64,000 nt of DNA, taken from NCBI GenBank assembly GCA_021324355.1, contig JAJPJD010000044.1, positions 1-64,000 of the forward strand. The letters run 5' to 3'. The notes below the pieces were generated by a model. The model did not search any database. It saw nothing but the letters and a program-made list of their open reading frames with translations, and had not been told where the DNA came from. The translations under genes were made by a program, and so were the position numbers. Shown here in pieces: positions 1 to 64,000 of the stretch; position 1 is the stretch's first letter; the number at the start of each line of letters is the position of its first letter. Source of the DNA: Actinomycetota bacterium. Lineage in GTDB: Bacteria; Actinomycetota; Acidimicrobiia; Acidimicrobiales; RAAP-2.

Positions 1-2
1 CC

Positions 3-260
3 GGGCCCGGCGAGCAGCCGATCATCCTGGCCGAGAACCCGACCACCCTTGGCACCTACGCCACGGCCTTCTTCAACCAGGCCGGCAGCCTCTACGGGGT
101 CGACCCGGTTTACGTGGTGAAGCCCTTGACCCCACTCGTCGGGTCGGGAGTCACCGTGAGCTCGATCACCGTGTTCGGCGGGCCATTGGCCATCGCCAAC
201 AGCACCCTGCAGGCGGCGCTCGATGCCCTGGCGCAGACTACGGTCATCGAAGAACCGTGA
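3..260 (+). CDS. C-terminal end of a cell-wall-binding repeat protein (partial)
   Basis: Only the last 85 codons are inside the window; the frame is open from base 3 to the TGA at 258-260. The peptide ends with a segment containing VFGGPLAIANSTL, which is typical of the closing part of a cell-wall-binding-2 repeat (the PF04122 type used to anchor secreted proteins in Gram-positive walls). The sedolisin gene at 5297-8230 ends with a very similar motif, LLFGGPLAVSDQVL, so two proteins with the same anchoring module flank the glycosyltransferase genes. The catalytic or adhesive part lies upstream and cannot be seen. Family assignment is by motif; function beyond wall attachment is unknown. Confidence 0.7.
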   Translation, partial: GPGEQPIILAENPTTLGTYATAFFNQAGSLYGVDPVYVVKPLTPLVGSGVTVSSITVFGGPLAIANSTLQAALDALAQTTVIEEP

Positions 261-468
261 CCTGGCCCCAGGCTGCCACGGTGAGGCATCGAATCGATGG
301 CTGCCGGTGCCTCGGTCGCGACCCTTGCCGACGGCGCCGTGGGCGCAGCGTCCTAGGGCGGGGGCAAGATCGAGGGACCTGCCGTGTCGAAGGCCACATG
401 CCGATCGAGCGACCAGGTACGGACGAAGGTCCCGCTGACGGTGGCCGGCCGCTGCGACCTGCGAACGG

Positions 469-3400
469 TTACCCGGGCTTGCGCGCCACCAGGTAGACGG
501 CCGAGGCCACCCCTCGGAGCTCCTCGTGGGAGACGAGCCGGTCGTAGCGGCGGAGCTGCGCGAACAGGGCCTCGAGCTCGGCCGGGTCGACCTTCGCCGC
601 CAGCCCGGAGGCCCGGGTCAGCCACTCGATGGTCGCCGACAGCTCGCCGAACCAGTCGCATTCGAGGATCTCGCACCCGGCGAATAGGGCCTGGACCCCC
701 CAGGTGGTCATGTTGAAGAAGTGGTACGGGACGGCGTGGAGCGGCTGCATGAAGGCCACCTCGGTCAGGATCAGGCCTCCTGGCCGGGTGACCCGGACCA
801 GCTCGGCGGCAGCCCGGAACGGGTCGTCGACGTGCTCGAACACCGCTTGGGTCCAGGTGGCGGCGAAGGTGTCGTCGGCGAAGGGGACGGCGTGGATGTC
901 GCCGTAGCCGTCGGCCAGCTCGAACTTCAAGAACTCGAAGTTGACCTGGCCCGGGCGGCCGCGACGGCGGTCGCCGCCGCCGAACTCGAGCACCGGCTCG
1001 CCCGGGGGGACCTGTTCCAGCCAGCGGTCCAGGTACGGGCTGTAGGGGTTGCCCCGGTTGAGGGCGCTGGGGGGGGTGAAGCCGAGCCCGGCATCCAGTG
1101 GCCCGTAGCAGACCACCTCTTCGACCAGCACCGCTCGTCCGAGCGAGCGAGCGTCGGCTTGACCCCGGGCGGTGAGGACGACCTGGTGGGTGGCCAGGGG
1201 GAGATCGGCTGCCACCCGGACGGTCAGGCTCTCGGACCCCTCGGCGCAGAACAGGTCGACGGTGGTCGCCGGGACCCCGTCGACGGTGAGGTCGACGATC
1301 CCCCCGGTCGGCTGGCGACGGACCCGGACCATGACGTCGGTGCAGGTGACCTCGACCGTCAGGCGGTCACCGATCACCCCCGGCGAGACGAGGGTGCCGG
1401 CTCCCCCCGGCGCCCAGGTGCCCTCCCGCTCGACCCGGGGGTCGTCGGCCGGGATCCGCAGCTCGCCCAGGTCCGGCACCACCACCGGGGGCCGGTGCTC
1501 GAGCTCGGGCGGCGGGGCCAGGAAGTCGACCTTGAACTGCTCGACCGCCCCCACTGGGCGGCCCTCCGCGGTGCAGTCCAGCCGTCCGGTCTTGACCGCC
1601 CCGCTGGCCGTGGTGACCGAGGGGACCACCGCGACCGGTCCTTGGCAGGACGGGCAGGCTAGGCGGGCCATCAGGGCCGGTCCGAGGTCGGTCAGGCCGA
1701 CCTGGCCGCCCGGTCCGGGGGCCGGTGACACCGGGTCAGGTCGGTTGGCAGGCTGGCGGTCCGGGGCCGAGTCGGCCGCGGCTGGGGGCTCACCTTCTTC
1801 AATTGCCGTACTTGTAATTGCCGTACTTGTTCCGGTGGCGACTCCTCCAGCCGGCGGCTCCTCGGGCTGGGTGGTGGCTCGACCGGCTGGGCTCTCAGCG
1901 TCTGCGGTCCGGCGGCCCACGATGGTGTCGAAGTACCGGTTGACTCCCTCCACCATCGCCTCGGCTCGGTAGTGGTGCTCGAAGCGCTCCCGGGCCCCCT
2001 GTCCGAGCTGGGCCCGGCGCTGCGGTGACCCGATGAGCTCGATGAGGGCGTCCGCCAGGGCGGCCGAGTCGCCGGGGGGGACGAGCAGGCCGCACGAGGC
2101 ATCGACGATCTCGGCCATGCCACCCACCGCGCTGGCCACCACTGGCTTGGCGAACATCATCGCCTCGAGCAGGATCAGCCCGAACGACTCGTAGCGGGAA
2201 GGGGCGACGAAGACGTCGCAGCCGGCGTAGTGGCGCCAGAGTTGCTCGTCGTGTACCCGGGAGCAGAACCGGACGTGGTCGGCCACCTGGGGCCATGCCG
2301 TTGAGGCCTCGAAGCGTTCTCGGTGGGTGCGCCCGTCGGCCATCGGCCGGGCGTCCTCGCCGACGATTGTGAAGCCCACCTCTGGCCGGGCTTCGACCAC
2401 CCGGGGGATCGCCGCCAGCAGGGTGTCGATCCCCTTGCGGTCCTCCAGACGGCCGACGAACAGCACCTCGACCCGCCCTTCCCAGTGGAGCGGCTCGACC
2501 GTGCCTGCCCGGTCGGTGATCCCGTGGGGGACGTAGCCCACCCGGTCACCGAGGCGGACCTGGTAGGCGGACTCGATCTCGGCCACGATTGCCGGCCCGC
2601 AGGCCAAGAAGTGGGGGGCCCGGCGGTAGGTGAGCCGCTCCAGCTCGATCAGGGTGGGGACCTCGGGGTCGCCCCGAGACCGACCGGCCTTGAGCGGCGA
2701 GTCGAGCTCGGCCACCGTGGCGAGCGGGGTGTAGAGGCCGACCACCAGTGGGACCCGGCCGTCGCACAACACCGCGATCCCTTCGGTTCCCCAGTTGGGA
2801 GCCTGGACCAGGTCGAGGGGGCGGAGCCGGTCGATCCGTCGGACCTCGTCGGCCAAGGTGGCCGCGTAGTCCCACAGGCCCTGGGTGACCTGCAGCCCCT
2901 CGGGGCGGGGGTGAGGGCGGGGGACCAGCCGGTGGACCCAGACGTCGTCCTCGAAGTCGACCCGGTCGAGCTCGGCGCCCCGGGTGAGCACATGGACCTC
3001 GTGGCCGCGCCGGCCGAGCCCGGTGGCCAGCTCGTGGACCACCCGGCCGATCCCGTTCACCGGCTGCGGCGGGTACTCGACGGTGCACAAGCACAGGTGG
3101 AGCTTGTCCCGGCGGGCCCGCAGGGTGCCGAAGGGGACGAAGGGCTGGCGGCGGGCCTCGAACCACCGGGGCGCTCGGCGGCGGTCGAGCCCCCGCCGCC
3201 AGGCCGCGAACCCGGCGTCGAACCCGGCCACCACGTCGGCCTCGTAGCGCTCGAGGTCGGCCGGCTCGAGCAGGCCCCGCTCCACGTTCTCGCCGATCTC
3301 GTCTCGGTAGTGCTGGGCGTAGCGGGAGAGGGACTGGGCGATCTCGGCCAACGGCGCGACCCCCCAGCCGTGCTTGAAGGCGTAGTAGGCCTTGTTCTTG

Positions 3401-4098
3401 AGCAGGACCTTCATGTTGCGGGTGGCCCGGTTCTCGCCCCGGATCTCGCTCGGCAGTGCCTTGTGGTAGACGAGGGCGCCCTCGGCGAAGGCCACCAGGT
3501 GGCCCTGGTCGATCAGCCGGTGGCAGACGTCGACCTCGTCCCAGCCGTACTCGAACTCCTCGTCGAAGCCGCCCAGCTCGACCAGGCGGTCCCGGCGGAA
3601 CGAGGCATTGGTGCCGATGGGGTAGGTGAAGGTGGCGGCGCCGGGGCGGGTGAGGATGGGGCTGGGGTCGTAGCCGGTGGCGACGTCGACCCAGACGTCG
3701 CCGAGCCGGTTGGCCCAGGAGTGGACCACCTGGTAGCGAGCTCCGGTCCAGTCCCAGACCGGCCCGCCCACCGCCGCCACCTCCTCGTCGGCGAAGGCCG
3801 CCTCGAGCGCATTCAGCCAGGCCGGGTCGGGGTAGGCGTCGTCGTCGATGAAGCAGACCGCCTCGCCGGCCGCCATGGCGAGCCCGATGTTGCGGGAGCG
3901 GGACAGGTTCCGCTCCGGGCATCGGCCGACCTTGATGCGATCCCGGTAGGGAGCCAGCACGGCGTCGGTCCCGTCCTCGGTGGGCCCTCGGACCACCACC
4001 ACCTCGAAGTCCGGGGCGTCGAGGTGGGCCAGCGCGGCCAAGGTCACCGCCAGGCTGGCCGCCCGGTTGTCGGTGTTGACGATGACCGAGAACTGCAC
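469..4098 (-). CDS. Trifunctional GT2-GT4-methyltransferase fusion protein
   Basis: This 1209-residue protein carries three enzyme modules. Residues 1 to about 240 form a GT2 glycosyltransferase with FIDDD (acidic residues 85-87) for metal and nucleotide-sugar binding. Residues from about 333 to 720 form a GT4/GT-B glycosyltransferase, with a glycine-rich opening (NGIGRVVHEL), VGRLEDRKGID, and the ESFGLILLE acceptor motif. A Pro/Thr/Ala-rich linker follows, then a CPSC zinc-type motif near residue 816 and a class I SAM methyltransferase (LEFGGG, later FEHVDDP) up to the C-terminus. No signal peptide is seen, so it is probably cytoplasmic. The likely role is building a methylated surface glycan, which is inference. 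The GTG start lies 12 bases after the stop of the upstream methyltransferase-like gene, so the two probably form an operon. Confidence 0.85.
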   Translation of the reverse strand: MQFSVIVNTDNRAASLAVTLAALAHLDAPDFEVVVVRGPTEDGTDAVLAPYRDRIKVGRCPERNLSRSRNIGLAMAAGEAVCFIDDDAYPDPAWLNALEAAFADEEVAAVGGPVWDWTGARYQVVHSWANRLGDVWVDVATGYDPSPILTRPGAATFTYPIGTNASFRRDRLVELGGFDEEFEYGWDEVDVCHRLIDQGHLVAFAEGALVYHKALPSEIRGENRATRNMKVLLKNKAYYAFKHGWGVAPLAEIAQSLSRYAQHYRDEIGENVERGLLEPADLERYEADVVAGFDAGFAAWRRGLDRRRAPRWFEARRQPFVPFGTLRARRDKLHLCLCTVEYPPQPVNGIGRVVHELATGLGRRGHEVHVLTRGAELDRVDFEDDVWVHRLVPRPHPRPEGLQVTQGLWDYAATLADEVRRIDRLRPLDLVQAPNWGTEGIAVLCDGRVPLVVGLYTPLATVAELDSPLKAGRSRGDPEVPTLIELERLTYRRAPHFLACGPAIVAEIESAYQVRLGDRVGYVPHGITDRAGTVEPLHWEGRVEVLFVGRLEDRKGIDTLLAAIPRVVEARPEVGFTIVGEDARPMADGRTHRERFEASTAWPQVADHVRFCSRVHDEQLWRHYAGCDVFVAPSRYESFGLILLEAMMFAKPVVASAVGGMAEIVDASCGLLVPPGDSAALADALIELIGSPQRRAQLGQGARERFEHHYRAEAMVEGVNRYFDTIVGRRTADAESPAGRATTQPEEPPAGGVATGTSTAITSTAIEEGEPPAAADSAPDRQPANRPDPVSPAPGPGGQVGLTDLGPALMARLACPSCQGPVAVVPSVTTASGAVKTGRLDCTAEGRPVGAVEQFKVDFLAPPPELEHRPPVVVPDLGELRIPADDPRVEREGTWAPGGAGTLVSPGVIGDRLTVEVTCTDVMVRVRRQPTGGIVDLTVDGVPATTVDLFCAEGSESLTVRVAADLPLATHQVVLTARGQADARSLGRAVLVEEVVCYGPLDAGLGFTPPSALNRGNPYSPYLDRWLEQVPPGEPVLEFGGGDRRRGRPGQVNFEFLKFELADGYGDIHAVPFADDTFAATWTQAVFEHVDDPFRAAAELVRVTRPGGLILTEVAFMQPLHAVPYHFFNMTTWGVQALFAGCEILECDWFGELSATIEWLTRASGLAAKVDPAELEALFAQLRRYDRLVSHEELRGVASAVYLVARKPG
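1801..1830. repeat. Perfect 15-bp tandem duplication in the fusion-protein linker
   Basis: Two exact copies of AATTGCCGTACTTGT lie head to tail. On the coding (minus) strand they encode a repeated five-residue Thr/Ser/Ala/Ile unit within the disordered linker between the GT4 and methyltransferase modules, near residues 757-766. The unit is much more AT-rich than its surroundings, and the perfect identity suggests a recent slippage duplication that keeps the frame. Confidence 0.9.
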
Positions 4099-4110
4099 GC
4101 CGACGGGGAC

Positions 4111-4968
4111 TCAGTGCTCGGTCCCGGCCGGTTTGCGGCCGGTGGCCTCGATCCGCCGGTCCGGGGGCGCCGCCTCGGCCCGGACGGTCACCTCGTCCAG
4201 TCCGGCCTCTTCGAGCAGGCAGGCCAGGGTGGCCCGGTCGAACAGCGTCCGGGTTCGACCCCCGGCGCCATCGCCCAGGGCCTCCGCTCGCAGCTCGTCG
4301 AAGTCGACCGTCCCGGCGACATACGCCCGGACCAGTGCGTCGGCGTCCCGGGCCCGCACGGTCAACGACCCGCGCGGAGCCAGGACGTTCACCCAGTGGG
4401 GGAGGAGGAGGTCGGTCAGCTCGCGGAGGCTGAAGCGCTCCAGCGGCTCGCCCACCTCGAGCTCGACCACCGTGCCGGGCTCGAAGGGCAGGTTGGCTGG
4501 GCTGGCAACGACGTCGGTCGAGTCGGTCGCGACCGGCCCGACCCGGACCACGTCTGGATCTTGGGTGCGGTCGGAACCGACCACCACCTTGAGGCGGTCC
4601 CCGGCCAGCCGCTCGGGCCGGAGCACCTTGGGTTCGAGGGCGCCGTCGAGGCGGTTGGCCGCGATCCCGGCCAGCTCTTCGCGCACCGCGTGGAACTGGT
4701 CGAAGACGCTGCGGACCAGGCGAGCCAGCTCGGCCTCGCTGCGGACGTTGGCCCGGTTCATGGCGTTCTGGTTGGCGATCGCGCCGAGCAGGGCGGGCAC
4801 GTAGCGCTCGATGCCCTGGAGGTCGGCCTGGCACGCCGCCAGCTGGGTCTCCAGGTTGGCGAAGCGTTCGCCGGTGTCCTCCCTGACCCAGTGGACGACC
4901 CGGGCGTGGAGGCGGCGGAGGAGCGGCCGCAGGATCGGGCCGAAGAGCGCCCGGGCCAGTCGCTTCAT
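4111..4968 (-). CDS. Methyltransferase-like protein linked to glycosyltransferase
   Basis: A 285-residue protein. The chosen ATG begins MKRLARALFGP; an in-frame ATG 27 bases upstream has no better support. The N-terminal half is helical and polar, with a basic first 25 residues. The C-terminal half, from about residue 130, resembles the truncated SAM-methyltransferase domains found beside glycosyltransferases: ASPANLPFEPG, then LLPHWVNVLAPRGSLTV, then a TLFDRATLACLLEEAGL tail. The glycine-rich SAM loop that normally opens such domains is not obvious, so it may be catalytically weak or a partner subunit. It precedes the fusion gene on the same strand with a 12-base gap, which suggests joint action on a surface glycan. 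Exact activity unknown. Confidence 0.65.
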   Translation of the reverse strand: MKRLARALFGPILRPLLRRLHARVVHWVREDTGERFANLETQLAACQADLQGIERYVPALLGAIANQNAMNRANVRSEAELARLVRSVFDQFHAVREELAGIAANRLDGALEPKVLRPERLAGDRLKVVVGSDRTQDPDVVRVGPVATDSTDVVASPANLPFEPGTVVELEVGEPLERFSLRELTDLLLPHWVNVLAPRGSLTVRARDADALVRAYVAGTVDFDELRAEALGDGAGGRTRTLFDRATLACLLEEAGLDEVTVRAEAAPPDRRIEATGRKPAGTEH

Positions 4969-5023
4969 GGCCCCATTGTGGCCGCTGCTGGCCACAGCCG
5001 TTGGCGAGCTGTCGGCGGGCGGG

Positions 5024-5227
5024 TCAGTAGATGGTGTGGGTGTAGACGAGGACCCCGAGCACCACGATGACCACCCCGATGAGCAGGGTGAGGGCAGCGC
5101 CGGTCAGCCGCTGGACCGACCGCACCACTCCGAACAGGAGAATGACGGCCCCCACCACGATGCCGGCGATCCCGGCCACCTTGTGCTTGGCGACCGCTGC
5201 CGTGACCAGCGCGAGCAAGTCTGCCAC
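5024..5227 (-). CDS. Small two-helix membrane protein
   Basis: A 67-residue protein with two hydrophobic segments (roughly residues 17-34 and 43-62) separated by a short turn that contains Arg and Gln. The GTG start is supported by AGGAGG five bases upstream (5233-5238). It resembles the small DUF3309/DUF3185-like two-helix membrane proteins in general form only, and I do not recognise a specific family. It sits between the glycan genes and the divergent sedolisin gene. Real expression is likely given the strong ribosome-binding site; the role is unknown. Confidence 0.6.
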   Translation of the reverse strand: MADLLALVTAAVAKHKVAGIAGIVVGAVILLFGVVRSVQRLTGAALTLLIGVVIVVLGVLVYTHTIY

Positions 5228-5296
5228 CTCGACCTCCTCTTTCCCCGGGAGCGCATGGTCCGGTCAGGGCGTGCGCGCCCTGTAGTGTGCCACGGG

Positions 5297-8230
5297 ATGG
5301 TCGGCCGGGTCGCTGCGGGGGCCTGGGCGCGTCCAAGCCGTCTGCTCGCCCTGGCCGCTGCGGTGCTCGCGGCCAGCGTCCTGGTCAGCGCGCCGGCCGT
5401 AGCCGCCCGCACCCCGCTGGCCCGCCCGGCGACGCTGCGGCCTGCCCCCTTGCCGAGCGGCACCGTCCCGCTCGGCCCGTTGCCACCGGATCGCACCTTG
5501 GACATCGAGGTGGTGCTCGCCCCCTCGAACCCGGCTGGCCTCGACGCCCTGCTGGCCGGCCTGTACGACCCGGCCTCGCCTGGTTTCCACCGGTGGCTTT
5601 CCCCCGGTGCCTTCGACCAGGAGTTCGGACCGGCCCCGGCCACGGTGGCCGCGACCGAGGCCTGGCTGCGCGGCGCCGGGCTGGCAGTGACCAGGCGGAG
5701 CACCTTCACGATCGACGCCGTGGGCAGCGTGGGCCAGCTGGCCTCGACGCTCGGGGTTGCCCTCACCCGCTACCGGACCCCGGCTGGTGCGACCGTGTTC
5801 GCCGAGCCCGAGACCCCTGCGGTCCCGGTGCCACTCGCCCACCAGGTCACCGGGATCCTCGGTCTCGACGACCTGCCGGCCGCGACCCCGCTTGCTGCCC
5901 AGGTCCACCTGGGCCAGGGGCTCCACGCCGCGCCCCAGCCCGAGGCCCAGCCGGGGCCCTGCGCCCCGGCGGCCGGCCTTGCCCAGCAGGTGGGCGGGTA
6001 CACCACGGCCAGCCTGGGGGCGACCTACGGGGTCCCAGCGCTGACCGGGGCCGGGTTCGACGCCGCCAGCGAGCACCTGGCGGTCTACGAGCTCGCCCCC
6101 TCGTCGGCGGCCGACGTCGGCGGGTTCGAGGCCTGCTTCGGACTGCACGTGCCGCTCGACGTGGTCACGGTGGACGGCGGGGGAACCCCGAGCTCGGCCG
6201 GCACCGCGGAGGCCGACTTGGACATCGAGCAGCTGGCCACCCAGGCCCCCGGGGCCGCCGCCATCACCTCCTACGAGGGTCCCAACACTGACCAGGGCAG
6301 CTACGACACCCTGGCCCGGATCGTCAAGGACGACTCGGCGCAGTACATCTCGGACAGCTGGGGGCTGTGCGAGCCTCTCAACCCGACCTCGGGGACCGGC
6401 TCCATCGCGTCGATGGACGTCCTGCTCGAGCAGGCGGCCAGCCAGGGCCAGGCGTTCTTCTCGGCTGCCGGGGACTCAGGGTCCGAGGACTGCCTGGAGG
6501 CGGTCGACAACACCTCCCTGGCGGTCGACTACCCGGCGTCCAGCCCGTGGGTGACCGCGGTCGGGGGCACCTCGCGCAACCTGGACGGGACCGAGGTGGT
6601 CTGGAATGGCTGCGATGGCGTGACCGACGGCGGGTGCGCCCCGGGCGACGGCGCCGGCGGCGGCGGGACGTCGAGCGTGGAGCCCCGGGCCCTCTGGCAG
6701 GCCGGCCTGGCCGAGCCGCCCTCGGCCTCCTGCCCCCCCGACGGGTCGAGGTGCCGGGAGGTCCCCGACGTCTCGGCCGATGCCGGGGTGCCGGTGGTGT
6801 TCTTCACCGGCGGGAGCTGGGGGGCGTTCATCGGCACCAGCATCGGCGCCCCGCTCGAGTCGGCCATCTGGGCCGACCGGGGCTCGGAGTGCGCCCAGCC
6901 GACGAGCGGGGACGCCGCCCCGGCCCTCTACGCGCTGGCAGCGAACGGCGGGTACGCCGGCGCCCTGCAGGACATCGTCTCGGGTGACAACGACTTCTCG
7001 GGGACCAACGGCGGGCAGTTCGCCGCCGGGCCGGGCTACGACCTCGCCAGCGGGCTGGGCTCGGTCAACGCGGCTGGCGCCGCCTGCACGACCGCGCTGT
7101 CGGTGTCGCCGGTCCAGGCGCCGGCCGGCTCGGAGGTGGTGGTGCACGGCCTGGGGCTCCAAGGCGCGACGGTCGCCTTCGGGGGCACCCCAGCACAGAT
7201 CCTGTCCAGCTCGCCGACCACCGACGTGGTGGTGGTCCCTCCGGGCTCGGGGTCGGTCGCGGTCAGCGCGACCGGGCCGCTCACCAGCGTGCCCGGCCCG
7301 GCGGCATTCAGCTACGGCCCGCCCGTTGGCGTGTTCAGCCGAGTGGCTGGCTCGACCGCGATCGGCACCGCCATCGCCGCCTCGCAGGCCAGCTTCCCGG
7401 TCGCCGGGTCGGCCAAGGCGGTGGTGCTGGCCCGAGACGACTTCTTCTCCGACGCGCTGGCTGGAGGGCCGCTGGCGGCCGCGGTGGACGGCCCGGTGCT
7501 CATCACCGAGAGCGCGGCGCAGTCCTCCACCCTCGACCCGGCGGTGCTGTCCGAGATCCAGCGGGTGCTCGCACCTGGAGGCACTGTCTACATCCTGGGC
7601 GGGGACCTGGCCTTGAGCCCGGGGATCGACACCGAGTTGCAGGGGCTGGGGTACACGACGGTGCGCCTGGCCGGCAGTGACGAGTACCAGACCGCGGTGG
7701 CGGTGGCCGAGCAGCTGGGCAACCCGAGCACGATCTTCGAGGCGACCGGGCTCAACTTCGCCGACGCGCTCAGCGCGGTGCCGGCGGCGATCAAGCTGCA
7801 CGGGGCGATCCTGCTCACCGACGGCCCGGTGCAGAGCCCCGAGACCGCGGCCTACCTGGCCGCCCATCCCGAAGACACCCGCTACGCGATCGGTGGGCCC
7901 CTGGCCGCAGCCGGGGCCGACCCTGGGGCGACCGCCGTCTACGGCACCGACCTCTACGACACCTCGGCCGCGGTGGCCCAGACGTTCTTCCCCGCCCCGA
8001 GCGTGCTCGGCGCCGCCACCGGGGCCACCTTCCCCGACGCCCTGGCTGGTGGACCGGTGCTGGGCCGGAAGGGCGGGCCCCTGCTCCTGGTCGCCCCCGC
8101 CGGCCCACTTCCGTCAGCGGTACTGGCGTATCTGGGCGCGGTCGGGGCCGGGGTGACCACCGGCCTGCTGTTCGGCGGCCCGCTGGCGGTGAGCGACCAG
8201 GTGCTGGCCGAGCTGGACGCGTTCTCCTAG
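5297..8230 (+). CDS. Secreted S53 sedolisin-type protease with three cell-wall-binding repeats
   Basis: A 977-residue secreted serine-carboxyl protease. A signal peptide (hydrophobic stretch LLALAAAVLAASVLVSA) is followed by a kumamolisin-type activation prodomain up to about residue 200. The catalytic domain shows E305 and D309 (E-x3-D spacing as in kumamolisin), D393 in AAGDSG, and the nucleophile S515 in FIGTSIGAP. An IPT/TIG-like domain follows (starting LSVSPVQAPAG), then about three cell-wall-binding-2 repeats up to the end. Sedolisins act at acidic pH after self-removal of the prodomain; the repeats suggest that this one stays on the wall, which is inference. An in-frame GTG at 5285 is an alternative start. 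The gene is not coupled to its neighbours. Confidence 0.9.
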   Translation: MVGRVAAGAWARPSRLLALAAAVLAASVLVSAPAVAARTPLARPATLRPAPLPSGTVPLGPLPPDRTLDIEVVLAPSNPAGLDALLAGLYDPASPGFHRWLSPGAFDQEFGPAPATVAATEAWLRGAGLAVTRRSTFTIDAVGSVGQLASTLGVALTRYRTPAGATVFAEPETPAVPVPLAHQVTGILGLDDLPAATPLAAQVHLGQGLHAAPQPEAQPGPCAPAAGLAQQVGGYTTASLGATYGVPALTGAGFDAASEHLAVYELAPSSAADVGGFEACFGLHVPLDVVTVDGGGTPSSAGTAEADLDIEQLATQAPGAAAITSYEGPNTDQGSYDTLARIVKDDSAQYISDSWGLCEPLNPTSGTGSIASMDVLLEQAASQGQAFFSAAGDSGSEDCLEAVDNTSLAVDYPASSPWVTAVGGTSRNLDGTEVVWNGCDGVTDGGCAPGDGAGGGGTSSVEPRALWQAGLAEPPSASCPPDGSRCREVPDVSADAGVPVVFFTGGSWGAFIGTSIGAPLESAIWADRGSECAQPTSGDAAPALYALAANGGYAGALQDIVSGDNDFSGTNGGQFAAGPGYDLASGLGSVNAAGAACTTALSVSPVQAPAGSEVVVHGLGLQGATVAFGGTPAQILSSSPTTDVVVVPPGSGSVAVSATGPLTSVPGPAAFSYGPPVGVFSRVAGSTAIGTAIAASQASFPVAGSAKAVVLARDDFFSDALAGGPLAAAVDGPVLITESAAQSSTLDPAVLSEIQRVLAPGGTVYILGGDLALSPGIDTELQGLGYTTVRLAGSDEYQTAVAVAEQLGNPSTIFEATGLNFADALSAVPAAIKLHGAILLTDGPVQSPETAAYLAAHPEDTRYAIGGPLAAAGADPGATAVYGTDLYDTSAAVAQTFFPAPSVLGAATGATFPDALAGGPVLGRKGGPLLLVAPAGPLPSAVLAYLGAVGAGVTTGLLFGGPLAVSDQVLAELDAFS

Positions 8231-8607
8231 GCGCGAACGCAGCCGGTCGGCTGGAAACGTGGTCACGGGGTGGGCGGAGGGGCTCAGTTGGCAGCCTCCG
8301 GTACCCGAAGGCGACCTCGGTCACATCCGCCGCGCTTCGAGCGCGTGGTTGGTACGCAGCTCGACGCCTGCCGCGCCGCGCTGCTCGGAGGTCGGCGCTT
8401 CGCGGCGTCGGGCAGGTTGGCGTCCGGGATCCCCAGACCAAAGGCCGGGCCCGCTCGGAGTCAGGCTCAAAGGCGGCGATCGTGCCGCCTCGGCCCAGCG
8501 CCGCCGTCGCGCCGATGGCGGCCGGCCCCCGGGCCGACCACCGCCGCCTGTCGACCCCGCCGTCGGCACGAGCCGAAGTCCCGCTCGGGTCGCGAGCTGC
8601 GAGCTGA
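8231..8607. other. Convergent intergenic region without a supported gene
   Basis: This 377-base gap lies between the ends of the plus-strand sedolisin gene and the minus-strand methyltransferase gene. Open frames in it have no ribosome-binding site and read as Arg/Pro/Ala-rich noise. The only structure I see is the hairpin at 8471-8490, listed separately. Confidence 0.6.
8471..8490 (-). terminator. Probable intrinsic terminator of the methyltransferase gene
   Basis: A perfect 7-bp inverted repeat, AGGCGGC / GCCGCCT, with a 6-base loop. Read on the minus strand, the stem is followed by TTTGAG, a short T-run that is unusual in this GC-rich sequence. It lies 117 bases beyond the stop of the minus-strand methyltransferase and may also stop read-through from the convergent sedolisin gene. 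Confidence 0.45.
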
Positions 8608-9225
8608 TCAGCCGGCCATCCGACGGGCCAGCAGCAGGGCGTCGATGGCGTGGCGCTCTCCGCCCTCGGTGACCACCGGCCGGCGCACTTGCTCGGCCTT
8701 CTCAACGGCGATATCGGCTAACCCCTCGAGGTCAGAGACCAGGTCGTCCGGGCTGAAGAGGACTCCGGGGTCCTGCGGGCCTCCGACCCCCTCGGTCAGG
8801 TTTGCCAGGTCGTGGCCGACCACCACGAGCACCCCGCCGAGGCCCAGGACCTGGGCGGCCCGCCGCAGGACGGTCCGTCGGGGTGCTGCGGGGAGCTGAA
8901 GGTACGCGACGACGACCGCGTCGAAAGGACCTTCGGGCAGTGGTTCGGCCACCACGTCGCGCACGACCCACTCGACCCGATCGGCCACCCCCGCCTTCTC
9001 GGCCAGCGCCGCCGCCCGCTCCAGACCGGCGGCCGAGAAGTCGACCCCGACCGCTCGCCAGCCCATCGACGCGAGCCAGATCGCGTTGCGCCCCTCACCG
9101 CAGGCGACGTCGAGTGCTCTGCCGGGTGGCACCGTGCTGAGTTCGGCAGCCACGAACCGGTTCGGGTCGGTCCCCCAGAGCAGTTCGGTGCTCCGATATC
9201 GCTCGTTCCATCCATCCGCGTCCAC
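8608..9225 (-). CDS. Class I SAM-dependent methyltransferase
   Basis: A 205-residue protein with the classic SAM site LDVACGEGRNAIWLASMG, followed by VGVDFS (acidic residue contacting the ribose) and FDAVVVAYLQLP. This arrangement matches the Methyltransf_25 / TehB-like group of small-molecule methyltransferases. The GTG start (VDADGWNERY) is chosen because AAGGAG lies six bases upstream; longer in-frame extensions lack any signal. WGTDPNRFV near the N-terminus is typical of this subfamily. Substrate unknown. It is divergent from the SpoIIE phosphatase gene, about 134 bases away. Confidence 0.85.
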   Translation of the reverse strand: MDADGWNERYRSTELLWGTDPNRFVAAELSTVPPGRALDVACGEGRNAIWLASMGWRAVGVDFSAAGLERAAALAEKAGVADRVEWVVRDVVAEPLPEGPFDAVVVAYLQLPAAPRRTVLRRAAQVLGLGGVLVVVGHDLANLTEGVGGPQDPGVLFSPDDLVSDLEGLADIAVEKAEQVRRPVVTEGGERHAIDALLLARRMAG

Positions 9226-9359
9226 TTCGGTCTCCTTCGTGGCGCTGGCACCGCACGATACCGGATTGGATGGCCAGCACCGCACCAAGGGTCGAGCCGA
9301 CCGAGGCCGGGCGTTGGACCGGGTGTGCACGGGCGAACGAGTCGGGCCAGACTGCCGGC

Positions 9360-10520
9360 ATGGAACCGCCCGACTACGACGCCGCGCTCGGACGCCTGGC
9401 CGAGGCGCCCCCGACCGAGCTGGTGTCACTGCTCGAGGCGGTCCTTGAGCCGCTGGAGGCTCGAGACGTCGGGCTCTACCTGTCGGACTTCCAGGGGATC
9501 GTGCTCCAGCCCCTGCCGGGAGAAGCGTTCGACGAGAAGGAGTCGGAGGACGTTGCCGGCTCGATGGCCGGCCGCGCTTACCGAACCGGCAGCCCGGTGG
9601 TCGCCCATCGAGACGACGGGGTCCGGGTCTGGGTGCCCCTCCTCGAGCGAAGCGAGCGGACCGGGGTGCTGGCGATGACGGTCCCGACCGACACGGACGA
9701 TGTCGTCGGGCACTGCCTGGCGGTCGCGCAGTTCGCAGGCCTGATCGTGCGCGGGTTCGCCAGGACGACCGACCTCGTCCATCTCCACCGGCGCCGCAAG
9801 TCCATGACCCTGGCCGCGGGCATGCAGTGGGATCTCCTCCCGCCGCTCACCATCCGCAGCCAGCGCGCGCTCGCCTGCGGCCGACTCGAGCCGGCGTATG
9901 AGATCGCCGGTGACGCCTTCGACTACGCGCTGAACGAGGCCCATCTCCACGCCGGGTTGTTCGACGGGATGGGCCATGGGGTCCACTCCACCCTCATGAC
10001 CACCCTGGCCGTCGGCGCCTACCGGCATGCACGGCGGAGCGACAGCCCGTTGTCGGTCATGCACGCCGAGATCGACGAGGCCATCGCGGCCCACTACGGG
10101 GGGGACGCCTTCGTGACGTCGGCCATGGCCCGGCTGGACCTCGCCGAGGGCGCCGTCGAGTGGAGCACCGCCGGCCACCCAGCGCCGCTGCTGCTGCGGA
10201 ATCGGACGGTCGTGCGCCGGCTGTCCTGCGTCCCGTCCCTCCCGCTCGGCCTGGGTGGGGAGTGCCGCGAGGTCGCGGTCGAGCAGCTAGAGCCAGGCGA
10301 CTGCCTGCTCATCTTCACCGACGGGGTTGTCGAGGGGCGGTCGGCCACAAGCGACGAGGAGTTCGGTGTCGCACGCCTGGCCGAGCGCCTGGAGCACCAT
10401 GCGGCGTCGGACCAGCCGGCCGACGAGATCCTGCGGCAGCTCATCGAGGACGTGATGGAGCACAGCGACCACCACCTGCGCGACGACGCCTCGCTGATGC
10501 TGGTGCGCTGGCTGGGCTGA
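9360..10520 (+). CDS. SpoIIE-type PP2C serine phosphatase with GAF-like sensor domain
   Basis: A 386-residue regulator. Residues from about 10 to 140 look like a GAF-type sensor domain; the rest is a PPM/SpoIIE phosphatase. Metal-binding acidic motifs are visible: EIAGDAFDY, LFDGMGHG, IFTDGVVEGR and HLRDDASLMLVRW. Such proteins usually dephosphorylate anti-sigma-factor antagonists in partner-switching stress cascades. The ATG at 9360 is preceded at 6-base spacing by CAGACT, a weak -10-like hexamer, so the mRNA may be leaderless. No anti-sigma or STAS partner is adjacent, so its target must be encoded elsewhere. Confidence 0.85.
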   Translation: MEPPDYDAALGRLAEAPPTELVSLLEAVLEPLEARDVGLYLSDFQGIVLQPLPGEAFDEKESEDVAGSMAGRAYRTGSPVVAHRDDGVRVWVPLLERSERTGVLAMTVPTDTDDVVGHCLAVAQFAGLIVRGFARTTDLVHLHRRRKSMTLAAGMQWDLLPPLTIRSQRALACGRLEPAYEIAGDAFDYALNEAHLHAGLFDGMGHGVHSTLMTTLAVGAYRHARRSDSPLSVMHAEIDEAIAAHYGGDAFVTSAMARLDLAEGAVEWSTAGHPAPLLLRNRTVVRRLSCVPSLPLGLGGECREVAVEQLEPGDCLLIFTDGVVEGRSATSDEEFGVARLAERLEHHAASDQPADEILRQLIEDVMEHSDHHLRDDASLMLVRWLG

Positions 10521-10543
10521 GGCCAGCTGTGCCGACCTCGAGG

Positions 10544-10584
10544 GGTTGGCCGATATGGGTGCTGGGAACGCGGCCGTGCCAACC
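10544..10584. terminator. Inverted repeat between convergent genes
   Basis: GGTTGGC (10544-10550) and GCCAACC (10578-10584) are perfect complements separated by 27 bases, in the short gap between the convergent phosphatase and HAD genes. There is no T-run and the loop is long, so a terminator role is only suggested by position. Confidence 0.25.
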
Positions 10585-10597
10585 GAGGAGCTGGCGT

Positions 10598-11389
10598 TCA
10601 TTCTGGGACCTGCTGGCTCCGGGGCTCAAGCAGCTCGGTCAGGTCGGCCACCACGAGGTCGGCACCAGCAGCACGGAGGGCGTCGGCCTGGCCCGAGCGG
10701 TCGACCCCGACCACCAGGCCGAAGTGTCCGGCGCGCCCGGCCGCCACCCCGGCCTGGGAGTCCTCGAAGACCGCGGCCTGGCCCGGGGTGACCCGGAGGT
10801 CGGCGGCCGCGGCCAAGAAGGTGTCGGGCGCTGGCTTGCCAGCCAGGTGCCGGCGAGCGATGTCGCGGCCGTCCACCACCACCTCGAAAGCGGTGGCCAG
10901 CCCGGCGGCCGACAGGACGGCGGCGGCGTTGGCGCTCGAGGAGACCACCGCGGTCTTGAGCCCAGCCGCCACAACCGCCTGGAGGAACCGGGCTGACCCC
11001 GGGTAGGGCCGCACCCCCTGTTCGGCGATGAGCGACTCCACCAGTGCGGTCTTGGCGTTGGCGATGGCCCAGAGGGTCTCCGCGTCCTCCGGGTCGGTGG
11101 AGGACCCCTCGGGGAGGTCGATGCCCCGCGAGCGAAGGAAGCTCCGTGCGCCGTCGAGCCGGGGTTTGCCATCGACATAGGCGTCGTAGTCGGAGACGAG
11201 GTCGAAGGGCCGAAACGCCACGCCGACCTGTTCCGCCCGACGGGCTAGGTACCGATCGAAGCAGGCCTTCCAGGCCTGAGCATGGAGCTCGGCGGTGGAG
11301 GTGAGCACCCCGTCGAGGTCGAACAAACAGGCGCGGATCGTCGCCGGCAAGCCGAGCTCGACTGCCCGGTGCCGCCGGGCCTCAGCCAC
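10598..11389 (-). CDS. HAD hydrolase, beta-phosphoglucomutase-like
   Basis: A 263-residue HAD-superfamily enzyme. Motif I is FDLDGVLTSTAELHAQAW, the variant typical of beta-phosphoglucomutases; later motifs are VVSSSANAAAVL (II), GKPAPDTF (III) and FEDSQAGVAAG (IV). The expected reaction is beta-glucose-1-phosphate to glucose-6-phosphate. This fits its position as the last gene of an operon with a GH65 phosphorylase, which releases beta-glucose-1-phosphate. The GTG start at 11389 overlaps the end of the UspA gene by 8 bases. Assignment is strong at family level and good at function level because of context. Confidence 0.85.
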   Translation of the reverse strand: MAEARRHRAVELGLPATIRACLFDLDGVLTSTAELHAQAWKACFDRYLARRAEQVGVAFRPFDLVSDYDAYVDGKPRLDGARSFLRSRGIDLPEGSSTDPEDAETLWAIANAKTALVESLIAEQGVRPYPGSARFLQAVVAAGLKTAVVSSSANAAAVLSAAGLATAFEVVVDGRDIARRHLAGKPAPDTFLAAAADLRVTPGQAAVFEDSQAGVAAGRAGHFGLVVGVDRSGQADALRAAGADLVVADLTELLEPRSQQVPE

Positions 11390-12032
11390 TCCCGGCTCCC
11401 CACGTCGGGCTCGCTGCCCGCACCAGCAGCAGTGGCGAGGGGGTGTCGGCCACGATCTCGCGCAGCACCCGTGCCCTCCCTGCCCCCGTCTCTCCGCTCC
11501 AGCACGCCACCACCAGGTCGACGCCGGCCGCCAGGGCGCACAGCACCGCTGCCGGACTGCCGGCACGGACGCGGAGGCTGGCGGTGCCGACCTGGTAGCG
11601 GCGGCGGAGCTCGTCGAGCCAGGCCCGGGCGTGATGTCCCGCTCCCTCCCAGATGGCCGGGCGGCTCTGGTCGGTGAGGACGTGGACCTGCTCGACCGCC
11701 AGGTCCGCCGCCAGCGCTCGCCGGATGAGTGGATCGAGGACGTCGCTCTCCGCCCCGCTGCGGTCGAATGGGACCAGCACTCGCCGCACCGCGGCCGGCC
11801 CAGCCCCCGGCCCGGCCGGCTGGTGCGGGAGGACCAGAACCGCGCCGTCCATGGTGGCGGCCGCGTTCAGCAGTGCTTGGGCACGCTCGGCGGCGCCGCC
11901 GGCGGCCGGGAAGGATTCGACCACCGGTTCCAGGCCGACCAGCGCGGCCACCTCGGCCACCACGTTGTCCCAGCCGCCGGCTCCGCCTGGACCGGCGATC
12001 ACGTGCAGCGCCGGAGCTGGGGACGCGGTCAT
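11382..12032 (-). CDS. UspA-like universal stress protein
   Basis: A 216-residue protein with a UspA-type fold: the C-terminal half contains RVLVPFDRSGAES, a helical middle, and a GSPAAVL ... VDLVVACW ending close to the nucleotide-binding part of the family. The N-terminal half is a weaker second domain. Its ATG overlaps the GH65 stop (ATGA), and its end overlaps the start of the HAD gene, so it is translationally coupled between two sugar-phosphate genes. Universal stress proteins bind ATP or sense stress; a specific regulatory role for the flanking phosphorolysis enzymes is inference. Confidence 0.75.
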   Translation of the reverse strand: MTASPAPALHVIAGPGGAGGWDNVVAEVAALVGLEPVVESFPAAGGAAERAQALLNAAATMDGAVLVLPHQPAGPGAGPAAVRRVLVPFDRSGAESDVLDPLIRRALAADLAVEQVHVLTDQSRPAIWEGAGHHARAWLDELRRRYQVGTASLRVRAGSPAAVLCALAAGVDLVVACWSGETGAGRARVLREIVADTPSPLLLVRAASPTWGAGSG

Positions 12033-14161
12033 TCGACCCAGCTCCCGGGGGGCCGGACCCGGGCTACTCGGCCCCGCACCACCACGTCGAGCGGCCGGTC
12101 GCACCCGACGAAGACTGCCTCGGGGCGGCAGGTCAGGCGCACCACCCGGCCGTGCCAGCGCAATCGGAGGCGGAGCTCCTCCCAGGCATTGGGCAGGACG
12201 GGGTCGACCACCAGGGCGGCCGCGCCCGGGCCACCGGGGCGAAGGCCGGCGAACCCGGTCGCGATCGCCTGCCAGATCCCGCCCAGGTTGGCGAGGTGCA
12301 GGCCGCCGGCGGTGGTCTCGGTCAGGTCCTCCAAATCGATGGCCGCCGCCAGCCGGAGCAGCTCCAGCGCGGTCTCGGCCCGCCCAGCGCGTGCCAGCAG
12401 CGCGGCGTGCACCGAAGGCGAGAGCGAGCTGCCGTGCACCGTGCGGGGCAGGTAGTAGTCGAGGTTCGGCTCGAGTGAGCGCGGTGCGACCTCTTCGGGC
12501 ACCAGGTGGTGGGCCATGAGGACGTCGGCCTGCTTCACGATCTGGGATCGGCCGAGCCGGGCCGGGCCCAGGATCAAGTCGGCCGGGCACGGGACTCGGC
12601 CCAGGTCGGCCGCAACCAGCGGCTCCAGGCCGAAGTACCCGGCGAACTGCTCGTAACGGCCGGTCGTGCGGTCGTAGCCGTCGACCAGGGCGTCGGCCAA
12701 CTCCCGCCAGGTCTGCGCCTCTGCGGCCTCGGGGCTGGCCGGTCCGGCCCGATCAGCCAGGTCGGCCGCCCGGCGGAGGTTCCACCGGGCCATGATGTTG
12801 GTGAAGGCGTTGTCGTCGACCCCCTCGTGGTACTCGTCGGGGCCGATGACCCCGTCGATGTGTGCCCGGCCCTGCTGGTCGCGCCGGATCCGGCTTGCCC
12901 AGTAGCGGGCCGGCTCGATCACGAGCGGGCGTCCCGGGCCCTCCAGGAACGACCAGCGGCCGGTCCAGGTGGCGAAGGTCCAGGCCGCCCAGGCCACGTC
13001 GGCGGTGACGTGCTCCTCGAGGTCTCCGGTGCGGATGGGCACGGTCTCGCCGTGCTGGTCGATGCCCCGGCGCGGGGTGACGTCGCGGCCGTCGCGGGCC
13101 GACTCCCAGGGGAAGCGGGCGCCCCGGCGGCCCTCGGCAGCCGCTCGAGCCCGCGCCGCTGGCAGCCGTCGCAGGCGGTAGCCGAGCAGGGCCCTTGCCA
13201 ACGGGGGATCGGTCGCGGCGAGCGCCGGCAGGACAAAGACGTCGGTGTCCCAGAAGACGTGGCCGGCGTAGGCCGGGCCGGTGAGGCCGCGGGCGCCCAC
13301 GGCGACCTCGGCCGCCGGCCGAGCCGAGGACCGCAGGTGGAACAGGGCGAAGCGGGCCGCCAGGGTCAGTGCGGGATCGCCGACCACCTCGACGTCGCCG
13401 GTCGCCCACCGGGCGGCCCACGCGGCTCGCTGCTCGGCGAGGAGGCCACTGGCTCCGAGCCGTCGAGCCTCGGCCAGCCGGCGTGCCGCCCGGGACACCG
13501 GTGGCAGCCGCCGGCCCGAGGCGACGGTGACCGCGATGCGCTCCAGCCGCGGTGCCGGCCCCTCATGAACGGTGCTGACCATCGTGCTCACGGCGCCGCC
13601 CCCCAGGGACGAGCGGATGACAACTGGCGGGGAGGTCCGCGAGGGTTCCCCCCGTGCCCAGTCGCCCAGCTCGGCAGCCATCACCGTGACCCCCGGTCGG
13701 GCGATGCAGGCGAACCGGGCGCTCACCAGCGTCCCGTCCAGGCCGGTGGCGACTCGGGTGAGCACGCCGTCGCGCAGGTCGAGCACCCGTCGTCCGGCCG
13801 GCAGTGCCCCGGGAAGGTCCAGCGCGCACCACCCGGGTAGGCCCAGCAGCGCCTCGCCGACCTCGGGCGCCTCCTGGTAGAGACCGGCGGCCAGCACCGC
13901 CGGGGTGGCGCCGGGTGGACGGTCCTCGAGAACGCCACGGGTGCCGATGGCGCCGTCGGCCAGGCACAGCAGCGCCTCGGCGACCCCGATCGCAGCATCG
14001 TCGAGGCCGGTCGCCGCATCGCCGAGGACCAGGCACCACGTCGGGTCCTCGGCTCGGGCCGGCCCGATGCCGCCGGGCAGGGTCCTCGGCATGCCAGTGG
14101 GATGGGTCGCCGGTGCCGGGCTGGGGGCCTCCGCCCTGGCGTCGGCCGTCGCATCGCTCAC
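12029..14161 (-). CDS. Glycoside hydrolase family 65 disaccharide phosphorylase
   Basis: A 710-residue GH65 enzyme. The family signatures GHVFWDTDVFVLP and IGPDEYHEGVDDNAF are present; the Glu at residue 443 in PDEYHE is the expected general acid. GH65 phosphorylases split maltose, trehalose, kojibiose or related alpha-glucosides with phosphate to give beta-glucose-1-phosphate. Which disaccharide is used here cannot be told by eye. The product would be the substrate of the HAD enzyme two genes downstream. Its GTG start overlaps the TGA of the PNPOx-like gene (GTGA) and its stop overlaps the UspA start, which places it in the middle of a four-gene coupled operon. Confidence 0.9.
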   Translation of the reverse strand: MSDATADARAEAPSPAPATHPTGMPRTLPGGIGPARAEDPTWCLVLGDAATGLDDAAIGVAEALLCLADGAIGTRGVLEDRPPGATPAVLAAGLYQEAPEVGEALLGLPGWCALDLPGALPAGRRVLDLRDGVLTRVATGLDGTLVSARFACIARPGVTVMAAELGDWARGEPSRTSPPVVIRSSLGGGAVSTMVSTVHEGPAPRLERIAVTVASGRRLPPVSRAARRLAEARRLGASGLLAEQRAAWAARWATGDVEVVGDPALTLAARFALFHLRSSARPAAEVAVGARGLTGPAYAGHVFWDTDVFVLPALAATDPPLARALLGYRLRRLPAARARAAAEGRRGARFPWESARDGRDVTPRRGIDQHGETVPIRTGDLEEHVTADVAWAAWTFATWTGRWSFLEGPGRPLVIEPARYWASRIRRDQQGRAHIDGVIGPDEYHEGVDDNAFTNIMARWNLRRAADLADRAGPASPEAAEAQTWRELADALVDGYDRTTGRYEQFAGYFGLEPLVAADLGRVPCPADLILGPARLGRSQIVKQADVLMAHHLVPEEVAPRSLEPNLDYYLPRTVHGSSLSPSVHAALLARAGRAETALELLRLAAAIDLEDLTETTAGGLHLANLGGIWQAIATGFAGLRPGGPGAAALVVDPVLPNAWEELRLRLRWHGRVVRLTCRPEAVFVGCDRPLDVVVRGRVARVRPPGSWVE

Positions 14162-14610
14162 CGTGCCCCGAGCCCTCCGGCTGGCCCCGCGCCCAGCCGA
14201 CGCCCGGTCACCACGTCGGAGCGGATGCGCACGAGGCGCGCCCCCGGCTTGGCAACCCGAGGCACCGGCAGCTGGGGGACCGCCTCCGGCTCAGTCGGCA
14301 CGGCTGGCCCCCGGACCAGCACGCTCCAGGCCCGGCCGTTCTCCACCCCGTCGACCTGGAACGCCACCAGCCGGCCGGCGATGTGCCGGAACAGCCCTTC
14401 GCCCACCTGGACCACGACATCGGGGCCCCAGAGCGCGTAGTCGACCGGGAGGACGGTCGGGGCAGTCGGCGCCGAGTCGCCCGACAGGCCGGGCATGGGC
14501 TCCGAGGTGAAGCCCAAGTGCCCAGGGCGATGCTCCCGGGCGCCGACTGCCAGCAGCCGTCGGCACTCGGGGACACCCAGCACATCGGATCCTCGTCCAT
14601 CGACCCACAT
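14158..14610 (-). CDS. PNPOx-like flavin/FMN-binding split-barrel protein (first gene of the GH65 operon)
   Basis: A 150-residue protein with the layout of small pyridoxamine-5'-phosphate-oxidase-like split barrels: an N-terminal segment ending LGFTSEP, a strand TVLPVDYALWGPDVVVQVG (the usual PVNYxxDG-like strand), then AFQVDGVENGRAWSVLVRGPA and a C-terminal VRIRSDVVTGRRL. The same order of elements is seen in the gene at 22151. Such proteins bind FMN, F420 or haem-like cofactors; the actual ligand is unknown. Start: ATG at 14610 with GGAG just upstream. The same frame stays open far upstream, but that part is antisense to the GT4 gene. It is coupled to GH65 by a GTGA overlap. Confidence 0.65.
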   Translation of the reverse strand: MWVDGRGSDVLGVPECRRLLAVGAREHRPGHLGFTSEPMPGLSGDSAPTAPTVLPVDYALWGPDVVVQVGEGLFRHIAGRLVAFQVDGVENGRAWSVLVRGPAVPTEPEAVPQLPVPRVAKPGARLVRIRSDVVTGRRLGAGPAGGLGAR

Positions 14611-14694
14611 AGCTCCATCGTCGTCCGAGGGGTCCGTTATCGGAAGGGCCGTTGGCCCCTGTCGTCGAGCGGATCGGAGATGGACAATCGAGTC

Positions 14695-15840
14695 ATGAGC
14701 AGCGCCCATCGCCCGACACCCCCAGAGACCCCCCTCAGGGTCGGGATCCTGGCTCCGCCATGGCTGCCGGTTCCCCCGCCGGCATACGGCGGTACCGAGA
14801 ACGTCCTCGACATCCTGGCCCGGGGCTTGAAGCGGGCCGGGCACGAGGTGCTGCTCTTCACGACCGGGGATGCCAGCTGCCCGGTTCCCCGGTCGTGGAC
14901 CTTCGAGCGGGCGCTCGGGGTCGGGGCCGCTGGCCCGGCCTTCGAGGTCCGCCAGGTGATCGACGGCTACCGGGCGCTGCAGGCGGCCGGCGTCGACGTC
15001 GTCCACGACCACACGCTGGCCGGTCCGCTGTATGCCGGGTGGTTTCCCGGCCTGGCGGTGGTGACCACCAACCACGGGCCGTTCGACTCGAACCTGGCTC
15101 ACCTCTACCAGGCAGTCTCGGGGCGGGTCGCGGTCATCGCGATCTCCACCCACCAGGCGATGACCGCGCCGCCGGGCACCGTGGCGGCCGTCATCCACCA
15201 CGGCATCGACGTCGAACGAGTCCCGGTCGGTTCGGGCCAGGGCGGCTATGCCCTCTTCCTCGGGCGCATGCACCCGGACAAGGGGGTCGACCGGGCAATT
15301 GCCGCGGCCCGAGCCGCTGGGGTCCCCCTGCGGATCGCCGCCAAGATGCGCGAGCCGCACGAGAAGGAGTACTTCGAGGCGGTGGTGGCCCCCCAGCTCG
15401 GCGGCCAGGTCGAGTTCCTGGGCGAGGTTTCCGGCGCAGAGAAGTTCCAGCTGCTCGGCGCGGCCACCTGCCTGCTCAATCCGATCCGCTGGGCGGAGCC
15501 GTTCGGCATGGTGATGATCGAGGCGTTGGCTTGCGGCACCCCCGTGATCACCACACCGGCAGGCTCGGCCCCGGAGCTGGTGCACGACGGCGAGACCGGC
15601 TATCTCTGCCGCGGTGTCGGCGCGCTGGCCGATGCCCTGACCCGGGTCGGCAAGCTCGACCGTGGCCGTTGCCGGCAGGATGCCGAGCAGCGGTTCTCGG
15701 CCAGACGCATGGTGGCCGATCACCTGCGGGTGTACCGGGCGGCGATCGCCTCTGTCACCACCGTGGCTGACCCGGCGGACCCGCTTCGAACCCGGGTCCC
15801 CGCCGCAGAGCCGTACGTCTCGGCCGGGTCGGCTGCCTGA
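14695..15840 (+). CDS. GT4-family glycosyltransferase
   Basis: A 381-residue GT-B enzyme. The N-terminal domain opens VGILAPPWLPVPPPAYGGTE, where YGGTE is the usual acceptor-side loop. The C-terminal nucleotide-sugar domain has LFLGRMHPDKGVD and EPFGMVMIEALACGTPVI, with the two glutamates of the EX7E motif. It resembles the group of GT4 enzymes annotated as transferring sugars to small or lipid acceptors; the acceptor is unknown. An in-frame ATG at 14680 is an alternative start. It is divergent from the PNPOx-GH65 operon with about 85 bases between starts, so a shared control region is likely. Confidence 0.85.
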   Translation: MSSAHRPTPPETPLRVGILAPPWLPVPPPAYGGTENVLDILARGLKRAGHEVLLFTTGDASCPVPRSWTFERALGVGAAGPAFEVRQVIDGYRALQAAGVDVVHDHTLAGPLYAGWFPGLAVVTTNHGPFDSNLAHLYQAVSGRVAVIAISTHQAMTAPPGTVAAVIHHGIDVERVPVGSGQGGYALFLGRMHPDKGVDRAIAAARAAGVPLRIAAKMREPHEKEYFEAVVAPQLGGQVEFLGEVSGAEKFQLLGAATCLLNPIRWAEPFGMVMIEALACGTPVITTPAGSAPELVHDGETGYLCRGVGALADALTRVGKLDRGRCRQDAEQRFSARRMVADHLRVYRAAIASVTTVADPADPLRTRVPAAEPYVSAGSAA

Positions 15841-15877
15841 GCGCCGGGCACCGCCGGTGTCAGGTACAGTCCGCGCG

Positions 15878-17260
15878 GTGGGAGGGCCGCCGATCGCGCT
15901 GGTCGGCGACGGCACCCCGGTGCGGTGCCTTGACGGCACCGACCGTCCGTACCTGTCTCTGGACGCCGCTGCCTCCACCGCCGCGCTGCCTGCGGTCTGG
16001 GCCCGGGTGGAGGCGTTCATCCCGTCATACTCGAGCGTGCACCGGGGCGCAGGGTACAAATCCCGCCTCTCGACCGACGCCTACGAGGACGCCCGAGCGG
16101 CCGTCCTCGACTTCGCCGGTCGCTCCGGGCGCGACGACGTGGCCATCATCTGCCGCAACACCACCGAGGCCCTCAACCACCTCGCCTACCGCCTCAACCT
16201 GGGCCGGGACGACGTGGTGGTCACCACCGTGGTCGAGCACCACGCCAACCTGCTGCCCTGGGCCCGGGTGGCCTCCTGCCGGTACGTGGAGTGCGGGCCC
16301 GAGGGGACTTTCGAGGTGGCCGACGTCGACGCCGCCCTCGATGCCCAGCCGCGCCCGGCCCTGCTCGCGCTGACCGGGGCGTCCAATGTGACCGGCTGGC
16401 TGCCACCGGTCGATGCGATCGTCGAGTCGGCCCACCGTCGCGGGGTGCCGGTCGTCGTGGACGCCGCCCAGCTGGCGCCCCACCGTCCGCTGCCCAGGGC
16501 CCCCGAGTTCCTGGCGTTCAGCGGCCACAAGCTCTACGCCCCGTTTGGCGCCGGGGCGTTGGTCGGACCGAGCCACGCCTTCACCGAGGGCGACCCGTTC
16601 CTGGCCGGCGGCGGCGCGGTGGACCTGGTTGACCTTGGTGAGGTGTTGTGGACCGAGCCGCCCGAGCGAGAGGAGGCGGGGTCCCCCAACGTGGTCGGGG
16701 CGGTCGCCCTCCACGCTGCGTTGCGCTCGATGTGCGAGGTCGGCTGGGGACCGATCATCGAGCACGACCGGCGTCTGGCTCGGCGCCTGCGGGAAGGGCT
16801 CCGGGCGATCCCGGGGGTGCACCTGCTCGGGCCGCAGGACCCGGGCCACGACACCCTGCCGCTGGCGGCGTTCACCGTCGAGGGGGTGCCCCACGCCCTG
16901 GTGGCGGCCCGGCTGGCGGCCGAGGAGGGGATCGGGGTTCGCCACGGGTGCTTCTGCGCCCACCCCTACCTCGCCCGGCTGCTCGGCCTCACGGGCGCCC
17001 AAATGGCCGCCTACCGCGACGAACTGCGCCGGGGGGACCGCCGTCGGGTCCCAGGGGCGGTCCGGGCGAGCTGCGGCATCAACACCACCGAGGCCGATGT
17101 CGATCGGCTCCTGGCCGCGCTGGCCCGCATCGCGACCGGCGCCCCGCCGCCGGTCGCCTACCACCAGGACCCCCGCACCGGCGACTTCTTCCCCGACCCC
17201 GAGGCCGGACACTGGTCGACCCAGCGGGCGACCGGTGCCGGGGCGTGCTCACCAGGGTAG
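15878..17260 (+). CDS. Class V aminotransferase / cysteine-desulfurase-like PLP enzyme
   Basis: A 460-residue PLP enzyme of the NifS/SufS fold. Seen motifs: SLDAAASTAALPAV near the start, VEHHANLLPW, VVVDAAQLAPH (PLP ring contact), and FSGHKLYAP with the Schiff-base lysine K218. GVRHGCFCAHPYL places cysteines where desulfurases carry their catalytic Cys loop, but the sequence is not a canonical SufS, and no scaffold (SufU/IscU) gene is nearby. It may act on cysteine, selenocysteine or another amino acid. The GTG start follows the GT4 stop by 37 bases. Confidence 0.8.
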   Translation: MGGPPIALVGDGTPVRCLDGTDRPYLSLDAAASTAALPAVWARVEAFIPSYSSVHRGAGYKSRLSTDAYEDARAAVLDFAGRSGRDDVAIICRNTTEALNHLAYRLNLGRDDVVVTTVVEHHANLLPWARVASCRYVECGPEGTFEVADVDAALDAQPRPALLALTGASNVTGWLPPVDAIVESAHRRGVPVVVDAAQLAPHRPLPRAPEFLAFSGHKLYAPFGAGALVGPSHAFTEGDPFLAGGGAVDLVDLGEVLWTEPPEREEAGSPNVVGAVALHAALRSMCEVGWGPIIEHDRRLARRLREGLRAIPGVHLLGPQDPGHDTLPLAAFTVEGVPHALVAARLAAEEGIGVRHGCFCAHPYLARLLGLTGAQMAAYRDELRRGDRRRVPGAVRASCGINTTEADVDRLLAALARIATGAPPPVAYHQDPRTGDFFPDPEAGHWSTQRATGAGACSPG

Positions 17261-17327
17261 GCGGGGAGCGGCTCTCGCCGGCTGCCCAAGCATGTGGCGT
17301 CCTCGGGTCACCGCTGGCCCGGGGCAG

Positions 17328-18422
17328 TCACGGCCCGTTGAGCACCGAGCGCACCTCGGCTGCGATCTGGAGGTCCTCGCGGGCTTCGACCACCAGGGTG
17401 CGCACGGTCGCGCCAGAGGCGGTGATGTCGGCGTCCGGCTGTGCCGCCGCGTTGGCTGCGCGGTCGACCTGGATCCCGAGGTAGGCGAGGCCGGCAGTGC
17501 AGCGAGCCCGGATCGAGGCCGACCGCTCACCGACGCCACCGGTGAAGACCACCACATCGAGGCCGCCGAGGGCAGCGGTCATGGCGGCCAGGCTGGCCTT
17601 CAGGCGGTGGCAGTAGACGCCGATGGCCAGCGTCGCCCGGTCGTCTCCGGCCGCCTCGGCTTGGAGGACGGCAGCCATGTCGGCCGACCCGGCTAAGCCG
17701 AGCAGGCCGGAGCGGTGCTCGAGCGCGGTCGCCAGCTCGCTGGCCGGCAGGCCCACGTGCTCCTCCAGCCACAGGACGAGCCCCGGGTCGAGGCTGCCGG
17801 GCCGGGTCGCCATGACCAGCCCATCGAGCGGCGTGAAGCCCATCGTGGTGTCGACCGAGATCCCGCCGGCGATCGCGGCGAGCGAAGCTCCGGCCCCCAG
17901 ATGGCACGTCACGGTCCGCAGTGCCTCGACTGGCTGGCCGACGAGCTCGGCCGCCCGGTGCGCAGCCCAGGCATGAGAGAGCCCGTGGAACCCGAACCGG
18001 CGCAGCGGCCACCGGCGGCGCCACTCCGCCGGCAGCGCGTAGGTGGAGGCCGCAGCGGGCATGGTGGCGTGGAAGGCGGTGTCGAAGGAGGCGACCGCGG
18101 GCGCCTCGGGGAGCAGGCTGGAGACGAGGTCGACCGCGGCCAGTGAGAGTGGCAGGTGCAGCGGCGCGAGGTCGACCAGGAGGTCGAGCTCGGCTCGCAC
18201 CAGGTTGTCGATGAGCACCGGTTTGGTGAAGGTGGGGCCGCCGTGGACGATCCGGTGCCCGACGGCGTGGATGGGGCGGTGCCGCTCGACCACCTCTTCG
18301 ATGGCGCGGCGATCGAGCATGCCCCCGGTGTGAGCCAGGGTTTCGGTGGCCGTAGCGGCTCCGTCGTCCACGACCGAGAGCTTCAGGCTGGACGAGCCGA
18401 CATTGACCACGAGCGTCCGCAT
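17328..18422 (-). CDS. ackA: Acetate kinase
   Basis: A 364-residue acetate kinase: LVVNVGSSSLKLSV at the N-terminus, VGHRIVHGG, the PxFDTAFH-like SFDTAFHATMP, RRFGFHGLSH, CHLGAGASLAAIAGG, DTTMGFTPLDGLVMATRPGS and VFTGGVGERSASIR are all family signatures. It makes ATP from acetyl phosphate and ADP. It follows the phosphoketolase gene with 3 bases between, so acetyl phosphate from phosphoketolase is turned straight into ATP and acetate. It is somewhat shorter than the usual length of about 400 residues because of trimmed loops, with no active-site motif missing. Confidence 0.95.
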   Translation of the reverse strand: MRTLVVNVGSSSLKLSVVDDGAATATETLAHTGGMLDRRAIEEVVERHRPIHAVGHRIVHGGPTFTKPVLIDNLVRAELDLLVDLAPLHLPLSLAAVDLVSSLLPEAPAVASFDTAFHATMPAAASTYALPAEWRRRWPLRRFGFHGLSHAWAAHRAAELVGQPVEALRTVTCHLGAGASLAAIAGGISVDTTMGFTPLDGLVMATRPGSLDPGLVLWLEEHVGLPASELATALEHRSGLLGLAGSADMAAVLQAEAAGDDRATLAIGVYCHRLKASLAAMTAALGGLDVVVFTGGVGERSASIRARCTAGLAYLGIQVDRAANAAAQPDADITASGATVRTLVVEAREDLQIAAEVRSVLNGP

Positions 18423-18425
18423 GGC

Positions 18426-20813
18426 TCAGTGGGGCCAGGTCCAGCCGCTGATTTCGGGCGGGTCGTCACCCACCGAGCGGGTGTAGGCCCGGCACCGGAG
18501 GCGTTCGTCGGCCATCTTCTGGCGCAGCTCTGCGGCCCGGCTGGCCAGGCCCGGGACTCGGTCGATCACGTCCATGACCAGATGGAACCGGTCGAGGTCG
18601 TTGAGCATGACCATGTCGAACGGGGTCGTGGTCGTTCCCTCCTCCTTGTACCCGCGCACGTGGATGTTGGGGTGATTGGTTCGTCGATAGGTGAGCCGGT
18701 GGATCAGCCACGGATAGCCGTGGTAGGCGAAGATCACCGGCCGATCGGTGGTGAAGACGGTGTCGAACTCGGCGTCCGAGAGGCCGTGGGGGTGCTCGGA
18801 GCTCGGCTCGAGGCGCATCAGGTCGACGACGTTGACGAAGCGCACTCGGAGGTCCGGGAGCTCTCGTCGCAAGATGTCGGTGGCCGCGAGAGCCTCGAGC
18901 GTCGGGACGTCCCCGCAGGAGGCCATGACCACGTCGGGATTGCCATGGTCATTTGACGCCCACTCCCAGATGCCGAGCCCTCGGGTGCAGTGCCAGATCG
19001 CCTGGTCCATGGCCAAGTAGTTGAGCGCAGGCTGCTTGCCGGCGACGATCACGTTCACGTAGTGGCGGCTGCGGAGGCAGTGGTCGACCACCGACAGCAG
19101 GCAGTTGGCATCGGGTGGCAGGTAGACCCGGATGATCTCGGCTTTCTTGTTGACGACGTGGTCGATGAAGCCGGGGTCCTGGTGGGAGAAGCCGTTGTGG
19201 TCCTGTCGCCAGACGTGGCTGGACAGCAGGTAGTTGAGGGAAGCCAGCGGGCGGCGCCACGGGATGGTCCGGGTGGTCTTCAGCCACTTGGCGTGCTGGT
19301 TGAACATCGAGTCCACGATGTGGATGAATGCCTCGTAGCAGTTGAAGATCCCGTGCCGTCCGGTCAGGAGGTAGCCCTCGAGCCAGCCCTCACAGAGGTG
19401 CTCCGAGAGGACCTCCACCACCTGGCCAGCGGGGGCCAGGTGCTCGTCAGTGGCCAGGCGTTCGGCGTCCCATTGGCGCTCGGTTGCCTCGAAGACTGCC
19501 TCGAGGCGGTTCGAGACGGTCTCGTCGGGGCCGAAGATCCGGAACTGGCCCGGGTTGGCGCGCACCACCTCGCGCAGGTACCCCCCAAGGACCCGGGTCG
19601 CCTCGCTTGTGGTACTCGCCGGAGCCGGGACCTCCACCGCGTAGCGGCGGAAGTCGGGGAGCGAGAGGTCGCGGAGGAGCAACCCGCCGTTGGCTCGGGG
19701 GTTCGCGCTCATCCGTCGGTCCCCGACGGGAGCCAATGCCGCGACCTGCTCGACCAACGTGCCGGAGGCGTCGAAGAGCTCTTCGGGTCGGTAGCTTCGA
19801 AGCCAGGACTCGAGCAGCGCGAGGTGCTCGGGGTTGGTGCGCACCTCGGCCAGCGGCACCTGGTGGGCCCGCCAGGTGCCCTCGACGGGGAGGCCGTCGA
19901 CGCTCTTGGGGCCGGTCCAGCCCTTGGGGGTGCGGAGCACGAGCGCCGGCCAGCGTGGCCGCGCCGTTCGGTCGCCGGATCTGGCTGCCTGCTGGATCTC
20001 GAGGATCTCGGCGACGATGGCGTCGAGCGTGGCCGCCATCAGATGGTGGAGCTGGTCGGGATCCTCGCCCGACACCCAGTGCACGTCGTAGCCGTAGCCT
20101 TGGAGCAAGCTGGTCAGCTCCTCGTCGCCGATGCGGGCGAGGACGGTCGGGTTGGCGATCTTGTAGCCGTTTAGGTGCAGGATCGGCAGCACGGCGCCGT
20201 CGGTGACCGGGTTGAGGAACTTGTTGGCGTGCCAGCTGGCCGACAGCGGGCCGGTCTCGGCCTCTCCGTCGCCGACCACGCAGCAGACCAGGAGATTGGG
20301 GTTGTCGAACGCCGCGCCATAGGCGTGGGCGAGCGCGTACCCCAGTTCACCACCTTCGTGGATCGATCCAGGGGTTTCCGGGGCGACGTGTGACGGGATG
20401 CCACCAGGGAAGGAGAACTGTCGGAACAGCCGCCGGAGGCCCTCTTCATCCCTGGTGATGTGAGGGTAGATCTCACTGTAGGTGCCCTCGAGGTAGGCGT
20501 TCGCGACCGCTGCGGGACCGCCGTGGCCCGGGCCGAGCACGTAGATGGCATCGAGATCTCGGTTCCGAATCACCCGGTTCATATGCGCGTAGACAAAATT
20601 GAGTCCCGGCGTCGTCCCCCAGTGGCCGAGCAGCCGCGGCTTGATGTGGTCGGGCTGCAGGGGTTCGCGAAGCAGCGGATTGTCCATCAGGTAGATCTGC
20701 CCGACCGAGAGGTAGTTGGCCGCTCGCCAATAGGCGTCCACGAGCTTGGCTTCTAGCTCCGAGAGCGGGTACCGGTCCGGTGACGCCCCGGCGGTTCTCG
20801 GTGCGTGTGCCAC
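18426..20813 (-). CDS. xfp: Xylulose-5-phosphate/fructose-6-phosphate phosphoketolase
   Basis: A 795-residue thiamine-diphosphate enzyme of usual length. Diagnostic stretches include [64 protein letters not shown] and [13 protein letters not shown] (ThDP/Mg site), with [17 protein letters not shown] and [17 protein letters not shown] in the C-terminal domain. It cleaves sugar phosphates with phosphate into acetyl phosphate plus glyceraldehyde-3-phosphate or erythrose-4-phosphate, giving a bypass of glycolysis. It is the first gene of an xfp-ackA operon, with a GTG start and GGAGGGGAG-like sequence upstream. Confidence 0.95.
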
Positions 20814-20883
20814 TCTCCCCTCCTAGCACTCCAGGGTGCCAGCCGTCACGGCCTTGATCGCCATACCCCGCGACGTCGGCCAC

Positions 20884-21924
20884 TCACCGGGAGAGCACCA
20901 CTTTCAACGCTGCGGTGTCGGCGGCTCGCCCAAAGACGTCGTAGGCGTCGATCATCTCGTCCAATGCAAAGCGGTGGCTCACGAACCGGCTGGCATCGAT
21001 GGCGTGGCTCGCCACCAGACGGAGCAGCGTGGGCGTCGAAGAGGTGTCGACCAGGCCCGTGGTCACCGTCAGGTCCCGGATCCACAGGAATTCGAGGTGC
21101 AAGGTCGCTGGCTTTCCGTGCACGCCGATGTTGGCCACCCTGCCCCCGGGGCGGACCAGTTGGGTGCACAGCTCAAAGGTGTCGGGGACTCCGACCGCTT
21201 CGATCGCCACATCGGCACCGAGACCGTCGGTCAGGTCTCGCACCAAAGCCACCGGGTCCTCGCGCTGATTGTTCACTGTGCGGTCGGCGCCGAAGGTCTT
21301 GGCTGCCTCCAGGCGGCTGTCGGCCATGTCGATTGCCACCACGTGAGCGGGGGAGTACATCTTGGCACCGCTGATCGCAGACAGCCCGACTGGTCCGGCT
21401 CCAACCACCGCCACGGTGTCGCCGGGGCGCACCCCGCCGTTCAAGACCCCCACCTCGTAGCCGGTGGGCAGGATGTCGGCCAGCATCAGGACCTCCTCGT
21501 CGGAGGCGCCATCAGGGATCGGGTAGGTGGACGTGTCGGCGAAGGGCACCCGCACCCGCTCTGCCTGCGTCCCGTTGATCATGTAGCCGAGGATCCACCC
21601 GCCCCCACCCAGGCACTGGCCGTAGCGGCCCTCCCGGCAGTAGCGGCACCGGCCACATGCCGAGATGCACGAGACGAGCACCCGATCGCCGACCCGGACG
21701 TTCTTCACCGATGAACCGACGGCTTCTACGGTGCCGACGGCCTCATGCCCGAGGATTCTCCCTGGGGCGACCTCGGGAGTGTCCCCCTTCAAGATGTGCA
21801 GGTCAGTCCCGCAGATGGTCGTGGCCTCGACGCGGACAATGGCGTCAGTGTCGTCGTGGAGGACCGGGTCGGGCACCTCCTCCCAGGCTTTGTTGCCAGG
21901 TCCGTGGTAGACGAGTGCTCTCAT
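20884..21924 (-). CDS. Zinc-dependent alcohol dehydrogenase (MDR family)
   Basis: A 346-residue medium-chain dehydrogenase. Catalytic zinc ligands lie in TTICGTDLHIL (C38) and GHEAVGTV; structural zinc is bound by the four-cysteine loop CGRCRYCREGRYGQC. The Rossmann motif is VAVVGAGPVGLSAI with acidic residues after AIDMADS, which favours NAD. AAGGAG is well placed before the ATG at 21924; an upstream in-frame start lacks this. The family includes ethanol, sorbitol and formaldehyde-type dehydrogenases, so the substrate is open. It is divergent from a PNPOx-like gene across an intergenic region rich in GGTCA repeats. Confidence 0.9.
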   Translation of the reverse strand: MRALVYHGPGNKAWEEVPDPVLHDDTDAIVRVEATTICGTDLHILKGDTPEVAPGRILGHEAVGTVEAVGSSVKNVRVGDRVLVSCISACGRCRYCREGRYGQCLGGGGWILGYMINGTQAERVRVPFADTSTYPIPDGASDEEVLMLADILPTGYEVGVLNGGVRPGDTVAVVGAGPVGLSAISGAKMYSPAHVVAIDMADSRLEAAKTFGADRTVNNQREDPVALVRDLTDGLGADVAIEAVGVPDTFELCTQLVRPGGRVANIGVHGKPATLHLEFLWIRDLTVTTGLVDTSSTPTLLRLVASHAIDASRFVSHRFALDEMIDAYDVFGRAADTAALKVVLSR

Positions 21925-21976
21925 GGCCGCTCCTTCTGTCTGTCGCGTTGGCAAGCTTGCTCGCCAGCGCGGTTCT

Positions 21977-22013
21977 TTGGTCAGGGCCAAAGGTCATGAC
22001 CAAAAGGTCATGA
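21977..22013. promoter_or_regulatory. Operator-like repeat cluster between adh and PNPOx genes
   Basis: GGTCA occurs three times at 13-14-base spacing (21979, 21992, 22006). TTTGGTCA (21977-21984) is perfectly complementary to TGACCAAA (21997-22004), and GGTCATGACC (21992-22001) is a perfect palindrome. A further dyad, CTTTGG/CCAAAG, spans 21975-21992. The cluster sits in the 226-base divergent region, where a regulator could control both genes. It has a loose likeness to GGGNCNNNNGNCCC-type redox sites, but no regulator can be named. Confidence 0.5.
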
Positions 22014-22150
22014 GTGGTGCTCGGCCCCGGCCGCATGCCCCGGTCCCAGCCAGCGGTGGACCAAAGCCTCTTGCCCTCGTCGGCGGTGGGAGAGATCCTC
22101 ACGTCGAGAGCGGTGAGGGCCGTGGGGCGCTCGGAGACGAGGAGGGAGCC

Positions 22151-22612
22151 ATGAACACCGGGGACGAGGTACCACAGTCTGACCACGATCCCGGCCATGA
22201 GCTGCGGGAGCTGAGCCCGGAGGACTGCCGCCTGCTCCTCCGAACGTCGAGACTGGGAAGGTTGGCCTTCATGGTGAACGACCAGGTGATGATCCTCCCG
22301 GTCAACTACGTCTTCGATGGTGCGAGCATCGTGGTCCGTACTGCACCTGGCCTGAAGCTCGATGAGGCACCGATGCGAACTGCTGCGTTCGAGATTGGTG
22401 AGGCCGATCCCGAGGGCTCATGGGGTTGGAGCGTCGTGGTCCAGGGCCCGTGTTTCGATGTGAGCGATGCCATTGACGAGCCGACAGCGCGGCTGCGCGA
22501 GCTCCCAGTCCAGCCCTGGCCGTCAGGGTCCCGCGACCACTGGTTGCGGGTGATCGCTCGGACGATCACCGGCCGCGCCTTCGGCGCGCTGCCGGCACAG
22601 TCCCCGACCTGA
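22151..22612 (+). CDS. PNPOx-like FMN-binding split-barrel protein
   Basis: A 153-residue protein of the pyridoxamine-5'-phosphate-oxidase-like (PF12900/NimA-like) class: ELSPEDCRLLLRTSRLGRLAFMVNDQVMILPVNYVFDGASIVVRT is the family layout (LL...GRL...PVNY...DG). WSVVVQGPCFDV and a C-terminal WLRVIARTITGRAF follow. Such proteins bind flavin or F420 and are often part of stress or hypoxia regulons in actinobacteria. GGAGGGAG precedes the ATG. The true electron donor and substrate are unknown. A second family member begins the GH65 operon at 14610. Confidence 0.8.
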   Translation: MNTGDEVPQSDHDPGHELRELSPEDCRLLLRTSRLGRLAFMVNDQVMILPVNYVFDGASIVVRTAPGLKLDEAPMRTAAFEIGEADPEGSWGWSVVVQGPCFDVSDAIDEPTARLRELPVQPWPSGSRDHWLRVIARTITGRAFGALPAQSPT

Positions 22613-22784
22613 CCGGAGTCTTGGCCGACTGCCAGTAGCGGCCGCGGCCTCGCTGTCGGCGCCCACCCCAGCACCCGCGACAGCGTCGGGTGAACACCCC
22701 GAGCCCTTCTCGCCGCTCGTGGCCCGAGCCGGAGGGATTCGGGACGCGCGCAGTGCGGCGGTGGTCATCGGACCGCCGGCGGAG

Positions 22785-22808
22785 CGCCTCAGGGGTTAGC
22801 GTCTCGCC
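22785..22808 (+). promoter_or_regulatory. Leaderless promoter of the aquaporin-family gene
   Basis: TAGCGT (22797-22802) matches the TANNNT -10 form and is followed by exactly 6 bases and then the ATG at 22809. With normal initiation 6-8 bases after the -10 box, the transcript would begin at the start codon. No Shine-Dalgarno sequence is present, which agrees with a leaderless mRNA. Confidence 0.5.
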
Positions 22809-23663
22809 ATGGTCAATCGCCTACGGGAGGTGAGCCTCGAGCAGCTGACCCTCCTCGGCCGGGGACCCCACGAGGCCGAGCCGCCCTGGGTGCGGGACCC
22901 CCGCACCGGGGCCCATGAGTGGCGACGCCTCTTCGCCGAAGTGCTGGGCACCTTCCTCCTCGTGGTCGTGGCCGCAGGGGCACCGGTGGTCGACGTGGTC
23001 TCCCACGGCAAGGTCCCCCTCGACGCCCAGGTGGTCGCCCCCGGCCTCATGGTGATGGCGATCATCTACCTCATGGGCATGGTCAGCGGTGCCCACCTGA
23101 ACCCGGCGGTCACCCTGTCCTTCGCCGCCCGCGGCAACTTCCCATGGAGCCGGGTGCCGGGCTACGTCCTGGCCCAGCTGGTCGGGGCGACGGCGGCGTC
23201 GCTGTTGCTGCGGGCGCTGTTCGGCACGGTCGGCCACCTGGGCGCGACCCTGCCCGGTCCTGGGATCGCCACTGCGACGGCGCTGGTCGTTGAGGCGCTC
23301 CTCACCCTCGGTCTGGTGAGCGTGATCCTCGGCACCGCCTCGGGGGCCCGCAACGTGGGGGCCAATGCGGCGCTCGCCGTCGGGGGCTATATCGCGTTGG
23401 CCGGACTGTGGGCGGCCCCGGTCAGCGGGGCGTCGATGAACCCGGCCCGTTCCTTCGGCCCCGAGCTCCTGGCCGGCGACTGGACCGGTTGGTGGGCCTA
23501 CCTGGCCGGCCCCCTCGCCGGTGGCCTGCTCGCGGTCGGCATCGCCTGGATCCTGCGCGGACCACCGAGCCCGGCCGCCAGCCTCGCTGCCCAGGGTGAG
23601 ATCCCCGACGACCACACCGAGACCGGCGCCCCACCCGGACCAGGGAGCAACCATGACCACTGA
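22809..23663 (+). CDS. Aquaporin / MIP-family channel
   Basis: A 284-residue MIP-family channel. Both hemipore loops are intact: SGAHLNPAVTLSF and SGASMNPARSFGP, each with the NPA box. Six membrane segments can be placed between residues 40 and 250. The N-terminal 40 residues form a polar extension, and the C-terminal 30 a Pro/Asp-rich tail that overlaps the next gene. The alanine and arginine choices around NPA resemble water-type channels rather than glycerol facilitators, but selectivity is not certain. It overlaps the downstream ParB-like gene by 11 bases. Confidence 0.9.
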   Translation: MVNRLREVSLEQLTLLGRGPHEAEPPWVRDPRTGAHEWRRLFAEVLGTFLLVVVAAGAPVVDVVSHGKVPLDAQVVAPGLMVMAIIYLMGMVSGAHLNPAVTLSFAARGNFPWSRVPGYVLAQLVGATAASLLLRALFGTVGHLGATLPGPGIATATALVVEALLTLGLVSVILGTASGARNVGANAALAVGGYIALAGLWAAPVSGASMNPARSFGPELLAGDWTGWWAYLAGPLAGGLLAVGIAWILRGPPSPAASLAAQGEIPDDHTETGAPPGPGSNHDH

Positions 23664-24024
23664 GCACTGGAAGGACGAGCCCGAGGAGCACGACTACCCG
23701 GCCGCTCGCGACTACCTGTCCCTCTTGCTCGACCCGGGCGACGCGAAGAAGACCGCCAAGGCCCTGGCGCACGAGCCGCGGCTCACGCACTACAAGGCCA
23801 AGGACATCCTGCGGGCCGCCGGCCTCCCCCTTCTTCCGGCCGACGACCCCGAGGTGTCCAAGGACCTGGCGAAGGTCCGGGCTGGCGACAGACTCTCCCC
23901 GGTCCTGTTGGTCCGGGGGGACCCGCTGTGGGTCGCCGACGGCTACCACCGAGTCTGTGCCAGCTACCACCTCGACGAGGACGCCGAGATCCCCTGTCGG
24001 ATCGTCTCGCGGCCGCGGTCCTGA
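23653..24024 (+). CDS. Small ParB/sulfiredoxin-fold-like protein, uncharacterised
   Basis: A 123-residue protein whose C-terminal half reads LSPVLLVRGDPLWVADGYHRVCASYHL. The DGYHR motif is like the DGxHR phosphate-binding loop of ParB N-terminal/sulfiredoxin-type domains. The N-terminal half contains KTAKALAHEPRLTHYKAKDILRAA, with no known motif. The gene starts inside the aquaporin gene (11-base overlap), so it is co-translated. It is far too short for a chromosome-partitioning ParB and lacks a helix-turn-helix. I recognise it as a recurrent hypothetical family without an assigned function. Confidence 0.7.
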   Translation: MTTEHWKDEPEEHDYPAARDYLSLLLDPGDAKKTAKALAHEPRLTHYKAKDILRAAGLPLLPADDPEVSKDLAKVRAGDRLSPVLLVRGDPLWVADGYHRVCASYHLDEDAEIPCRIVSRPRS

Positions 24025-24049
24025 CCGAGCCGCGGTCCGCGGCCCCGGC

Positions 24050-24841
24050 TCACCCCGGCCGGGGCGTCGGTCTCGCCGGGACGAAGGCGCCGTCGACCAG
24101 CACTGGCACGATCTGGTCGGCGTCGAGCTGGGCCGCGAAGTCGACGTCCGCCCGGTAGCCGGCGTGGGCGAGCTCCCTGCCGGATGCGCAGGCGTGCATG
24201 GCCTCGACCAGCTGGTCGCGGGTGGCGACCCAGGCGGCCTCGGCTGCCGCCGCCGCCGGTGAGCGGACCAGGTCGGCCCCGAGGGCGGCGATGATGGCCC
24301 CCGCCCCCAGCAGGTCTTCGAGCGCGGGCCGGAGTTCGCCGCTGTGGATGTGGCGCTCGCCGGCGGCGATGACGGTGACGGCACGGTCCGGTTGGCCGAA
24401 GCCTTCCTCGACCAGCCAGGCAGCCACCGCGCTGGCATTGCGGAGGCACCCGGCGACGACGGTGGCCGGGGGCAGCCGGGCTGCGAGCGCCGACCCGTTG
24501 GGTGAGGGGAGCACCAGACGGTCGACCGCCGGCGCGGCGGCGAGCTGGACCGGGGACAGTGACCATGGGTGGTCGGCATCGACCAGCCGGCGTGCCACCG
24601 CGCAGGCGGCCCGGTGGGCCTGGGTGAACGCCTCGAGATGGGCCGATGGCCACGGGTGCGGGTAGACCGCCATCTTCCGGCCGACCGCCACGGTGACTGC
24701 GGTGCTGAACGACAGCACGTCGACCACCACCGCTGCTGCGTCGGGCCGCTGGGCGGCCGGCGCCCCCTCGAGGCCCCAGACGAGGTGGACCCCGGCCTCG
24801 TGCGCAGCTCCGGCGGCTGCGGTCACCCCCTGATCGGCCAT
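24050..24841 (-). CDS. ComB-like 2-phosphosulfolactate phosphatase family protein
   Basis: A 263-residue protein with the ComB (PF04029) pattern: VVVDVLSFSTAVTVAVGR, LVLPSPNGSALAARL, LRNASAVAAWL, VIAAGERHIHSGELRPALEDLLGAGAII and a final YRADVDFAAQLDADQIVPVL. In methanogens ComB hydrolyses 2-phosphosulfolactate in coenzyme M synthesis; in bacteria the family is widespread without coenzyme M, so the substrate here is unknown. No ComA or ComC homologue is next to it. It is transcribed away from the iron-type lipoprotein gene. Confidence 0.8.
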   Translation of the reverse strand: MADQGVTAAAGAAHEAGVHLVWGLEGAPAAQRPDAAAVVVDVLSFSTAVTVAVGRKMAVYPHPWPSAHLEAFTQAHRAACAVARRLVDADHPWSLSPVQLAAAPAVDRLVLPSPNGSALAARLPPATVVAGCLRNASAVAAWLVEEGFGQPDRAVTVIAAGERHIHSGELRPALEDLLGAGAIIAALGADLVRSPAAAAAEAAWVATRDQLVEAMHACASGRELAHAGYRADVDFAAQLDADQIVPVLVDGAFVPARPTPRPG

Positions 24842-24960
24842 CGGTCTTCGTCCCCCGCTGTGTCCGGCACCCGGCTCCTCGTCTGGGAGCGAGCGGCAGC
24901 CCGAGCAGCAGTGTCACCGGCGGTGGTGCCGGCGGCAACCATCCGGACCCCATGGGTCGG

Positions 24961-24996
24961 TTGCCCCTGCTATTAGGTTCACCTTATATTGATTAG
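24961..24996 (+). promoter_or_regulatory. Leaderless promoter with metalloregulator-like palindrome
   Basis: TTGCCC (24961-24966) and TATATT (24985-24990) are separated by 18 bases; the -10 box is followed by 6 bases and the ATG at 24997, which predicts a leaderless mRNA. The spacer contains TTAGGTTCACCTTA (24973-24986), whose core AGGT-N2-ACCT is a perfect dyad and resembles DtxR/MntR-family half-sites (TTAGGT). The gene behind it encodes an iron-type binding protein, so metal-dependent repression is plausible. This is inferred from motif and context. Confidence 0.55.
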
Positions 24997-26043
24997 ATGG
25001 TCAACCGAATCCAGGTGACCCATCGCGTCCGCCGGTGGCTGGCCATCGCGGTCGGGATCGGGGTGGGCGCAACCGTGCTGTCGGCGTGCGGCGGCGGTGG
25101 GGGAACGGGAGCCATCACCCTCTACAACGGCCAGCATGTCCAGACGACCGACGCCTTGGTCCAGGCGTTCGAGCACCAGAGCGGGATCAGGGTCCTGGTC
25201 CACTCCGACGACGAGTCGGTGCTGGCCGACCAGATCCTGACCGAGGGCCGCCGGTCGCCGGCCGACGTGATCTTCACCGAGAACACCCCGGCATTGGAGC
25301 TCCTCCAGTCCAAGGGCCTGCTGGCCCGCCTCCCGAACCGGGTCTTTGCCACCACCCAGGCTCGCTTCGACTCTGCGCTCGACGAGTGGGTCGGGGTGTC
25401 GGCCCGGGTGAGCGTGCTGGTCTACAACCCGACCCTCATCAAGCCGGCCGACCTGCCGACCTCGGTCCTCCAGCTCGCCCAGCCCCGCTACCGCGGGCTG
25501 GTCGCCCTGGCGCCGGGAGAGACCGACTTCCAGCCGATCGTCACCGCGGTGCTCAAGGCCGAGGGCCGGGCGGCCACCGTGCGCTGGCTCGAGGGCCTGA
25601 AGGCCAACGCCGCCGGCCACATCTATCCCGACGACGAGACCATCGTGAGCCAGGTGAACGACGGCCGGGTCGCGCTCGGGGTGGTGAACCAGTACTACTG
25701 GTACCGGCTCCGGGCCGAGGTCGGGGCTGCGGCCATGCACTCGGCCGTCACCACCTTCGCGCCGCGCGATCCTGGGTACGTGCTCGACGTCTCAGGTGCC
25801 GCGGTGCTGACCGCCAGCACCCACCGGGCCGAGGCCATCCGCTTCGTGCAGTTCCTGACCTCGAGGCGGGCCCAGGAGATCATCGCCCGCGGCGACAGCT
25901 TCGAGTACCCGATCTGCGCCGGGGTCACCACCCGGGCGCCCGAGCCCCCGTTCGCCGCCCTCCAGCCGTACCCGATCACCCTGAGCCAGCTGGGCGACGG
26001 CTCGCAGGCGCTGGCCCTGCTCCAGGAGGTCCAACTGCTGTGA
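24997..26043 (+). CDS. Iron(III)-type ABC transporter substrate-binding lipoprotein
   Basis: A 348-residue lipoprotein: a hydrophobic signal ending VLSACGG gives a lipobox with Cys31. The mature part, ITLYNGQHVQTTDALVQAFEHQSGIRV ... DVIFTENTPAL ... GVSARVSVLVYNP, follows the FbpA/Fe3+-binding periplasmic protein pattern. VVNQYYWYRLR supplies the tandem tyrosines that bind ferric iron in this family. No permease or ATPase gene is adjacent, so it must work with transporter parts encoded elsewhere, or the operon is split. The promoter carries a palindrome resembling metal-regulator sites. Confidence 0.85.
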   Translation: MVNRIQVTHRVRRWLAIAVGIGVGATVLSACGGGGGTGAITLYNGQHVQTTDALVQAFEHQSGIRVLVHSDDESVLADQILTEGRRSPADVIFTENTPALELLQSKGLLARLPNRVFATTQARFDSALDEWVGVSARVSVLVYNPTLIKPADLPTSVLQLAQPRYRGLVALAPGETDFQPIVTAVLKAEGRAATVRWLEGLKANAAGHIYPDDETIVSQVNDGRVALGVVNQYYWYRLRAEVGAAAMHSAVTTFAPRDPGYVLDVSGAAVLTASTHRAEAIRFVQFLTSRRAQEIIARGDSFEYPICAGVTTRAPEPPFAALQPYPITLSQLGDGSQALALLQEVQLL

Positions 26044-26053
26044 GGGCCAGGAG

Positions 26054-26566
26054 GTGAGCCCCCGCCAGCGCACGGTCGACCGCTTCGAGTTCCACCCGGC
26101 CGACCTGACCCGGCTGCTCGAGGTGGTCGCCTGGCTGTCGGCTCACCGGGACGGCTGGCTGAACCTCCTCCCTGGGGTCGAGGCCGCTCCAGAGCCCCCC
26201 GAGGCCCCGGGCCCGTTTGCGATCTTCGGCTCGGCGACCCCGCCGGTGTCGATGTGCACCTGGATGCCCCCGGGGCGGGGGCGCCACGCCATCGAGGAGG
26301 TGACGGTCGGGATCATGCACGCCCGGGGGATCCGGGTGGTCCCCGAGCTGGCGCAGGCCGGCCTGGCGGTGCCCCCGGGGTGGCGGGTGGTGGGGGACCA
26401 CCCCCGGCGGGGCCTGGTGGTGCGGGTCCCGGCCGTCGCCCGGGACGCCGAGGTCCTCTCCTGGGCGCTCGCCGCCGGGTCGCAGCTGTGCGGGATGGCG
26501 GTGACCGGGTCCTGGCAGGCCGAGGTCTACCAGCCCCTGGGCTGGCCGCCGCCGGTCGAGGAATAG
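26054..26566 (+). CDS. Hypothetical protein
   Basis: A 170-residue soluble protein that I do not recognise. It starts at a GTG immediately preceded by AGGAG, 10 bases after the lipoprotein stop, so the two are likely co-transcribed. Visible features are an N-terminal FHPADLTRLLEVVAWLSAHRDGWLNLLPG, a central VSMCTWMPP and a closing SWALAAGSQLCGMAVTGSWQAEVYQPLGW. There are no membrane segments or signal peptide. The even codon use and tight spacing support a real gene; the function is unknown. Confidence 0.65.
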   Translation: MSPRQRTVDRFEFHPADLTRLLEVVAWLSAHRDGWLNLLPGVEAAPEPPEAPGPFAIFGSATPPVSMCTWMPPGRGRHAIEEVTVGIMHARGIRVVPELAQAGLAVPPGWRVVGDHPRRGLVVRVPAVARDAEVLSWALAAGSQLCGMAVTGSWQAEVYQPLGWPPPVEE

Positions 26567-26639
26567 GCGGCCCGTCGTCCACGTTCTTCCAGCTAGGCGA
26601 ACCGGTGTTCGATCCGGGTCGCCAGTGATCGGAGGAGTG

Positions 26640-29024
<2,385 letters not shown>

Positions 29025-29030
29025 GCCAGC

Positions 29031-30029
29031 TCAGCCCGACCGACCGTGGGCCTCGGGCCTGGCCTGGTCCTCGACGCGGACATCGACTTGGACCTCGGGG
29101 CGCCGTCGTCCCTGCTCGGCCAGTGCCGCCAGCACCCGCCGGTCGGCCTCGGTGAGCGGCGGCGGGGCCAGGGCCCGGGGCCACAGGCGGCGGGCTGCGA
29201 CCACGTTCAGCTCGGCGGCGTACAGGGTGACGTTCGCTGCCAGGTAGATCCAGGCCACTAAGCCCAGCACGACCGCGAAGGTGCCGTAGACCTGGGAGCT
29301 GTGGCGGAGCTGGTGCTCGACCAGGGCGGTCCCGACGTCCTGCAGGACGGTCCAGGCACCGGCGCCGGCCAACGCCCCGGGAAGCAGGCTCCGGGTCGGG
29401 ACCTGGCTCGGGGTGAGGATCCGGAATGCGCTGGCGTAGAGGCCGGCGTTGGCCACCAGGGATCCGGCGACCCCGCCCACCCGGACCAGCGGGCCGCGCC
29501 CGCCCAGGGTGCCGATGGCCGCCAACCCCGAGCTCACCACGAGGAACAGCCCCAGCGCGCCGACCAGGACCCCGGTCCGGCCCAGGCGGGCCCAGAAGTT
29601 GGGCCGGGCCAGGTTGGGAACGTTCCAGACCTCGGCCATCGCGTACTGCCCCATCTGGCTGGCCCCCTGGGAGCCCCACAGCAGACCCAGGATCCCGACC
29701 GCCAGGCCGGCGGCGCTGTTCTCGTGCAGGGCATGGATGGTGTGGGACAGCGGCCCCGAGCCGATCACCGGGAACTGGGCGAGGGCCGAGCCCTCGAGGT
29801 CCCGGGTGATGGAGGAGCTCCCACCGGCCACGATGCCGAGCACGGTGACGAGCAGCAGGAGCAGGGGGAACAGCGAGAGGAAGCCGTAGTAGGCGAGGAG
29901 GGCGGCGAGCTGCCCGCCCCGGTCGTCCCCGTACTTCTTGGTCACCGCCAGCGCGAAGCCGAGGACCCGGTTCGCCTGCTGGACCCGGTCGACTCGCCGC
30001 ACGGCCCGCTCGAGCCGGTTCACGGCCAC
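29031..30029 (-). CDS. YihY/BrkB-family inner membrane protein
   Basis: A 332-residue integral membrane protein of the YihY/virulence factor BrkB family: GGQLAALLAYYGFLSLFPLLLLLVTVLG is the first and most typical helix, followed by GLAVGILGLLWGSQGASQ, several further helices, and VYGTFAVVLGLVAWIYLAANVTLYAAELN near the end. A hydrophilic C-terminal tail of about 50 residues follows. The family is often mislabelled ribonuclease BN; the transported or sensed compound is unknown. Two GTG codons (30029 and 30023) are possible starts. It is divergent from the encapsulated ferritin gene. Confidence 0.85.
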   Translation of the reverse strand: MAVNRLERAVRRVDRVQQANRVLGFALAVTKKYGDDRGGQLAALLAYYGFLSLFPLLLLLVTVLGIVAGGSSSITRDLEGSALAQFPVIGSGPLSHTIHALHENSAAGLAVGILGLLWGSQGASQMGQYAMAEVWNVPNLARPNFWARLGRTGVLVGALGLFLVVSSGLAAIGTLGGRGPLVRVGGVAGSLVANAGLYASAFRILTPSQVPTRSLLPGALAGAGAWTVLQDVGTALVEHQLRHSSQVYGTFAVVLGLVAWIYLAANVTLYAAELNVVAARRLWPRALAPPPLTEADRRVLAALAEQGRRRPEVQVDVRVEDQARPEAHGRSG

Positions 30030-30142
30030 CGCAGGTTCGGGCCCACGAGGACGAGGGTACCCAAGACCGGGTCGGACCCCTTGCTGGTACGGTGCCAGGG
30101 CGCTGGTGCAGCTGGCGGGGGGCAACGAGGGGAGGAGGATCC

Positions 30143-30508
30143 ATGGCCCAGAGCGCTGGGCTCCACGAGCCCGAGGACCGGCTCTCGCCCGAGACGATCG
30201 ACCGCCACCGGGCCATCGTCTCGCTCCAAGAGGAGCTGGAGGCGATCGACTGGTACGACCAGCGGGTCGAGGCGGCCGGCGACCCCGAGCTGGCCGCCGT
30301 CCTGGCCCACAACCGCGACGAGGAGAAGGAGCACGCGGCGATGACGCTCGAGTGGCTCCGCCGCCGCGACCCGGTGCTCGACGCCCAGCTGCGGCGGTAC
30401 CTGTTCACCAGCGAGCCACTGCTCGAGGTGGAGGCCGAGGCCGAGGGCCCGAGCCGGCAGGGAGACGGGAGCCTGGGCATCGGGTCCCTGGCCGGAGGGC
30501 GGTCATGA
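30143..30508 (+). CDS. Encapsulated ferritin (EncFtn) cargo protein
   Basis: A 121-residue cargo ferritin. The two-helix core contains EELEAIDWYDQRVEAAGDP and HNRDEEKEHAAMTLEWLRRR. By alignment with the Rhodospirillum rubrum EncFtn as I remember it, E31, W37, Y38, E61 and H64 fall on the ferroxidase-site residues. The C-terminus GSLGIGSLAGG is an encapsulin targeting peptide. EncFtn assembles inside the shell, oxidises Fe(II) and feeds ferric mineral into the lumen. GGAGGAGG stands before the ATG, and TACGGT (30088-30093) is a candidate -10. Its stop overlaps the shell-gene start (ATGA). Confidence 0.93.
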   Translation: MAQSAGLHEPEDRLSPETIDRHRAIVSLQEELEAIDWYDQRVEAAGDPELAAVLAHNRDEEKEHAAMTLEWLRRRDPVLDAQLRRYLFTSEPLLEVEAEAEGPSRQGDGSLGIGSLAGGRS

Positions 30509-31311
30509 ACCACCTCTTGCGGGAGCAGGCGCCGACCACCGAGACCGCGTGGGCTCAGATCGACGACGAGGCCCGCCGTCAGCTCACCGGGGCTCTGGCC
30601 GCCCGCCAGCTGGTCTCGTTCCTGGGGCCGTTCGGCTGGACCCACTGCGCCACCACCCTGGGCCGCACCGAGCCGCTGGCCGAGGCGCCGGTCGAGGGGC
30701 TGGAGGCCCGCCGCCGCCGGGTGCTGGCCGTGGTGGAGTTGCGGGCCGCCTTCTCCATCGCCCGAGACGAGCTCGAGGCGGCCGAGCGGGGCGCCCCCGA
30801 CATCGACTTGGGCGACCTGGGCGAAGCCGCCCGAAGGATGGCCCGGGCGGAGAACGTGGCGGTGCTGCACGGCTGGCCGGCGGCGGGCATCGTCGGGGTG
30901 ACCGAGGCCTCCCCTCACCCGCCTGTCGCCCTGTCCGGGGACTACGCCCGGTACCCGAGCGAGGTCGCTCGGGCGGTCGAGACCCTGCTCGACGCCGGGG
31001 TTCAGGGCCCCTACGGCCTGGCGTTGGGACCCGAGGAGTACACCGGGGTGGTGGAGACCACCGAGCACGGGGGCATCTTGGTCTTCGACCACCTTCGACA
31101 GATCTTGGGCGGTCCCATTGTCTGGGCCCCAGGGGTCCGGGGCGCGGTGGTGCTCTCCCAGCGGGGCGGGGACTTCCGCTTCGAGTCTGGGCAGGACCTT
31201 TCAGTGGGCTACGCGAGCCACGACGCCCACCGGGTCAGCCTCTACCTTGAGGAGAGCTTCACCTTCTATGTCGCCTCGCCCGAGGCGGCGGTCGCGCTGC
31301 GCGCGCCCTGA
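30505..31311 (+). CDS. Encapsulin nanocompartment shell protein (family 1)
   Basis: A 268-residue HK97-fold shell protein, close to the usual length of about 265. Recognisable stretches: MNHLLREQAPTTETAWAQIDDEA, RQLVSFLGPFGW, GVTEASPHPPVALSG, GPYGLALGPEEYTGVVETTEHG, GGPIVWAPGVRGAVVLSQRGG and SVGYASHDAHRVSLYLEESFTF. These match linocin-M18/encapsulin proteins that self-assemble into T=1 cages. It is translationally coupled to the EncFtn gene, so the pair forms an iron-storage nanocompartment that protects against iron and oxidative stress. No peroxidase cargo gene is adjacent. Confidence 0.95.
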   Translation: MNHLLREQAPTTETAWAQIDDEARRQLTGALAARQLVSFLGPFGWTHCATTLGRTEPLAEAPVEGLEARRRRVLAVVELRAAFSIARDELEAAERGAPDIDLGDLGEAARRMARAENVAVLHGWPAAGIVGVTEASPHPPVALSGDYARYPSEVARAVETLLDAGVQGPYGLALGPEEYTGVVETTEHGGILVFDHLRQILGGPIVWAPGVRGAVVLSQRGGDFRFESGQDLSVGYASHDAHRVSLYLEESFTFYVASPEAAVALRAP

Positions 31312-31611
31312 GCATCCGCCATCGGGGCTGGTCGCTCGAGCCACCAGGCCGGCCCCTGCTCGAGGAGCGGTCCTTGGGCGTCGGTGCGGCGCCCCTGCCG
31401 CTCGTGCTGGACGACCAGCCAAACCGCCAACTCGCCCAAGCGCGGGGCCATCCACTGGCGAGACGCGGAGATCGTGTCGGGGGTGAGCGGGCCGAACCGT
31501 GACCCGCCCGGCCGGCATGTCAGGGACGCTCCCCCACATCAACCTCAACAAGAGCGTTAGCTACGGCGGGGGTGACCGGCGGCCATCGACGGCGCCGTTG
31601 CGTCGCCGCCG
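31312..31611. other. Convergent intergenic region
   Basis: The 300 bases between the encapsulin and TetR genes show no convincing gene. A possible hairpin with GGGGCTGG (31324-31331) and CCGGCCCC (31349-31356), including one G-T pair, lies just after the encapsulin stop and could end transcription, but there is no T-run. Confidence 0.5.
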
Positions 31612-32265
31612 TCAGGGTGCGGGATCGGCGGTGCCGTAGACGGTCCGAGCCCAGACCTCGGTCATGGCTTCGGCGGTTCGGTCGTCGGTGTCGGTGCTCC
31701 GCAGCGACACCTCGTACCCGCATCGCCAGGCCATGGCGCCCAGGACGGCCGCCAGGTCCTCGGCCGGCACGGCGCCGGTGGCTCGGCCCCGGCGCCGCTC
31801 CTGGTCGATGAACTGGGCGAGGCGGTTCCGGGCCGCCGCGCTGACGCCGTCCCAGTAGGACCGGAGCCAGGGGTCCAGCTCGTAGCGGCTCTGCATCGCC
31901 CGGAGGATGTGGCCGTGCCGCCGCCACCGTCGCAGGTAGGCCTCCACGTTGGAGCGGATCGTGTCGCGCGGCGGGACCTCCGGGTGGGGCGCGCCGAGCA
32001 GCTGACCGAGCTCGTCGCCAACCAGGACGGCCAGGGCCCGCACCACCGCGTCGATCGAGTCGAAATAGAAGTAGAAGGTCGATCGGGAGATCCCCGCCCC
32101 GGCCGCCAGGTCGTCGACGGTCAGGTCCTCCACGGGTCGTGACTGCAGCAGCTGCGCGGCCACCTCGACGATGGCCTGCTCCCGGCGGTCCCCCTTGCTC
32201 GGTCCGCGGCGGCGTCCAGCCGGCGCGCCCGACCGGCGCCGCACCACGGCGGCCCCTGGGTCCAT
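31612..32265 (-). CDS. TetR-family transcriptional regulator
   Basis: A 217-residue regulator. The N-terminal helix-turn-helix is IVEVAAQLLQSRPVEDLTVDDLAAGAGISRSTFYFYFDS, with the recognition helix SRSTFYFYF. The ligand domain (HGHILRAMQSRYELDPWLRSYW...) resembles EthR-like TetR proteins. The start at 32265 is preferred: TACGCT on the minus strand is followed by 6 bases and this ATG, which predicts a leaderless mRNA. It is divergent from a secreted GH3 beta-glucosidase; a perfect palindrome covering its own -35 region suggests autoregulation and possible control of the glucosidase. Confidence 0.88.
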   Translation of the reverse strand: MDPGAAVVRRRSGAPAGRRRGPSKGDRREQAIVEVAAQLLQSRPVEDLTVDDLAAGAGISRSTFYFYFDSIDAVVRALAVLVGDELGQLLGAPHPEVPPRDTIRSNVEAYLRRWRRHGHILRAMQSRYELDPWLRSYWDGVSAAARNRLAQFIDQERRRGRATGAVPAEDLAAVLGAMAWRCGYEVSLRSTDTDDRTAEAMTEVWARTVYGTADPAP

Positions 32266-32271
32266 GGGGTG

Positions 32272-32325
32272 AGCGTAGCGCACTGTTTCGACGTAACGTC
32301 GATGATTCTGGAATAAGTGTCGACA
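32272..32325. promoter_or_regulatory. Divergent TetR/GH3 control region with palindromic operators
   Basis: TCGACGTAACGTCGA (32288-32302) is a perfect hyphenated palindrome with 7-bp arms, and TGTCGACA (32318-32325) is a second palindrome sharing the GTCGA core. On the minus strand the TACGCT -10 box (32272-32277) places the -35 region of the TetR gene inside the first palindrome. The arrangement fits TetR operators controlling both divergent genes. Confidence 0.6.
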
Positions 32326-32338
32326 ACGGGGAGCCGAG

Positions 32339-34966
32339 ATGGGGATCGACGGACGCAGCTGGGGTGGGCCATCGGGGTTCCGCCTGGTCCTGGCCGGGGC
32401 GGCGATCGTGCTCGGTGCCCTGACGAGCGTGGCGCCGCCAGCCGGCGCATCGGCGACGCCGTCGCCGTGCGGCAGCTACCCGTGGTGCAGCCCGTCGGCC
32501 TCCCCGGCGCAGCGGGCGAGCGAGCTCGAAGCCGCCATGACCATGACCGAGAACGTGAACCTGGTGGCCGAGGGAGCCGGGGTGCCCGGTCTCGGCCTCC
32601 CGCCGCTGCTCGGCGTCGACGGGCCCAACGGGATCGGTGAGGGCAACACCGGGGTCACCGCGTTCCCCAGCGCGCAGACCATGGCCTCGGCCTGGGACCC
32701 CGCCCTGGCCGAGGCCTACGGCCGGGCGCTCGGAGGCGAGGCTGCCGGGAAGGGCTACGACTGGCTGTACGCGCCGACCGTCAACATCGTCCGCACGCCG
32801 CTGTGGGGCCGCGAGGCCGAGACCCTGGGCGAGGACCCGTTCTTAGCCGGGGTCCTGGGCGCAGCCGAAGTGCGGGGGATCCAGAGCCAACACGTGATTG
32901 CCGAGGTCAAGCACTACGTCGCCTACGACCAGGAGGTCGATCGTTTCGGGCAGCCGCTGGGCGGGCCGGCGATCAGCGACACGGTGAGCGAGCGGGCGTT
33001 GCGCGAGATCTACCTGCCCCCCTTCCAGGCTGCCGTCGCTGCTGGCCATGCCGGGTCGGTGATGTGCTCCTACAACCGCCTCAACACCGTCTACGCCTGT
33101 CAGGACCCGGCGCTGCTCGGTGCGTTGGACAGCTTCGGACTGCAGGGGTTCATCGGTCCCGACGCCGACCTGGCGGTCCGCAACGACGTGGCCGCTCTCA
33201 ATGCCGGGGTCGACGAGATGCGCCTCGGGAGCCTGGCCACGACCCTCGGTCAGAGCGAGCCCGCCATCATCGAGGGCGCCCTGGCCGACGGACAGCTCTC
33301 GGTGGCGCGGCTCGACGATGCGGTCCACCGGATCCTGACCGCGATGTTCGAGGTCGGGCTGCCTGACCACCCTCCGCCCCCGCACAGCGGGGCCGACGTC
33401 AGCACGCCGGCCGATCTCACGCTGGCGACCGAGATCGCCGAAGCGGGGACGGTGCTGCTCAAGAACCGGGGGGGTCTTCTCCCGCTCAGCCCCGGTGTCG
33501 GCTCCCTCGCGGTCATCGGCGCTGACGCCGGATCGGGGACCCAGATCGAGGAGAACGGGTCGCCGGCCGTGGTCCACGGCCCGGTGATCACCCCCCTGGC
33601 CGGGATCCGCCAGGTGGTCGGGTCGAGGTCCCGGGTCATCGCCGCTCCTGGGACGCTCGGGGTGGTGGCACTGCCCGACATCCCCGCGAGCGTGCTCACC
33701 CCGAGCCCGCTCCCGGGACATGGCTGGCGCGCCGCCTTCTACACCGGCCAGGTCCCCAGTGGCACCCCGGTTGCCACCAGGGTCGACCCCACCGTCGACT
33801 TCTCCAGCATCCCGCTGCCGCTCAGCCCCATCCCGGGGACGCCGGGGGCCATGTCGGGGGTGTGGACCGGCACCCTCATCCCTCCGGCAACCGGGACGTA
33901 CCGCTTCTCGATCAGGGTTTCCGGCGTGGCCGCGCTGTGGGTTGCCGGTCGCCAGGTGGCCGCCGGCAACGCCGAGTTCTTCCAGGGTGCCGGTGTCCCC
34001 GGCTCTGCCGGACCGACCATCACCTTCCAGGGCGAGGCCCACTTGGTGAAGGGGCGGCGGGTGCCGGTCAAGGTCCAGTACGCCACCGGCTCGTCCATCG
34101 GTGGCGCGTCGTTGCAGGTCGGCTGGGAGCCCCCCCGGCCGTCGATGCTCGCCGCGGCGGTCCGAGCCGCTCGCCAGGCCAAGGTCGCGGTGGTCTTCGT
34201 CAACGACGTGACCAGCGAGGGGATGGATCGCACCTCCCTGGTGCTGCCGGGCGACCAGGACCGCCTGATCAGCGCGGTCGCCCGGGCGAACCCCCGGACC
34301 GTTGTGGTCCTGCACACTGCTGGTCCGGTCCTGATGCCGTGGCTGCCCAAGGTCGCGAGCGTCCTGTGGGCGGGCTACCCGGGCCAACAGAGCGGCGCCG
34401 CCATTGCGGCGACCCTGTTCGGACGGTCGGACCCCTCTGGGCACCTGGTGGTGACCTTCCCCCGTTCCGCCAACCAGGGACCGGCGACCCGGCCCTCGGC
34501 GTACCCGGGGTTGGACAACAGCGCGCAGTACTCCGAGGGGATCTTCGTCGGCTACCGGTACTACGACGAGCACCACCAGACGCCGCTGTTTCCCTTCGGG
34601 TTCGGGCTGTCGTACACGACGTTCGCCCTGCAAGACCTGCAGGTCACCCGGACCGGGTCGGCCTCCGCCCGAGCGTCGGTGACGGTCCGCAACATCGGCC
34701 GCCGCTCGGGGGCCGAGGTGGTGCAGGCGTACCTCCAGTTCCCGGCCTCGGCCGGCGAGCCACCGCGCCAGTTGAAGGCCTTTGCCCGAGTCTGGCTGCG
34801 GCCCGGCGAGCGCCGGACGGTCCAGCTCGCCTTGCCCCGATCGAGCTTCGAGGACTTCGACCCGACGGCCGGCCGGTGGGTCGTGCCACCGGGGACCTTC
34901 ACGCTGTTGGTGGGGACCTCCTCACGGGACCTCCCGCTGCAGGCCTCGATCCCCGGGGTGCGGTAG
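32339..34966 (+). CDS. Secreted GH3 beta-glucosidase with PA14 domain
   Basis: An 875-residue secreted enzyme. A signal peptide (LVLAGAAIVLGALTSVAPPAGA) precedes a GH3 N-domain with LLGVDGPNGIGE, GREAETLGEDPFLAG, EVKHYVAYDQE and FIGPDADLAV (the Asp expected as nucleophile). The C-domain is split by a PA14-like insert around residues 460-600 (GTYRFSIRVSGVAALWVAG). A fibronectin-III-like end (VTVRNIGRRSGAEVVQAYLQFP) closes the protein. This is the bglX-like multidomain layout acting on oligosaccharides outside the cell. GGGGAG lies before the ATG. Regulation by the divergent TetR protein is inferred. Confidence 0.92.
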   Translation: MGIDGRSWGGPSGFRLVLAGAAIVLGALTSVAPPAGASATPSPCGSYPWCSPSASPAQRASELEAAMTMTENVNLVAEGAGVPGLGLPPLLGVDGPNGIGEGNTGVTAFPSAQTMASAWDPALAEAYGRALGGEAAGKGYDWLYAPTVNIVRTPLWGREAETLGEDPFLAGVLGAAEVRGIQSQHVIAEVKHYVAYDQEVDRFGQPLGGPAISDTVSERALREIYLPPFQAAVAAGHAGSVMCSYNRLNTVYACQDPALLGALDSFGLQGFIGPDADLAVRNDVAALNAGVDEMRLGSLATTLGQSEPAIIEGALADGQLSVARLDDAVHRILTAMFEVGLPDHPPPPHSGADVSTPADLTLATEIAEAGTVLLKNRGGLLPLSPGVGSLAVIGADAGSGTQIEENGSPAVVHGPVITPLAGIRQVVGSRSRVIAAPGTLGVVALPDIPASVLTPSPLPGHGWRAAFYTGQVPSGTPVATRVDPTVDFSSIPLPLSPIPGTPGAMSGVWTGTLIPPATGTYRFSIRVSGVAALWVAGRQVAAGNAEFFQGAGVPGSAGPTITFQGEAHLVKGRRVPVKVQYATGSSIGGASLQVGWEPPRPSMLAAAVRAARQAKVAVVFVNDVTSEGMDRTSLVLPGDQDRLISAVARANPRTVVVLHTAGPVLMPWLPKVASVLWAGYPGQQSGAAIAATLFGRSDPSGHLVVTFPRSANQGPATRPSAYPGLDNSAQYSEGIFVGYRYYDEHHQTPLFPFGFGLSYTTFALQDLQVTRTGSASARASVTVRNIGRRSGAEVVQAYLQFPASAGEPPRQLKAFARVWLRPGERRTVQLALPRSSFEDFDPTAGRWVVPPGTFTLLVGTSSRDLPLQASIPGVR

Positions 34967-35043
34967 GCGACGAGGTGCCTTCGCGCGTGCCGCACGACCG
35001 GGCCGGAGGCTCCGGCACCGGCGTACTCGCCACCGATGGTGGG

Positions 35044-35056
35044 TAGGCTCGCAGCG
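35044..35056 (+). promoter_or_regulatory. Leaderless promoter of the DUF427 gene
   Basis: TAGGCT (35044-35049) fits TANNNT and is followed by 7 bases and the ATG at 35057. No Shine-Dalgarno sequence is present, as expected for a leaderless transcript. Confidence 0.45.
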
Positions 35057-35341
35057 ATGGCCGTTCGAGCGACCTTTCGGGGCACCGTGATCGCCGAGAG
35101 CGACGACACCGTGGTCGTCGAGGGGAACCACTACTTCCCGCCCGAGGCGGTGCGGACCGAGTACCTCGAGCCGAGCGACACCCAGACCACCTGCCCGTGG
35201 AAGGGGTTGGCGAGCTACCACCATGTGGTGGTGGGCGGGGAGCGGGCGGTCGACGCCGCGTGGTACTACCCCCACCCCAAGGAAGCGGCCAGCCAGATCA
35301 AGGACCGCATCGCCTTCTGGCGGGGCGTCGTCGTCGAGTGA
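35057..35341 (+). CDS. DUF427-family protein
   Basis: A 94-residue protein matching DUF427: [30 protein letters not shown], then [18 protein letters not shown] and [27 protein letters not shown]. These are nearly diagnostic (CPWKG, YYPxP, FW). The fold is a compact beta-tent; no enzyme activity is established for the family. It is followed after 43 bases by the msrA gene, so the two could share a transcript. It is complete and intact, unlike the next three genes. Confidence 0.9.
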
Positions 35342-35384
35342 GCGAGGGCCGGCTGCTCGCGCCGGTCCGGTGGAGGTGGGGACG

Positions 35385-36044
35385 ATGAGGTTGTTCCCTG
35401 GGCACAAGACCGAGATGGTCGACCCGGCCCGGGCGCTGCCCGGACGGACCGAGCCGATCACCAAGCCCGGCCGACATTTGGTCCTGGGGACCCCGATGGC
35501 GCCGCCGTTCCCCGACGGCCTCGAGACGGCCGTGTTCGCGCTGGGGTGCTTTTGGGGAGCCGAGCGGCGGTTCTGGTCGCTCGACGGCGTCTACACCACC
35601 GCGGTGGGCTACTCGGGCGGCTACACCCCCAACCCGACCTATGAAGAGGTGTGCACCGGGCTGACCGGCCACGCCGAGGCGGTCCTGGTGGTCTACGACC
35701 CGGCCGCGCTCAGCTACCGCCAGCTGGTGGCCGAGTTCTTCGAGAGCCACGACCCGACGCAGGGGATGCGCCAGGGCAACGACGTTGGCACCCAGTAACG
35801 CTCGGCGATCTACGTCGCGTCGAACGAGCAGGCAGCGGCGGCCGCCGAGCTCAAAGCCGCCTACGGCGAACGCTTGCGCGCCGCCGGATACGGCGAGATC
35901 ACCACCGAGATCGCCCCGGTCGGGCCGTTCTATTACGCCGAGGACTACCACCAGCAGTACCTGGCGGCGAACCCCGACGGCTACTGCGGGCTCGGGGGCA
36001 CCGGGGTCCGCTGCCCTGGCGGCCTCGGCCGGCTCGACGGCTGA
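35385..36044 (+). pseudogene. msrA: Peptide methionine sulfoxide reductase A gene interrupted by an in-frame stop
   Basis: The 220-codon frame encodes a full MsrA except for one TAA at 35796-35798 (codon 138). Before it: [13 protein letters not shown] with catalytic C55, [44 protein letters not shown]. After it, in the same frame: [33 protein letters not shown], up to TGA at 36042. The conserved motif is GTQYRS, so the stop replaces the invariant Tyr codon (TAC to TAA, one base). All else is intact, which suggests a very recent mutation, a sequencing error or, least likely, read-through. GGAGG lies 8 bases before the ATG. Confidence 0.85.
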
Positions 36045-36123
36045 ACGGTCCGGCCGTCAGCGCCCGGCCACCCACCCTTCGCCGCCGTTCGGCGTCTCGA
36101 GGCGATGTACGAGATCGTAGAAC

Positions 36124-36398
36124 ATGGTGCGGTTCGGCATCAGGGCGCTCAAGCAGAACGCCTCGCAGGTCGTGGCCGGAGCCGGCGCTGGGGACGTGGT
36201 CATCATCACCGACCGAGGACGGCCGGTCGCGCAGCTCGTCCCGGTCCCGGGCGGCCACGTGGCGGCGCTGATCGCGTCTGGTCGGGCTCGGCCCGCCAAG
36301 TCGTCGCTCGCCGCCCTCGGCGTTCCTCCGGCGCCCGGATCAGAGGAGTCGTCCCCTCGGCGGCGGTCGCAGCCATGCGGCGTGACGAACGGTACTGA
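36124..36398 (+). pseudogene. Phd/YefM-type antitoxin gene with a one-base frameshift
   Basis: The frame opens MVRFGIRALKQNASQVVAGAG ... VIITDRGRPVAQLVPVPG, the classic Phd/YefM antitoxin N-terminus. At the C-run 36353-36356 one base seems to be missing. The neighbouring frame then gives SAAVAAMRRDERY and a TGA (36396-36398) that overlaps the toxin ATG, exactly as expected for this family. Restoring one C gives a 91-residue antitoxin. Without it, translation continues past the toxin start as unrelated sequence. Either a fresh mutation or a homopolymer error. Confidence 0.75.
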
Positions 36399-36785
36399 TG
36401 GCCTTCTACCTCGACGCCTCAGCGGCCGCCAAGCTCGTCATGCGCGAACCCGAATCGGCGGCCATGGCTGCCTGGGCCGCGAGCCATGAATCCCAGGTGA
36501 TCGGCAGCGACCTGCTGCGCACCGAACTTCTCCGGGCCCACCCGCTGGGCTGCGCCTGAGCGGATGCAGCGCGCCCGGGCAGTGCTCGACGCCCTTACCT
36601 TGGTCAACCCGGCTGCAAGCACGTTCGAACGGGCAGGCACGCTGGACCCAGTGGACCTGCGCGGTGTGGATGCCATCCACCTCGCGGCCGCGCTCGAGCT
36701 GGCGGACGAGCTCGACGGTGTCGTCACCTATGACGACCGGGCGGCGGCGGCGGGCTACGGCATCGCCGTGCTCGCGCCGTCGTGA
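36398..36785 (+). pseudogene. vapC: VapC-type PIN-domain toxin gene with a one-base frameshift
   Basis: The first part reads MAFYLDASAAAKLVMREPESAA ... GSDLLRTELLRA, with the PIN acidic residues in LDASA and TELLRA, but stops at TGA 36557-36559. In another frame the rest of the toxin continues, ending GVDAIHLAAALELADELDGVVTYDDRAAAAGYGIAVLAPS with the remaining PIN acidic residues. Removing one base in the run near 36535-36543 joins the halves into a protein of about 129 residues with a complete active site. PIN toxins are RNases; as read, this one would be inactive. It follows the frameshifted antitoxin in the usual order. Confidence 0.8.
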
Positions 36786-36879
36786 CCGACCGGTTCCGCG
36801 CTCCTGTCGGTGAGGCGCGCCACTGGTCGCGCCCGGCAGGGGCGGCGTGGTCGCCGACGAGGGCGCCGCGGCTCGGTGC

Positions 36880-37860
36880 TCAGGGCACCGTCGGGCGGGT
36901 GAGCTGCTCCAGGCGGCCGATGGCCGCGTCGGCCTCCGCCATGAACCGGGAGACCAGCGCACCGGCGGGGACCAGCTCTGCAATCCCGCCCACGCCCTGT
37001 CCGGCGGGATAGCCCTCCTTGGCCGGGTCGACCCCCTGCGTCGAGGCATCACCGCCCAGGTGCCACGCGTTGGCTCGGATGGACACCCCCAGCTGGTTCG
37101 GGAAGGGCTGCAGCTCCTCTGGATGCTCGACGAAGTGCTCGACGAACTGGTTGCGCAGCACCCGCATCGGTTTGCCCGAGTAGGCCCGGGTGACCAGGGT
37201 CTCGTCCTCCTTGGCCCGCAGCAGGGCCTCCTTGTAGCCCGGGACGGCGCGGGCTTCGGGGGTCGCGATGAACCGGGTGCCGACCCAGGCCCCGTCGGCA
37301 CCGAGGGCCAACGCCGCCGCCAGGCCGCGGCCGTCGTAGATGCCTCCGGCCGCCACCACCGGGACACGGTCGCCCACCGCGTCGACGACCTGGGGGACCA
37401 GGGGAAGGGTCGCCACCTGACCGGTGTGGCCTCCGGCCTCGGTGCCCTGGGCGATCACCAGGTCCACCCCCGAGGCCACCGCCCGTTGGGCGTGGCTGAC
37501 CTTCCCGCACATGTTGGCGACCAGCACGCCGTGGCGGTGGCAGCGCTCGATGGCCTCGACCGAGACTCCCAGCCCGGCCACGAAGAGCCTCGCCCCGCCG
37601 TCGATCAGGAGCTGGACCCGCTCGAGCAGGTCGCCACCCATGACCGTGAGCAGGTCGACCCCAAACGGTCGATCGGTGCTCGACCGCACCGCGGCCATCT
37701 CGGCTTCGAGGACCTCAGGGGACATGGTCGACGCGCCCAGGCACCCGAAGCCGCCGGCAGCCGAGACCGCCGTCACCAGGGGTGCGTAGGACACCCCGCC
37801 CATGCCGGCCAGCATGAGCGGGTGCTCGATCCCCAAGAGGTCGGTCAGGCGGGTGCGCAT
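36880..37860 (-). CDS. Nitronate monooxygenase-like FMN enzyme
   Basis: A 326-residue TIM-barrel flavoenzyme of the 2-nitropropane dioxygenase/nitronate monooxygenase family: GIEHPLMLAGMGGVSYAPLVTAVSAAGGFGCLGA, LVIAQGTEAGGHTG (phosphate/FMN loop), VPVVAAGGIYDGRGLAAALALGADGAWVGTRFI. Some family members are enoyl reductases, so oxidation of nitronates is likely but not certain. GGGAGG lies before the ATG at 37860; an in-frame start further upstream is less likely. It is divergent from the MMPL transporter gene. Confidence 0.88.
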   Translation of the reverse strand: MRTRLTDLLGIEHPLMLAGMGGVSYAPLVTAVSAAGGFGCLGASTMSPEVLEAEMAAVRSSTDRPFGVDLLTVMGGDLLERVQLLIDGGARLFVAGLGVSVEAIERCHRHGVLVANMCGKVSHAQRAVASGVDLVIAQGTEAGGHTGQVATLPLVPQVVDAVGDRVPVVAAGGIYDGRGLAAALALGADGAWVGTRFIATPEARAVPGYKEALLRAKEDETLVTRAYSGKPMRVLRNQFVEHFVEHPEELQPFPNQLGVSIRANAWHLGGDASTQGVDPAKEGYPAGQGVGGIAELVPAGALVSRFMAEADAAIGRLEQLTRPTVP

Positions 37861-37991
37861 AGGGCCTCCCAAGGGTTTGCGATACTGCACGGGTCGGTCC
37901 CGAGCCTGGTCACATTGTGGTCGGCGGTGCAGGTGGGTATCGCTGCGAGCGGTACTCGTCGGTGGTCCGGCCGTGAGCGAGGAGACGAGGC

Positions 37992-40316
37992 TTGGTAGAC
38001 AGGGTGTTCGGGATCCTCGGGCGCGGGGTCGTCCGCTACCGCTGGGTCGTCGTGGTGCTGTGGCTGGTGGGCACCGGGGTCGCGAGCCGGGCCCTGCCCA
38101 GCCTGGGCAGCCAGGTGAACGACAACAACAGCGCGTTCCTCCCGGCGAAAGCGCCGTCGCTCCAGGCAGCCAAGCTTGCCGAGCCGCTCAGCGGGCCGGT
38201 CGACCAGACCTTGGTCCAGGTGGTCGCGGTGTCGAAGGACGGGAACCTGAGCGCGGCCGACCAGGCCCGGCTGCAGTCGTTGGCCGACGCGTTGCGCCGC
38301 GTCCGGAGCGTCGATTTGGTCCAGTTCGCCGGGGTCTCGCCCGATGGAGCCGCGGCCCAGCTGGTCGTGCTGTCGCGGCGCTCGCCCAACGACATCGGCG
38401 GGGACAAGAAGCTCATCGGCGCGATGGGCTCGGTGGTGTCGCACTACCAGAGCCCCGCCCTCCAGATCCATCTGGCCGGGTCCGTCGCGACACAGGTCGC
38501 CAACAACGTCCAGTCCCAGACCGAGGGGCGCCAGACCCAGACGCTGTCGTTCGTCTTCATCGTGGTGCTCCTGCTGCTCATCTTCCGCTCGGTGCTCGCC
38601 CCGGTGCTCACACTGTTCCCGGCCGCGGTCGTCCTCGCGCTCTCCCAGTCCCTCATCGGAGGGCTGGGGTCGGTAGGCCTCAAGATCTCCTCGATCACGC
38701 AGCTCCTCCTCATCGTCCTCGTACTCGGGGCCGGGACCGACTACGGGCTGTTCCTGGTGTTCCGGGTCCGCGAGGAGATGGAGGCCGGACGCTCGGCCCA
38801 TCAGGCGGTGGAGGTCGCCCTGGCCAGGGTGGGCGAGTCCATCACCGGCTCGGCCTCGACCGTGATCCTCGCGCTGCTCAGCCTGTCATTGGCCGACTTC
38901 GGCTTGTACAAGGACCTGGGCCCGCCCTTGGCCATCGGCATCGCGGTCCTGCTGCTGGCCGGCCTGACCCTGCTCCCGGCGCTCTTGGCCATCTTCGGCC
39001 GGGCCACCTTCTGGCCCTTCCCCCTCAAGGCCCGCGAGGCACATGTGGGGGCGTGGGGCCGGATCGCCGGCCGGCTCATCCGTCGCCCGGCTCGATCGCT
39101 CGCCATCGGGGTGGTGGTGTTCGGGGCGCTCGCGGTCGCGGTCATCGGCTACAAGCCCGGCGGCTTCGGCGGGGAGCTCACCGCACCGCCGGGTTCGTCG
39201 GCCGCGATCGGCAACGCCGCCCTGCGCCACCACTTCCCCCAAGCCAGCCAGAACCCCACCAACCTGGTCCTCGCCCTGCCCCGCTCGGTGTGGGACGACC
39301 CGGGGGTCCTCTCGGTGGCGACCGCGCAGCTCCGGTCGAGCGGCCGGTTCACCACCATGACCGGCCCGCTCGACCCTAACGGGACCCCGCTGTCGCCGTC
39401 CGAGCTGGTCGCCTTGCACGATCAGCTCGGGCCAGCCTTGGCGCTGCCGCCGGCCGAGCCGCCGGGCACCCCGGTGCCGCCGGTCAGCTACAACGCCTAC
39501 CGGGCCACCGCTCGCCTCATCTCCGCCTCGGGGACCACCGTCCAGTGGGAGGTGGGCCTGCGGGCGGGCGACCCGTCCAGCACCGCGGCCATCAACGCGG
39601 TCCCGGCCATCCGCCGGACCCTGGCGGCGGTGGCTCGCCGGGTGCACGCGACCGCCAGCGGCGTGGCCGGGGAGGCCCCAGCCCTCAACGACGTGAGTGC
39701 CATCTCCAATCGCGACCTCAAACGGATCGTGCCGGTGGCGGTCGTGGTGATCGGGATCATCCTGGCGCTGGTGCTGCGGAGCCTGGTCGCCCCCCTCTAC
39801 CTGCTGGCCAGCGTGGTGGTGTCGTACCTGGCGTCCCTCGGGCTGTCGGTGCTGGTCTTCGTCTACCTGGCCCACCAGGGAGGGTTGACCTTCATCCTTC
39901 CGTTCCTCATGTTCGTGTTCCTGTTGGCGCTGGGCGAGGACTACAACATCTTGGTCATGTCCCGCATCAGGGAGGAGGCCCGCCGGCTCCCCCTGCGGCG
40001 GGCAGTGGTGCGGGCGGTGGGGGCGACCGGGTCCACGGTCACCTCGGCCGGCCTGGTGCTGGCCGGCACCTTCGCGGTGTTCGCGGTGGTCTCGGCCCGC
40101 CAGCCCGGGGGCAGCTCGGTCGAGTCGGTGGGCTTCGGCCTGGCGGTCGGGGTGCTGCTGGACACCTTCGTGGTCCGCACGGTCCTGGTCCCGGCCACGG
40201 TGACGCTGCTGGGCCGGTTGAACTGGTGGCCGTCGGCCCTGGGTCGGCGCGGACCGCACCCGCCGGGCGGTGAGGGGCAATCGGTGCAACGATCGCTCCA
40301 GGCGGCCGAGACCTGA
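37992..40316 (+). CDS. MMPL-family RND transporter
   Basis: A 774-residue RND-type transporter with a TTG start (MVDRVFGILGRGVVRYRW). Two halves each begin with one membrane helix and a large extracytoplasmic loop, followed by five helices. Typical motifs are GTDYGLFLVFRVREEMEAG in the first half and GEDYNILVMSRIREEARR in the second, the conserved Asp/Tyr pairs used for proton coupling. MMPL proteins export lipids, surface polymers or drugs; the substrate is unknown. It is followed 14 bases later by a LapA-like gene. Confidence 0.9.
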   Translation: MVDRVFGILGRGVVRYRWVVVVLWLVGTGVASRALPSLGSQVNDNNSAFLPAKAPSLQAAKLAEPLSGPVDQTLVQVVAVSKDGNLSAADQARLQSLADALRRVRSVDLVQFAGVSPDGAAAQLVVLSRRSPNDIGGDKKLIGAMGSVVSHYQSPALQIHLAGSVATQVANNVQSQTEGRQTQTLSFVFIVVLLLLIFRSVLAPVLTLFPAAVVLALSQSLIGGLGSVGLKISSITQLLLIVLVLGAGTDYGLFLVFRVREEMEAGRSAHQAVEVALARVGESITGSASTVILALLSLSLADFGLYKDLGPPLAIGIAVLLLAGLTLLPALLAIFGRATFWPFPLKAREAHVGAWGRIAGRLIRRPARSLAIGVVVFGALAVAVIGYKPGGFGGELTAPPGSSAAIGNAALRHHFPQASQNPTNLVLALPRSVWDDPGVLSVATAQLRSSGRFTTMTGPLDPNGTPLSPSELVALHDQLGPALALPPAEPPGTPVPPVSYNAYRATARLISASGTTVQWEVGLRAGDPSSTAAINAVPAIRRTLAAVARRVHATASGVAGEAPALNDVSAISNRDLKRIVPVAVVVIGIILALVLRSLVAPLYLLASVVVSYLASLGLSVLVFVYLAHQGGLTFILPFLMFVFLLALGEDYNILVMSRIREEARRLPLRRAVVRAVGATGSTVTSAGLVLAGTFAVFAVVSARQPGGSSVESVGFGLAVGVLLDTFVVRTVLVPATVTLLGRLNWWPSALGRRGPHPPGGEGQSVQRSLQAAET

Positions 40317-40330
40317 ACGAGGGGGCGGCC

Positions 40331-40594
40331 ATGGCAACTCCAGGCAGTCCCGACGAACGCTCGGAGGGCACCGAGCCTGCCCCCCGGCGCCGCCGGGACA
40401 TCCGGCTGGTGGGCACCGGGGTGCTGCTCGCGCTGGCGGCGTGGTTCGCGGTGGCCAACACCCAGGATGTGAAGATCCGCTTCTGGCTGGTCACCACCCG
40501 CACCCCGGTGGTCAGCGCGCTGGCCATCGCGGCGGTGCTCGGTGCCGGCCTGGGCGCGCTGCTCGCCCGCCGGTTCCGCCGACGCGCCGACTAG
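40331..40594 (+). CDS. LapA/DUF1049-like two-helix membrane protein
   Basis: An 87-residue membrane protein: a polar, Arg-rich N-terminus, helix VGTGVLLALAAWFAVANTQDVKIRFWLV (the ANTQxVxxxFxxx pattern is the LapA/YciS signature), then helix VVSALAIAAVLGAGLGALLARRF and a basic tail. LapA in enterobacteria assists control of lipopolysaccharide assembly; in actinobacteria, which lack LPS, the role is unknown. It lies close behind the MMPL gene and is likely co-transcribed. Confidence 0.8.
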   Translation: MATPGSPDERSEGTEPAPRRRRDIRLVGTGVLLALAAWFAVANTQDVKIRFWLVTTRTPVVSALAIAAVLGAGLGALLARRFRRRAD

Positions 40595-40739
40595 CGGGGC
40601 GGCGCACCGGGCGCGTGCGGCGGAGCGGTCGCGCTCGCCGTAGACTCGGTCGTGGTGAGGTCGCCAGGAGGTGCGGCGGGATCGGCGAGAGCTTGCCGGT
40701 GTGCGCCGTGCCGACGGCCGGGCATGCAGGGGAGGGGCC

Positions 40740-41138
40740 GTGCCGCTCTCTGACCACGAGCAGCGCATCCTGGCCGAGCTGGAGGAGTCGCTGGTCCGCC
40801 AGGACCCCCAGTTCGCCGAGCGGGTCCGTTCCGAGACCGTGTACCGCCACGCTGGCCGGTACTGCAAATGGGCCGCCATCGGCTTTTTGGCCGGGGTGGT
40901 GATCCTGATTGCGTTCTACCCCCGGTCGGTGGCGGTCGGGTTCCTCGGGGTCGCCCTCATGTTTGTCTCGGCCGTGGTCTTCGAGCGCAACCTCCGGCGC
41001 CTGGGCAAGGCCGGCTGGCACGACCTGACCCGGACCCTCCAGAAGGACCGACCCGCCGGGTCCAGCGCGCCCGGGCTGGACGGAGTCCTCGAGCAGGCCC
41101 GGTCCTGGTTGCGCACCCGGTTCCGCCGCAGCCGCTGA
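40740..41138 (+). CDS. DUF3040 membrane protein
   Basis: A 132-residue protein with the DUF3040 opening VPLSDHEQRILAELEESLVRQDPQFAERV, followed by two hydrophobic segments (residues about 42-58 and 62-80) and a basic tail. GGGGAGGGG precedes the GTG. DUF3040 genes commonly sit just before mraZ in actinobacteria, as they do here with a few genes between. A likely promoter -10, TAGACT (40641-40646), lies 94 bases upstream. Function unknown; probably linked to the envelope. Confidence 0.85.
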   Translation: MPLSDHEQRILAELEESLVRQDPQFAERVRSETVYRHAGRYCKWAAIGFLAGVVILIAFYPRSVAVGFLGVALMFVSAVVFERNLRRLGKAGWHDLTRTLQKDRPAGSSAPGLDGVLEQARSWLRTRFRRSR

Positions 41139-41146
41139 GCCCCGGG

Positions 41147-42025
41147 GTGGGGCCCCTGTGCCTGGCCGTCGATATCGGCGGCACCAAGCTGGCGGCCGGC
41201 CTGGTCGATGCGCGCGGCGGCCTGCACGCCGCCGAGCAGGTTCCCACCCCGGTGACCGAGGACTCCGAGGCGGTCTGGTCGGCACTCGCCGAGCTGGTGT
41301 CCCGGGTGCTCGGCCGTGTCCCGGGCGAGCTGGCGGCGTGCGGGGTCGGGTGCGGCGGCCCGATGGAGCCTGGCGGGACGACCGTCTCCCCGCTCAACAT
41401 CGGCGCGTGGCGCCGGTTTCCGCTGCGCGATCGGGTGGCGGCGTTGGTTGCGGTGCCCACCGCGGTCGACAACGACGCCAAGGCCCTGGCCCTGGGGGAG
41501 TGGTGGCGGGGCGCAGCCATCGGCCGTGACCACTTCCTGGCGATGGTGGTGTCGACCGGGATTGGCGGCGGCCTCGTGCTCGACGGCCGCCTCCTCGACG
41601 GCCGGCTGGGCAACGCCGGCCACGTAGGTCATGTGGTGGTGGTGCCCGACGGTCGTCCGTGTGCGTGCGGGGCGTTCGGCTGTCTGGAGGCCGAGGCGTC
41701 GGGCACCGCGGTGGCAGCCATGTGCGGTGGCGCCGCCGCCGACGCACCCCTCGAGCTCATCCGCCGGGCCGGCACCTTGGTGGGCCGAGCCGTGGGCTCG
41801 GTGGCAAACCTCCTCGACCTCGACCTGGCAGTGGTGGCCGGCTCGGCCGCGCTGGGCTGGGGCGAGCCGTTCTTCGAGGCAGCCCGGGCCGAGCTCGACC
41901 GGGTGGCCCGGCTGGCCTTTTCCCGGCCGGTTCGGATCGAACCGGCCGGCCTGGGTCGTGACGGTCCGTTGGTGGGCGCCGGGGCGCTCGGGTGGCGGTT
42001 GCGCGGGATGGGTCCGGGTCGGTGA
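41147..42025 (+). CDS. ROK-family sugar kinase (glucokinase-like)
   Basis: A 292-residue ROK protein: AVDIGGTKLAAGLVDARG (phosphate loop), VDNDAKALALGEWW (catalytic Asp), VVSTGIGGGLVLDG, GNAGHVGHVVV and the zinc motif CACGAFGCLEAEASG are all present. There is no helix-turn-helix, so it is a kinase rather than a repressor. It probably phosphorylates glucose or an amino sugar. The GTG at 41147 is chosen because it opens directly onto the phosphate loop; no strong ribosome site is visible, and the DUF3040 stop is 8 bases away. Its stop overlaps the next start (GTGA). Confidence 0.85.
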   Translation: MGPLCLAVDIGGTKLAAGLVDARGGLHAAEQVPTPVTEDSEAVWSALAELVSRVLGRVPGELAACGVGCGGPMEPGGTTVSPLNIGAWRRFPLRDRVAALVAVPTAVDNDAKALALGEWWRGAAIGRDHFLAMVVSTGIGGGLVLDGRLLDGRLGNAGHVGHVVVVPDGRPCACGAFGCLEAEASGTAVAAMCGGAAADAPLELIRRAGTLVGRAVGSVANLLDLDLAVVAGSAALGWGEPFFEAARAELDRVARLAFSRPVRIEPAGLGRDGPLVGAGALGWRLRGMGPGR

Positions 42026-42285
42026 GCCGGGTGGTGGTCGCGCTGCGGGGGATTGCGGCGCTGGCTCGGCGACCCGACCTGTGGCCGGCGGCGCTCGGCG
42101 CGCTGGCGCGCCTCGCCCCGCCGAGGTGGTGGCGCCGGCCACCGTTCCTGCCGGTTCCCGACGCCGACTACTGGCGGTTTCGCATGGAGACCGCCTTCGG
42201 TCCCGACCCCGGCCGCCGCCCGAGCCGCCAGGAGATCATCGAGTACGTCGCCTGGTGCCAGCGGTCGCGGCCGAACCCCCGGTAG
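42022..42285 (+). CDS. Conserved actinobacterial hypothetical protein
   Basis: An 87-residue basic protein, starting at a GTG that overlaps the ROK stop. It reads VVVALRGIAALARRPDLWPAAL at the N-terminus and DADYWRFRMETAFGPDP ... IIEYVAWCQ at the C-terminus. The YWRFRxxTAFG and YVAWCQ pieces recur in small actinobacterial proteins near this gene cluster, but no function is known. No signal peptide or membrane segment is certain. Gene coupling supports it as real. Confidence 0.7.
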   Translation: MSRVVVALRGIAALARRPDLWPAALGALARLAPPRWWRRPPFLPVPDADYWRFRMETAFGPDPGRRPSRQEIIEYVAWCQRSRPNPR

Positions 42286-42296
42286 CCTTCGCGTCG

Positions 42297-42806
42297 ATGA
42301 CCGGCCGGGTGCTGCTGCTCAACGCGAGCTACGAGCCCTTGGCGTTGGTGTCGGACCGTCGGGCGGTGGTGCTGGTCCTCGGGGGGCGGGCTGAGCCGGT
42401 GGCGTTCCGCCCGGAGGGCCCGGTGTTTCACTCGGCCCAGCTGGCGGTGGAGGTCCCGGCCATCGTCCGGCTGCTGCACATGGTGAAGATCCCCCGCTGG
42501 GCGCGGACCCCACCGCTCACTCGCCGGGCCGTGCTGCGCCGTGACGGCGGCCGGTGCGCCTACTGCTCGGCACCGGCTGACACCATCGACCACGTGGTGC
42601 CCCGGAGCCGGGGCGGTCGGCACGAGTGGGGCAACGTCGTCGCGTCCTGCCACCGGGACAACCTGGCCAAGGGCGATCACCTGCTCGACGAGCTCGGCTG
42701 GGCCCTCCCGTTCCAGCCCCGAGCGCCCGAGGGGCACCTCTGGCGGCTCCGCCACCTCTCCGAGGTCGACCCGCTGTGGGCGCCCTACTTGGCTCCGGCG
42801 TCCTGA
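42297..42806 (+). CDS. HNH endonuclease
   Basis: A 169-residue HNH protein. The N-terminal part, RVLLLNASYEPLALVSDRRAVVLVLGGRAEPV, is typical of the stand-alone HNH family common in actinobacteria. The nuclease motif is CAYCSAPADTIDHVVPRSRGGRHEWGNVVASCHRDNLAKGDHLLDELGW, with a zinc pair CxxC, the DH of the first His, Asn and the final His. Its cellular target is unknown; restriction or repair are possible. TAGCCT (42283-42288) stands 8 bases before the ATG, so a leaderless internal transcript is possible. Confidence 0.88.
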   Translation: MTGRVLLLNASYEPLALVSDRRAVVLVLGGRAEPVAFRPEGPVFHSAQLAVEVPAIVRLLHMVKIPRWARTPPLTRRAVLRRDGGRCAYCSAPADTIDHVVPRSRGGRHEWGNVVASCHRDNLAKGDHLLDELGWALPFQPRAPEGHLWRLRHLSEVDPLWAPYLAPAS

Positions 42807-42828
42807 CCAGGTTCCGCGCTCCCCGGCG

Positions 42829-43503
42829 GTGAGCGCCGGGGGGCCGGTCGGTCCTGACGCGTTCCGAGGTCTCGGCCATCGGGCCCTCGCGGTCCGCCGA
42901 GTGGACCGCCCGACGCTCGTTCTCGGCAGCACCCAGCCGGCGTCGGTGGTCGACCACCAGGAGGCGGCGCGGCGCGCGGTGCGGGTGGTGCGGCGGCGAA
43001 GTGGTGGCGGGGCCGTCCTCTTGCGACCTGGCACCGCGGTGTGGGTCGACGCCTGGGTTCCGCGCCAGGACCCGCTGTGGGACGACGACGTCGGCCGCTC
43101 GGCCGAGTGGGTCGGGCGGTGGTGGGCGGCCGCGCTCGCGCTGCCGGCGTCGTCCGTCCACCATGGCCCGCCCCTCCACTCGGCGTGGTCACGGGCGGTG
43201 TGCTTCGCCGGGATCGCTCCGGGCGAGGTGGCGGTCTCGAACCGCAAGGTGGTCGGGGTGGCCCAGTGGCGAGGGCGCGAGGGCGCACTGTCCCAGTCGC
43301 TCGCCTACCTTGCGGTCGACTGGGCCGAGGTGGCAGCGCTGCTGCAGCTGGGCCCCGAGCGCCACCAGGCGGTCTCGGCTCTCGGCCGAGCCACGGTCAC
43401 CTTGCGCGACCTCGGGCTCGACGATGCCGACGAGGTGGTCCGGCGCCTCACCGCCGCGCTTCCTGGACCTGGGTCCTGGGCCCGTCTCGATCCGATTCCC
43501 TGA
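42829..43503 (+). CDS. Lipoate--protein ligase A-like protein
   Basis: A 224-residue protein of the biotin/lipoate ligase fold: RRRSGGGAVLLRPGTAVWVDAWVP is the ligand-binding RRxSGGGAV motif, and NRKVVGVAQWRGREGALSQSLAYL supplies the usual lysine (xxKxxGxAQ) and downstream strand. It lacks a separate C-terminal accessory domain. Such short forms can act as ligases with a partner protein or as octanoyl/lipoyl transferases; the exact reaction is open. GTG start, 22 bases after the HNH stop. Confidence 0.75.
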   Translation: MSAGGPVGPDAFRGLGHRALAVRRVDRPTLVLGSTQPASVVDHQEAARRAVRVVRRRSGGGAVLLRPGTAVWVDAWVPRQDPLWDDDVGRSAEWVGRWWAAALALPASSVHHGPPLHSAWSRAVCFAGIAPGEVAVSNRKVVGVAQWRGREGALSQSLAYLAVDWAEVAALLQLGPERHQAVSALGRATVTLRDLGLDDADEVVRRLTAALPGPGSWARLDPIP

Positions 43504-43614
43504 GCCCGCCCCCGGCGGTCCCATACCGGTCGTGACTCGGTGGCGTCCTGGGGCGCGCCCGAGCAGCCCTGGCTGGGCGAGGTGGGTCTTGTGGGGCCCT
43601 GGGGGTGGTGGTGG

Positions 43615-43642
43615 TTGACTGGTGGGGGACAAGGAGCATAAA
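43615..43642 (+). promoter_or_regulatory. Probable dcw promoter upstream of mraZ
   Basis: TTGACT (43615-43620) and CATAAA (43637-43642) with a 16-base spacer form a near-consensus vegetative promoter. It is the most AT-rich patch in this region and would start transcription about 60 bases before mraZ. Confidence 0.6.
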
Positions 43643-43672
43643 GTGGCGCGAAGTGGGTGACCGGGAAGTGGC
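43643..43672 (+). promoter_or_regulatory. MraZ-box-like GTGG repeats
   Basis: GTGGC (43643), GTGGG (43653) and GTGGC (43668), with an intervening GGGAA at 43663, follow the promoter directly. MraZ autorepressors bind GTGGG/TGGGN repeats about 10 bases apart, so this is a likely MraZ site. The third repeat is imperfectly spaced. Confidence 0.5.
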
Positions 43673-43708
43673 GAGGGATCCGGGGACGGATGGTGGGAGA
43701 TCGGTCTG

Positions 43709-44125
43709 GTGGCTGGCTTCGTCGGCAGGTACGAGCACTCGCTCGACGCCAAAGGGAGGGTCACGCTGCCGTCGAAGTTCCGCCCGTCCTTCGAGCGGGG
43801 CGGCTACCTGGCCGAGAACCGCGAGGGATGTCTCGCCCTGTGGACCCATGGCGAGTTCGAGCGGCAGATGGCACGCATGCTGGAGCGAGCAGGCTCGGGC
43901 CGGACGGATCGCAACCGGGCGCGCCTGTGGGCCTCAAGCGCGCAGGAGGTCGAACTGGACCGGCAGGGCCGCATCGCCATCGTGGCCCGGCTGCGCCAGT
44001 TCGCACAGCTGGAGTCCGACGTGCTGGTGATCGGGGCCATCGACCGCATCGAGCTGTGGAACCCGGCTCGCTGGGAGGAGCGGGTGCAACCGGCCGAGCA
44101 GTGGTTCTTGGAGGACGAGGACTGA
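43709..44125 (+). CDS. mraZ: Transcriptional regulator MraZ
   Basis: A 138-residue protein with two SpoVT-AbrB-like halves: FVGRYEHSLDAKGRVTLPSKFRP (DxKGRxxLP) and VELDRQGRIAIVARLRQFAQLESDVLVIGAIDRIELW (DxxGRI). MraZ forms a ring and controls the dcw operon by binding repeats just upstream of its own gene, which are visible at 43643-43672. GTG start. It is followed by an unusually structured 299-base gap before rsmH. Confidence 0.95.
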   Translation: MAGFVGRYEHSLDAKGRVTLPSKFRPSFERGGYLAENREGCLALWTHGEFERQMARMLERAGSGRTDRNRARLWASSAQEVELDRQGRIAIVARLRQFAQLESDVLVIGAIDRIELWNPARWEERVQPAEQWFLEDED

Positions 44126-44131
44126 ACTGGA

Positions 44132-44158
44132 CCCCCCGGTGCGGGTGGCGCCGGGGGG
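44132..44158 (+). terminator. GC-rich hairpin just after mraZ
   Basis: CCCCCCGG (44132-44139) and CCGGGGGG (44151-44158) form a perfect 8-bp G/C stem with an 11-base loop, 7 bases after the mraZ stop. There is no T-run, so it may be a pause or attenuator site, or protect the mraZ mRNA end, rather than a strong terminator. Confidence 0.4.
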
Positions 44159-44310
44159 GCACCCAGGCCGATCGGCACACGACCGAGCACACACAGGACC
44201 AGCGCACGACACACGACAAGAGAGGAGCGCACGGGAAGCACGGAGCACGACCAGGACGACCCGTCGGGCCGGTCACGAGCGTCGTCAGCACGCTCGGGCG
44301 CCGGTGCGAT

Positions 44311-44432
44311 CGGTCCATGCGCAGCCCCTCGACCGGCACGGTGGAAGACTCCTCCTCCGCCCTCTTCCCCGTCGGTCGCCAAGGGAGATCTCCTGAGAGC
44401 ACCTCGCCCGTCGAGGGGCTGCGGATGGACCG
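44311..44432 (+). promoter_or_regulatory. Long inverted repeat that buries the rsmH ribosome site and start codon
   Basis: Bases 44311-44333 pair with 44410-44432: 22 of 23 positions are complementary, with one G-G mismatch at 44319/44424. The stem continues with 44335-44337/44406-44408 and 44340-44343/44400-44403, giving 29 pairs over 33 positions with a 56-base loop. The right arm contains GAGGGG (44413-44418) and the ATG of rsmH (44425-44427). The loop holds a pyrimidine-rich stretch and the palindrome GGAGATCTCC (44384-44393). It is probably a cis-acting RNA controlling rsmH translation. A structured 'mraW motif' is known upstream of this gene in actinobacteria; whether this is that motif is not tested. 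Confidence 0.65.
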
Positions 44433-45420
44433 GGACCCCCTCCACGTGCCGGTCATGGTCGCCGAGGTGCTCGAGCTGCTGGCGCCGGTGCCGGCCGGCG
44501 TGGTCCTCGACGCCACGGTGGGAACCGGCGGCCACGCCGCCGCCATCCTGGCTGGCCACCGCCACCTGGCGGTGCTGGGCATCGACCGGGACCCCGAGGC
44601 AGTCGCGGTCGCGGCCGCCCGCCTGGCCCCTTTCGGCCCCCGAGCGGCCCTCGAGCGTGCCCGCTTCGCCGACCTCCAGGCGGTGGTGGGCGAGGCGCGC
44701 GCCGCCGGCCCGGGCCGCTGGCCCGCGACCGGCGAGGCCGCCGGCCCCGACCCGCTCACCGGGGCCCTCTTCGATTTGGGGGTGAGCACCCTCCAGCTGG
44801 AGCGAGCAGAGCGTGGCTTCTCCTACCGGCTGGAGGGGCCTCTCGACATGCGGATGGACCCGACCTCGGGCCGCTCGGCCGCTGCGGTGGTGAACGAGGC
44901 GCCCGAGGAGGCGTTGGTGTCCTGGCTCCAGGCGAGCGGGGAGGGTCGTCTCGCTCGGCGGATCGCCCGGGCGATCGTCGCCGCTCGCCCGATCGCGACG
45001 ACCGGCCAGCTGGCCCAGGTGGTGTCGGCGGCGGTGCCGCCGCCAGCCCGGCGCCGGGGCCACCCGGCCGCCCGGACCTTCCAGGCGATCCGGATCGCGG
45101 TCAACGGGGAGGCCGACGAGCTGGCGGTCGGGCTGCCAGCCGCCCTGGGGCTGCTCGCGCCAGGAGGCCGGTGCCTGGCCATCGCCTACCACTCCGGGGA
45201 GGGCCGCCTGGTGAAGGCGGTCTTCAGCCGCGCCGTCACCGAGGGCTGCGTCTGCCCGCCCGGGCAACCCTGCCGCTGTGGCCGGCAGCGGTCCTTCCGC
45301 TGGGTGTTCCGGGGCTCACGGGGCCCCGGGGCCGCCGAAGTGTCGGACAACCCCCGAGCCTCGAGCGCCCGGTTGTGGGCGGTCGAGCGGTTGGGGGACG
45401 ACCACCCCCGTGGCCAGTGA
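44425..45420 (+). CDS. rsmH: 16S rRNA (cytosine(1402)-N4)-methyltransferase RsmH
   Basis: A 331-residue methyltransferase: HVPVMVAEVLELL, the SAM loop DATVGTGGHAAAIL, GIDRDPEAV, LFDLGVSTLQLERAERGFSYRLEGPLDMRMDP, RTFQAIRIAVNGE and a closing SARLWAVERL are all RsmH hallmarks. The SHQLD-type motif is here GVSTLQLE, as in other actinobacteria. It methylates C1402 of 16S rRNA at the decoding site. The start codon and ribosome site lie in one arm of a long inverted repeat. The stop overlaps ftsL (GTGA). Confidence 0.96.
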   Translation: MDRDPLHVPVMVAEVLELLAPVPAGVVLDATVGTGGHAAAILAGHRHLAVLGIDRDPEAVAVAAARLAPFGPRAALERARFADLQAVVGEARAAGPGRWPATGEAAGPDPLTGALFDLGVSTLQLERAERGFSYRLEGPLDMRMDPTSGRSAAAVVNEAPEEALVSWLQASGEGRLARRIARAIVAARPIATTGQLAQVVSAAVPPPARRRGHPAARTFQAIRIAVNGEADELAVGLPAALGLLAPGGRCLAIAYHSGEGRLVKAVFSRAVTEGCVCPPGQPCRCGRQRSFRWVFRGSRGPGAAEVSDNPRASSARLWAVERLGDDHPRGQ

Positions 45421-45830
45421 CGCCGGCACCGGCGGCCGCCACCAGGGCGACACCCTCCCGGCCTGATCGGCGCTCCGCCCCGCGTCGCCCGGCGCTCTCG
45501 GTCCTGGAGCGGCGCCCGGCCCGACCCGGTCGGCTGCTGCGGGTGGTGGCGGTGGGCCTGGTGTGCGGGGCGCTGCTGGCGGTGGTGGTCGCCCACTCCC
45601 TGCTGGCCCAGAGCCAGCTCCGGCTGGGCCAGCTCCAGAGCCGCCTGGCGACCGAGCAGGCCGTCCACCGACAGCTGCTGGCGACGGTGGCCCAGGCCGA
45701 GAACCCGGCCCGGATCGTGGCCGACGCGAAGAAGCTCGGCCTGGTCGAGCCAACCACCGTGACCCAGCTGCCGGCGGTGCCTCTCGGGGCCGGCGCCACC
45801 GGTCCCAGCAGTGCCAGGGCGCGGCGGTGA
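45417..45830 (+). CDS. ftsL: FtsL-like septum protein
   Basis: A 137-residue bitopic protein at the ftsL position: a basic Pro/Arg-rich cytoplasmic part of about 40 residues, one membrane helix (VVAVGLVCGALLAVVVAHSLL), then a leucine-zipper-like coiled coil (QSQLRLGQLQSRLATEQAVHRQLLATVAQ) ending with DAKKLGLVEP. This layout and the location between rsmH and ftsI identify it despite low sequence conservation. It links FtsQ and FtsB-type proteins to activation of FtsWI. Coupled at both ends by GTGA overlaps. Confidence 0.85.
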   Translation: MTPAPAAATRATPSRPDRRSAPRRPALSVLERRPARPGRLLRVVAVGLVCGALLAVVVAHSLLAQSQLRLGQLQSRLATEQAVHRQLLATVAQAENPARIVADAKKLGLVEPTTVTQLPAVPLGAGATGPSSARARR

Positions 45831-47713
45831 GCCCGGCCCCAACCGTCCTTCGCCCGCCGCCCCGGCCAGCGACCCGGCGCCCGGTCCCGGGTCCTGGTCC
45901 GCGCCGCCACCGTCCGCCCCGAGCGCCAGCCCATCCCCGCCGAGCGACCCCGCCGCCGGCGGCCATCGGGCGCCGGTTGCGGCTCTTGCGCCTGGTGTTG
46001 GCGGTCCTGTTGCTGGCGGTCGCCGTCCGGCTGGTCGACCTGCAGGTCCTGCACGCCGGCACCTACAAGAAGCTGGCCGCAGCCGAGCTGTCGGTCACGG
46101 TGGCCGACCCCGGGCTGCGAGGCGACCTCTACGACCGCAACGGTGCGGTGCTGGCCATCTCGGTGCCAACCAAGACCGTGGTGGCCGACGACTTCCAGGT
46201 CCACCACCCGGTGGCGGAGGCCGACGTGCTGGCGCCGCTGCTCAAGGTGCCGGCAGCCACCCTGGCGGCCGAGCTGCAGCGGCCCTCGGGCTACGTGACG
46301 CTCGCCACCCAGGTCCCCGCCAGCGTGGGGGCCAAGCTGGCAGCCGACTCGCTGCCGGGGATCACCCTGCTCGACTCCTCCGAGCGGATCGACCCCGACG
46401 GGTCCCTGGCCCTCCCGGTGCTGGGCCAGGTCCACGCCTCGGGCGCCGGCGCCTCGGGGCTCGAGTACCAGTACAACCGGCTGCTCGCCGGCCGCGCCGG
46501 GACCCAGACCTTCCTCGAGACCCCGGCCGGGGTCGACATCCCCTCGGCCTCGACCCTCACCAAGACGGCTGGGGAGAACGGCACCAGCCTGGAGCTCACC
46601 GTGGACCAGCCACTGCAGTACGTGGCCGAGCACGCCCTGGCCAACGAGATCGTGGCCAGTCACGCCAAGAGTGGGGAGGTGGTGGTCATGGACACCCGGA
46701 CCGGTGACATCCTGGCCATGGCCAACCTGGTGTCGGGCACCGACGGCCTCGGCCTGGTGCCGGGCACCTCGGCTCCGGTGAGCGAGGCGCCCGAGAACCT
46801 GGCGGTGGCCCAGGCGTACGAGCCGGGCTCGGTGTTCAAGCTGGTCCCGTTCTCCGCCGCGCTCCAAGACGGGCTCATCTCGCCCGACACCCCCTTCACG
46901 GTGCCCGACCAGATCCAGCTGGACGGCTCCACCTTCCACGACGCCGAGGCGCACCCGACCGAGCGGCTGAGCGCCACGGAGATCCTGGCCCAGTCGTCCA
47001 ACATCGGCACGAGCGAGGTCGCGACCATGGTGGGGGAGCGCCGCCTGCTGGCTCAGGTCCAGGCCCTGGGCTTCGGCACCGTGACCGGTCTGCACTTCCC
47101 CGGCGAGAGCCCCGGGATCCTGGCCGGGCCGGCGCAGTGGGAGCCGACCAACTACGTCTCGTTCCCGATCGGCCAGGTCGACGCGGTCACCGCCCTCCAG
47201 GTGCTCGACGCCTACAACGCCGTGGCCAACGGCGGCGTCCTGGTCCAGCCCCGCCTGGTGCGGGCAACCATCGCCCCCGACGGCACCGTGCACCCGCTGG
47301 CTCGCCAGCCCGGCCGCCGCGTCTTTTCGCCCAGTGTCGACGCCGAGCTGATTCAGATGTTCGGGGCGGTGGTGAGCGGCGGGACCGGGACCGCCGCCGC
47401 CATCCCGGGCTACACCGTGATCGGCAAGACCGGCACCTCGCAGATCCCCGCTCCTGGCCAGGACGCCTACATCCCGGGGGCGTACATGGCGACCTTCGTG
47501 GGGGCGGCCCCGGCCCCCGACCCGGTGCTCAGCGCGATCGTGGTGCTCGACCGCCCGACCCCGATCTACGGCGGGACCGTGGCCGCCCCGGTGTTCGCCC
47601 AGGTCATGAGCTATGCGCTCCACCGCTACGGGATCCCGACCAGCCCGTCGGCGCCCACCCAGGTCCCGAGCACCCCTCCGTCGGCGGCCAGCCAGGCCCA
47701 GGACGTCACCTGA
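45827..47713 (+). CDS. ftsI: Division-specific penicillin-binding protein FtsI (PBP3)
   Basis: A 628-residue class B penicillin-binding protein: a Pro/Arg-rich cytoplasmic tail, one helix (LLRLVLAVLLLAVAVRLVDLQVL), the dimerisation domain starting GLRGDLYDRNGAVLAI, and a transpeptidase domain with S335-V-F-K338 (SxxK), S390-S-N (SxN) and K534-T-G. It cross-links septal peptidoglycan with FtsW. No PASTA domain is present. GTG start overlapping the ftsL stop. An 86-base gap before murE is the largest break between rsmH and ftsQ. Confidence 0.96.
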   Translation: MSPAPTVLRPPPRPATRRPVPGPGPRRHRPPRAPAHPRRATPPPAAIGRRLRLLRLVLAVLLLAVAVRLVDLQVLHAGTYKKLAAAELSVTVADPGLRGDLYDRNGAVLAISVPTKTVVADDFQVHHPVAEADVLAPLLKVPAATLAAELQRPSGYVTLATQVPASVGAKLAADSLPGITLLDSSERIDPDGSLALPVLGQVHASGAGASGLEYQYNRLLAGRAGTQTFLETPAGVDIPSASTLTKTAGENGTSLELTVDQPLQYVAEHALANEIVASHAKSGEVVVMDTRTGDILAMANLVSGTDGLGLVPGTSAPVSEAPENLAVAQAYEPGSVFKLVPFSAALQDGLISPDTPFTVPDQIQLDGSTFHDAEAHPTERLSATEILAQSSNIGTSEVATMVGERRLLAQVQALGFGTVTGLHFPGESPGILAGPAQWEPTNYVSFPIGQVDAVTALQVLDAYNAVANGGVLVQPRLVRATIAPDGTVHPLARQPGRRVFSPSVDAELIQMFGAVVSGGTGTAAAIPGYTVIGKTGTSQIPAPGQDAYIPGAYMATFVGAAPAPDPVLSAIVVLDRPTPIYGGTVAAPVFAQVMSYALHRYGIPTSPSAPTQVPSTPPSAASQAQDVT

Positions 47714-47805
47714 GTCCGGTGCCGGATACCATCGGCCGACCGGCGAGCCCCCGGACCGATCTCCGGTGCCCGGCGTCGGATCGTCGGTCACCAGGGCCCG
47801 TGAAC

Positions 47806-49236
47806 ATGCGCCGTCTGCTCGACGAGATCGACGTCTTGCACGTCTCGGGGAACGCCGAGCGCGAGGTGCTGGCGATCGAGCACGACAGCCGCCGGGTCGC
47901 ACCCGGGACCCTGTTCTGCTGCTTGGTCGGTGAGCACGTCGACGGCCACGACTACGCCGCGCAGGCGGTCGAGCGGGGGGCGGTGGGGGTGGTGTGCGAG
48001 CGTCCGGTCGAGCTGCCGGCCGCCGCCGACGCAGCGGTGGTTCGGGTGCCCCCGGGCACGGCGCGTCCCTCGATGGCCAAGCTGGCGGCCGCCTTCTTCT
48101 CCCACCCGTCCCGCCACCTGCTCACCGCCGGGGTGACCGGCACCAACGGCAAGACCACGGTCGCCCATCTGCTGGCCGCGGTCCTGGAGCACGCCGGGAT
48201 CCCCACCCTGGTCATCGGCACCCTGACCGGTCCCCGGACCACCCCGGAGGCCACCGAGCTGCAGCGGTTGCTGGCGGCCGAGCGGGACCGGGGCGTCCAG
48301 GACCGGACCACCCACGCCGTCTCCATGGAGGTCTCCAGCCACGCCCTGGCCCAGCACCGGGTGGACGGGATGGTCTTCGACGTGGCCATGTTCACCAACC
48401 TGGGCCACGAGCACCTGGACTTCCACAAGACGATGGACGCCTACTTCGAGGCCAAGGCCTCGCTGTTCACCCCCGAGCGAGCGGCCCACGGGGTGGTGTT
48501 CGCCGACGACCCGGCCGGCCGTCGCCTCCTCGAGCGGGCCCGGGTGCCGATGCGGGCGGTGCGCCGGGCCGACGCGGTCGCGGTCGACCTGCGGCTCGGG
48601 CAGAGCCGGTTCGTCTGGCGGGGCCGGCCGGTCGCGCTGGCCCTGACCGGGCAGTTCAACGTCGACAACGCCCTGGTGGCGGCCGAGGCCGCGGTCGTGC
48701 TCGGGGTCGACCCCGACGACGTGGCCGCCGGGCTGGGCGAGGCCGCCCCGGTCCCCGGCCGCCTCGAGCCGGTCCGGGCTCCCGGGGCGCCCACCGTCTT
48801 GGTGGACTACGCCCACACCCCCGACGGCCTGCGGGCGGTCTTGGCAGAGGTGTCCCGGCTGCGCCCGCCAGGCGCCCGGACCGTGGTCGTCTTCGGGTGC
48901 GGCGGCAACCGGGACCGGGGCAAGCGGCCGCTCATGGGCCAGGTTGCGGCCTCGCTGGCCGAGGTGGTGGTGGTGACCTCGGACAACCCCCGCGACGAGG
49001 ACCCGCTGGCGATCATCGAGGAGATCCGCACCGGCATCCCAGCCGCTTCTCGGGCCGAGGTGGTGGTCGAGCCGGATCGGGTCCGGGCCATCGAGCTGGC
49101 GGTCGGGCAGGCCCGGCCCGACGACGTGGTCCTGATCGCCGGCCGGGGCCACGAGACCCACCAGGAGCGCCAGGGCGAGCTGGTGCCCCTGGACGACCGG
49201 GCGGTCGCGCGGAGCGTGCTCGGGTGCTCGCCATGA
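47806..49236 (+). CDS. murE: UDP-MurNAc-tripeptide synthetase MurE (meso-DAP type)
   Basis: A 476-residue Mur ligase: ATP loop GVTGTNGKTT, HAVSMEVSSHALAQHRV, MFTNLGHEHLDFH, VDYAHTPDGL, FGCGGNRDRGKRPLMG and TSDNPRDEDP. DNPR is the motif of enzymes that add meso-diaminopimelate, so the wall should be DAP-type. A GTG two codons upstream (47800) is an alternative start. The next gene in most clusters is murF, but here the TGA overlaps mraY directly. Confidence 0.95.
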   Translation: MRRLLDEIDVLHVSGNAEREVLAIEHDSRRVAPGTLFCCLVGEHVDGHDYAAQAVERGAVGVVCERPVELPAAADAAVVRVPPGTARPSMAKLAAAFFSHPSRHLLTAGVTGTNGKTTVAHLLAAVLEHAGIPTLVIGTLTGPRTTPEATELQRLLAAERDRGVQDRTTHAVSMEVSSHALAQHRVDGMVFDVAMFTNLGHEHLDFHKTMDAYFEAKASLFTPERAAHGVVFADDPAGRRLLERARVPMRAVRRADAVAVDLRLGQSRFVWRGRPVALALTGQFNVDNALVAAEAAVVLGVDPDDVAAGLGEAAPVPGRLEPVRAPGAPTVLVDYAHTPDGLRAVLAEVSRLRPPGARTVVVFGCGGNRDRGKRPLMGQVAASLAEVVVVTSDNPRDEDPLAIIEEIRTGIPAASRAEVVVEPDRVRAIELAVGQARPDDVVLIAGRGHETHQERQGELVPLDDRAVARSVLGCSP

Positions 49237-50267
49237 TGGAGGCGGGGGTGGTGGCCCTGCTTGCCTCCATCCTCGCCACCCCGTTGGTCATCGAGTGGTT
49301 CCGCCGCCGCCGCCTGGGCCAGCACATCCGCGAGGACGGCCCGCCCGGCCACGCAGTGAAGGCCGGGACCCCCACCATGGGCGGGCTGGCGCTGGTCGGG
49401 GCGGTGATCGTCGGCTACGCGATGGGCCACGTCGGGCCGTCGGTGAAGTTCGCCCGGACCGGCGAGCTGGTCGTGATCGCGGTCTTTCTGTTCGCGGTGG
49501 TCGGCTTCGTCGACGACTGGCTCGGGGTGCGCAACCGCCGCAGCCTGGGGCTGGGCAAGCGGGGCAAGCTGGCCGGCCAGGCGGTGGCCGGGGTGATCTT
49601 CTCGGAGCTGGCCGTCCACTGGGCCCACACCTCGACCGCACTGTCCTTCACGCGGGCGGCCGACCCGGGCTGGCACCTGGGGGAGGCCGGCTGGGTGATC
49701 TTTGCCACCCTGGTGCTGGTCGCCACCTCCAATGCGGTCAACTTCAGCGACGGGCTGGACGGCCTGGCCGCCGGGTCCTCGACCTTTTGTTTCTCGGTGC
49801 TCGCGATCATGGGCTACTGGATCTTCCGGCACGTCGCCATCTACGGCATCCTCCCGGCCGCCGCCTTGGACCTGGCGATCTGCTCGGTCGCGCTGGCCGG
49901 GGGGTGCCTGGGCTTTCTGTGGTGGAACGCCGCGCCGGCCCGGATCATCATGGGCGACACCGGGTCGCTGGCGATCGGTGCCGGGTTGGCGGCGGTGTGC
50001 CTCTTGCTCAACCTGGACCTGCTGCTGCCGATCCTGGGCGGCCTGTTCGTGATCGAGATCCTCTCGGTGGTGGCCCAGGTGGTGAGCTTCCGGGTGTTCG
50101 GGCGCCGGATCCTGCGGATGGCCCCCATCCACCACCACTGCGAGCTGCTGGGCTGGCCCGAGACCACGGTGACGGTCCGCTTCTGGATGTTGGGTGGGCT
50201 GTTCGCCGCCCTGGGCCTCGGGGTCTTCTACGGGGAGTTCCTGGTCATGACCCACGGGGTGAAGTGA
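49233..50267 (+). CDS. mraY: Phospho-MurNAc-pentapeptide translocase MraY
   Basis: A 344-residue membrane enzyme with about ten helices: AGTPTMGGLAL, VVGFVDDWLGVRN (DD pair), SNAVNFSDGLDGLAAGSS, IIMGDTGSLAIG and PIHHHCELLGW (HHH motif) are all there. It transfers phospho-MurNAc-pentapeptide to undecaprenyl phosphate to make lipid I. The ATG at 49233 overlaps the murE stop (ATGA); an upstream GTG in the same frame is possible. It ends overlapping ftsW; murD is not between them, contrary to the common order. Confidence 0.96.
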   Translation: MMEAGVVALLASILATPLVIEWFRRRRLGQHIREDGPPGHAVKAGTPTMGGLALVGAVIVGYAMGHVGPSVKFARTGELVVIAVFLFAVVGFVDDWLGVRNRRSLGLGKRGKLAGQAVAGVIFSELAVHWAHTSTALSFTRAADPGWHLGEAGWVIFATLVLVATSNAVNFSDGLDGLAAGSSTFCFSVLAIMGYWIFRHVAIYGILPAAALDLAICSVALAGGCLGFLWWNAAPARIIMGDTGSLAIGAGLAAVCLLLNLDLLLPILGGLFVIEILSVVAQVVSFRVFGRRILRMAPIHHHCELLGWPETTVTVRFWMLGGLFAALGLGVFYGEFLVMTHGVK

Positions 50268-51478
50268 GCGCGCCGAGCCCGCAGCTGCGGGTCCTCAGCC
50301 CGGCCGAGCCCGGCGGGCCCGGGCGCGCCCGGGCCTCGAGCGCGTCGATCCTGCTCGCCCTGGTCGCGGTCCTGTGCGTGGTCGGGGTGGTGATGGTCGG
50401 CTCGGCCTCCGAGGTCATCTCGATCGAGCAGTACGGCACGCCGTGGGCGATCCTCACCCGGGAGCTGCTGTGGATGGCGGTCGGCGGGGTGGCGCTGTGG
50501 CTGGCGATGCGGCTCGACTACCACCGGCTGCGCCGGCTCACCCTGCCGCTGCTCCTCGGCACCTTCGCCCTGCTCCTGGCGGTCCTGGTCCCAGGGGTGG
50601 GGGAGGCGTCGGGGGGCTCCAGTCGCTGGATCGGCGTCGGGCAGCTCCGCCTCCAGCCCTCCGAGCTCATGAAGCTGGCCATCGTGGTCTTCGGGGCCGA
50701 CCTGATCGTGCGGCGCCAGGAGGAAGGGGCCAGCCACCGCCGGATCATCGGGCCGCTCCTGCTGGTGGCCGGGGGTGCGTGCGGCCTCATCCTGGCGCAG
50801 CCGGACATGGGCACCGCCTTGGTGGTGGCGGTGATCGCGATCGCGCTATTGGTCGCGTCGGGGGTCTCGATGGGCCCCATCGTGAAAGTCGTGGTCGGTC
50901 TGGGGGCACTGGCGGTGATGGTCGGCCTGGTCGACCCGTACCGCCGAGCCAGACTGCTCTCCTTCCTCAACCCCGGGGCCCATGCCGCCGGCTCCGGCTA
51001 CCAGGTCACCCAGTCCCTGATCGGCCTGGGCTCGGGGAACCTGGTGGGGGTCGGCCTGGGGGCCGGCCGGTTCAAGTGGGGGGCGCTGCCCAACGCCCAC
51101 ACCGACTTCATCTTCTCGGTGGTGGGCGAGGAGCTGGGCCTCCTCGGGGCCCTGGCCGTGCTGGGGCTGCTGGTCGGGTTCTGCTGGCTCGGCCTGCGGG
51201 TGGCCCAGCGGGCGCCCGACCGCTTCGGCACGATCCTCGGGGTGGGCGTGGTTGCCTGGCTGGCCGCCGAGACCTTCATCAACGTCGGCGCGGTGGTCGG
51301 TCTGCTCCCGGTGACCGGGATCCCGCTGCCGTTCATCTCCTTCGGCGGCTCCTCGTTGGTCATCACCATGGCGGCAGCCGGGGTGCTGGCGAACGTGGCT
51401 CGCCAGGGGGAGCGGGCCGGAGCCCACCGCCGCCCGCCGCCGACCGCCCGCCACCCCCGGCAGGCCGGCGCCCGGTGA
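50264..51478 (+). CDS. ftsW: Septal peptidoglycan polymerase FtsW
   Basis: A 404-residue SEDS protein with about ten helices: SRWIGVGQLRLQPSELMKLAI, ILAQPDMGTALVV (conserved Asp), GYQVTQSLIGLGSG, LPNAHTDFIFSVVGEELGLLG and LLPVTGIPLPFISFGGSSL. These match FtsW/RodA, and the dcw position makes it FtsW. It polymerises lipid II at the septum together with FtsI. GTGA overlaps on both sides couple it to mraY and murG. The tail is Arg/Pro-rich and cytoplasmic. Confidence 0.95.
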   Translation: MSAPSPQLRVLSPAEPGGPGRARASSASILLALVAVLCVVGVVMVGSASEVISIEQYGTPWAILTRELLWMAVGGVALWLAMRLDYHRLRRLTLPLLLGTFALLLAVLVPGVGEASGGSSRWIGVGQLRLQPSELMKLAIVVFGADLIVRRQEEGASHRRIIGPLLLVAGGACGLILAQPDMGTALVVAVIAIALLVASGVSMGPIVKVVVGLGALAVMVGLVDPYRRARLLSFLNPGAHAAGSGYQVTQSLIGLGSGNLVGVGLGAGRFKWGALPNAHTDFIFSVVGEELGLLGALAVLGLLVGFCWLGLRVAQRAPDRFGTILGVGVVAWLAAETFINVGAVVGLLPVTGIPLPFISFGGSSLVITMAAAGVLANVARQGERAGAHRRPPPTARHPRQAGAR

Positions 51479-52605
51479 GCCGGCGGCGCTACGCGCTGGT
51501 GGCCGGCGGGGGGACCGCCGGCCACGTGTTCGTGGTCCTGGCGGTGGCCCGCGCGCTGGCCGAGCTGGGGGTGCCGCCCGAGGAGATCGAGCTGGTCGGC
51601 TCGTCCCGGGGCCAGGAGGCGGTCCGGGCCCGGGGCCAGGGGTTCCCCCTGACCTTGCTCCCGGGCCGGGGCATCCGCCGCAGCCTGGCCCCGGCTGCCC
51701 TGTGGGCCAACGCTGGCGCCCTGGTCGGGCTCACCTGGGCCCTGCTGCGGGCGCTGGTGCTGGTGGCCCGGCGCCGACCCCGGGTGGTGGTCTCGGCCGG
51801 CGGCTACGCCAGCGTGCCGGCCGGCCTGGCCGCGGCGGTCTTCGGGGTCCCGCTGGTCCTGGTCAACGTGGACGCCCGGGCCGGGGCAGCCCAGCGGCTG
51901 CTGGGGCGGTTCGCGGCGGCCAGTGCCGTCGCCTTCGGGGGGACCGGTCTGCCCCATCCGGTGCTCACCGGGGCACCGGTCCGCCAGGAGCTGGCCGGCC
52001 TCGAACGCTCCCCGGCGGCGGCCGGCGCCGCCCGCCAGCGCTTGGGGATCCCGGCCGACCGCCGGACGGTGGTGGTGATGGGGGGATCCCTGGGGGCCCG
52101 GCGCCTCAACGAGGCCGCCCGGGCGCTCGCCACCGAGTGGGCCGGGCGCGCCGATCTGACCCTCTACCACGTCTGCGGCGAGCGCAACGTTGAGGCGCTG
52201 CGGACCGCCCCGCCGCCGGTCCCCGACGGCGCCGGGCTGTGCTACCGCCTCGTCCCCTTCGAGCAGGACAGCGCCGCCCTCTACCTCGCCGCCGACCTTT
52301 TGGTCTGCCGGGCCGGGGCGTCCACGGTGGCCGAGCTGTGCCTGGTCGGGGCGCCGGCAGTGCTGGTGCCGCTGCCGGGGGCGCCGGGCGACCACCAGCG
52401 GGCCAACGCCGCCGCCTTGGTCGACGCCGGGGCGGCGGTGCTGGTCGAGGACCACCAGTGCACCGGCCGCCGGCTCGCCGAGGTGGTGGGCCCGCTGCTG
52501 GCCGAGCCGGGCCGACTGGCCGAGATGGGCCGGGCGGCCGCCACCCTCGGCCGGCCCGACGCCGCAACCGCGGTGGCGACCTTGGTCCAGGCCCATGCCC
52601 GCTGA
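51475..52605 (+). CDS. murG: Lipid II synthase MurG (UDP-GlcNAc transferase)
   Basis: A 376-residue GT28 glycosyltransferase: the N-terminal glycine loop ALVAGGGTAGHVFVVLAVARAL, a second domain with VVMGGSLGARRLNEA and PFEQDSAALYLAADLLVCRAGASTVAEL (UDP-sugar site), and LPGAPGDHQRANA. It adds GlcNAc to lipid I on the inner membrane face. The N-terminal acceptor motif is slightly changed (TAGHVF rather than TGGHxxP). It overlaps ftsW by 4 and murC by 11 bases. Confidence 0.95.
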   Translation: MSRRRYALVAGGGTAGHVFVVLAVARALAELGVPPEEIELVGSSRGQEAVRARGQGFPLTLLPGRGIRRSLAPAALWANAGALVGLTWALLRALVLVARRRPRVVVSAGGYASVPAGLAAAVFGVPLVLVNVDARAGAAQRLLGRFAAASAVAFGGTGLPHPVLTGAPVRQELAGLERSPAAAGAARQRLGIPADRRTVVVMGGSLGARRLNEAARALATEWAGRADLTLYHVCGERNVEALRTAPPPVPDGAGLCYRLVPFEQDSAALYLAADLLVCRAGASTVAELCLVGAPAVLVPLPGAPGDHQRANAAALVDAGAAVLVEDHQCTGRRLAEVVGPLLAEPGRLAEMGRAAATLGRPDAATAVATLVQAHAR

Positions 52606-53977
52606 CCCGGCCGCCCTGCTCGGCTCGCCTCCCCGCCGGGTGCACGTGGTCGGGGTGGGTGGGGCCGGCATGAGCGGCGTCGCCGAGCTCCTGACCGACC
52701 TCGGGCACCAGGTGAGCGGGAGCGACCTGCGGGCCACCCCGGCGACCGAGCGGCTCGGGCGCCGAGGGGTGGCGGTCAGGATCGGCCACGCCGCCGAGCA
52801 CGTGGCCTCGGCCGAGGTGGTGACCGCCTCGCCGGCGGTCGGGTCCGACAACCCCGAGGTGCAAGAGGCCCGCCGGCGGGGCATCCCGGTGGCGACCCGG
52901 GCCGAGGTCCTGGCCTTCGTGGCCACCCTGCGGGCCACGGTGGCAGTCGCCGGGACCCACGGCAAGACCGCCACCGCGTCGATGCTGGCGGTGGTGCTGC
53001 GGGCGGCCGGCCTGCGGCCCTCGTTCCTGGTCGGGGCCGAGGTGGGCGGGCTCGGTGCCAACGGCCGGCTCGACGACGGCCGCTGGTTGGTGCTGGAGGC
53101 CGACGAGAGCTACGGGGCGTTCGCGCTGGTCGCCCCGGCGGCCACCGTGCTCACCAGCGTCGAGCCGGACCACCTGGACCACTACCAGAGCCTCGAGCGG
53201 CTGCACGACGGCTTCGCTCGGCTGCTCGAAGCGACCAGCGGGGTCCGCCTGGCGTCGGCCGACGACCCGGGGGCAGCGGCCCTCGGCCGGGCGGCCGGGG
53301 CCCGCTTGGTGGGCGAGGCCGAGGACGCCGCCTACCGCCTCACCCGGGTGGCGCTGGGGGGGACCGCCAGCCGGTTCGTGCTCGCCGGCCCGGCCGGGGA
53401 GCTGGCGGTCACCTTGGGGGTCCCCGGTCGCCACAACGTGGCCAACGCCGCGCTGGGGGCGGCGCTGGCCTTGGAGCTGGGGGCGGACCCCGAGGCGGTG
53501 GCCGAGGGGCTGGCCAGCTTCGCCGGGGCCCCCCGCCGCTACCAGTGGCGGGGGGAGGCCGGCGGGGTGCGCTTCGTCGACGACTACGGCCACCTGCCGG
53601 GGGAGGTGGCCCCCACGCTGGCCACCGCCCGCCTGGCCGGCTGTGCCCGGGTGGTGGCGGTGTTCCAGCCCCACCGCTACACCCGCACCGCGGCGTTGGC
53701 CGGCGACTTCGCCCACGCCTTCGACGACGCCGACGTGGTGGTGGTGACCGACGTCTACCCGGCCGGGGAGCCGCCGATCCCGGGGGTCTCGGGCCGCCTG
53801 GTGGCCGACGCGGTGCGCGCCGCTCGGCCCGACCGACCGGTTCACTACGTGGCCAACCGGGCGGACCTGGTGGACCTGGTGGCCTCGGTGCTGGCCCCCG
53901 GGGACCTGTGCGTGACCTTGTCGGCGGGCGACCTCACCACCCTGCCCGACGAGCTGGCGGCGGTGCTGGGCCCATGA
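52595..53977 (+). CDS. murC: UDP-MurNAc--L-alanine ligase MurC
   Basis: A 460-residue Mur ligase: VHVVGVGGAGMSGVAELL, VAGTHGKTATASML (ATP loop), VLEADESYGAF, VEPDHLDHY, VPGRHNVANA and FVDDYGHLPGEV ... FQPHRYTRT. The catalytic motif usually reads DDYGHHPTE; here the second His is Leu (DYGHLPGE), a substitution to note. All nucleotide-binding residues are intact. It adds the first L-Ala of the stem peptide. It starts inside murG and overlaps murB by 4 bases. Confidence 0.94.
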   Translation: MPADPAALLGSPPRRVHVVGVGGAGMSGVAELLTDLGHQVSGSDLRATPATERLGRRGVAVRIGHAAEHVASAEVVTASPAVGSDNPEVQEARRRGIPVATRAEVLAFVATLRATVAVAGTHGKTATASMLAVVLRAAGLRPSFLVGAEVGGLGANGRLDDGRWLVLEADESYGAFALVAPAATVLTSVEPDHLDHYQSLERLHDGFARLLEATSGVRLASADDPGAAALGRAAGARLVGEAEDAAYRLTRVALGGTASRFVLAGPAGELAVTLGVPGRHNVANAALGAALALELGADPEAVAEGLASFAGAPRRYQWRGEAGGVRFVDDYGHLPGEVAPTLATARLAGCARVVAVFQPHRYTRTAALAGDFAHAFDDADVVVVTDVYPAGEPPIPGVSGRLVADAVRAARPDRPVHYVANRADLVDLVASVLAPGDLCVTLSAGDLTTLPDELAAVLGP

Positions 53978-54936
53978 GCCACGCCGAGCGGCTCGAGACC
54001 CTGGCCCGGCTCCTCGGGCCGTTGGCCCGGCGCCGGGTCCCCCTGGGCCCGCTCACCACCTACCGGGTCGGCGGACCGGCCGCGCTGTTCGTCGAGGCTC
54101 GCAGCACCGACGACCTGCGCCGGGTCCGAGCGGCGCTGGCCGAGGCCCCGGTGCCGGTGCTGGTGGTGGGGCGGGGCTCCAACCTGCTGGTCGCCGACCG
54201 GGGGTTCGACGGCCTGGCGGTCAAGCTCAGCGCCGGCCGGTCGAGCGAGTTCGCCGGGGTCGAGATCGAGCCGTCCGGGCCCGGCGAGCTCACGGTGCGG
54301 GCCGGGGGCGCGGTGGGCCTGCCGGTGGTGGCCCGCCGAGCGGTCGAGGCCGGGGCGCTCGGTCTCGAGTGGGCGGTCGGGGTCCCCGGGTCGGTGGGCG
54401 GCGCGCTGGCGATGAACGCCGGCGGCCACGGCGCCGACGTCGCCGCCTGCCTCCGCCGCTACGGCTGGTTCGACCTGGCCGCCCAGGCCGAGGGGGAGGG
54501 CGACCTCGATCGCCTGGCCCCCGCCTACCGGACCAGCTCGGTGAGGCCGACCGAGGTGGTGCTGTGGGCCGAGCTGGCGGCCCGGGCCGGGGACCCGGCG
54601 GCCGGCCGGGCTGCCCTGGGCGAGATCGTGCGGTGGCGCCGCGCCCACCAGCCGGGGGGGGCCAACGCCGGGTCGGTGTTCACCAACCCGCCCGAGGCGC
54701 CGGCCGGGGCCCTGGTGGAGCAGGCCGGGGCCAAGGGGCTCCGGCTCGGCACCGCGCAGGTGTCGACCAAGCACGCCAACTTCATCCAAGCCGACGAGGG
54801 GGGCTCGGCCGACGACGTCTGGCGGCTGATCGGTGCGGTCCGGGACCTGGTGGAGGCCCGCTGCGGGGTCCGGCTGTCGACCGAGGTCCGGCTGGTCGGC
54901 TTCGAGGCGGGACCGTCGACGAGGAGGGCGCCATGA
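53974..54936 (+). CDS. murB: UDP-N-acetylenolpyruvoylglucosamine reductase MurB
   Basis: A 320-residue flavoenzyme: PLGPLTTYRVGGPA, VVGRGSNLLVADRGFDGL (FAD loop), GLEWAVGVPGSVGGALAMNAGGHG, YRTSS (Arg for substrate), NAGSVFTNPPE (catalytic Ser) and a final STEVRLVGF (catalytic Glu). It reduces the enolpyruvyl ether to UDP-MurNAc. The order murC-murB-ftsQ is typical. ATGA overlaps link it to murC and ftsQ. Confidence 0.95.
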   Translation: MSHAERLETLARLLGPLARRRVPLGPLTTYRVGGPAALFVEARSTDDLRRVRAALAEAPVPVLVVGRGSNLLVADRGFDGLAVKLSAGRSSEFAGVEIEPSGPGELTVRAGGAVGLPVVARRAVEAGALGLEWAVGVPGSVGGALAMNAGGHGADVAACLRRYGWFDLAAQAEGEGDLDRLAPAYRTSSVRPTEVVLWAELAARAGDPAAGRAALGEIVRWRRAHQPGGANAGSVFTNPPEAPAGALVEQAGAKGLRLGTAQVSTKHANFIQADEGGSADDVWRLIGAVRDLVEARCGVRLSTEVRLVGFEAGPSTRRAP

Positions 54937-55739
54937 GGAGCGGAGTCCTGGCCGAGGCGAAAGAGGCCCCCGGGCAGCGCTGGCAGGTCGCGATCGACCC
55001 CCGCGTGGCCGCCCGCCGCCGGGCGGTCGGCCGCCGCCGCCGCCGGTCTCGCCTGGTGGCGGCGGCGGTTGCGGCCGCGCTGAGCGTGCTGGCCGCGGTG
55101 GCCTGGCCGGTGCTGCACTCCGGGCTGTTCGCGGCCCGGGTGCTGACCGTGACCGGGGCCCACCACACCTCCGACCAGGCGGTGCTGACCGCCGCCGGGC
55201 TGGCCGGCCACCCGCCGCTGCTGGACGTCAACGCCGGGGCGGCCTCGGCCGCGATCGAGCGCCTGCCGTGGGTGCAGACCGCCCGGGTCGAGCTTCACTG
55301 GCCCGACGCGGTGCGGGTGGTGGTGCGCGAGCGGGTGCCGGTGGCCGAGGTGCCAGCCGGTGGGCGCTGGGCCGAGGTGGACCAAAGCGGGCGGGTGCTG
55401 GCCGAGGTGGCCACCGACCCGGGCCTGGTCCGCCTGGTCGGGGTGGCGGCCCCGGGGCGGCCGGGTTCGAGGATCACCGGGGCGACCGCGGCGCTGACGG
55501 TGGCGGCTGCGCTCCCCCCGGCGCTGCACCGGCTGGTCGCGGCAGTCGGCCAGGGGGCCGGGGGGGTCGACCTGGCGCTGACCGACGGGGTGGGGGTCCT
55601 GTTCGGCTCCAGCACCCAGCGGTCGGCCAAGTTCGAGGACGTGGCCTCGGTGGTGGCCGGGGCGAGCCCGCCGGCCGGGTCGGTGCTCGACGTGAGCGTG
55701 CCGGCGTTCCCGACCGTGACCCCGCCGGCGGCTGGCTGA
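54933..55739 (+). CDS. ftsQ: Cell division protein FtsQ
   Basis: A 268-residue bitopic protein: an Arg-rich cytoplasmic part (ARRRAVGRRRRRSRL), one helix (VAAAVAAALSVLAAVAWPVL), and a POTRA domain beginning VLTVTGAHHTSDQAVLTAAGL with IERLPWVQTARVELHWPDAVRVVVRERVPVAEV, followed by a beta domain. It recruits FtsL/FtsB-type proteins to the divisome. It is the last gene of the overlapping series; a 187-base gap with its own promoter signals separates it from ftsZ. Confidence 0.92.
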   Translation: MRSGVLAEAKEAPGQRWQVAIDPRVAARRRAVGRRRRRSRLVAAAVAAALSVLAAVAWPVLHSGLFAARVLTVTGAHHTSDQAVLTAAGLAGHPPLLDVNAGAASAAIERLPWVQTARVELHWPDAVRVVVRERVPVAEVPAGGRWAEVDQSGRVLAEVATDPGLVRLVGVAAPGRPGSRITGATAALTVAAALPPALHRLVAAVGQGAGGVDLALTDGVGVLFGSSTQRSAKFEDVASVVAGASPPAGSVLDVSVPAFPTVTPPAAG

Positions 55740-55748
55740 GCACCATCG

Positions 55749-55777
55749 TTGACCTGGGCCGCCAGGTCGCCTAGCCT
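55749..55777 (+). promoter_or_regulatory. Candidate ftsZ promoter
   Basis: TTGACC (55749-55754) and TAGCCT (55772-55777) with a 17-base spacer lie just after ftsQ. A second -10-like hexamer, TATCCT (55853-55858), is closer to ftsZ but lacks a clear -35. Separate ftsZ promoters are common in actinobacteria. Confidence 0.5.
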
Positions 55778-55810
55778 GGGTCGCTCCGGCAGTCGGGCCC
55801 GCTCCACCCT

Positions 55811-55829
55811 CGATCTCAGGTTGAGATCG
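55811..55829. promoter_or_regulatory. Perfect palindrome upstream of ftsZ
   Basis: CGATCTCAGGTTGAGATCG is an 8-bp perfect inverted repeat around a 3-base centre, between the two possible ftsZ promoters. It could be a protein-binding site or a small RNA hairpin in the ftsZ leader. There is no T-run, so a terminator is less likely. Confidence 0.45.
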
Positions 55830-55926
55830 CGCCCAGGGGGCAGGGGGTGAAGTATCCTGGCCCTCCGACGAGGGGGTGCACACGCATGGTACGGAGCAGA
55901 CGGGCCTTGCAGCGCCCCACAATCCC

Positions 55927-57033
55927 ATGACCCTCAGCCCACAGAGCAGCTACCTCGCCGTGATCAAGGTGGTGGGCGTCGGCGGCGGGGGGGTCAACGC
56001 GGTCAACCGGATGATCGACGCCGGGTTGCGCAACGTCGAGTTCATCGCGGCCAACACCGACGCCCAGGCCCTGCTCATGAGCGACGCCGACCTCAAACTG
56101 GACATCGGCCGCACGCTCACCCGGGGCCTGGGGGCCGGCAGCGACCCCGAGATCGGCCGCCAGGCGACCGAGGAGCACCGCAACGAGATCGAAGAGGCCC
56201 TGAACGGCGCCGACATGGTGTTCATCACCGCCGGCGAGGGCGGCGGGACCGGGACCGGCGGGGCACCGGTGGTGGCCGAGGTGGCCAAGTCGTTGGGGGC
56301 GGTGACCATCGGGGTGGTCACCCGCCCGTTCACCTTCGAGGGCCGGACCCGGGCGATGCAGGCCGAGAAGGGGATCCAGGTCCTGAAGGAGAAGGTGGAC
56401 ACCCTGATCGTCATCCCCAACGACCGACTGCTCACGGTGTCCAACGAGAAGACCTCGATGGTCAACGCGTTCAAGATGGCCGACGAGGTGCTGCTCCAGG
56501 GGGTCCGGGGGATCACCGACCTCATCACGGTGCCCGGGCTGATCAACACCGACTTCGCCGACGTGAAGATGATCATGTCCAACGCCGGTACCGCGATCAT
56601 GGGGATCGGCCACGCGAGCGGGGACGGCCGGGCGGTCACCGCGGCTCGGGCGGCGATCACCAGCCCGCTGCTCGAGGCGTCGATCGAGGGGGCCCGGGGG
56701 ATCCTGCTCAACATAGTGGGCGGCAACGACCTCGGGCTGTTCGAAGTCAACGAGGCAGCCGAGATCATCCACTCGGTGGCTCACCCCGACGCCAACATCA
56801 TCTTCGGCGCGGTCATCGACGAGAACATGGTCGACGAGGTCCAGGTGACCGTGATCGCCGCCGGCTTCGAGCGCTGGGAGGGGGTTGGCCGCGGCGGCAA
56901 GGCGGCCGACGCCGGGCCGAGCGTGGTCGGGGCCCGGGGCACCTCGACCCCGGTGGACATCTTCGCCGACGCCGAGGACGAGGACATCGAGATCGGCGAC
57001 GACGACTTCGACGTCCCCTCCTTCCTTCGCTGA
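55927..57033 (+). CDS. ftsZ: Cell division GTPase FtsZ
   Basis: A 368-residue tubulin homologue: [43 protein letters not shown] (GTP signature), [31 protein letters not shown] (T7 loop with catalytic Asp), and a C-terminal DVPSFLR peptide for SepF/FtsW binding. The ATG at 55927 matches the N-terminus of actinobacterial FtsZ (M-T[10 protein letters not shown]); an in-frame GTG at 55876 would add 17 residues. It polymerises into the Z ring. ftsA is absent, as is usual in this phylum; SepF takes its place. Confidence 0.97.
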
Positions 57034-57073
57034 GCCGCCCGGGGCCGACCGGCGCCCGCCAACCGCGGCCGAG

Positions 57074-57712
57074 GTGGCGCGGCGGCTGGCGGCGGTGCGC
57101 GACCGGATCGAGCGGGCTGGCGGGGACCCGGCGGCCGTGTCGGTGGTCGCGGTGACCAAGGGGTTCGGCCCTGAGGCGGTTCGGGCGGCGTGGGCCGCCG
57201 GGCTGACCCACGTGGGAGAGAACTACGCCGCCGAACTGCTGGCCAAGCGGGCGGCGCTGGCCGACGGGCCCCCCGGCGGGCGGTGGCACTACCTGGGGGC
57301 CATCCAGACCAACAAGGTGGCTCGGCTGGCCCCGGCGGTCGACTGCTGGCAGAGCGTGTCCCGCCCGGTCGAGGGGGAGCGGATCGCCCGGGCCGCGCCG
57401 GGGGCCGAGGTGCTGGTCCAGGTGGCGTGCTCCGGCGACCCGACCCGGCCCGGCTGTGCCCCCGAGGCCGTGCCGGCCCTGGTCGGCACCCTGTGCACCC
57501 TGGGCCTGGCGGTGGTCGGCCTCATGGCGGTGGCGCCGCCCGAGCCCGAGGCGGCCCGGGCCGCCTTCCGCTGCGTGCGGGCGCTGGCCGACCGTCTGGG
57601 ATTGGCGGTGCGTTCCATGGGCATGACCGAGGACCTGGAGCTGGCGGTGCGGGAGGGCTCGACCATGGTGCGGGTCGGCCGGGCGCTGTTCGGGGCCCGG
57701 CCGACCCGCTGA
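57074..57712 (+). CDS. YggS/PLPBP-family pyridoxal phosphate homeostasis protein
   Basis: A 212-residue PLP-binding TIM-barrel protein: VSVVAVTKGFGPEAV (PLP lysine), LTHVGENYAAELLAKRAAL, WHYLGAIQTNKV, LVQVACSGDPTRPG, VGLMAVAPPE and SMGMTEDLELAVREGSTMVRVGRALFG. It buffers free PLP rather than catalysing a reaction. The GTG at 57074 is the only standard start near the family N-terminus; the frame is open upstream into ftsZ, so a slightly longer protein is possible. It lies between ftsZ and sepF, a typical place. Confidence 0.9.
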   Translation: MARRLAAVRDRIERAGGDPAAVSVVAVTKGFGPEAVRAAWAAGLTHVGENYAAELLAKRAALADGPPGGRWHYLGAIQTNKVARLAPAVDCWQSVSRPVEGERIARAAPGAEVLVQVACSGDPTRPGCAPEAVPALVGTLCTLGLAVVGLMAVAPPEPEAARAAFRCVRALADRLGLAVRSMGMTEDLELAVREGSTMVRVGRALFGARPTR

Positions 57713-57785
57713 GCCGGGCCCGGCCGGCGGTTCCGGCCGGCGGCCGGCCGGAGCGGTACGCTGTGAGCCAAGGAGGCGTGGAGCA

Positions 57786-58328
57786 GTGCCCTCGTTGCTG
57801 AAGAAGACAATGGTCTACCTGGGGCTGGTCGACGACGACTACGACGACTACGCCGACGACTACGAGGACCGGGGGTCCAAGGCGTTCACCCCCCTCGCCC
57901 GGGTCGACACCAAGAACCCCGAGGCCGACGAGTCCGACGTGCGCCCGGTGGTGGCCCAGTCGGGCCGGATCCGGGCCCTGCCCCGGGACAACGGGTCCAA
58001 CGTCATCCCGACCGTCCGGCCCCAGCCGGTGCCGACGGCCCGGGCCGCCGGCGACAGCACCCCCAAGATCGTGGCCCCGGCTCGGTTCGGCGACGCCAAG
58101 GAGATCGCCGACTGCCTGAAGGCCCACCGGCCGGTCATCGTCAACCTCCAGGTGGCCGAGCGGGACCTGCAGCGGCGGATGATCGACTTCTGTGCCGGGG
58201 TCTCCTACGCCCTCGGTGGCGAGATGGAGAAGGTGGCCGACCAGGTGTTCCTGCTCGCGCCGAGCAACGTGAAGGTGTCCGAGGAGGAGCGCCAGCGCCT
58301 GCAGGAGCGCAACTTCGGGCGCTACTAG
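57786..58328 (+). CDS. sepF: Z-ring membrane anchor SepF
   Basis: A 180-residue protein: an N-terminal amphipathic helix (SLLKKTMVYLGL) for membrane binding, a very acidic Asp/Tyr-rich linker (DDDYDDYADDYED), and a C-terminal SepF domain with KIVAPARFGDAKEIADCLKAHRPVIVNLQVAERDLQRRMIDFCAGVSYALGGEMEKVADQVFLLAPSNVKVS. It tethers FtsZ to the membrane, replacing FtsA. GGAGG lies before the GTG; TACGCT (57757-57762) may be a -10 box for its own promoter. It ends 3 bases before yggT. Confidence 0.95.
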   Translation: MPSLLKKTMVYLGLVDDDYDDYADDYEDRGSKAFTPLARVDTKNPEADESDVRPVVAQSGRIRALPRDNGSNVIPTVRPQPVPTARAAGDSTPKIVAPARFGDAKEIADCLKAHRPVIVNLQVAERDLQRRMIDFCAGVSYALGGEMEKVADQVFLLAPSNVKVSEEERQRLQERNFGRY

Positions 58329-58331
58329 CGG

Positions 58332-58595
58332 GTGATCCGCTCCATCCTGGTCGGCCTGGTCGAGGCGTTCGTGGTGGTCCTCGTGGTCCGGGCCCTGCTG
58401 AGCTGGTTCCCCCACCGCCCCGGCTCGCCGACCGCGAGCATCGAGCGGGTGCTGGCCGGGCTGACCGAGCCGGTGCTGCGGCCGGTCCGTCGGATCCTCC
58501 CCCCGGTGCGCACCGGCGGGATGGCCATCGACCTCTCCTTCATCGCGGTGATCCTGGTCGCCCAGATCATCGTGATCCCGCTGCTGCGAGCCTGA
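58332..58595 (+). CDS. YggT-family membrane protein
   Basis: An 87-residue membrane protein of the YggT family: a first helix with LVEAFVVVLVVRALLSWFP, the conserved LTEPVLRPVRRILPP loop and a final helix, DLSFIAVILVAQIIVIPLL. It is regularly found between sepF and divIVA. The family is linked to osmotic tolerance and membrane or division functions, with no enzyme activity known. The GTG follows the sepF stop by 3 bases, so it is co-translated. Confidence 0.92.
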   Translation: MIRSILVGLVEAFVVVLVVRALLSWFPHRPGSPTASIERVLAGLTEPVLRPVRRILPPVRTGGMAIDLSFIAVILVAQIIVIPLLRA

Positions 58596-58605
58596 CCGCG
58601 CACGG

Positions 58606-59478
58606 TCAGCCGAGCTCGAGCTCCACCCAGTGGTGGTCGAGCCGGAAGCCGATGGCCCGGTAGACGCGAGCTGCGCGCTGGTTGTCCTGGTCGACCACCA
58701 GCACGACCTCGGCTGCCCCGGCGCCGAGCGAGGCCGCGCTCAGGGCCGCGGTCACCGCTGAGGCGTAGCCGCGGCGGCGAGCGGCCGGCGGCGTGAAGAC
58801 CGGGCCCAGCCGGACCACCCCGAACGCGGGGGCGCTGGCCGCCGCCAACGAGACCGGCAGGCCACCGTCCACCCACAGCCAGACCTGGCCGGCGAGGACT
58901 CGCCGGCGGGCGATGGTCGCCGAGTCCTCGACCGCCGGCCCTGGGTCTGCCTCCTGGCTGAACCACCGCAGCCAGTGGGCCACCAGGTCCACCTGGTCCT
59001 CCCGGGCCACCATGGCGGCTCCCGGGACGGTCTCGGGCGGCCGAAGCCGGCCGAGGCGCAGCAGGCTGCTGGCACGCCGCGGCACGGCCCGGGTCCCAGT
59101 GCGGGCGGCCCAGGTCTGGGCGAACGCCTCGGCCGCCGGGCGCGGGCCGATGACCCCGGAAAGCGAGTGGCCGGCCCCGGCCAGCGCGTCGGCGAGGGAC
59201 GCCGCCGCCTGGTGGGGCATCCGGGAGAGCGCGAGGGGCCGCGGCGGGGTGTGGATGGCGACCCCGACCACCTGGCCGGCGCGGTCCTCGATCGTGGCCC
59301 ACAGCTGGTGGGGCCGGGTCGACTCCTCGCCGGCCGCGATCCGACCGGCGGTCACCGCCTGGACGTTGGTGCTCACGGGGTCGGCCGTGAGGAAGCCGGC
59401 CGCCGCCGCCAGCCAACGGTCGGGGCCGGCGTGACGTTGGAGCTGCACCACCCGAGCCTGCCAGGGTGCGGGCGCCAC
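58606..59478 (-). CDS. GNAT-family acetyltransferase
   Basis: A 290-residue protein whose C-terminal third is a GNAT domain: LGPVFTPPAARRRGYASAVTAAL (acetyl-CoA loop RRRGYAS) and VVLVVDQDNQRAARVYRAIGFRLDHHWVEL. The N-terminal two thirds resemble a degenerate first GNAT domain (DRAGQVVGVAIHTPPRPLALSRM). The substrate is unknown. It is the only gene from sepF to rluD on the minus strand and is divergent from divIVA with 43 bases between starts, an insertion into an otherwise conserved order. Confidence 0.82.
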   Translation of the reverse strand: MAPAPWQARVVQLQRHAGPDRWLAAAAGFLTADPVSTNVQAVTAGRIAAGEESTRPHQLWATIEDRAGQVVGVAIHTPPRPLALSRMPHQAAASLADALAGAGHSLSGVIGPRPAAEAFAQTWAARTGTRAVPRRASSLLRLGRLRPPETVPGAAMVAREDQVDLVAHWLRWFSQEADPGPAVEDSATIARRRVLAGQVWLWVDGGLPVSLAAASAPAFGVVRLGPVFTPPAARRRGYASAVTAALSAASLGAGAAEVVLVVDQDNQRAARVYRAIGFRLDHHWVELELG

Positions 59479-59521
59479 CGCGACGATCAGGCTTTCGGCA
59501 GGGGCGAAGGGTTAGAGTGGC

Positions 59522-60316
59522 ATGGCTATGGACAGCGGCCAGCCTCCCCAGCAGTCCATCCTCGAGACCTTGCGGACGGTCGAGTTCCGGCTCGGCCTGA
59601 AGGGCTACAACGTCGACGAGGTCGACGAGTACTTGGAGAAGGCGGCGGTCGAGGCCGAGCGGCTGATCGAGCAACTCCGCCAGACCACCGAGCGGCTGCG
59701 CCAGGCGACCGAGCGCATCGCCCAGCTGGAGAGCGCCGGCCCGGCACCGGCCCCGGCAGAGCCGACGGCTGCGGTGCCGGCCGCAGTCTCCGACGACGCG
59801 CTCCAGCAGACGTTGCTCTTGGCCCAGCGGTTCGTCGAGCAGACCAAGCGGGAGAGCGAGGCCGAGGCGAGCCGCCGGGTCTCGGCAGCTGAAGAGCGAG
59901 CCCGCGCCCTGCTGGCGCGGGCCGAGGAGGAGGCTCGCCAGCTGATGACCGACTCCCAGCAGCGGCTGCGAGACGAGGTGTCCCGGCTGGAGACCATGCG
60001 GGCCCAGCTGGCGACCGACGTGGAGAACATGGCCCGACACCTCGAGTCCGAACGAGCCCGGCTCACCACCATGCTCTCCGAGGTCCTCAAGTGGATCGAG
60101 GAGAACGTCCAACCGGCCGAGTCGCTGATGGCGCTGCGGCCCCGGGCGGTCGAGGGTGGACGCCAGGCCGCGGGCCGGTTGGCGGCCGGGGAGCCGGCCC
60201 GCCAAGGCGGCCGGTCGGCCGAGCCCTTCGATGCCGAGGACCACGACACCGTGGCCCAGGTCCTCGACCTGCGGGGCTCCAACCCGGCCCCGGTGCCCCC
60301 CGAGCCACGCGGCTGA
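59522..60316 (+). CDS. divIVA: DivIVA/Wag31-like polar growth protein
   Basis: A 264-residue coiled-coil protein. The N-terminal domain has VEFRLGLKGYNVDEVDEYLEKAAVEAERL, the DivIVA curvature-sensing module. A Pro/Ala linker (PAPAPAEPTAAVPAAV) is followed by a long coiled coil with ETMRAQLATDVENMARHLESERARL. It marks cell poles and septa and recruits wall-synthesis enzymes. TAGAGT (59513-59518) stands 9 bases before a second ATG at 59528, which could be the true, near-leaderless start, two codons shorter. Confidence 0.9.
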   Translation: MAMDSGQPPQQSILETLRTVEFRLGLKGYNVDEVDEYLEKAAVEAERLIEQLRQTTERLRQATERIAQLESAGPAPAPAEPTAAVPAAVSDDALQQTLLLAQRFVEQTKRESEAEASRRVSAAEERARALLARAEEEARQLMTDSQQRLRDEVSRLETMRAQLATDVENMARHLESERARLTTMLSEVLKWIEENVQPAESLMALRPRAVEGGRQAAGRLAAGEPARQGGRSAEPFDAEDHDTVAQVLDLRGSNPAPVPPEPRG

Positions 60317-60353
60317 CCGGCCCCGACAGGCACGCCTGGGTGGCCGGGAAGTT

Positions 60354-60382
60354 TTGAGCCCGGCCCAGCGTTCCAGTATCGT
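60354..60382 (+). promoter_or_regulatory. Promoter of the DksA/TraR-like gene
   Basis: TTGAGC (60354-60359) and TATCGT (60377-60382) are separated by 17 bases, a good vegetative promoter. A GAGGAGG ribosome site follows about 60 bases later, before the ATG at 60455. Confidence 0.6.
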
Positions 60383-60454
60383 CACCGCCCCCTGGTCGCC
60401 CGGTCGCCCGCCACCGGGTCCCGACGCCGGCCTCGGGCCGCAGAGGAGGAGCAC

Positions 60455-61072
60455 ATGAGCCCACCGAGCAGGGCGTCGAGCGCCCGCACGGCCGCCCCAA
60501 CCAAGGCGGCCCCGGCCGCCAAGAAAGCGGCCAAGGCCCCCACCAAGGCGGCCCCGGCCGCCAAGAAAGCGGCCAAGGCCCCCACCAAGGCGGCGCCGGC
60601 CGCCAAGAAGGCAGCGAAGGCCCCCACCAAGGCGGCCCCGGCCGCCAAGAAGGCAGCCAAGGCCCCGGCCCGGACCCGACCGCTGCCCGGGCCCTACGCC
60701 GACGACGCCAAGTTCCTGGCCGAGCAGAAGGCGGTGCTCCTGGCCGAGCGCGCCGTCTACCAGGAGCAGGCCGACTCGCTCAAGGCGGAGGCCGACGCGC
60801 TGGCCCAAGAGCGCGAGCCGGGCGACGTGCAGTTCGACGAGGAGTCCGGGGAGGGCGGGACGGTCACGGTCGACCGGGAGCGAGACCTCGCGCTGAGCGC
60901 CCAGGCCCTGGCGGCGGTGGAGGAGATCGAAGCGGCGCTGGAGCGGATCGCCAAGAAGACCTACGGGGCGTGCGAGGAGTGTCACCAGCCGATCCTCAAG
61001 GCCCGGCTGCGGGCCCTCCCGTATGCCCGACTGTGCGTGGCGTGCAAGAGCGGGGGGCTGTCGCGGCGCTGA
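60455..61072 (+). CDS. DksA/TraR-type zinc-finger protein with lysine/alanine repeat tail
   Basis: A 205-residue protein. Residues 14-69 are four 14-residue repeats (APTKAAPAAKKAAK), like histone-H1 or HupB tails. A helical region (residues about 85-160; KFLAEQKAVLLAERAVYQEQADSLKAEADAL) leads to the zinc finger CEECHQPILKARLRALPYARLCVAC. DksA/TraR proteins enter the RNA polymerase secondary channel; the basic tail suggests extra DNA or RNA binding, which is inference. GAGGAGG precedes the ATG. The gene overlaps lspA, so it is co-expressed with lspA and rluD. Confidence 0.88.
   Translation: MSPPSRASSARTAAPTKAAPAAKKAAKAPTKAAPAAKKAAKAPTKAAPAAKKAAKAPTKAAPAAKKAAKAPARTRPLPGPYADDAKFLAEQKAVLLAERAVYQEQADSLKAEADALAQEREPGDVQFDEESGEGGTVTVDRERDLALSAQALAAVEEIEAALERIAKKTYGACEECHQPILKARLRALPYARLCVACKSGGLSRR
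60494..60661. repeat. Four 42-bp tandem repeats inside the DksA-like gene
   Basis: Four head-to-tail copies of a 42-base unit encode APTKAAPAAKKAAK. The copies differ by only a few silent changes (for example GCG/GCA and AAA/AAG), so the array is under protein-level constraint while prone to copy-number change. It is not a CRISPR array: there are no spacers. Confidence 0.9.
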
Positions 61073-61560
61073 GCCGTGGGCCCCGAGCGGCCTCGGCCCG
61101 CCGCGCCGACCGCTGGGCCCGCCCGGCGCTCAGCACGGCGGTGGCGGCGGGGCTGGTGGCCGTCGACCAGGTGACCAAGACCCTGGCGGTGGACCACCTG
61201 CACCACCCGGTGCACCTGCTCGGCCCGTTGGGCCTGGGGCTGGCCTTCAACTCGGGGGTGGCCTTCAGCCTGTTCCAGGGGGCACCGGCGGTGGTCGCCC
61301 CGGTGGCGACCGTGGTGGTCGTCCTGCTCGGCCTGGCCGCCTGGCGCAGCCGGTCGGGCGCGCTGTCGGTCGGCCTGGGCTTGGTGCTCGGGGGGGCGCT
61401 CGGAAACCTGGCCGACCGGGCCTTCCGGGGGCGCGGCGGCGCGGTGGTTGACTTCATCACCCTGCGCCACTGGCCGACCTTCAACCTGGCCGACGCCGGC
61501 ATCACGATCGGCGCGGTGGTGGTGGCGCTGGCCGTCCTCGTCCAGCCCCGAGCCCGGTGA
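61042..61560 (+). CDS. lspA: Lipoprotein signal peptidase II
   Basis: A 172-residue, four-helix aspartic protease: VAVDQVTKTLAVDHL in the first helix, LGLAFNSGVAFSLF, GGALGNLADRAFRGRGGAVVDFI (first catalytic Asp) and WPTFNLADAGITIGA (second catalytic Asp). It removes lipoprotein signal peptides, such as that of the gene at 24997. The start is uncertain: GTG 61042 keeps the whole first helix but overlaps the DksA-like gene by 31 bases; a CTG at 61069 would give a 4-base overlap. It is coupled to rluD by GTGA. Confidence 0.88.
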   Translation: MQERGAVAALSRGPRAASARRADRWARPALSTAVAAGLVAVDQVTKTLAVDHLHHPVHLLGPLGLGLAFNSGVAFSLFQGAPAVVAPVATVVVVLLGLAAWRSRSGALSVGLGLVLGGALGNLADRAFRGRGGAVVDFITLRHWPTFNLADAGITIGAVVVALAVLVQPRAR

Positions 61561-62510
61561 GCCAGACCGGGGGGACCGCCGTCCCGGCCTCGCTGGCCGG
61601 CCAGCGCCTCGACCGGGTGGTGGCACTGGTGACCGGGCTGTCGCGGGCCGCGGCGGCCGACGCCATCGCGCAGGGGGCGGTCGCGCTCGACGGCCGGACC
61701 GTGCGGCGCCGGAGCCTCCTGGTGGCCGCCGGGAGCCGGCTCGAGGTCGACCTGGCCCGGCCGTCCGGGGGCGGTGCGCCGGCGCCCGAGCCCGAGGTGG
61801 CGCTGCCGGTCGTCTACGCCGACCAGGACCTGATCGTGGTGGACAAGCCGTGGGACCTGGTCGTCCACCCCGGAGCCGGCCGGAGCCGGGGGACCCTGGC
61901 GGGCGCGGTGCTGGCCCGCTTTCCCGACGTCGGCCAGCTGGCCACCCCGGGCAGCCCCGACGTCCAGCGGCCGGGCATCGTGCACCGGCTGGACCGGGGC
62001 ACCTCGGGGCTGCTGGTGGTGGCGCGCACCGAGCGCGCCCTGCGCGCGCTGCGCGACCAGCTGGCCCGGCGCCGGGCGTCCCGGCGCTACGTTGCGTTGG
62101 TTCACGGGCACCTGGCGCACGACCAGGGGATCATCGATGCGCCCATCGGACGCTCGGCACGCCGGCCGACTCGCATGGACGTGGTGGCCGGCGGACGCGA
62201 GGCCCGGACCGCCTACGCGGTGCTGGCCCGCTACCGGGACCCGGTGCCGGCCACCTTGGTGGTGGCCACCTTGGAGACCGGCCGTACCCACCAGGTTCGG
62301 GTCCACCTGTCAGCCATTGGGCACCCGGTGGTCGGCGACCTCGCCTACGGACGGCCCGCCAGCTCGGTCGGGCTGCCGCCGGGCCGGTTCTTCCTCCACG
62401 CGTTCGAACTGGGGTTCGACCACCCGGCCGATGGCCGGCGGCTGGTCTTCCGGGCCGAGCTTCCGGCCGAGCTGGTCGCGGTCTTGCCCGAGCTGCCTGC
62501 GCTGGCCTGA
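61557..62510 (+). CDS. RluD-type 23S rRNA pseudouridine synthase
   Basis: A 317-residue enzyme: an N-terminal S4 RNA-binding domain (AGQRLDRVVALVTGLSRAAAADAIAQGAVALDG), then the catalytic domain with VVDKPWDLVVHPG, GIVHRLDRGTSGLLVVART (HRLDxxTSG with the catalytic Asp) and ETGRTHQVRVHLSAIGHPVVGD. This is the RluA/RluD family; modification of helix 69 of 23S rRNA is the likely job from domain layout and the common lspA-rluD pairing. GTG start overlapping lspA. Confidence 0.93.
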   Translation: MSQTGGTAVPASLAGQRLDRVVALVTGLSRAAAADAIAQGAVALDGRTVRRRSLLVAAGSRLEVDLARPSGGGAPAPEPEVALPVVYADQDLIVVDKPWDLVVHPGAGRSRGTLAGAVLARFPDVGQLATPGSPDVQRPGIVHRLDRGTSGLLVVARTERALRALRDQLARRRASRRYVALVHGHLAHDQGIIDAPIGRSARRPTRMDVVAGGREARTAYAVLARYRDPVPATLVVATLETGRTHQVRVHLSAIGHPVVGDLAYGRPASSVGLPPGRFFLHAFELGFDHPADGRRLVFRAELPAELVAVLPELPALA

Positions 62511-62516
62511 GCGAGC

Positions 62517-63356
62517 TCAGGCCGCCTGGTGGGCGCCGGCCACCAGGCGGTCGCGCCGCAGCGCGGCCAGCCCTTCCTCCTCGGCCCGGCGCACCCGCCG
62601 GACCCCGACCCCGAGACGCTCGGCGGTCACCTGCAGCGAGGCCGGCGAGCTGCCGTCGAAGCCGAAGCGCATCTTGATGACGTCCCGCTGGAGGTCCGGC
62701 AGCCGGTCGACCGCGCCGCGGATCTGCTCGGAGACCACCTGGTCCTCGATCTCGGCCGTCCAGTCGACGGTGTCGGGGGCCACCAGCTCACCGAGCGAGG
62801 TGGTGGAGTCGACCGCTGCCGGCTGGTCGAGGCTGGCCGAGACCCGAGCCGCATCCTCGAGCGCGTCCCGCTCGGCCGCGGTCAGGCCGGTGGCCTCGTC
62901 GAGCTCGGCATCGGTCGGAGCCCGGCCGAGCTGGCTGGTCAGCTCGGCGGTCACGCCCTCGAGCCGCTGGAGCCGCTCGCCCACCTCGAGGGGGAGCCGG
63001 ATGATGCGGCCGTGCTGCTGGACGGCGCGCTGGAGCGCCTGGCGGATCCACCAGGTGGCGTAGGTGGAGAAGCGGAAGCCCCGCTCCCAGTCGAACTTCT
63101 CGACCGCTCGGATGAGGCCGAAGGTGCCCTCTTGGACCAGATCGGCCATGTCGACGCCCCGATCCTTGTAGCGGCGCGCCCAGTGGACCACGAGGCGCAG
63201 GTTGGCCGCCACCATCTCCCGCTTGGCGTCCTGGTCGCCAGCCGCGACCCGCTTGGCCAGCTCGACCTGCCGCTCGTAGTCGGGCATCGGGTGACGCTCG
63301 AGGTCACGCAGCAAGAGACCGAGGCTGTCGGTTGGCGGTGCGCTCTGTTGGCTCAT
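62517..63356 (-). CDS. Group 2 sigma-70 factor
   Basis: A 279-residue sigma factor: region 1.2 (SLGLLLRDLERHPMPDYERQVELAKRV), region 2 (LRLVVHWARRYKDRGVDMADLVQEGTFGLIRAVEKFDWERGFRFSTYATWWIRQALQRAV), region 3 and region 4 (DVIKMRFGFDG ... SLQVTAERLGVGVRRVRRAEEEGLAALRR). It lacks the long N-terminal extension of the main vegetative factor, so it is an alternative SigB/HrdA-type group 2 factor. It converges on rluD, 6 bases apart, and is divergent from a histidine phosphatase gene. No anti-sigma gene is adjacent. Confidence 0.9.
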   Translation of the reverse strand: MSQQSAPPTDSLGLLLRDLERHPMPDYERQVELAKRVAAGDQDAKREMVAANLRLVVHWARRYKDRGVDMADLVQEGTFGLIRAVEKFDWERGFRFSTYATWWIRQALQRAVQQHGRIIRLPLEVGERLQRLEGVTAELTSQLGRAPTDAELDEATGLTAAERDALEDAARVSASLDQPAAVDSTTSLGELVAPDTVDWTAEIEDQVVSEQIRGAVDRLPDLQRDVIKMRFGFDGSSPASLQVTAERLGVGVRRVRRAEEEGLAALRRDRLVAGAHQAA

Positions 63357-63523
63357 CGTTCAGGGCTCTCCGTTCGTCGCCGCACGAACCGATCCTGCAC
63401 GGTCGCTGTGACCGCACCTGGGACCGGCCGCACGCCTATTCCAACGCTGTGGTCCCGGAGCACATTCCGGGGGGGCAGCGGCGCCGAGTTGCGGTTGCCA
63501 CAACGGCGTGTTCTCCTGGTCCG

Positions 63524-64000
63524 ATGGCCTCTTACCCCCCGGCTGAGCAGGGCAAACTCGTCCTGGTCCGCCATGGCGCGACCAGCTGGAGCGAGGAGGG
63601 ACGCCACACCGGGCGCACCGACGTCCCGCTCAACGCCCAGGGTCAGGAGCAGGCCCGCCGGCTGGTCGGGTCGTTGTCCGCCTACCAGTTCGCCCTGGTC
63701 CTCACCAGCCCGCTGTCCCGGGCGGTCGAGACGTGCGCCCTGGCCGGCTTCGGGGATCGGGCCGAGATCGACCCCGACTTGGCCGAGTGGGACTACGGCG
63801 AGGCCGAGGGCCGGACCACCGCCGAGCTCCGGGCCGAGCGCCCGGGCTGGACCCTGTGGTCCGACGGGGTGACGGGCGGCGAGTCGGCCGGGGAGGTCGG
63901 ACGGCGGGCCGACCGGGTGATCGAGCGGGCCCGGGCGGCCGGCGGCGACGTCCTGTGCGTGGCCCACGGGCATGTGGGCCGGGTCCTCGCCGCCCGTTGG
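63524..64000 (+). CDS. Histidine phosphatase / phosphoglycerate-mutase-like protein (partial)
   Basis: The first 159 codons are in the window; the frame is open to the end. KLVLVRHGATSWSEEGRHTGRTDVPLN holds the RHG motif with the phosphorylated His, LTSPLSRAVETC follows, LAEWDYGEAEGRTTAELR carries the catalytic Glu, and VLCVAHGHVGRVLAARW supplies the second His (AHGH). This is the broad-specificity branch rather than a glycolytic mutase, judged from the EWDYGEAEG motif. It is divergent from the sigma factor gene with 167 bases between, where no clear promoter is seen. Confidence 0.88.
   Translation, partial: MASYPPAEQGKLVLVRHGATSWSEEGRHTGRTDVPLNAQGQEQARRLVGSLSAYQFALVLTSPLSRAVETCALAGFGDRAEIDPDLAEWDYGEAEGRTTAELRAERPGWTLWSDGVTGGESAGEVGRRADRVIERARAAGGDVLCVAHGHVGRVLAARW

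Follow-up and report, generated by a model that had tools for sequence, protein, structure and literature searches.

We report here a conserved structured RNA between mraZ and rsmH, alongside the genes that open the division and cell wall cluster, in bacteria of the class Acidimicrobiia. The RNA was studied in a window, by which we mean the whole 64,000-nt stretch of DNA that was analysed, taken from a genome of 2.4 Mb in 64 contigs. It forms a three-way junction composed of a long outer stem (P1), a hairpin with the nearly invariant loop CUCCGCCC (P2), and a variable hairpin (P3), and it represents a new RNA family that is conserved through the whole class. Among the matches listed in a search of the titles and the beginnings of abstracts of openly licensed PMC papers, there was no description of an rsmH leader RNA of Acidimicrobiia. 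The locus keeps RNA structure together with reading frame: computation identifies a conserved structure, a masked rsmH start, a kept frame, and an absence of stop codons in most loci in which the element lies near rsmH. We see an even chance that the element is a translated gate coupling rsmH to mraZ, a proposed mechanism that predicts an N-terminally extended RsmH.

Architecture, covariation, and distribution of the element

All features described here lie on the forward strand of the window. The list of open reading frames contains mraZ (43709-44125, 138 aa, GTG start), which served as tblastn query, and rsmH (also named mraW; 44425-45420), which encodes the 16S rRNA m4C1402 methyltransferase and was also identified by a protein search; the latter found rsmH in 145 of 148 genomes of the order. 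A weak resemblance to the c-di-GMP-II riboswitch at 44024-44104, inside the end of mraZ, is probably due to chance and was dismissed, with a score of 23.3 bits far under the threshold of 53.5.

A sequence-only reading of this DNA had noticed a strong inverted repeat at the start of rsmH, and this repeat is real. Of the 33 positions in its arms (44311-44343 and 44400-44432), 29 (88%) form pairs, enclosing 56 nt, and the right arm contains both GAGGGG (44413-44418) and the rsmH ATG (44425-44427). It is the best repeat of its kind in the 64 kb window, compared to at most 25 of 33 paired positions in 12 first-order Markov windows. Folding, which the same reading had called for, gave z = -5.6 for a 136-nt region, and none of 200 shuffles was equally stable.

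The element, at 44311-44432, is larger than first described, and the supposed 56-nt loop contains two more helices. Alignment and covariation place the two strands of P1 at 44311-44336, which includes an in-frame ATG at 44317-44319, and at 44407-44432. P2 occupies 44340-44371, with consensus strands at 44340-44347 and 44364-44371 around a loop at 44348-44363, and in the minimum-energy fold of the window's own sequence its pairing is offset with a bulged U. These positions in P1, P2, and P3 were derived from alignment columns. P3 (44377-44398, from alignment and folds) is small, variable, and missing in some relatives, and can be dispensed with. The palindrome GGAGATCTCC, for which an alternative fold had been suggested, sits in this variable P3 region and is not conserved in aligned relatives.

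When 100 relatives were searched at the DNA level, 68 yielded some match, several of these being short and located elsewhere. Matches at the locus mostly begin at query positions 180-195, where the left arm begins (with a few at 158, 172, or 215), and the spacer after mraZ is not conserved in this search. Of 139 loci, 100 reached a profile score of at least 40, and 81 remained once redundancy was removed; 55 of the 81, picked by hand, were aligned (alignment A1, from which the covariance model R1 was built). The structure supplied to the covariation analysis comprised 40 pairs across P1, P2, and P3. In A1, which is the training set alone, 30 pairs showed two-sided changes, compared to 17.7 in shuffled and 13-22 in slid controls. 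R1 then matched the sense strand upstream of rsmH in 68 of the 80 loci of the order (L072-L151) for which rsmH had been the only criterion of choice (28 of 29 and 40 of 51); some of these loci are training sequences. In the alignment of the 88 strong-hit loci, which was fitted to the model and includes training sequences, 38 of the 40 pairs change on both sides, with 490 such cells versus 122 in shuffles. There, 90.8% of cells are paired compared to 34-50% in slid controls, and the covariation value is 0.426 compared to 0.06-0.13, a level reached by none of 500 shuffles. In distant members, many letters of the stem have changed, yet the stem stays paired in their own folds as a long, near-perfect helix. 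The objection that the stem might show no conservation or covariation in relatives has therefore failed. Covariation is overwhelming, and P1-P2-P3 is a conserved structured RNA.

The most conserved part is the P2 loop, within which CUCCGCCC is at 44355-44362 in the window. Among the loops of the 88 sequences, CTCCGCCC is present in 77 and TCC[GA]C in 87. Two pairing partners for this loop were considered by eye and dropped: the P3 loop, given that P3 is absent in many members, and the GCGGA before the ATG, which changes to GCAGA while the loop is unchanged. In one 16S rRNA, a complement of the P2 loop, GGCGGAG, occurs once. One locus (L147) has the P1 stem together with a longer, different P2 loop without CUCCGCCC. 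In another family, f113 (loci L266-L273), with assemblies of 0.8-1.1 Mb, the GC-rich P2 loop and P1 are kept in AT-rich surroundings and P3 is lost; ACUCCGCCC is kept in all 8 sampled genomes of this family.

R1 detects the element in 211 of 298 genomes at the level of the order and in 165 of 198 at that of the class Acidimicrobiia, numbers that are lower bounds owing to the stricter filters applied. In a sample of 296 genomes from the phylum, 15 carry the element, all of them from the window's own family, order, or class, so that R1 found none outside Acidimicrobiia in this sample. The two R1 hits in the source genome are a single locus on both strands, with 121 bits in sense and 53 bits in antisense orientation, the latter because the stem is self-complementary. 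A scan of 84,980 species genomes for the exact P2 pattern gave 75 stretches, of which 71 have rsmH no more than 700 nt downstream; the remaining 4 are cut at the end of the locus and have mraZ upstream. Most of the 75 records are titled Acidimicrobiia, Acidimicrobiales, Acidimicrobiaceae, Microthrix, or metagenome-assembled Actinomycetota, Actinobacteria, or Actinomycetes. Six (L202, L215, L222, L229, L242, and L261) are titled Bifidobacterium breve or Acidobacteria/Acidobacteriota and have P2 with rsmH just downstream; these titles look mislabelled. The proportions given throughout are uncorrected for relatedness among loci. Apart from the mraW loci, L001-L071 were collected through their DNA similarity to the window, so that the proportions do not amount to a census. 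Membership of the window's family (f1) was typed by hand from kinship tables.

Start burial and the reading frame through the element

For the count of start codons, we classed a locus as near when the right-arm triplet lies within 40 nt of the conserved HxPV core of rsmH, and as far beyond that distance. In all of the 95 near loci (among 145 with a readable rsmH), the arm triplet is in frame with rsmH, and it is ATG in 88, GTG in 6, and AGG in 1. In the 50 far loci, it is ATG in just 28, and its frame is free (23/8/19); the arm ATG is the sole plausible start in some of these loci, and others have starts downstream. The RNA is thus the constant feature, and burial of the start is common but not universal. 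Since elements without an arm start are also conserved, masking cannot be the whole function.

In the window, GAGGGG constitutes the Shine-Dalgarno sequence of the internal rsmH start and is paired within P1. According to the accessibility computation, opening of 44413-44427 costs about 27 kcal/mol, compared to a mean of 11.2 and a maximum of 20.1 kcal/mol at 150 random places, and without the left arm the cost of opening the Shine-Dalgarno sequence and ATG is 9.7 kcal/mol. The earlier proposal that the stem hides the rsmH start accordingly fits the window, but a start in the arm is not found in every locus. The ATG at 44317 was rejected as a general rsmH start, as CATG is kept in 81 of 145 loci and absent in f113.

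Frame analysis of the window revealed a stop-free corridor of 101 codons in the rsmH frame (44122-44424) that runs from the end of mraZ through the hairpin. For the counts of corridors and length changes, near denotes a position within 45 nt of the rsmH core. By this measure, 80 of the 94 near loci have rsmH in the -1 frame relative to mraZ (window's family, 48 of 49; others, 32 of 45), and from the mraZ stop through the hairpin these 80 loci contain no stop in 6029 codons of the rsmH frame, compared to 157 and 75 stops in the other frames. All 24 near loci with a spacer of at least 100 nt between mraZ and P1 are without a stop. The other 14 near loci are off the -1 frame; 13 of them belong to families other than that of the window, and 5 of the 13 contain stops. 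Among the 23 far loci, 11 are in the -1 frame and 12 contain stops.

We examined 29 further loci, which are the 75 scanned by P2 pattern minus 39 already used and 7 without both genes in order, and assigned them as near or far by a fixed distance from P2. In this set, 4 of the 7 near loci and 18 of the 22 far loci are in the -1 frame, and the passage is stop-free in 5 of 7 near loci (the other 2 contain stops) and in 19 of 22 far loci. In a control of 24 loci outside the class, the three offsets occur 10, 9, and 5 times, the stops number 15, 27, and 20, and the rsmH frame is stop-free in 15 of 24, many with short spacers. In f113, a TAG immediately precedes the left arm in 6 of 8 genomes. These genomes consequently cannot use opening by ribosomes and need some other opener.

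An NTGA overlap of stop and start would produce a -1 frame. At the mraZ stop of the window, CTGA (44122-44125) contains a possible CTG start of the rsmH frame (44122-44124), and 7 nt ahead of this CTG, still within mraZ, GGAGG (44110-44114) is a possible Shine-Dalgarno sequence of the overlapping frame. Such an overlap is present in 65 of the 80 near -1 loci (CTGA 38, GTGA 19, ATGA 6, and TTGA 2); in the remaining 15, mraZ ends with TAG or TAA, which offers no overlap start. The 38 CTGA loci, the window included, would have to use CTG at the overlap, which is a poor start codon. A Shine-Dalgarno core lies 4-11 nt before the overlap in 54 of 80 near -1 loci, compared to 6 of the remaining 14 near loci and just 1 of the 23 far loci; the difference between 54/80 and 1/23 (Fisher p = 3e-8) is uncorrected for kinship, and the acidic end of MraZ favors such letters. 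In L275 and L276, which belong to the order and have no R1 match, and in five loci outside the class, the rsmH core follows the overlap by 14-38 nt in the same frame. Based on these arrangements, the overlap start is apparently old, and the element would be located within the 5' portion of the rsmH reading frame. In place of an overlap start, -1 ribosomal frameshifting at the end of mraZ may also apply, above all in the 15 TAG or TAA loci, but inspection by eye identified no classical slippery site.

Within one subclade, 13 loci show plain coding in the rsmH frame over the 12 codons that precede the left arm. The ratio of synonymous to non-synonymous single changes is 272:78 in this frame and 24:310 and 30:308 in the shifted frames, and differences per codon position are 0.098, 0.140, and 0.401. 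This signal led to the general frame test across loci described above. A conserved peptide ending in HI[EQ]RVW(P/L) lies in the rsmH frame about 75 nt before the left arm, and HI[EQ]RVW is conserved in 13 of the 14 loci shown (L012, L016, L025, L027, L028, L048, L049, L054, L055, L056, L060, L064, and L065). In these genera, the peptide suggests that an N-terminal extension of RsmH is under selection. Outside the subclade, 8 comparable pairs of loci gave no sign of protein-type selection on the corridor peptide, with 12 synonymous versus 49 non-synonymous differences. A fixed frame without stops, combined with a peptide that is free to vary, would be expected of a stretch translated only to open the structure, and this forms the ground for a coupling model.

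A proposed translated gate and its alternatives

If the element is a translated gate, folded P1 would bury the internal Shine-Dalgarno sequence and start codon of rsmH. Ribosomes that finish mraZ would start again at the NTGA overlap (CTGA in the window), and their passage along the stop-free corridor and across the left arm, in the rsmH frame, would open P1. This translation would yield an N-terminally extended RsmH, and the exposed internal AUG would then let further ribosomes start, providing a second start. The output of RsmH, and perhaps also of the wall and division genes behind it, would be tied to the translation of mraZ, and the nearly invariant P2 loop would probably be the docking site of a trans-acting factor that tunes the opening of the gate. 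Such a mechanism would require that mraZ and rsmH are co-transcribed. The distance from the mraZ stop to P1 ranges from -10 to 433 nt with a median of 57.5 nt (116 loci, with one out-of-range locus left out), and mraZ ends just 2-35 nt before P1 in 29 of the 116, leaving little room there for a separate promoter. The sequence-only reading had proposed a candidate switch; the stem does mask the start, but in most near loci the hairpin lies in a stop-free frame and may be opened by ribosomes instead of acting as a free-standing switch.

A free-standing regulatory leader, in which a protein, RNA, or small molecule at the P2 loop opens or closes P1 regardless of mraZ translation, is unlikely in our view. 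It would explain why no part is more conserved than the P2 loop (TCC[GA]C in 87 of 88), why this loop is kept in eight small genomes without P3, and why loci without the corridor still have the RNA. However, P1 is very long and stable, its opening at 27 kcal/mol exceeds what a small ligand is likely to pay, and the kept -1 frame and missing stops would be left unexplained. The long, near-perfect helices in distant members and the location of the element close behind mraZ, at the distances given above, would also suit an element of processing or stability, with P1 cut by a double-strand nuclease such as RNase III and the mraZ message separated from that of rsmH. Yet a cut site needs neither a nearly invariant loop nor an open frame through the stem, and in near loci the cut would hit at or near the rsmH start, which renders this explanation quite improbable.

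The two remaining explanations concern the rsmH product itself. P2 could be a decoy of the 16S C1402 region through which RsmH, once bound, represses its own message: in a relative of the same order, the loop block ACUCCGCCCG matches best at C1402 among 1514 16S positions, with 9 of 10 letters. This match was picked after looking, however, and shuffled loops share a 7-mer with the C1402 region in 5.6% of trials. A different stretch of the element matches a different place in 16S rRNA better, the full CCGCCCG is present in just 53 of 88 loops, and the G is replaced by A in several. Moreover, RsmH is described as needing assembled 30S subunits and as acting on these rather than on free rRNA (PMC5053481, PMC6821322). 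We thus regard a decoy as very improbable; in that remote case, RsmH on the CCGCCC loop would shut the gate, and the message would sense the unmethylated small subunits that are left. The conserved sequence could also merely encode an N-terminal extension of RsmH with pairing as a by-product. In agreement with this, 10 of 11 length variants in f1 differ by multiples of three, and there is no stop in the rsmH frame within the element. Against it stand the massive two-sided changes (38 of 40 pairs in 88 loci) and the length changes outside f1, where 14 of 23 near loci with such changes shift the frame and far loci ignore the frame altogether. We therefore reject coding as the sole origin of the conservation, the chance of it being close to negligible.

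Relation to known systems

Translational coupling by a masked ribosome-binding site and an overlap of stop and start is a general principle. The locus resembles it in a stem over the downstream start, an open frame through the stem, and an NTGA at which a possible start, often CTG, overlaps the upstream stop behind a possible Shine-Dalgarno sequence in the upstream gene. A ribosome-binding site and start in a stable stem are found in the window, and 94 of 145 loci have an in-frame ATG or GTG near the core; passage through the stem is stop-free in the window and in 80 of 94 near loci, but not in 12 of 23 far loci. The element differs from ordinary coupling by being a class-wide conserved RNA with a nearly invariant loop, and in that the putative coupling stretch prolongs the downstream gene in frame, by a very variable length.

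UpsM, an sRNA from the 5' leader of the dcw cluster in Rhodobacteraceae (PMC5089854), is likewise a lineage-specific RNA of the division and cell wall cluster. It is described there as lying in the leader before the first gene of the cluster and as arising by Rho-independent termination, whereas the element here differs in position and structure.

The mraW motif (RF01746), of which the sequence-only reading had thought the element a possible divergent member, is also a structured RNA between mraZ and mraW (rsmH) in Actinomycetota, where it is listed for Actinomycetales (Weinberg et al. 2010, PMC2864571). It has been placed upstream of a mapped mraW transcription start in C. diphtheriae (PMC5784534), a table for C. 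glutamicum gives the motif together with an observed 5' UTR for mraW (PMC3890552), and it is counted among the core ncRNAs of mycobacteria (PMC9569102). The comparison does not bear out such membership. No Rfam family matches the element, and the mraW model in particular matched neither the window (with no hit at E <= 10 at the locus) nor any of 8 relatives at E <= 5; conversely, R1 found nothing at E <= 10 in 9 mraW loci. RF01746 matched 10 of 198 phylum genomes, and none of the 17 genomes of the window's own class listed among them. The mraW motif consists of one long hairpin with a ACUUCCCC terminal loop, in contrast to a three-way junction with the CUCCGCCC loop in P2, and the CUUCCCC of the window (44364-44370) lies in the 3' strand of P2 and not in a terminal loop, so that the single hairpin of the mraW motif is not what is found here. 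Furthermore, the mraW motif begins 145-289 nt before the conserved rsmH core, whereas the element described here often holds the start itself. With no cross-match in either direction and a different structure, we reject identity with the mraW RNA. Among 9 mraW loci, four of them from one genus, 8 (L031-L034 and L036-L039) have no stop in the rsmH frame between the end of mraZ and the far side of the motif. The known mraW RNA may thus also be translated, and the two motifs may share their logic.
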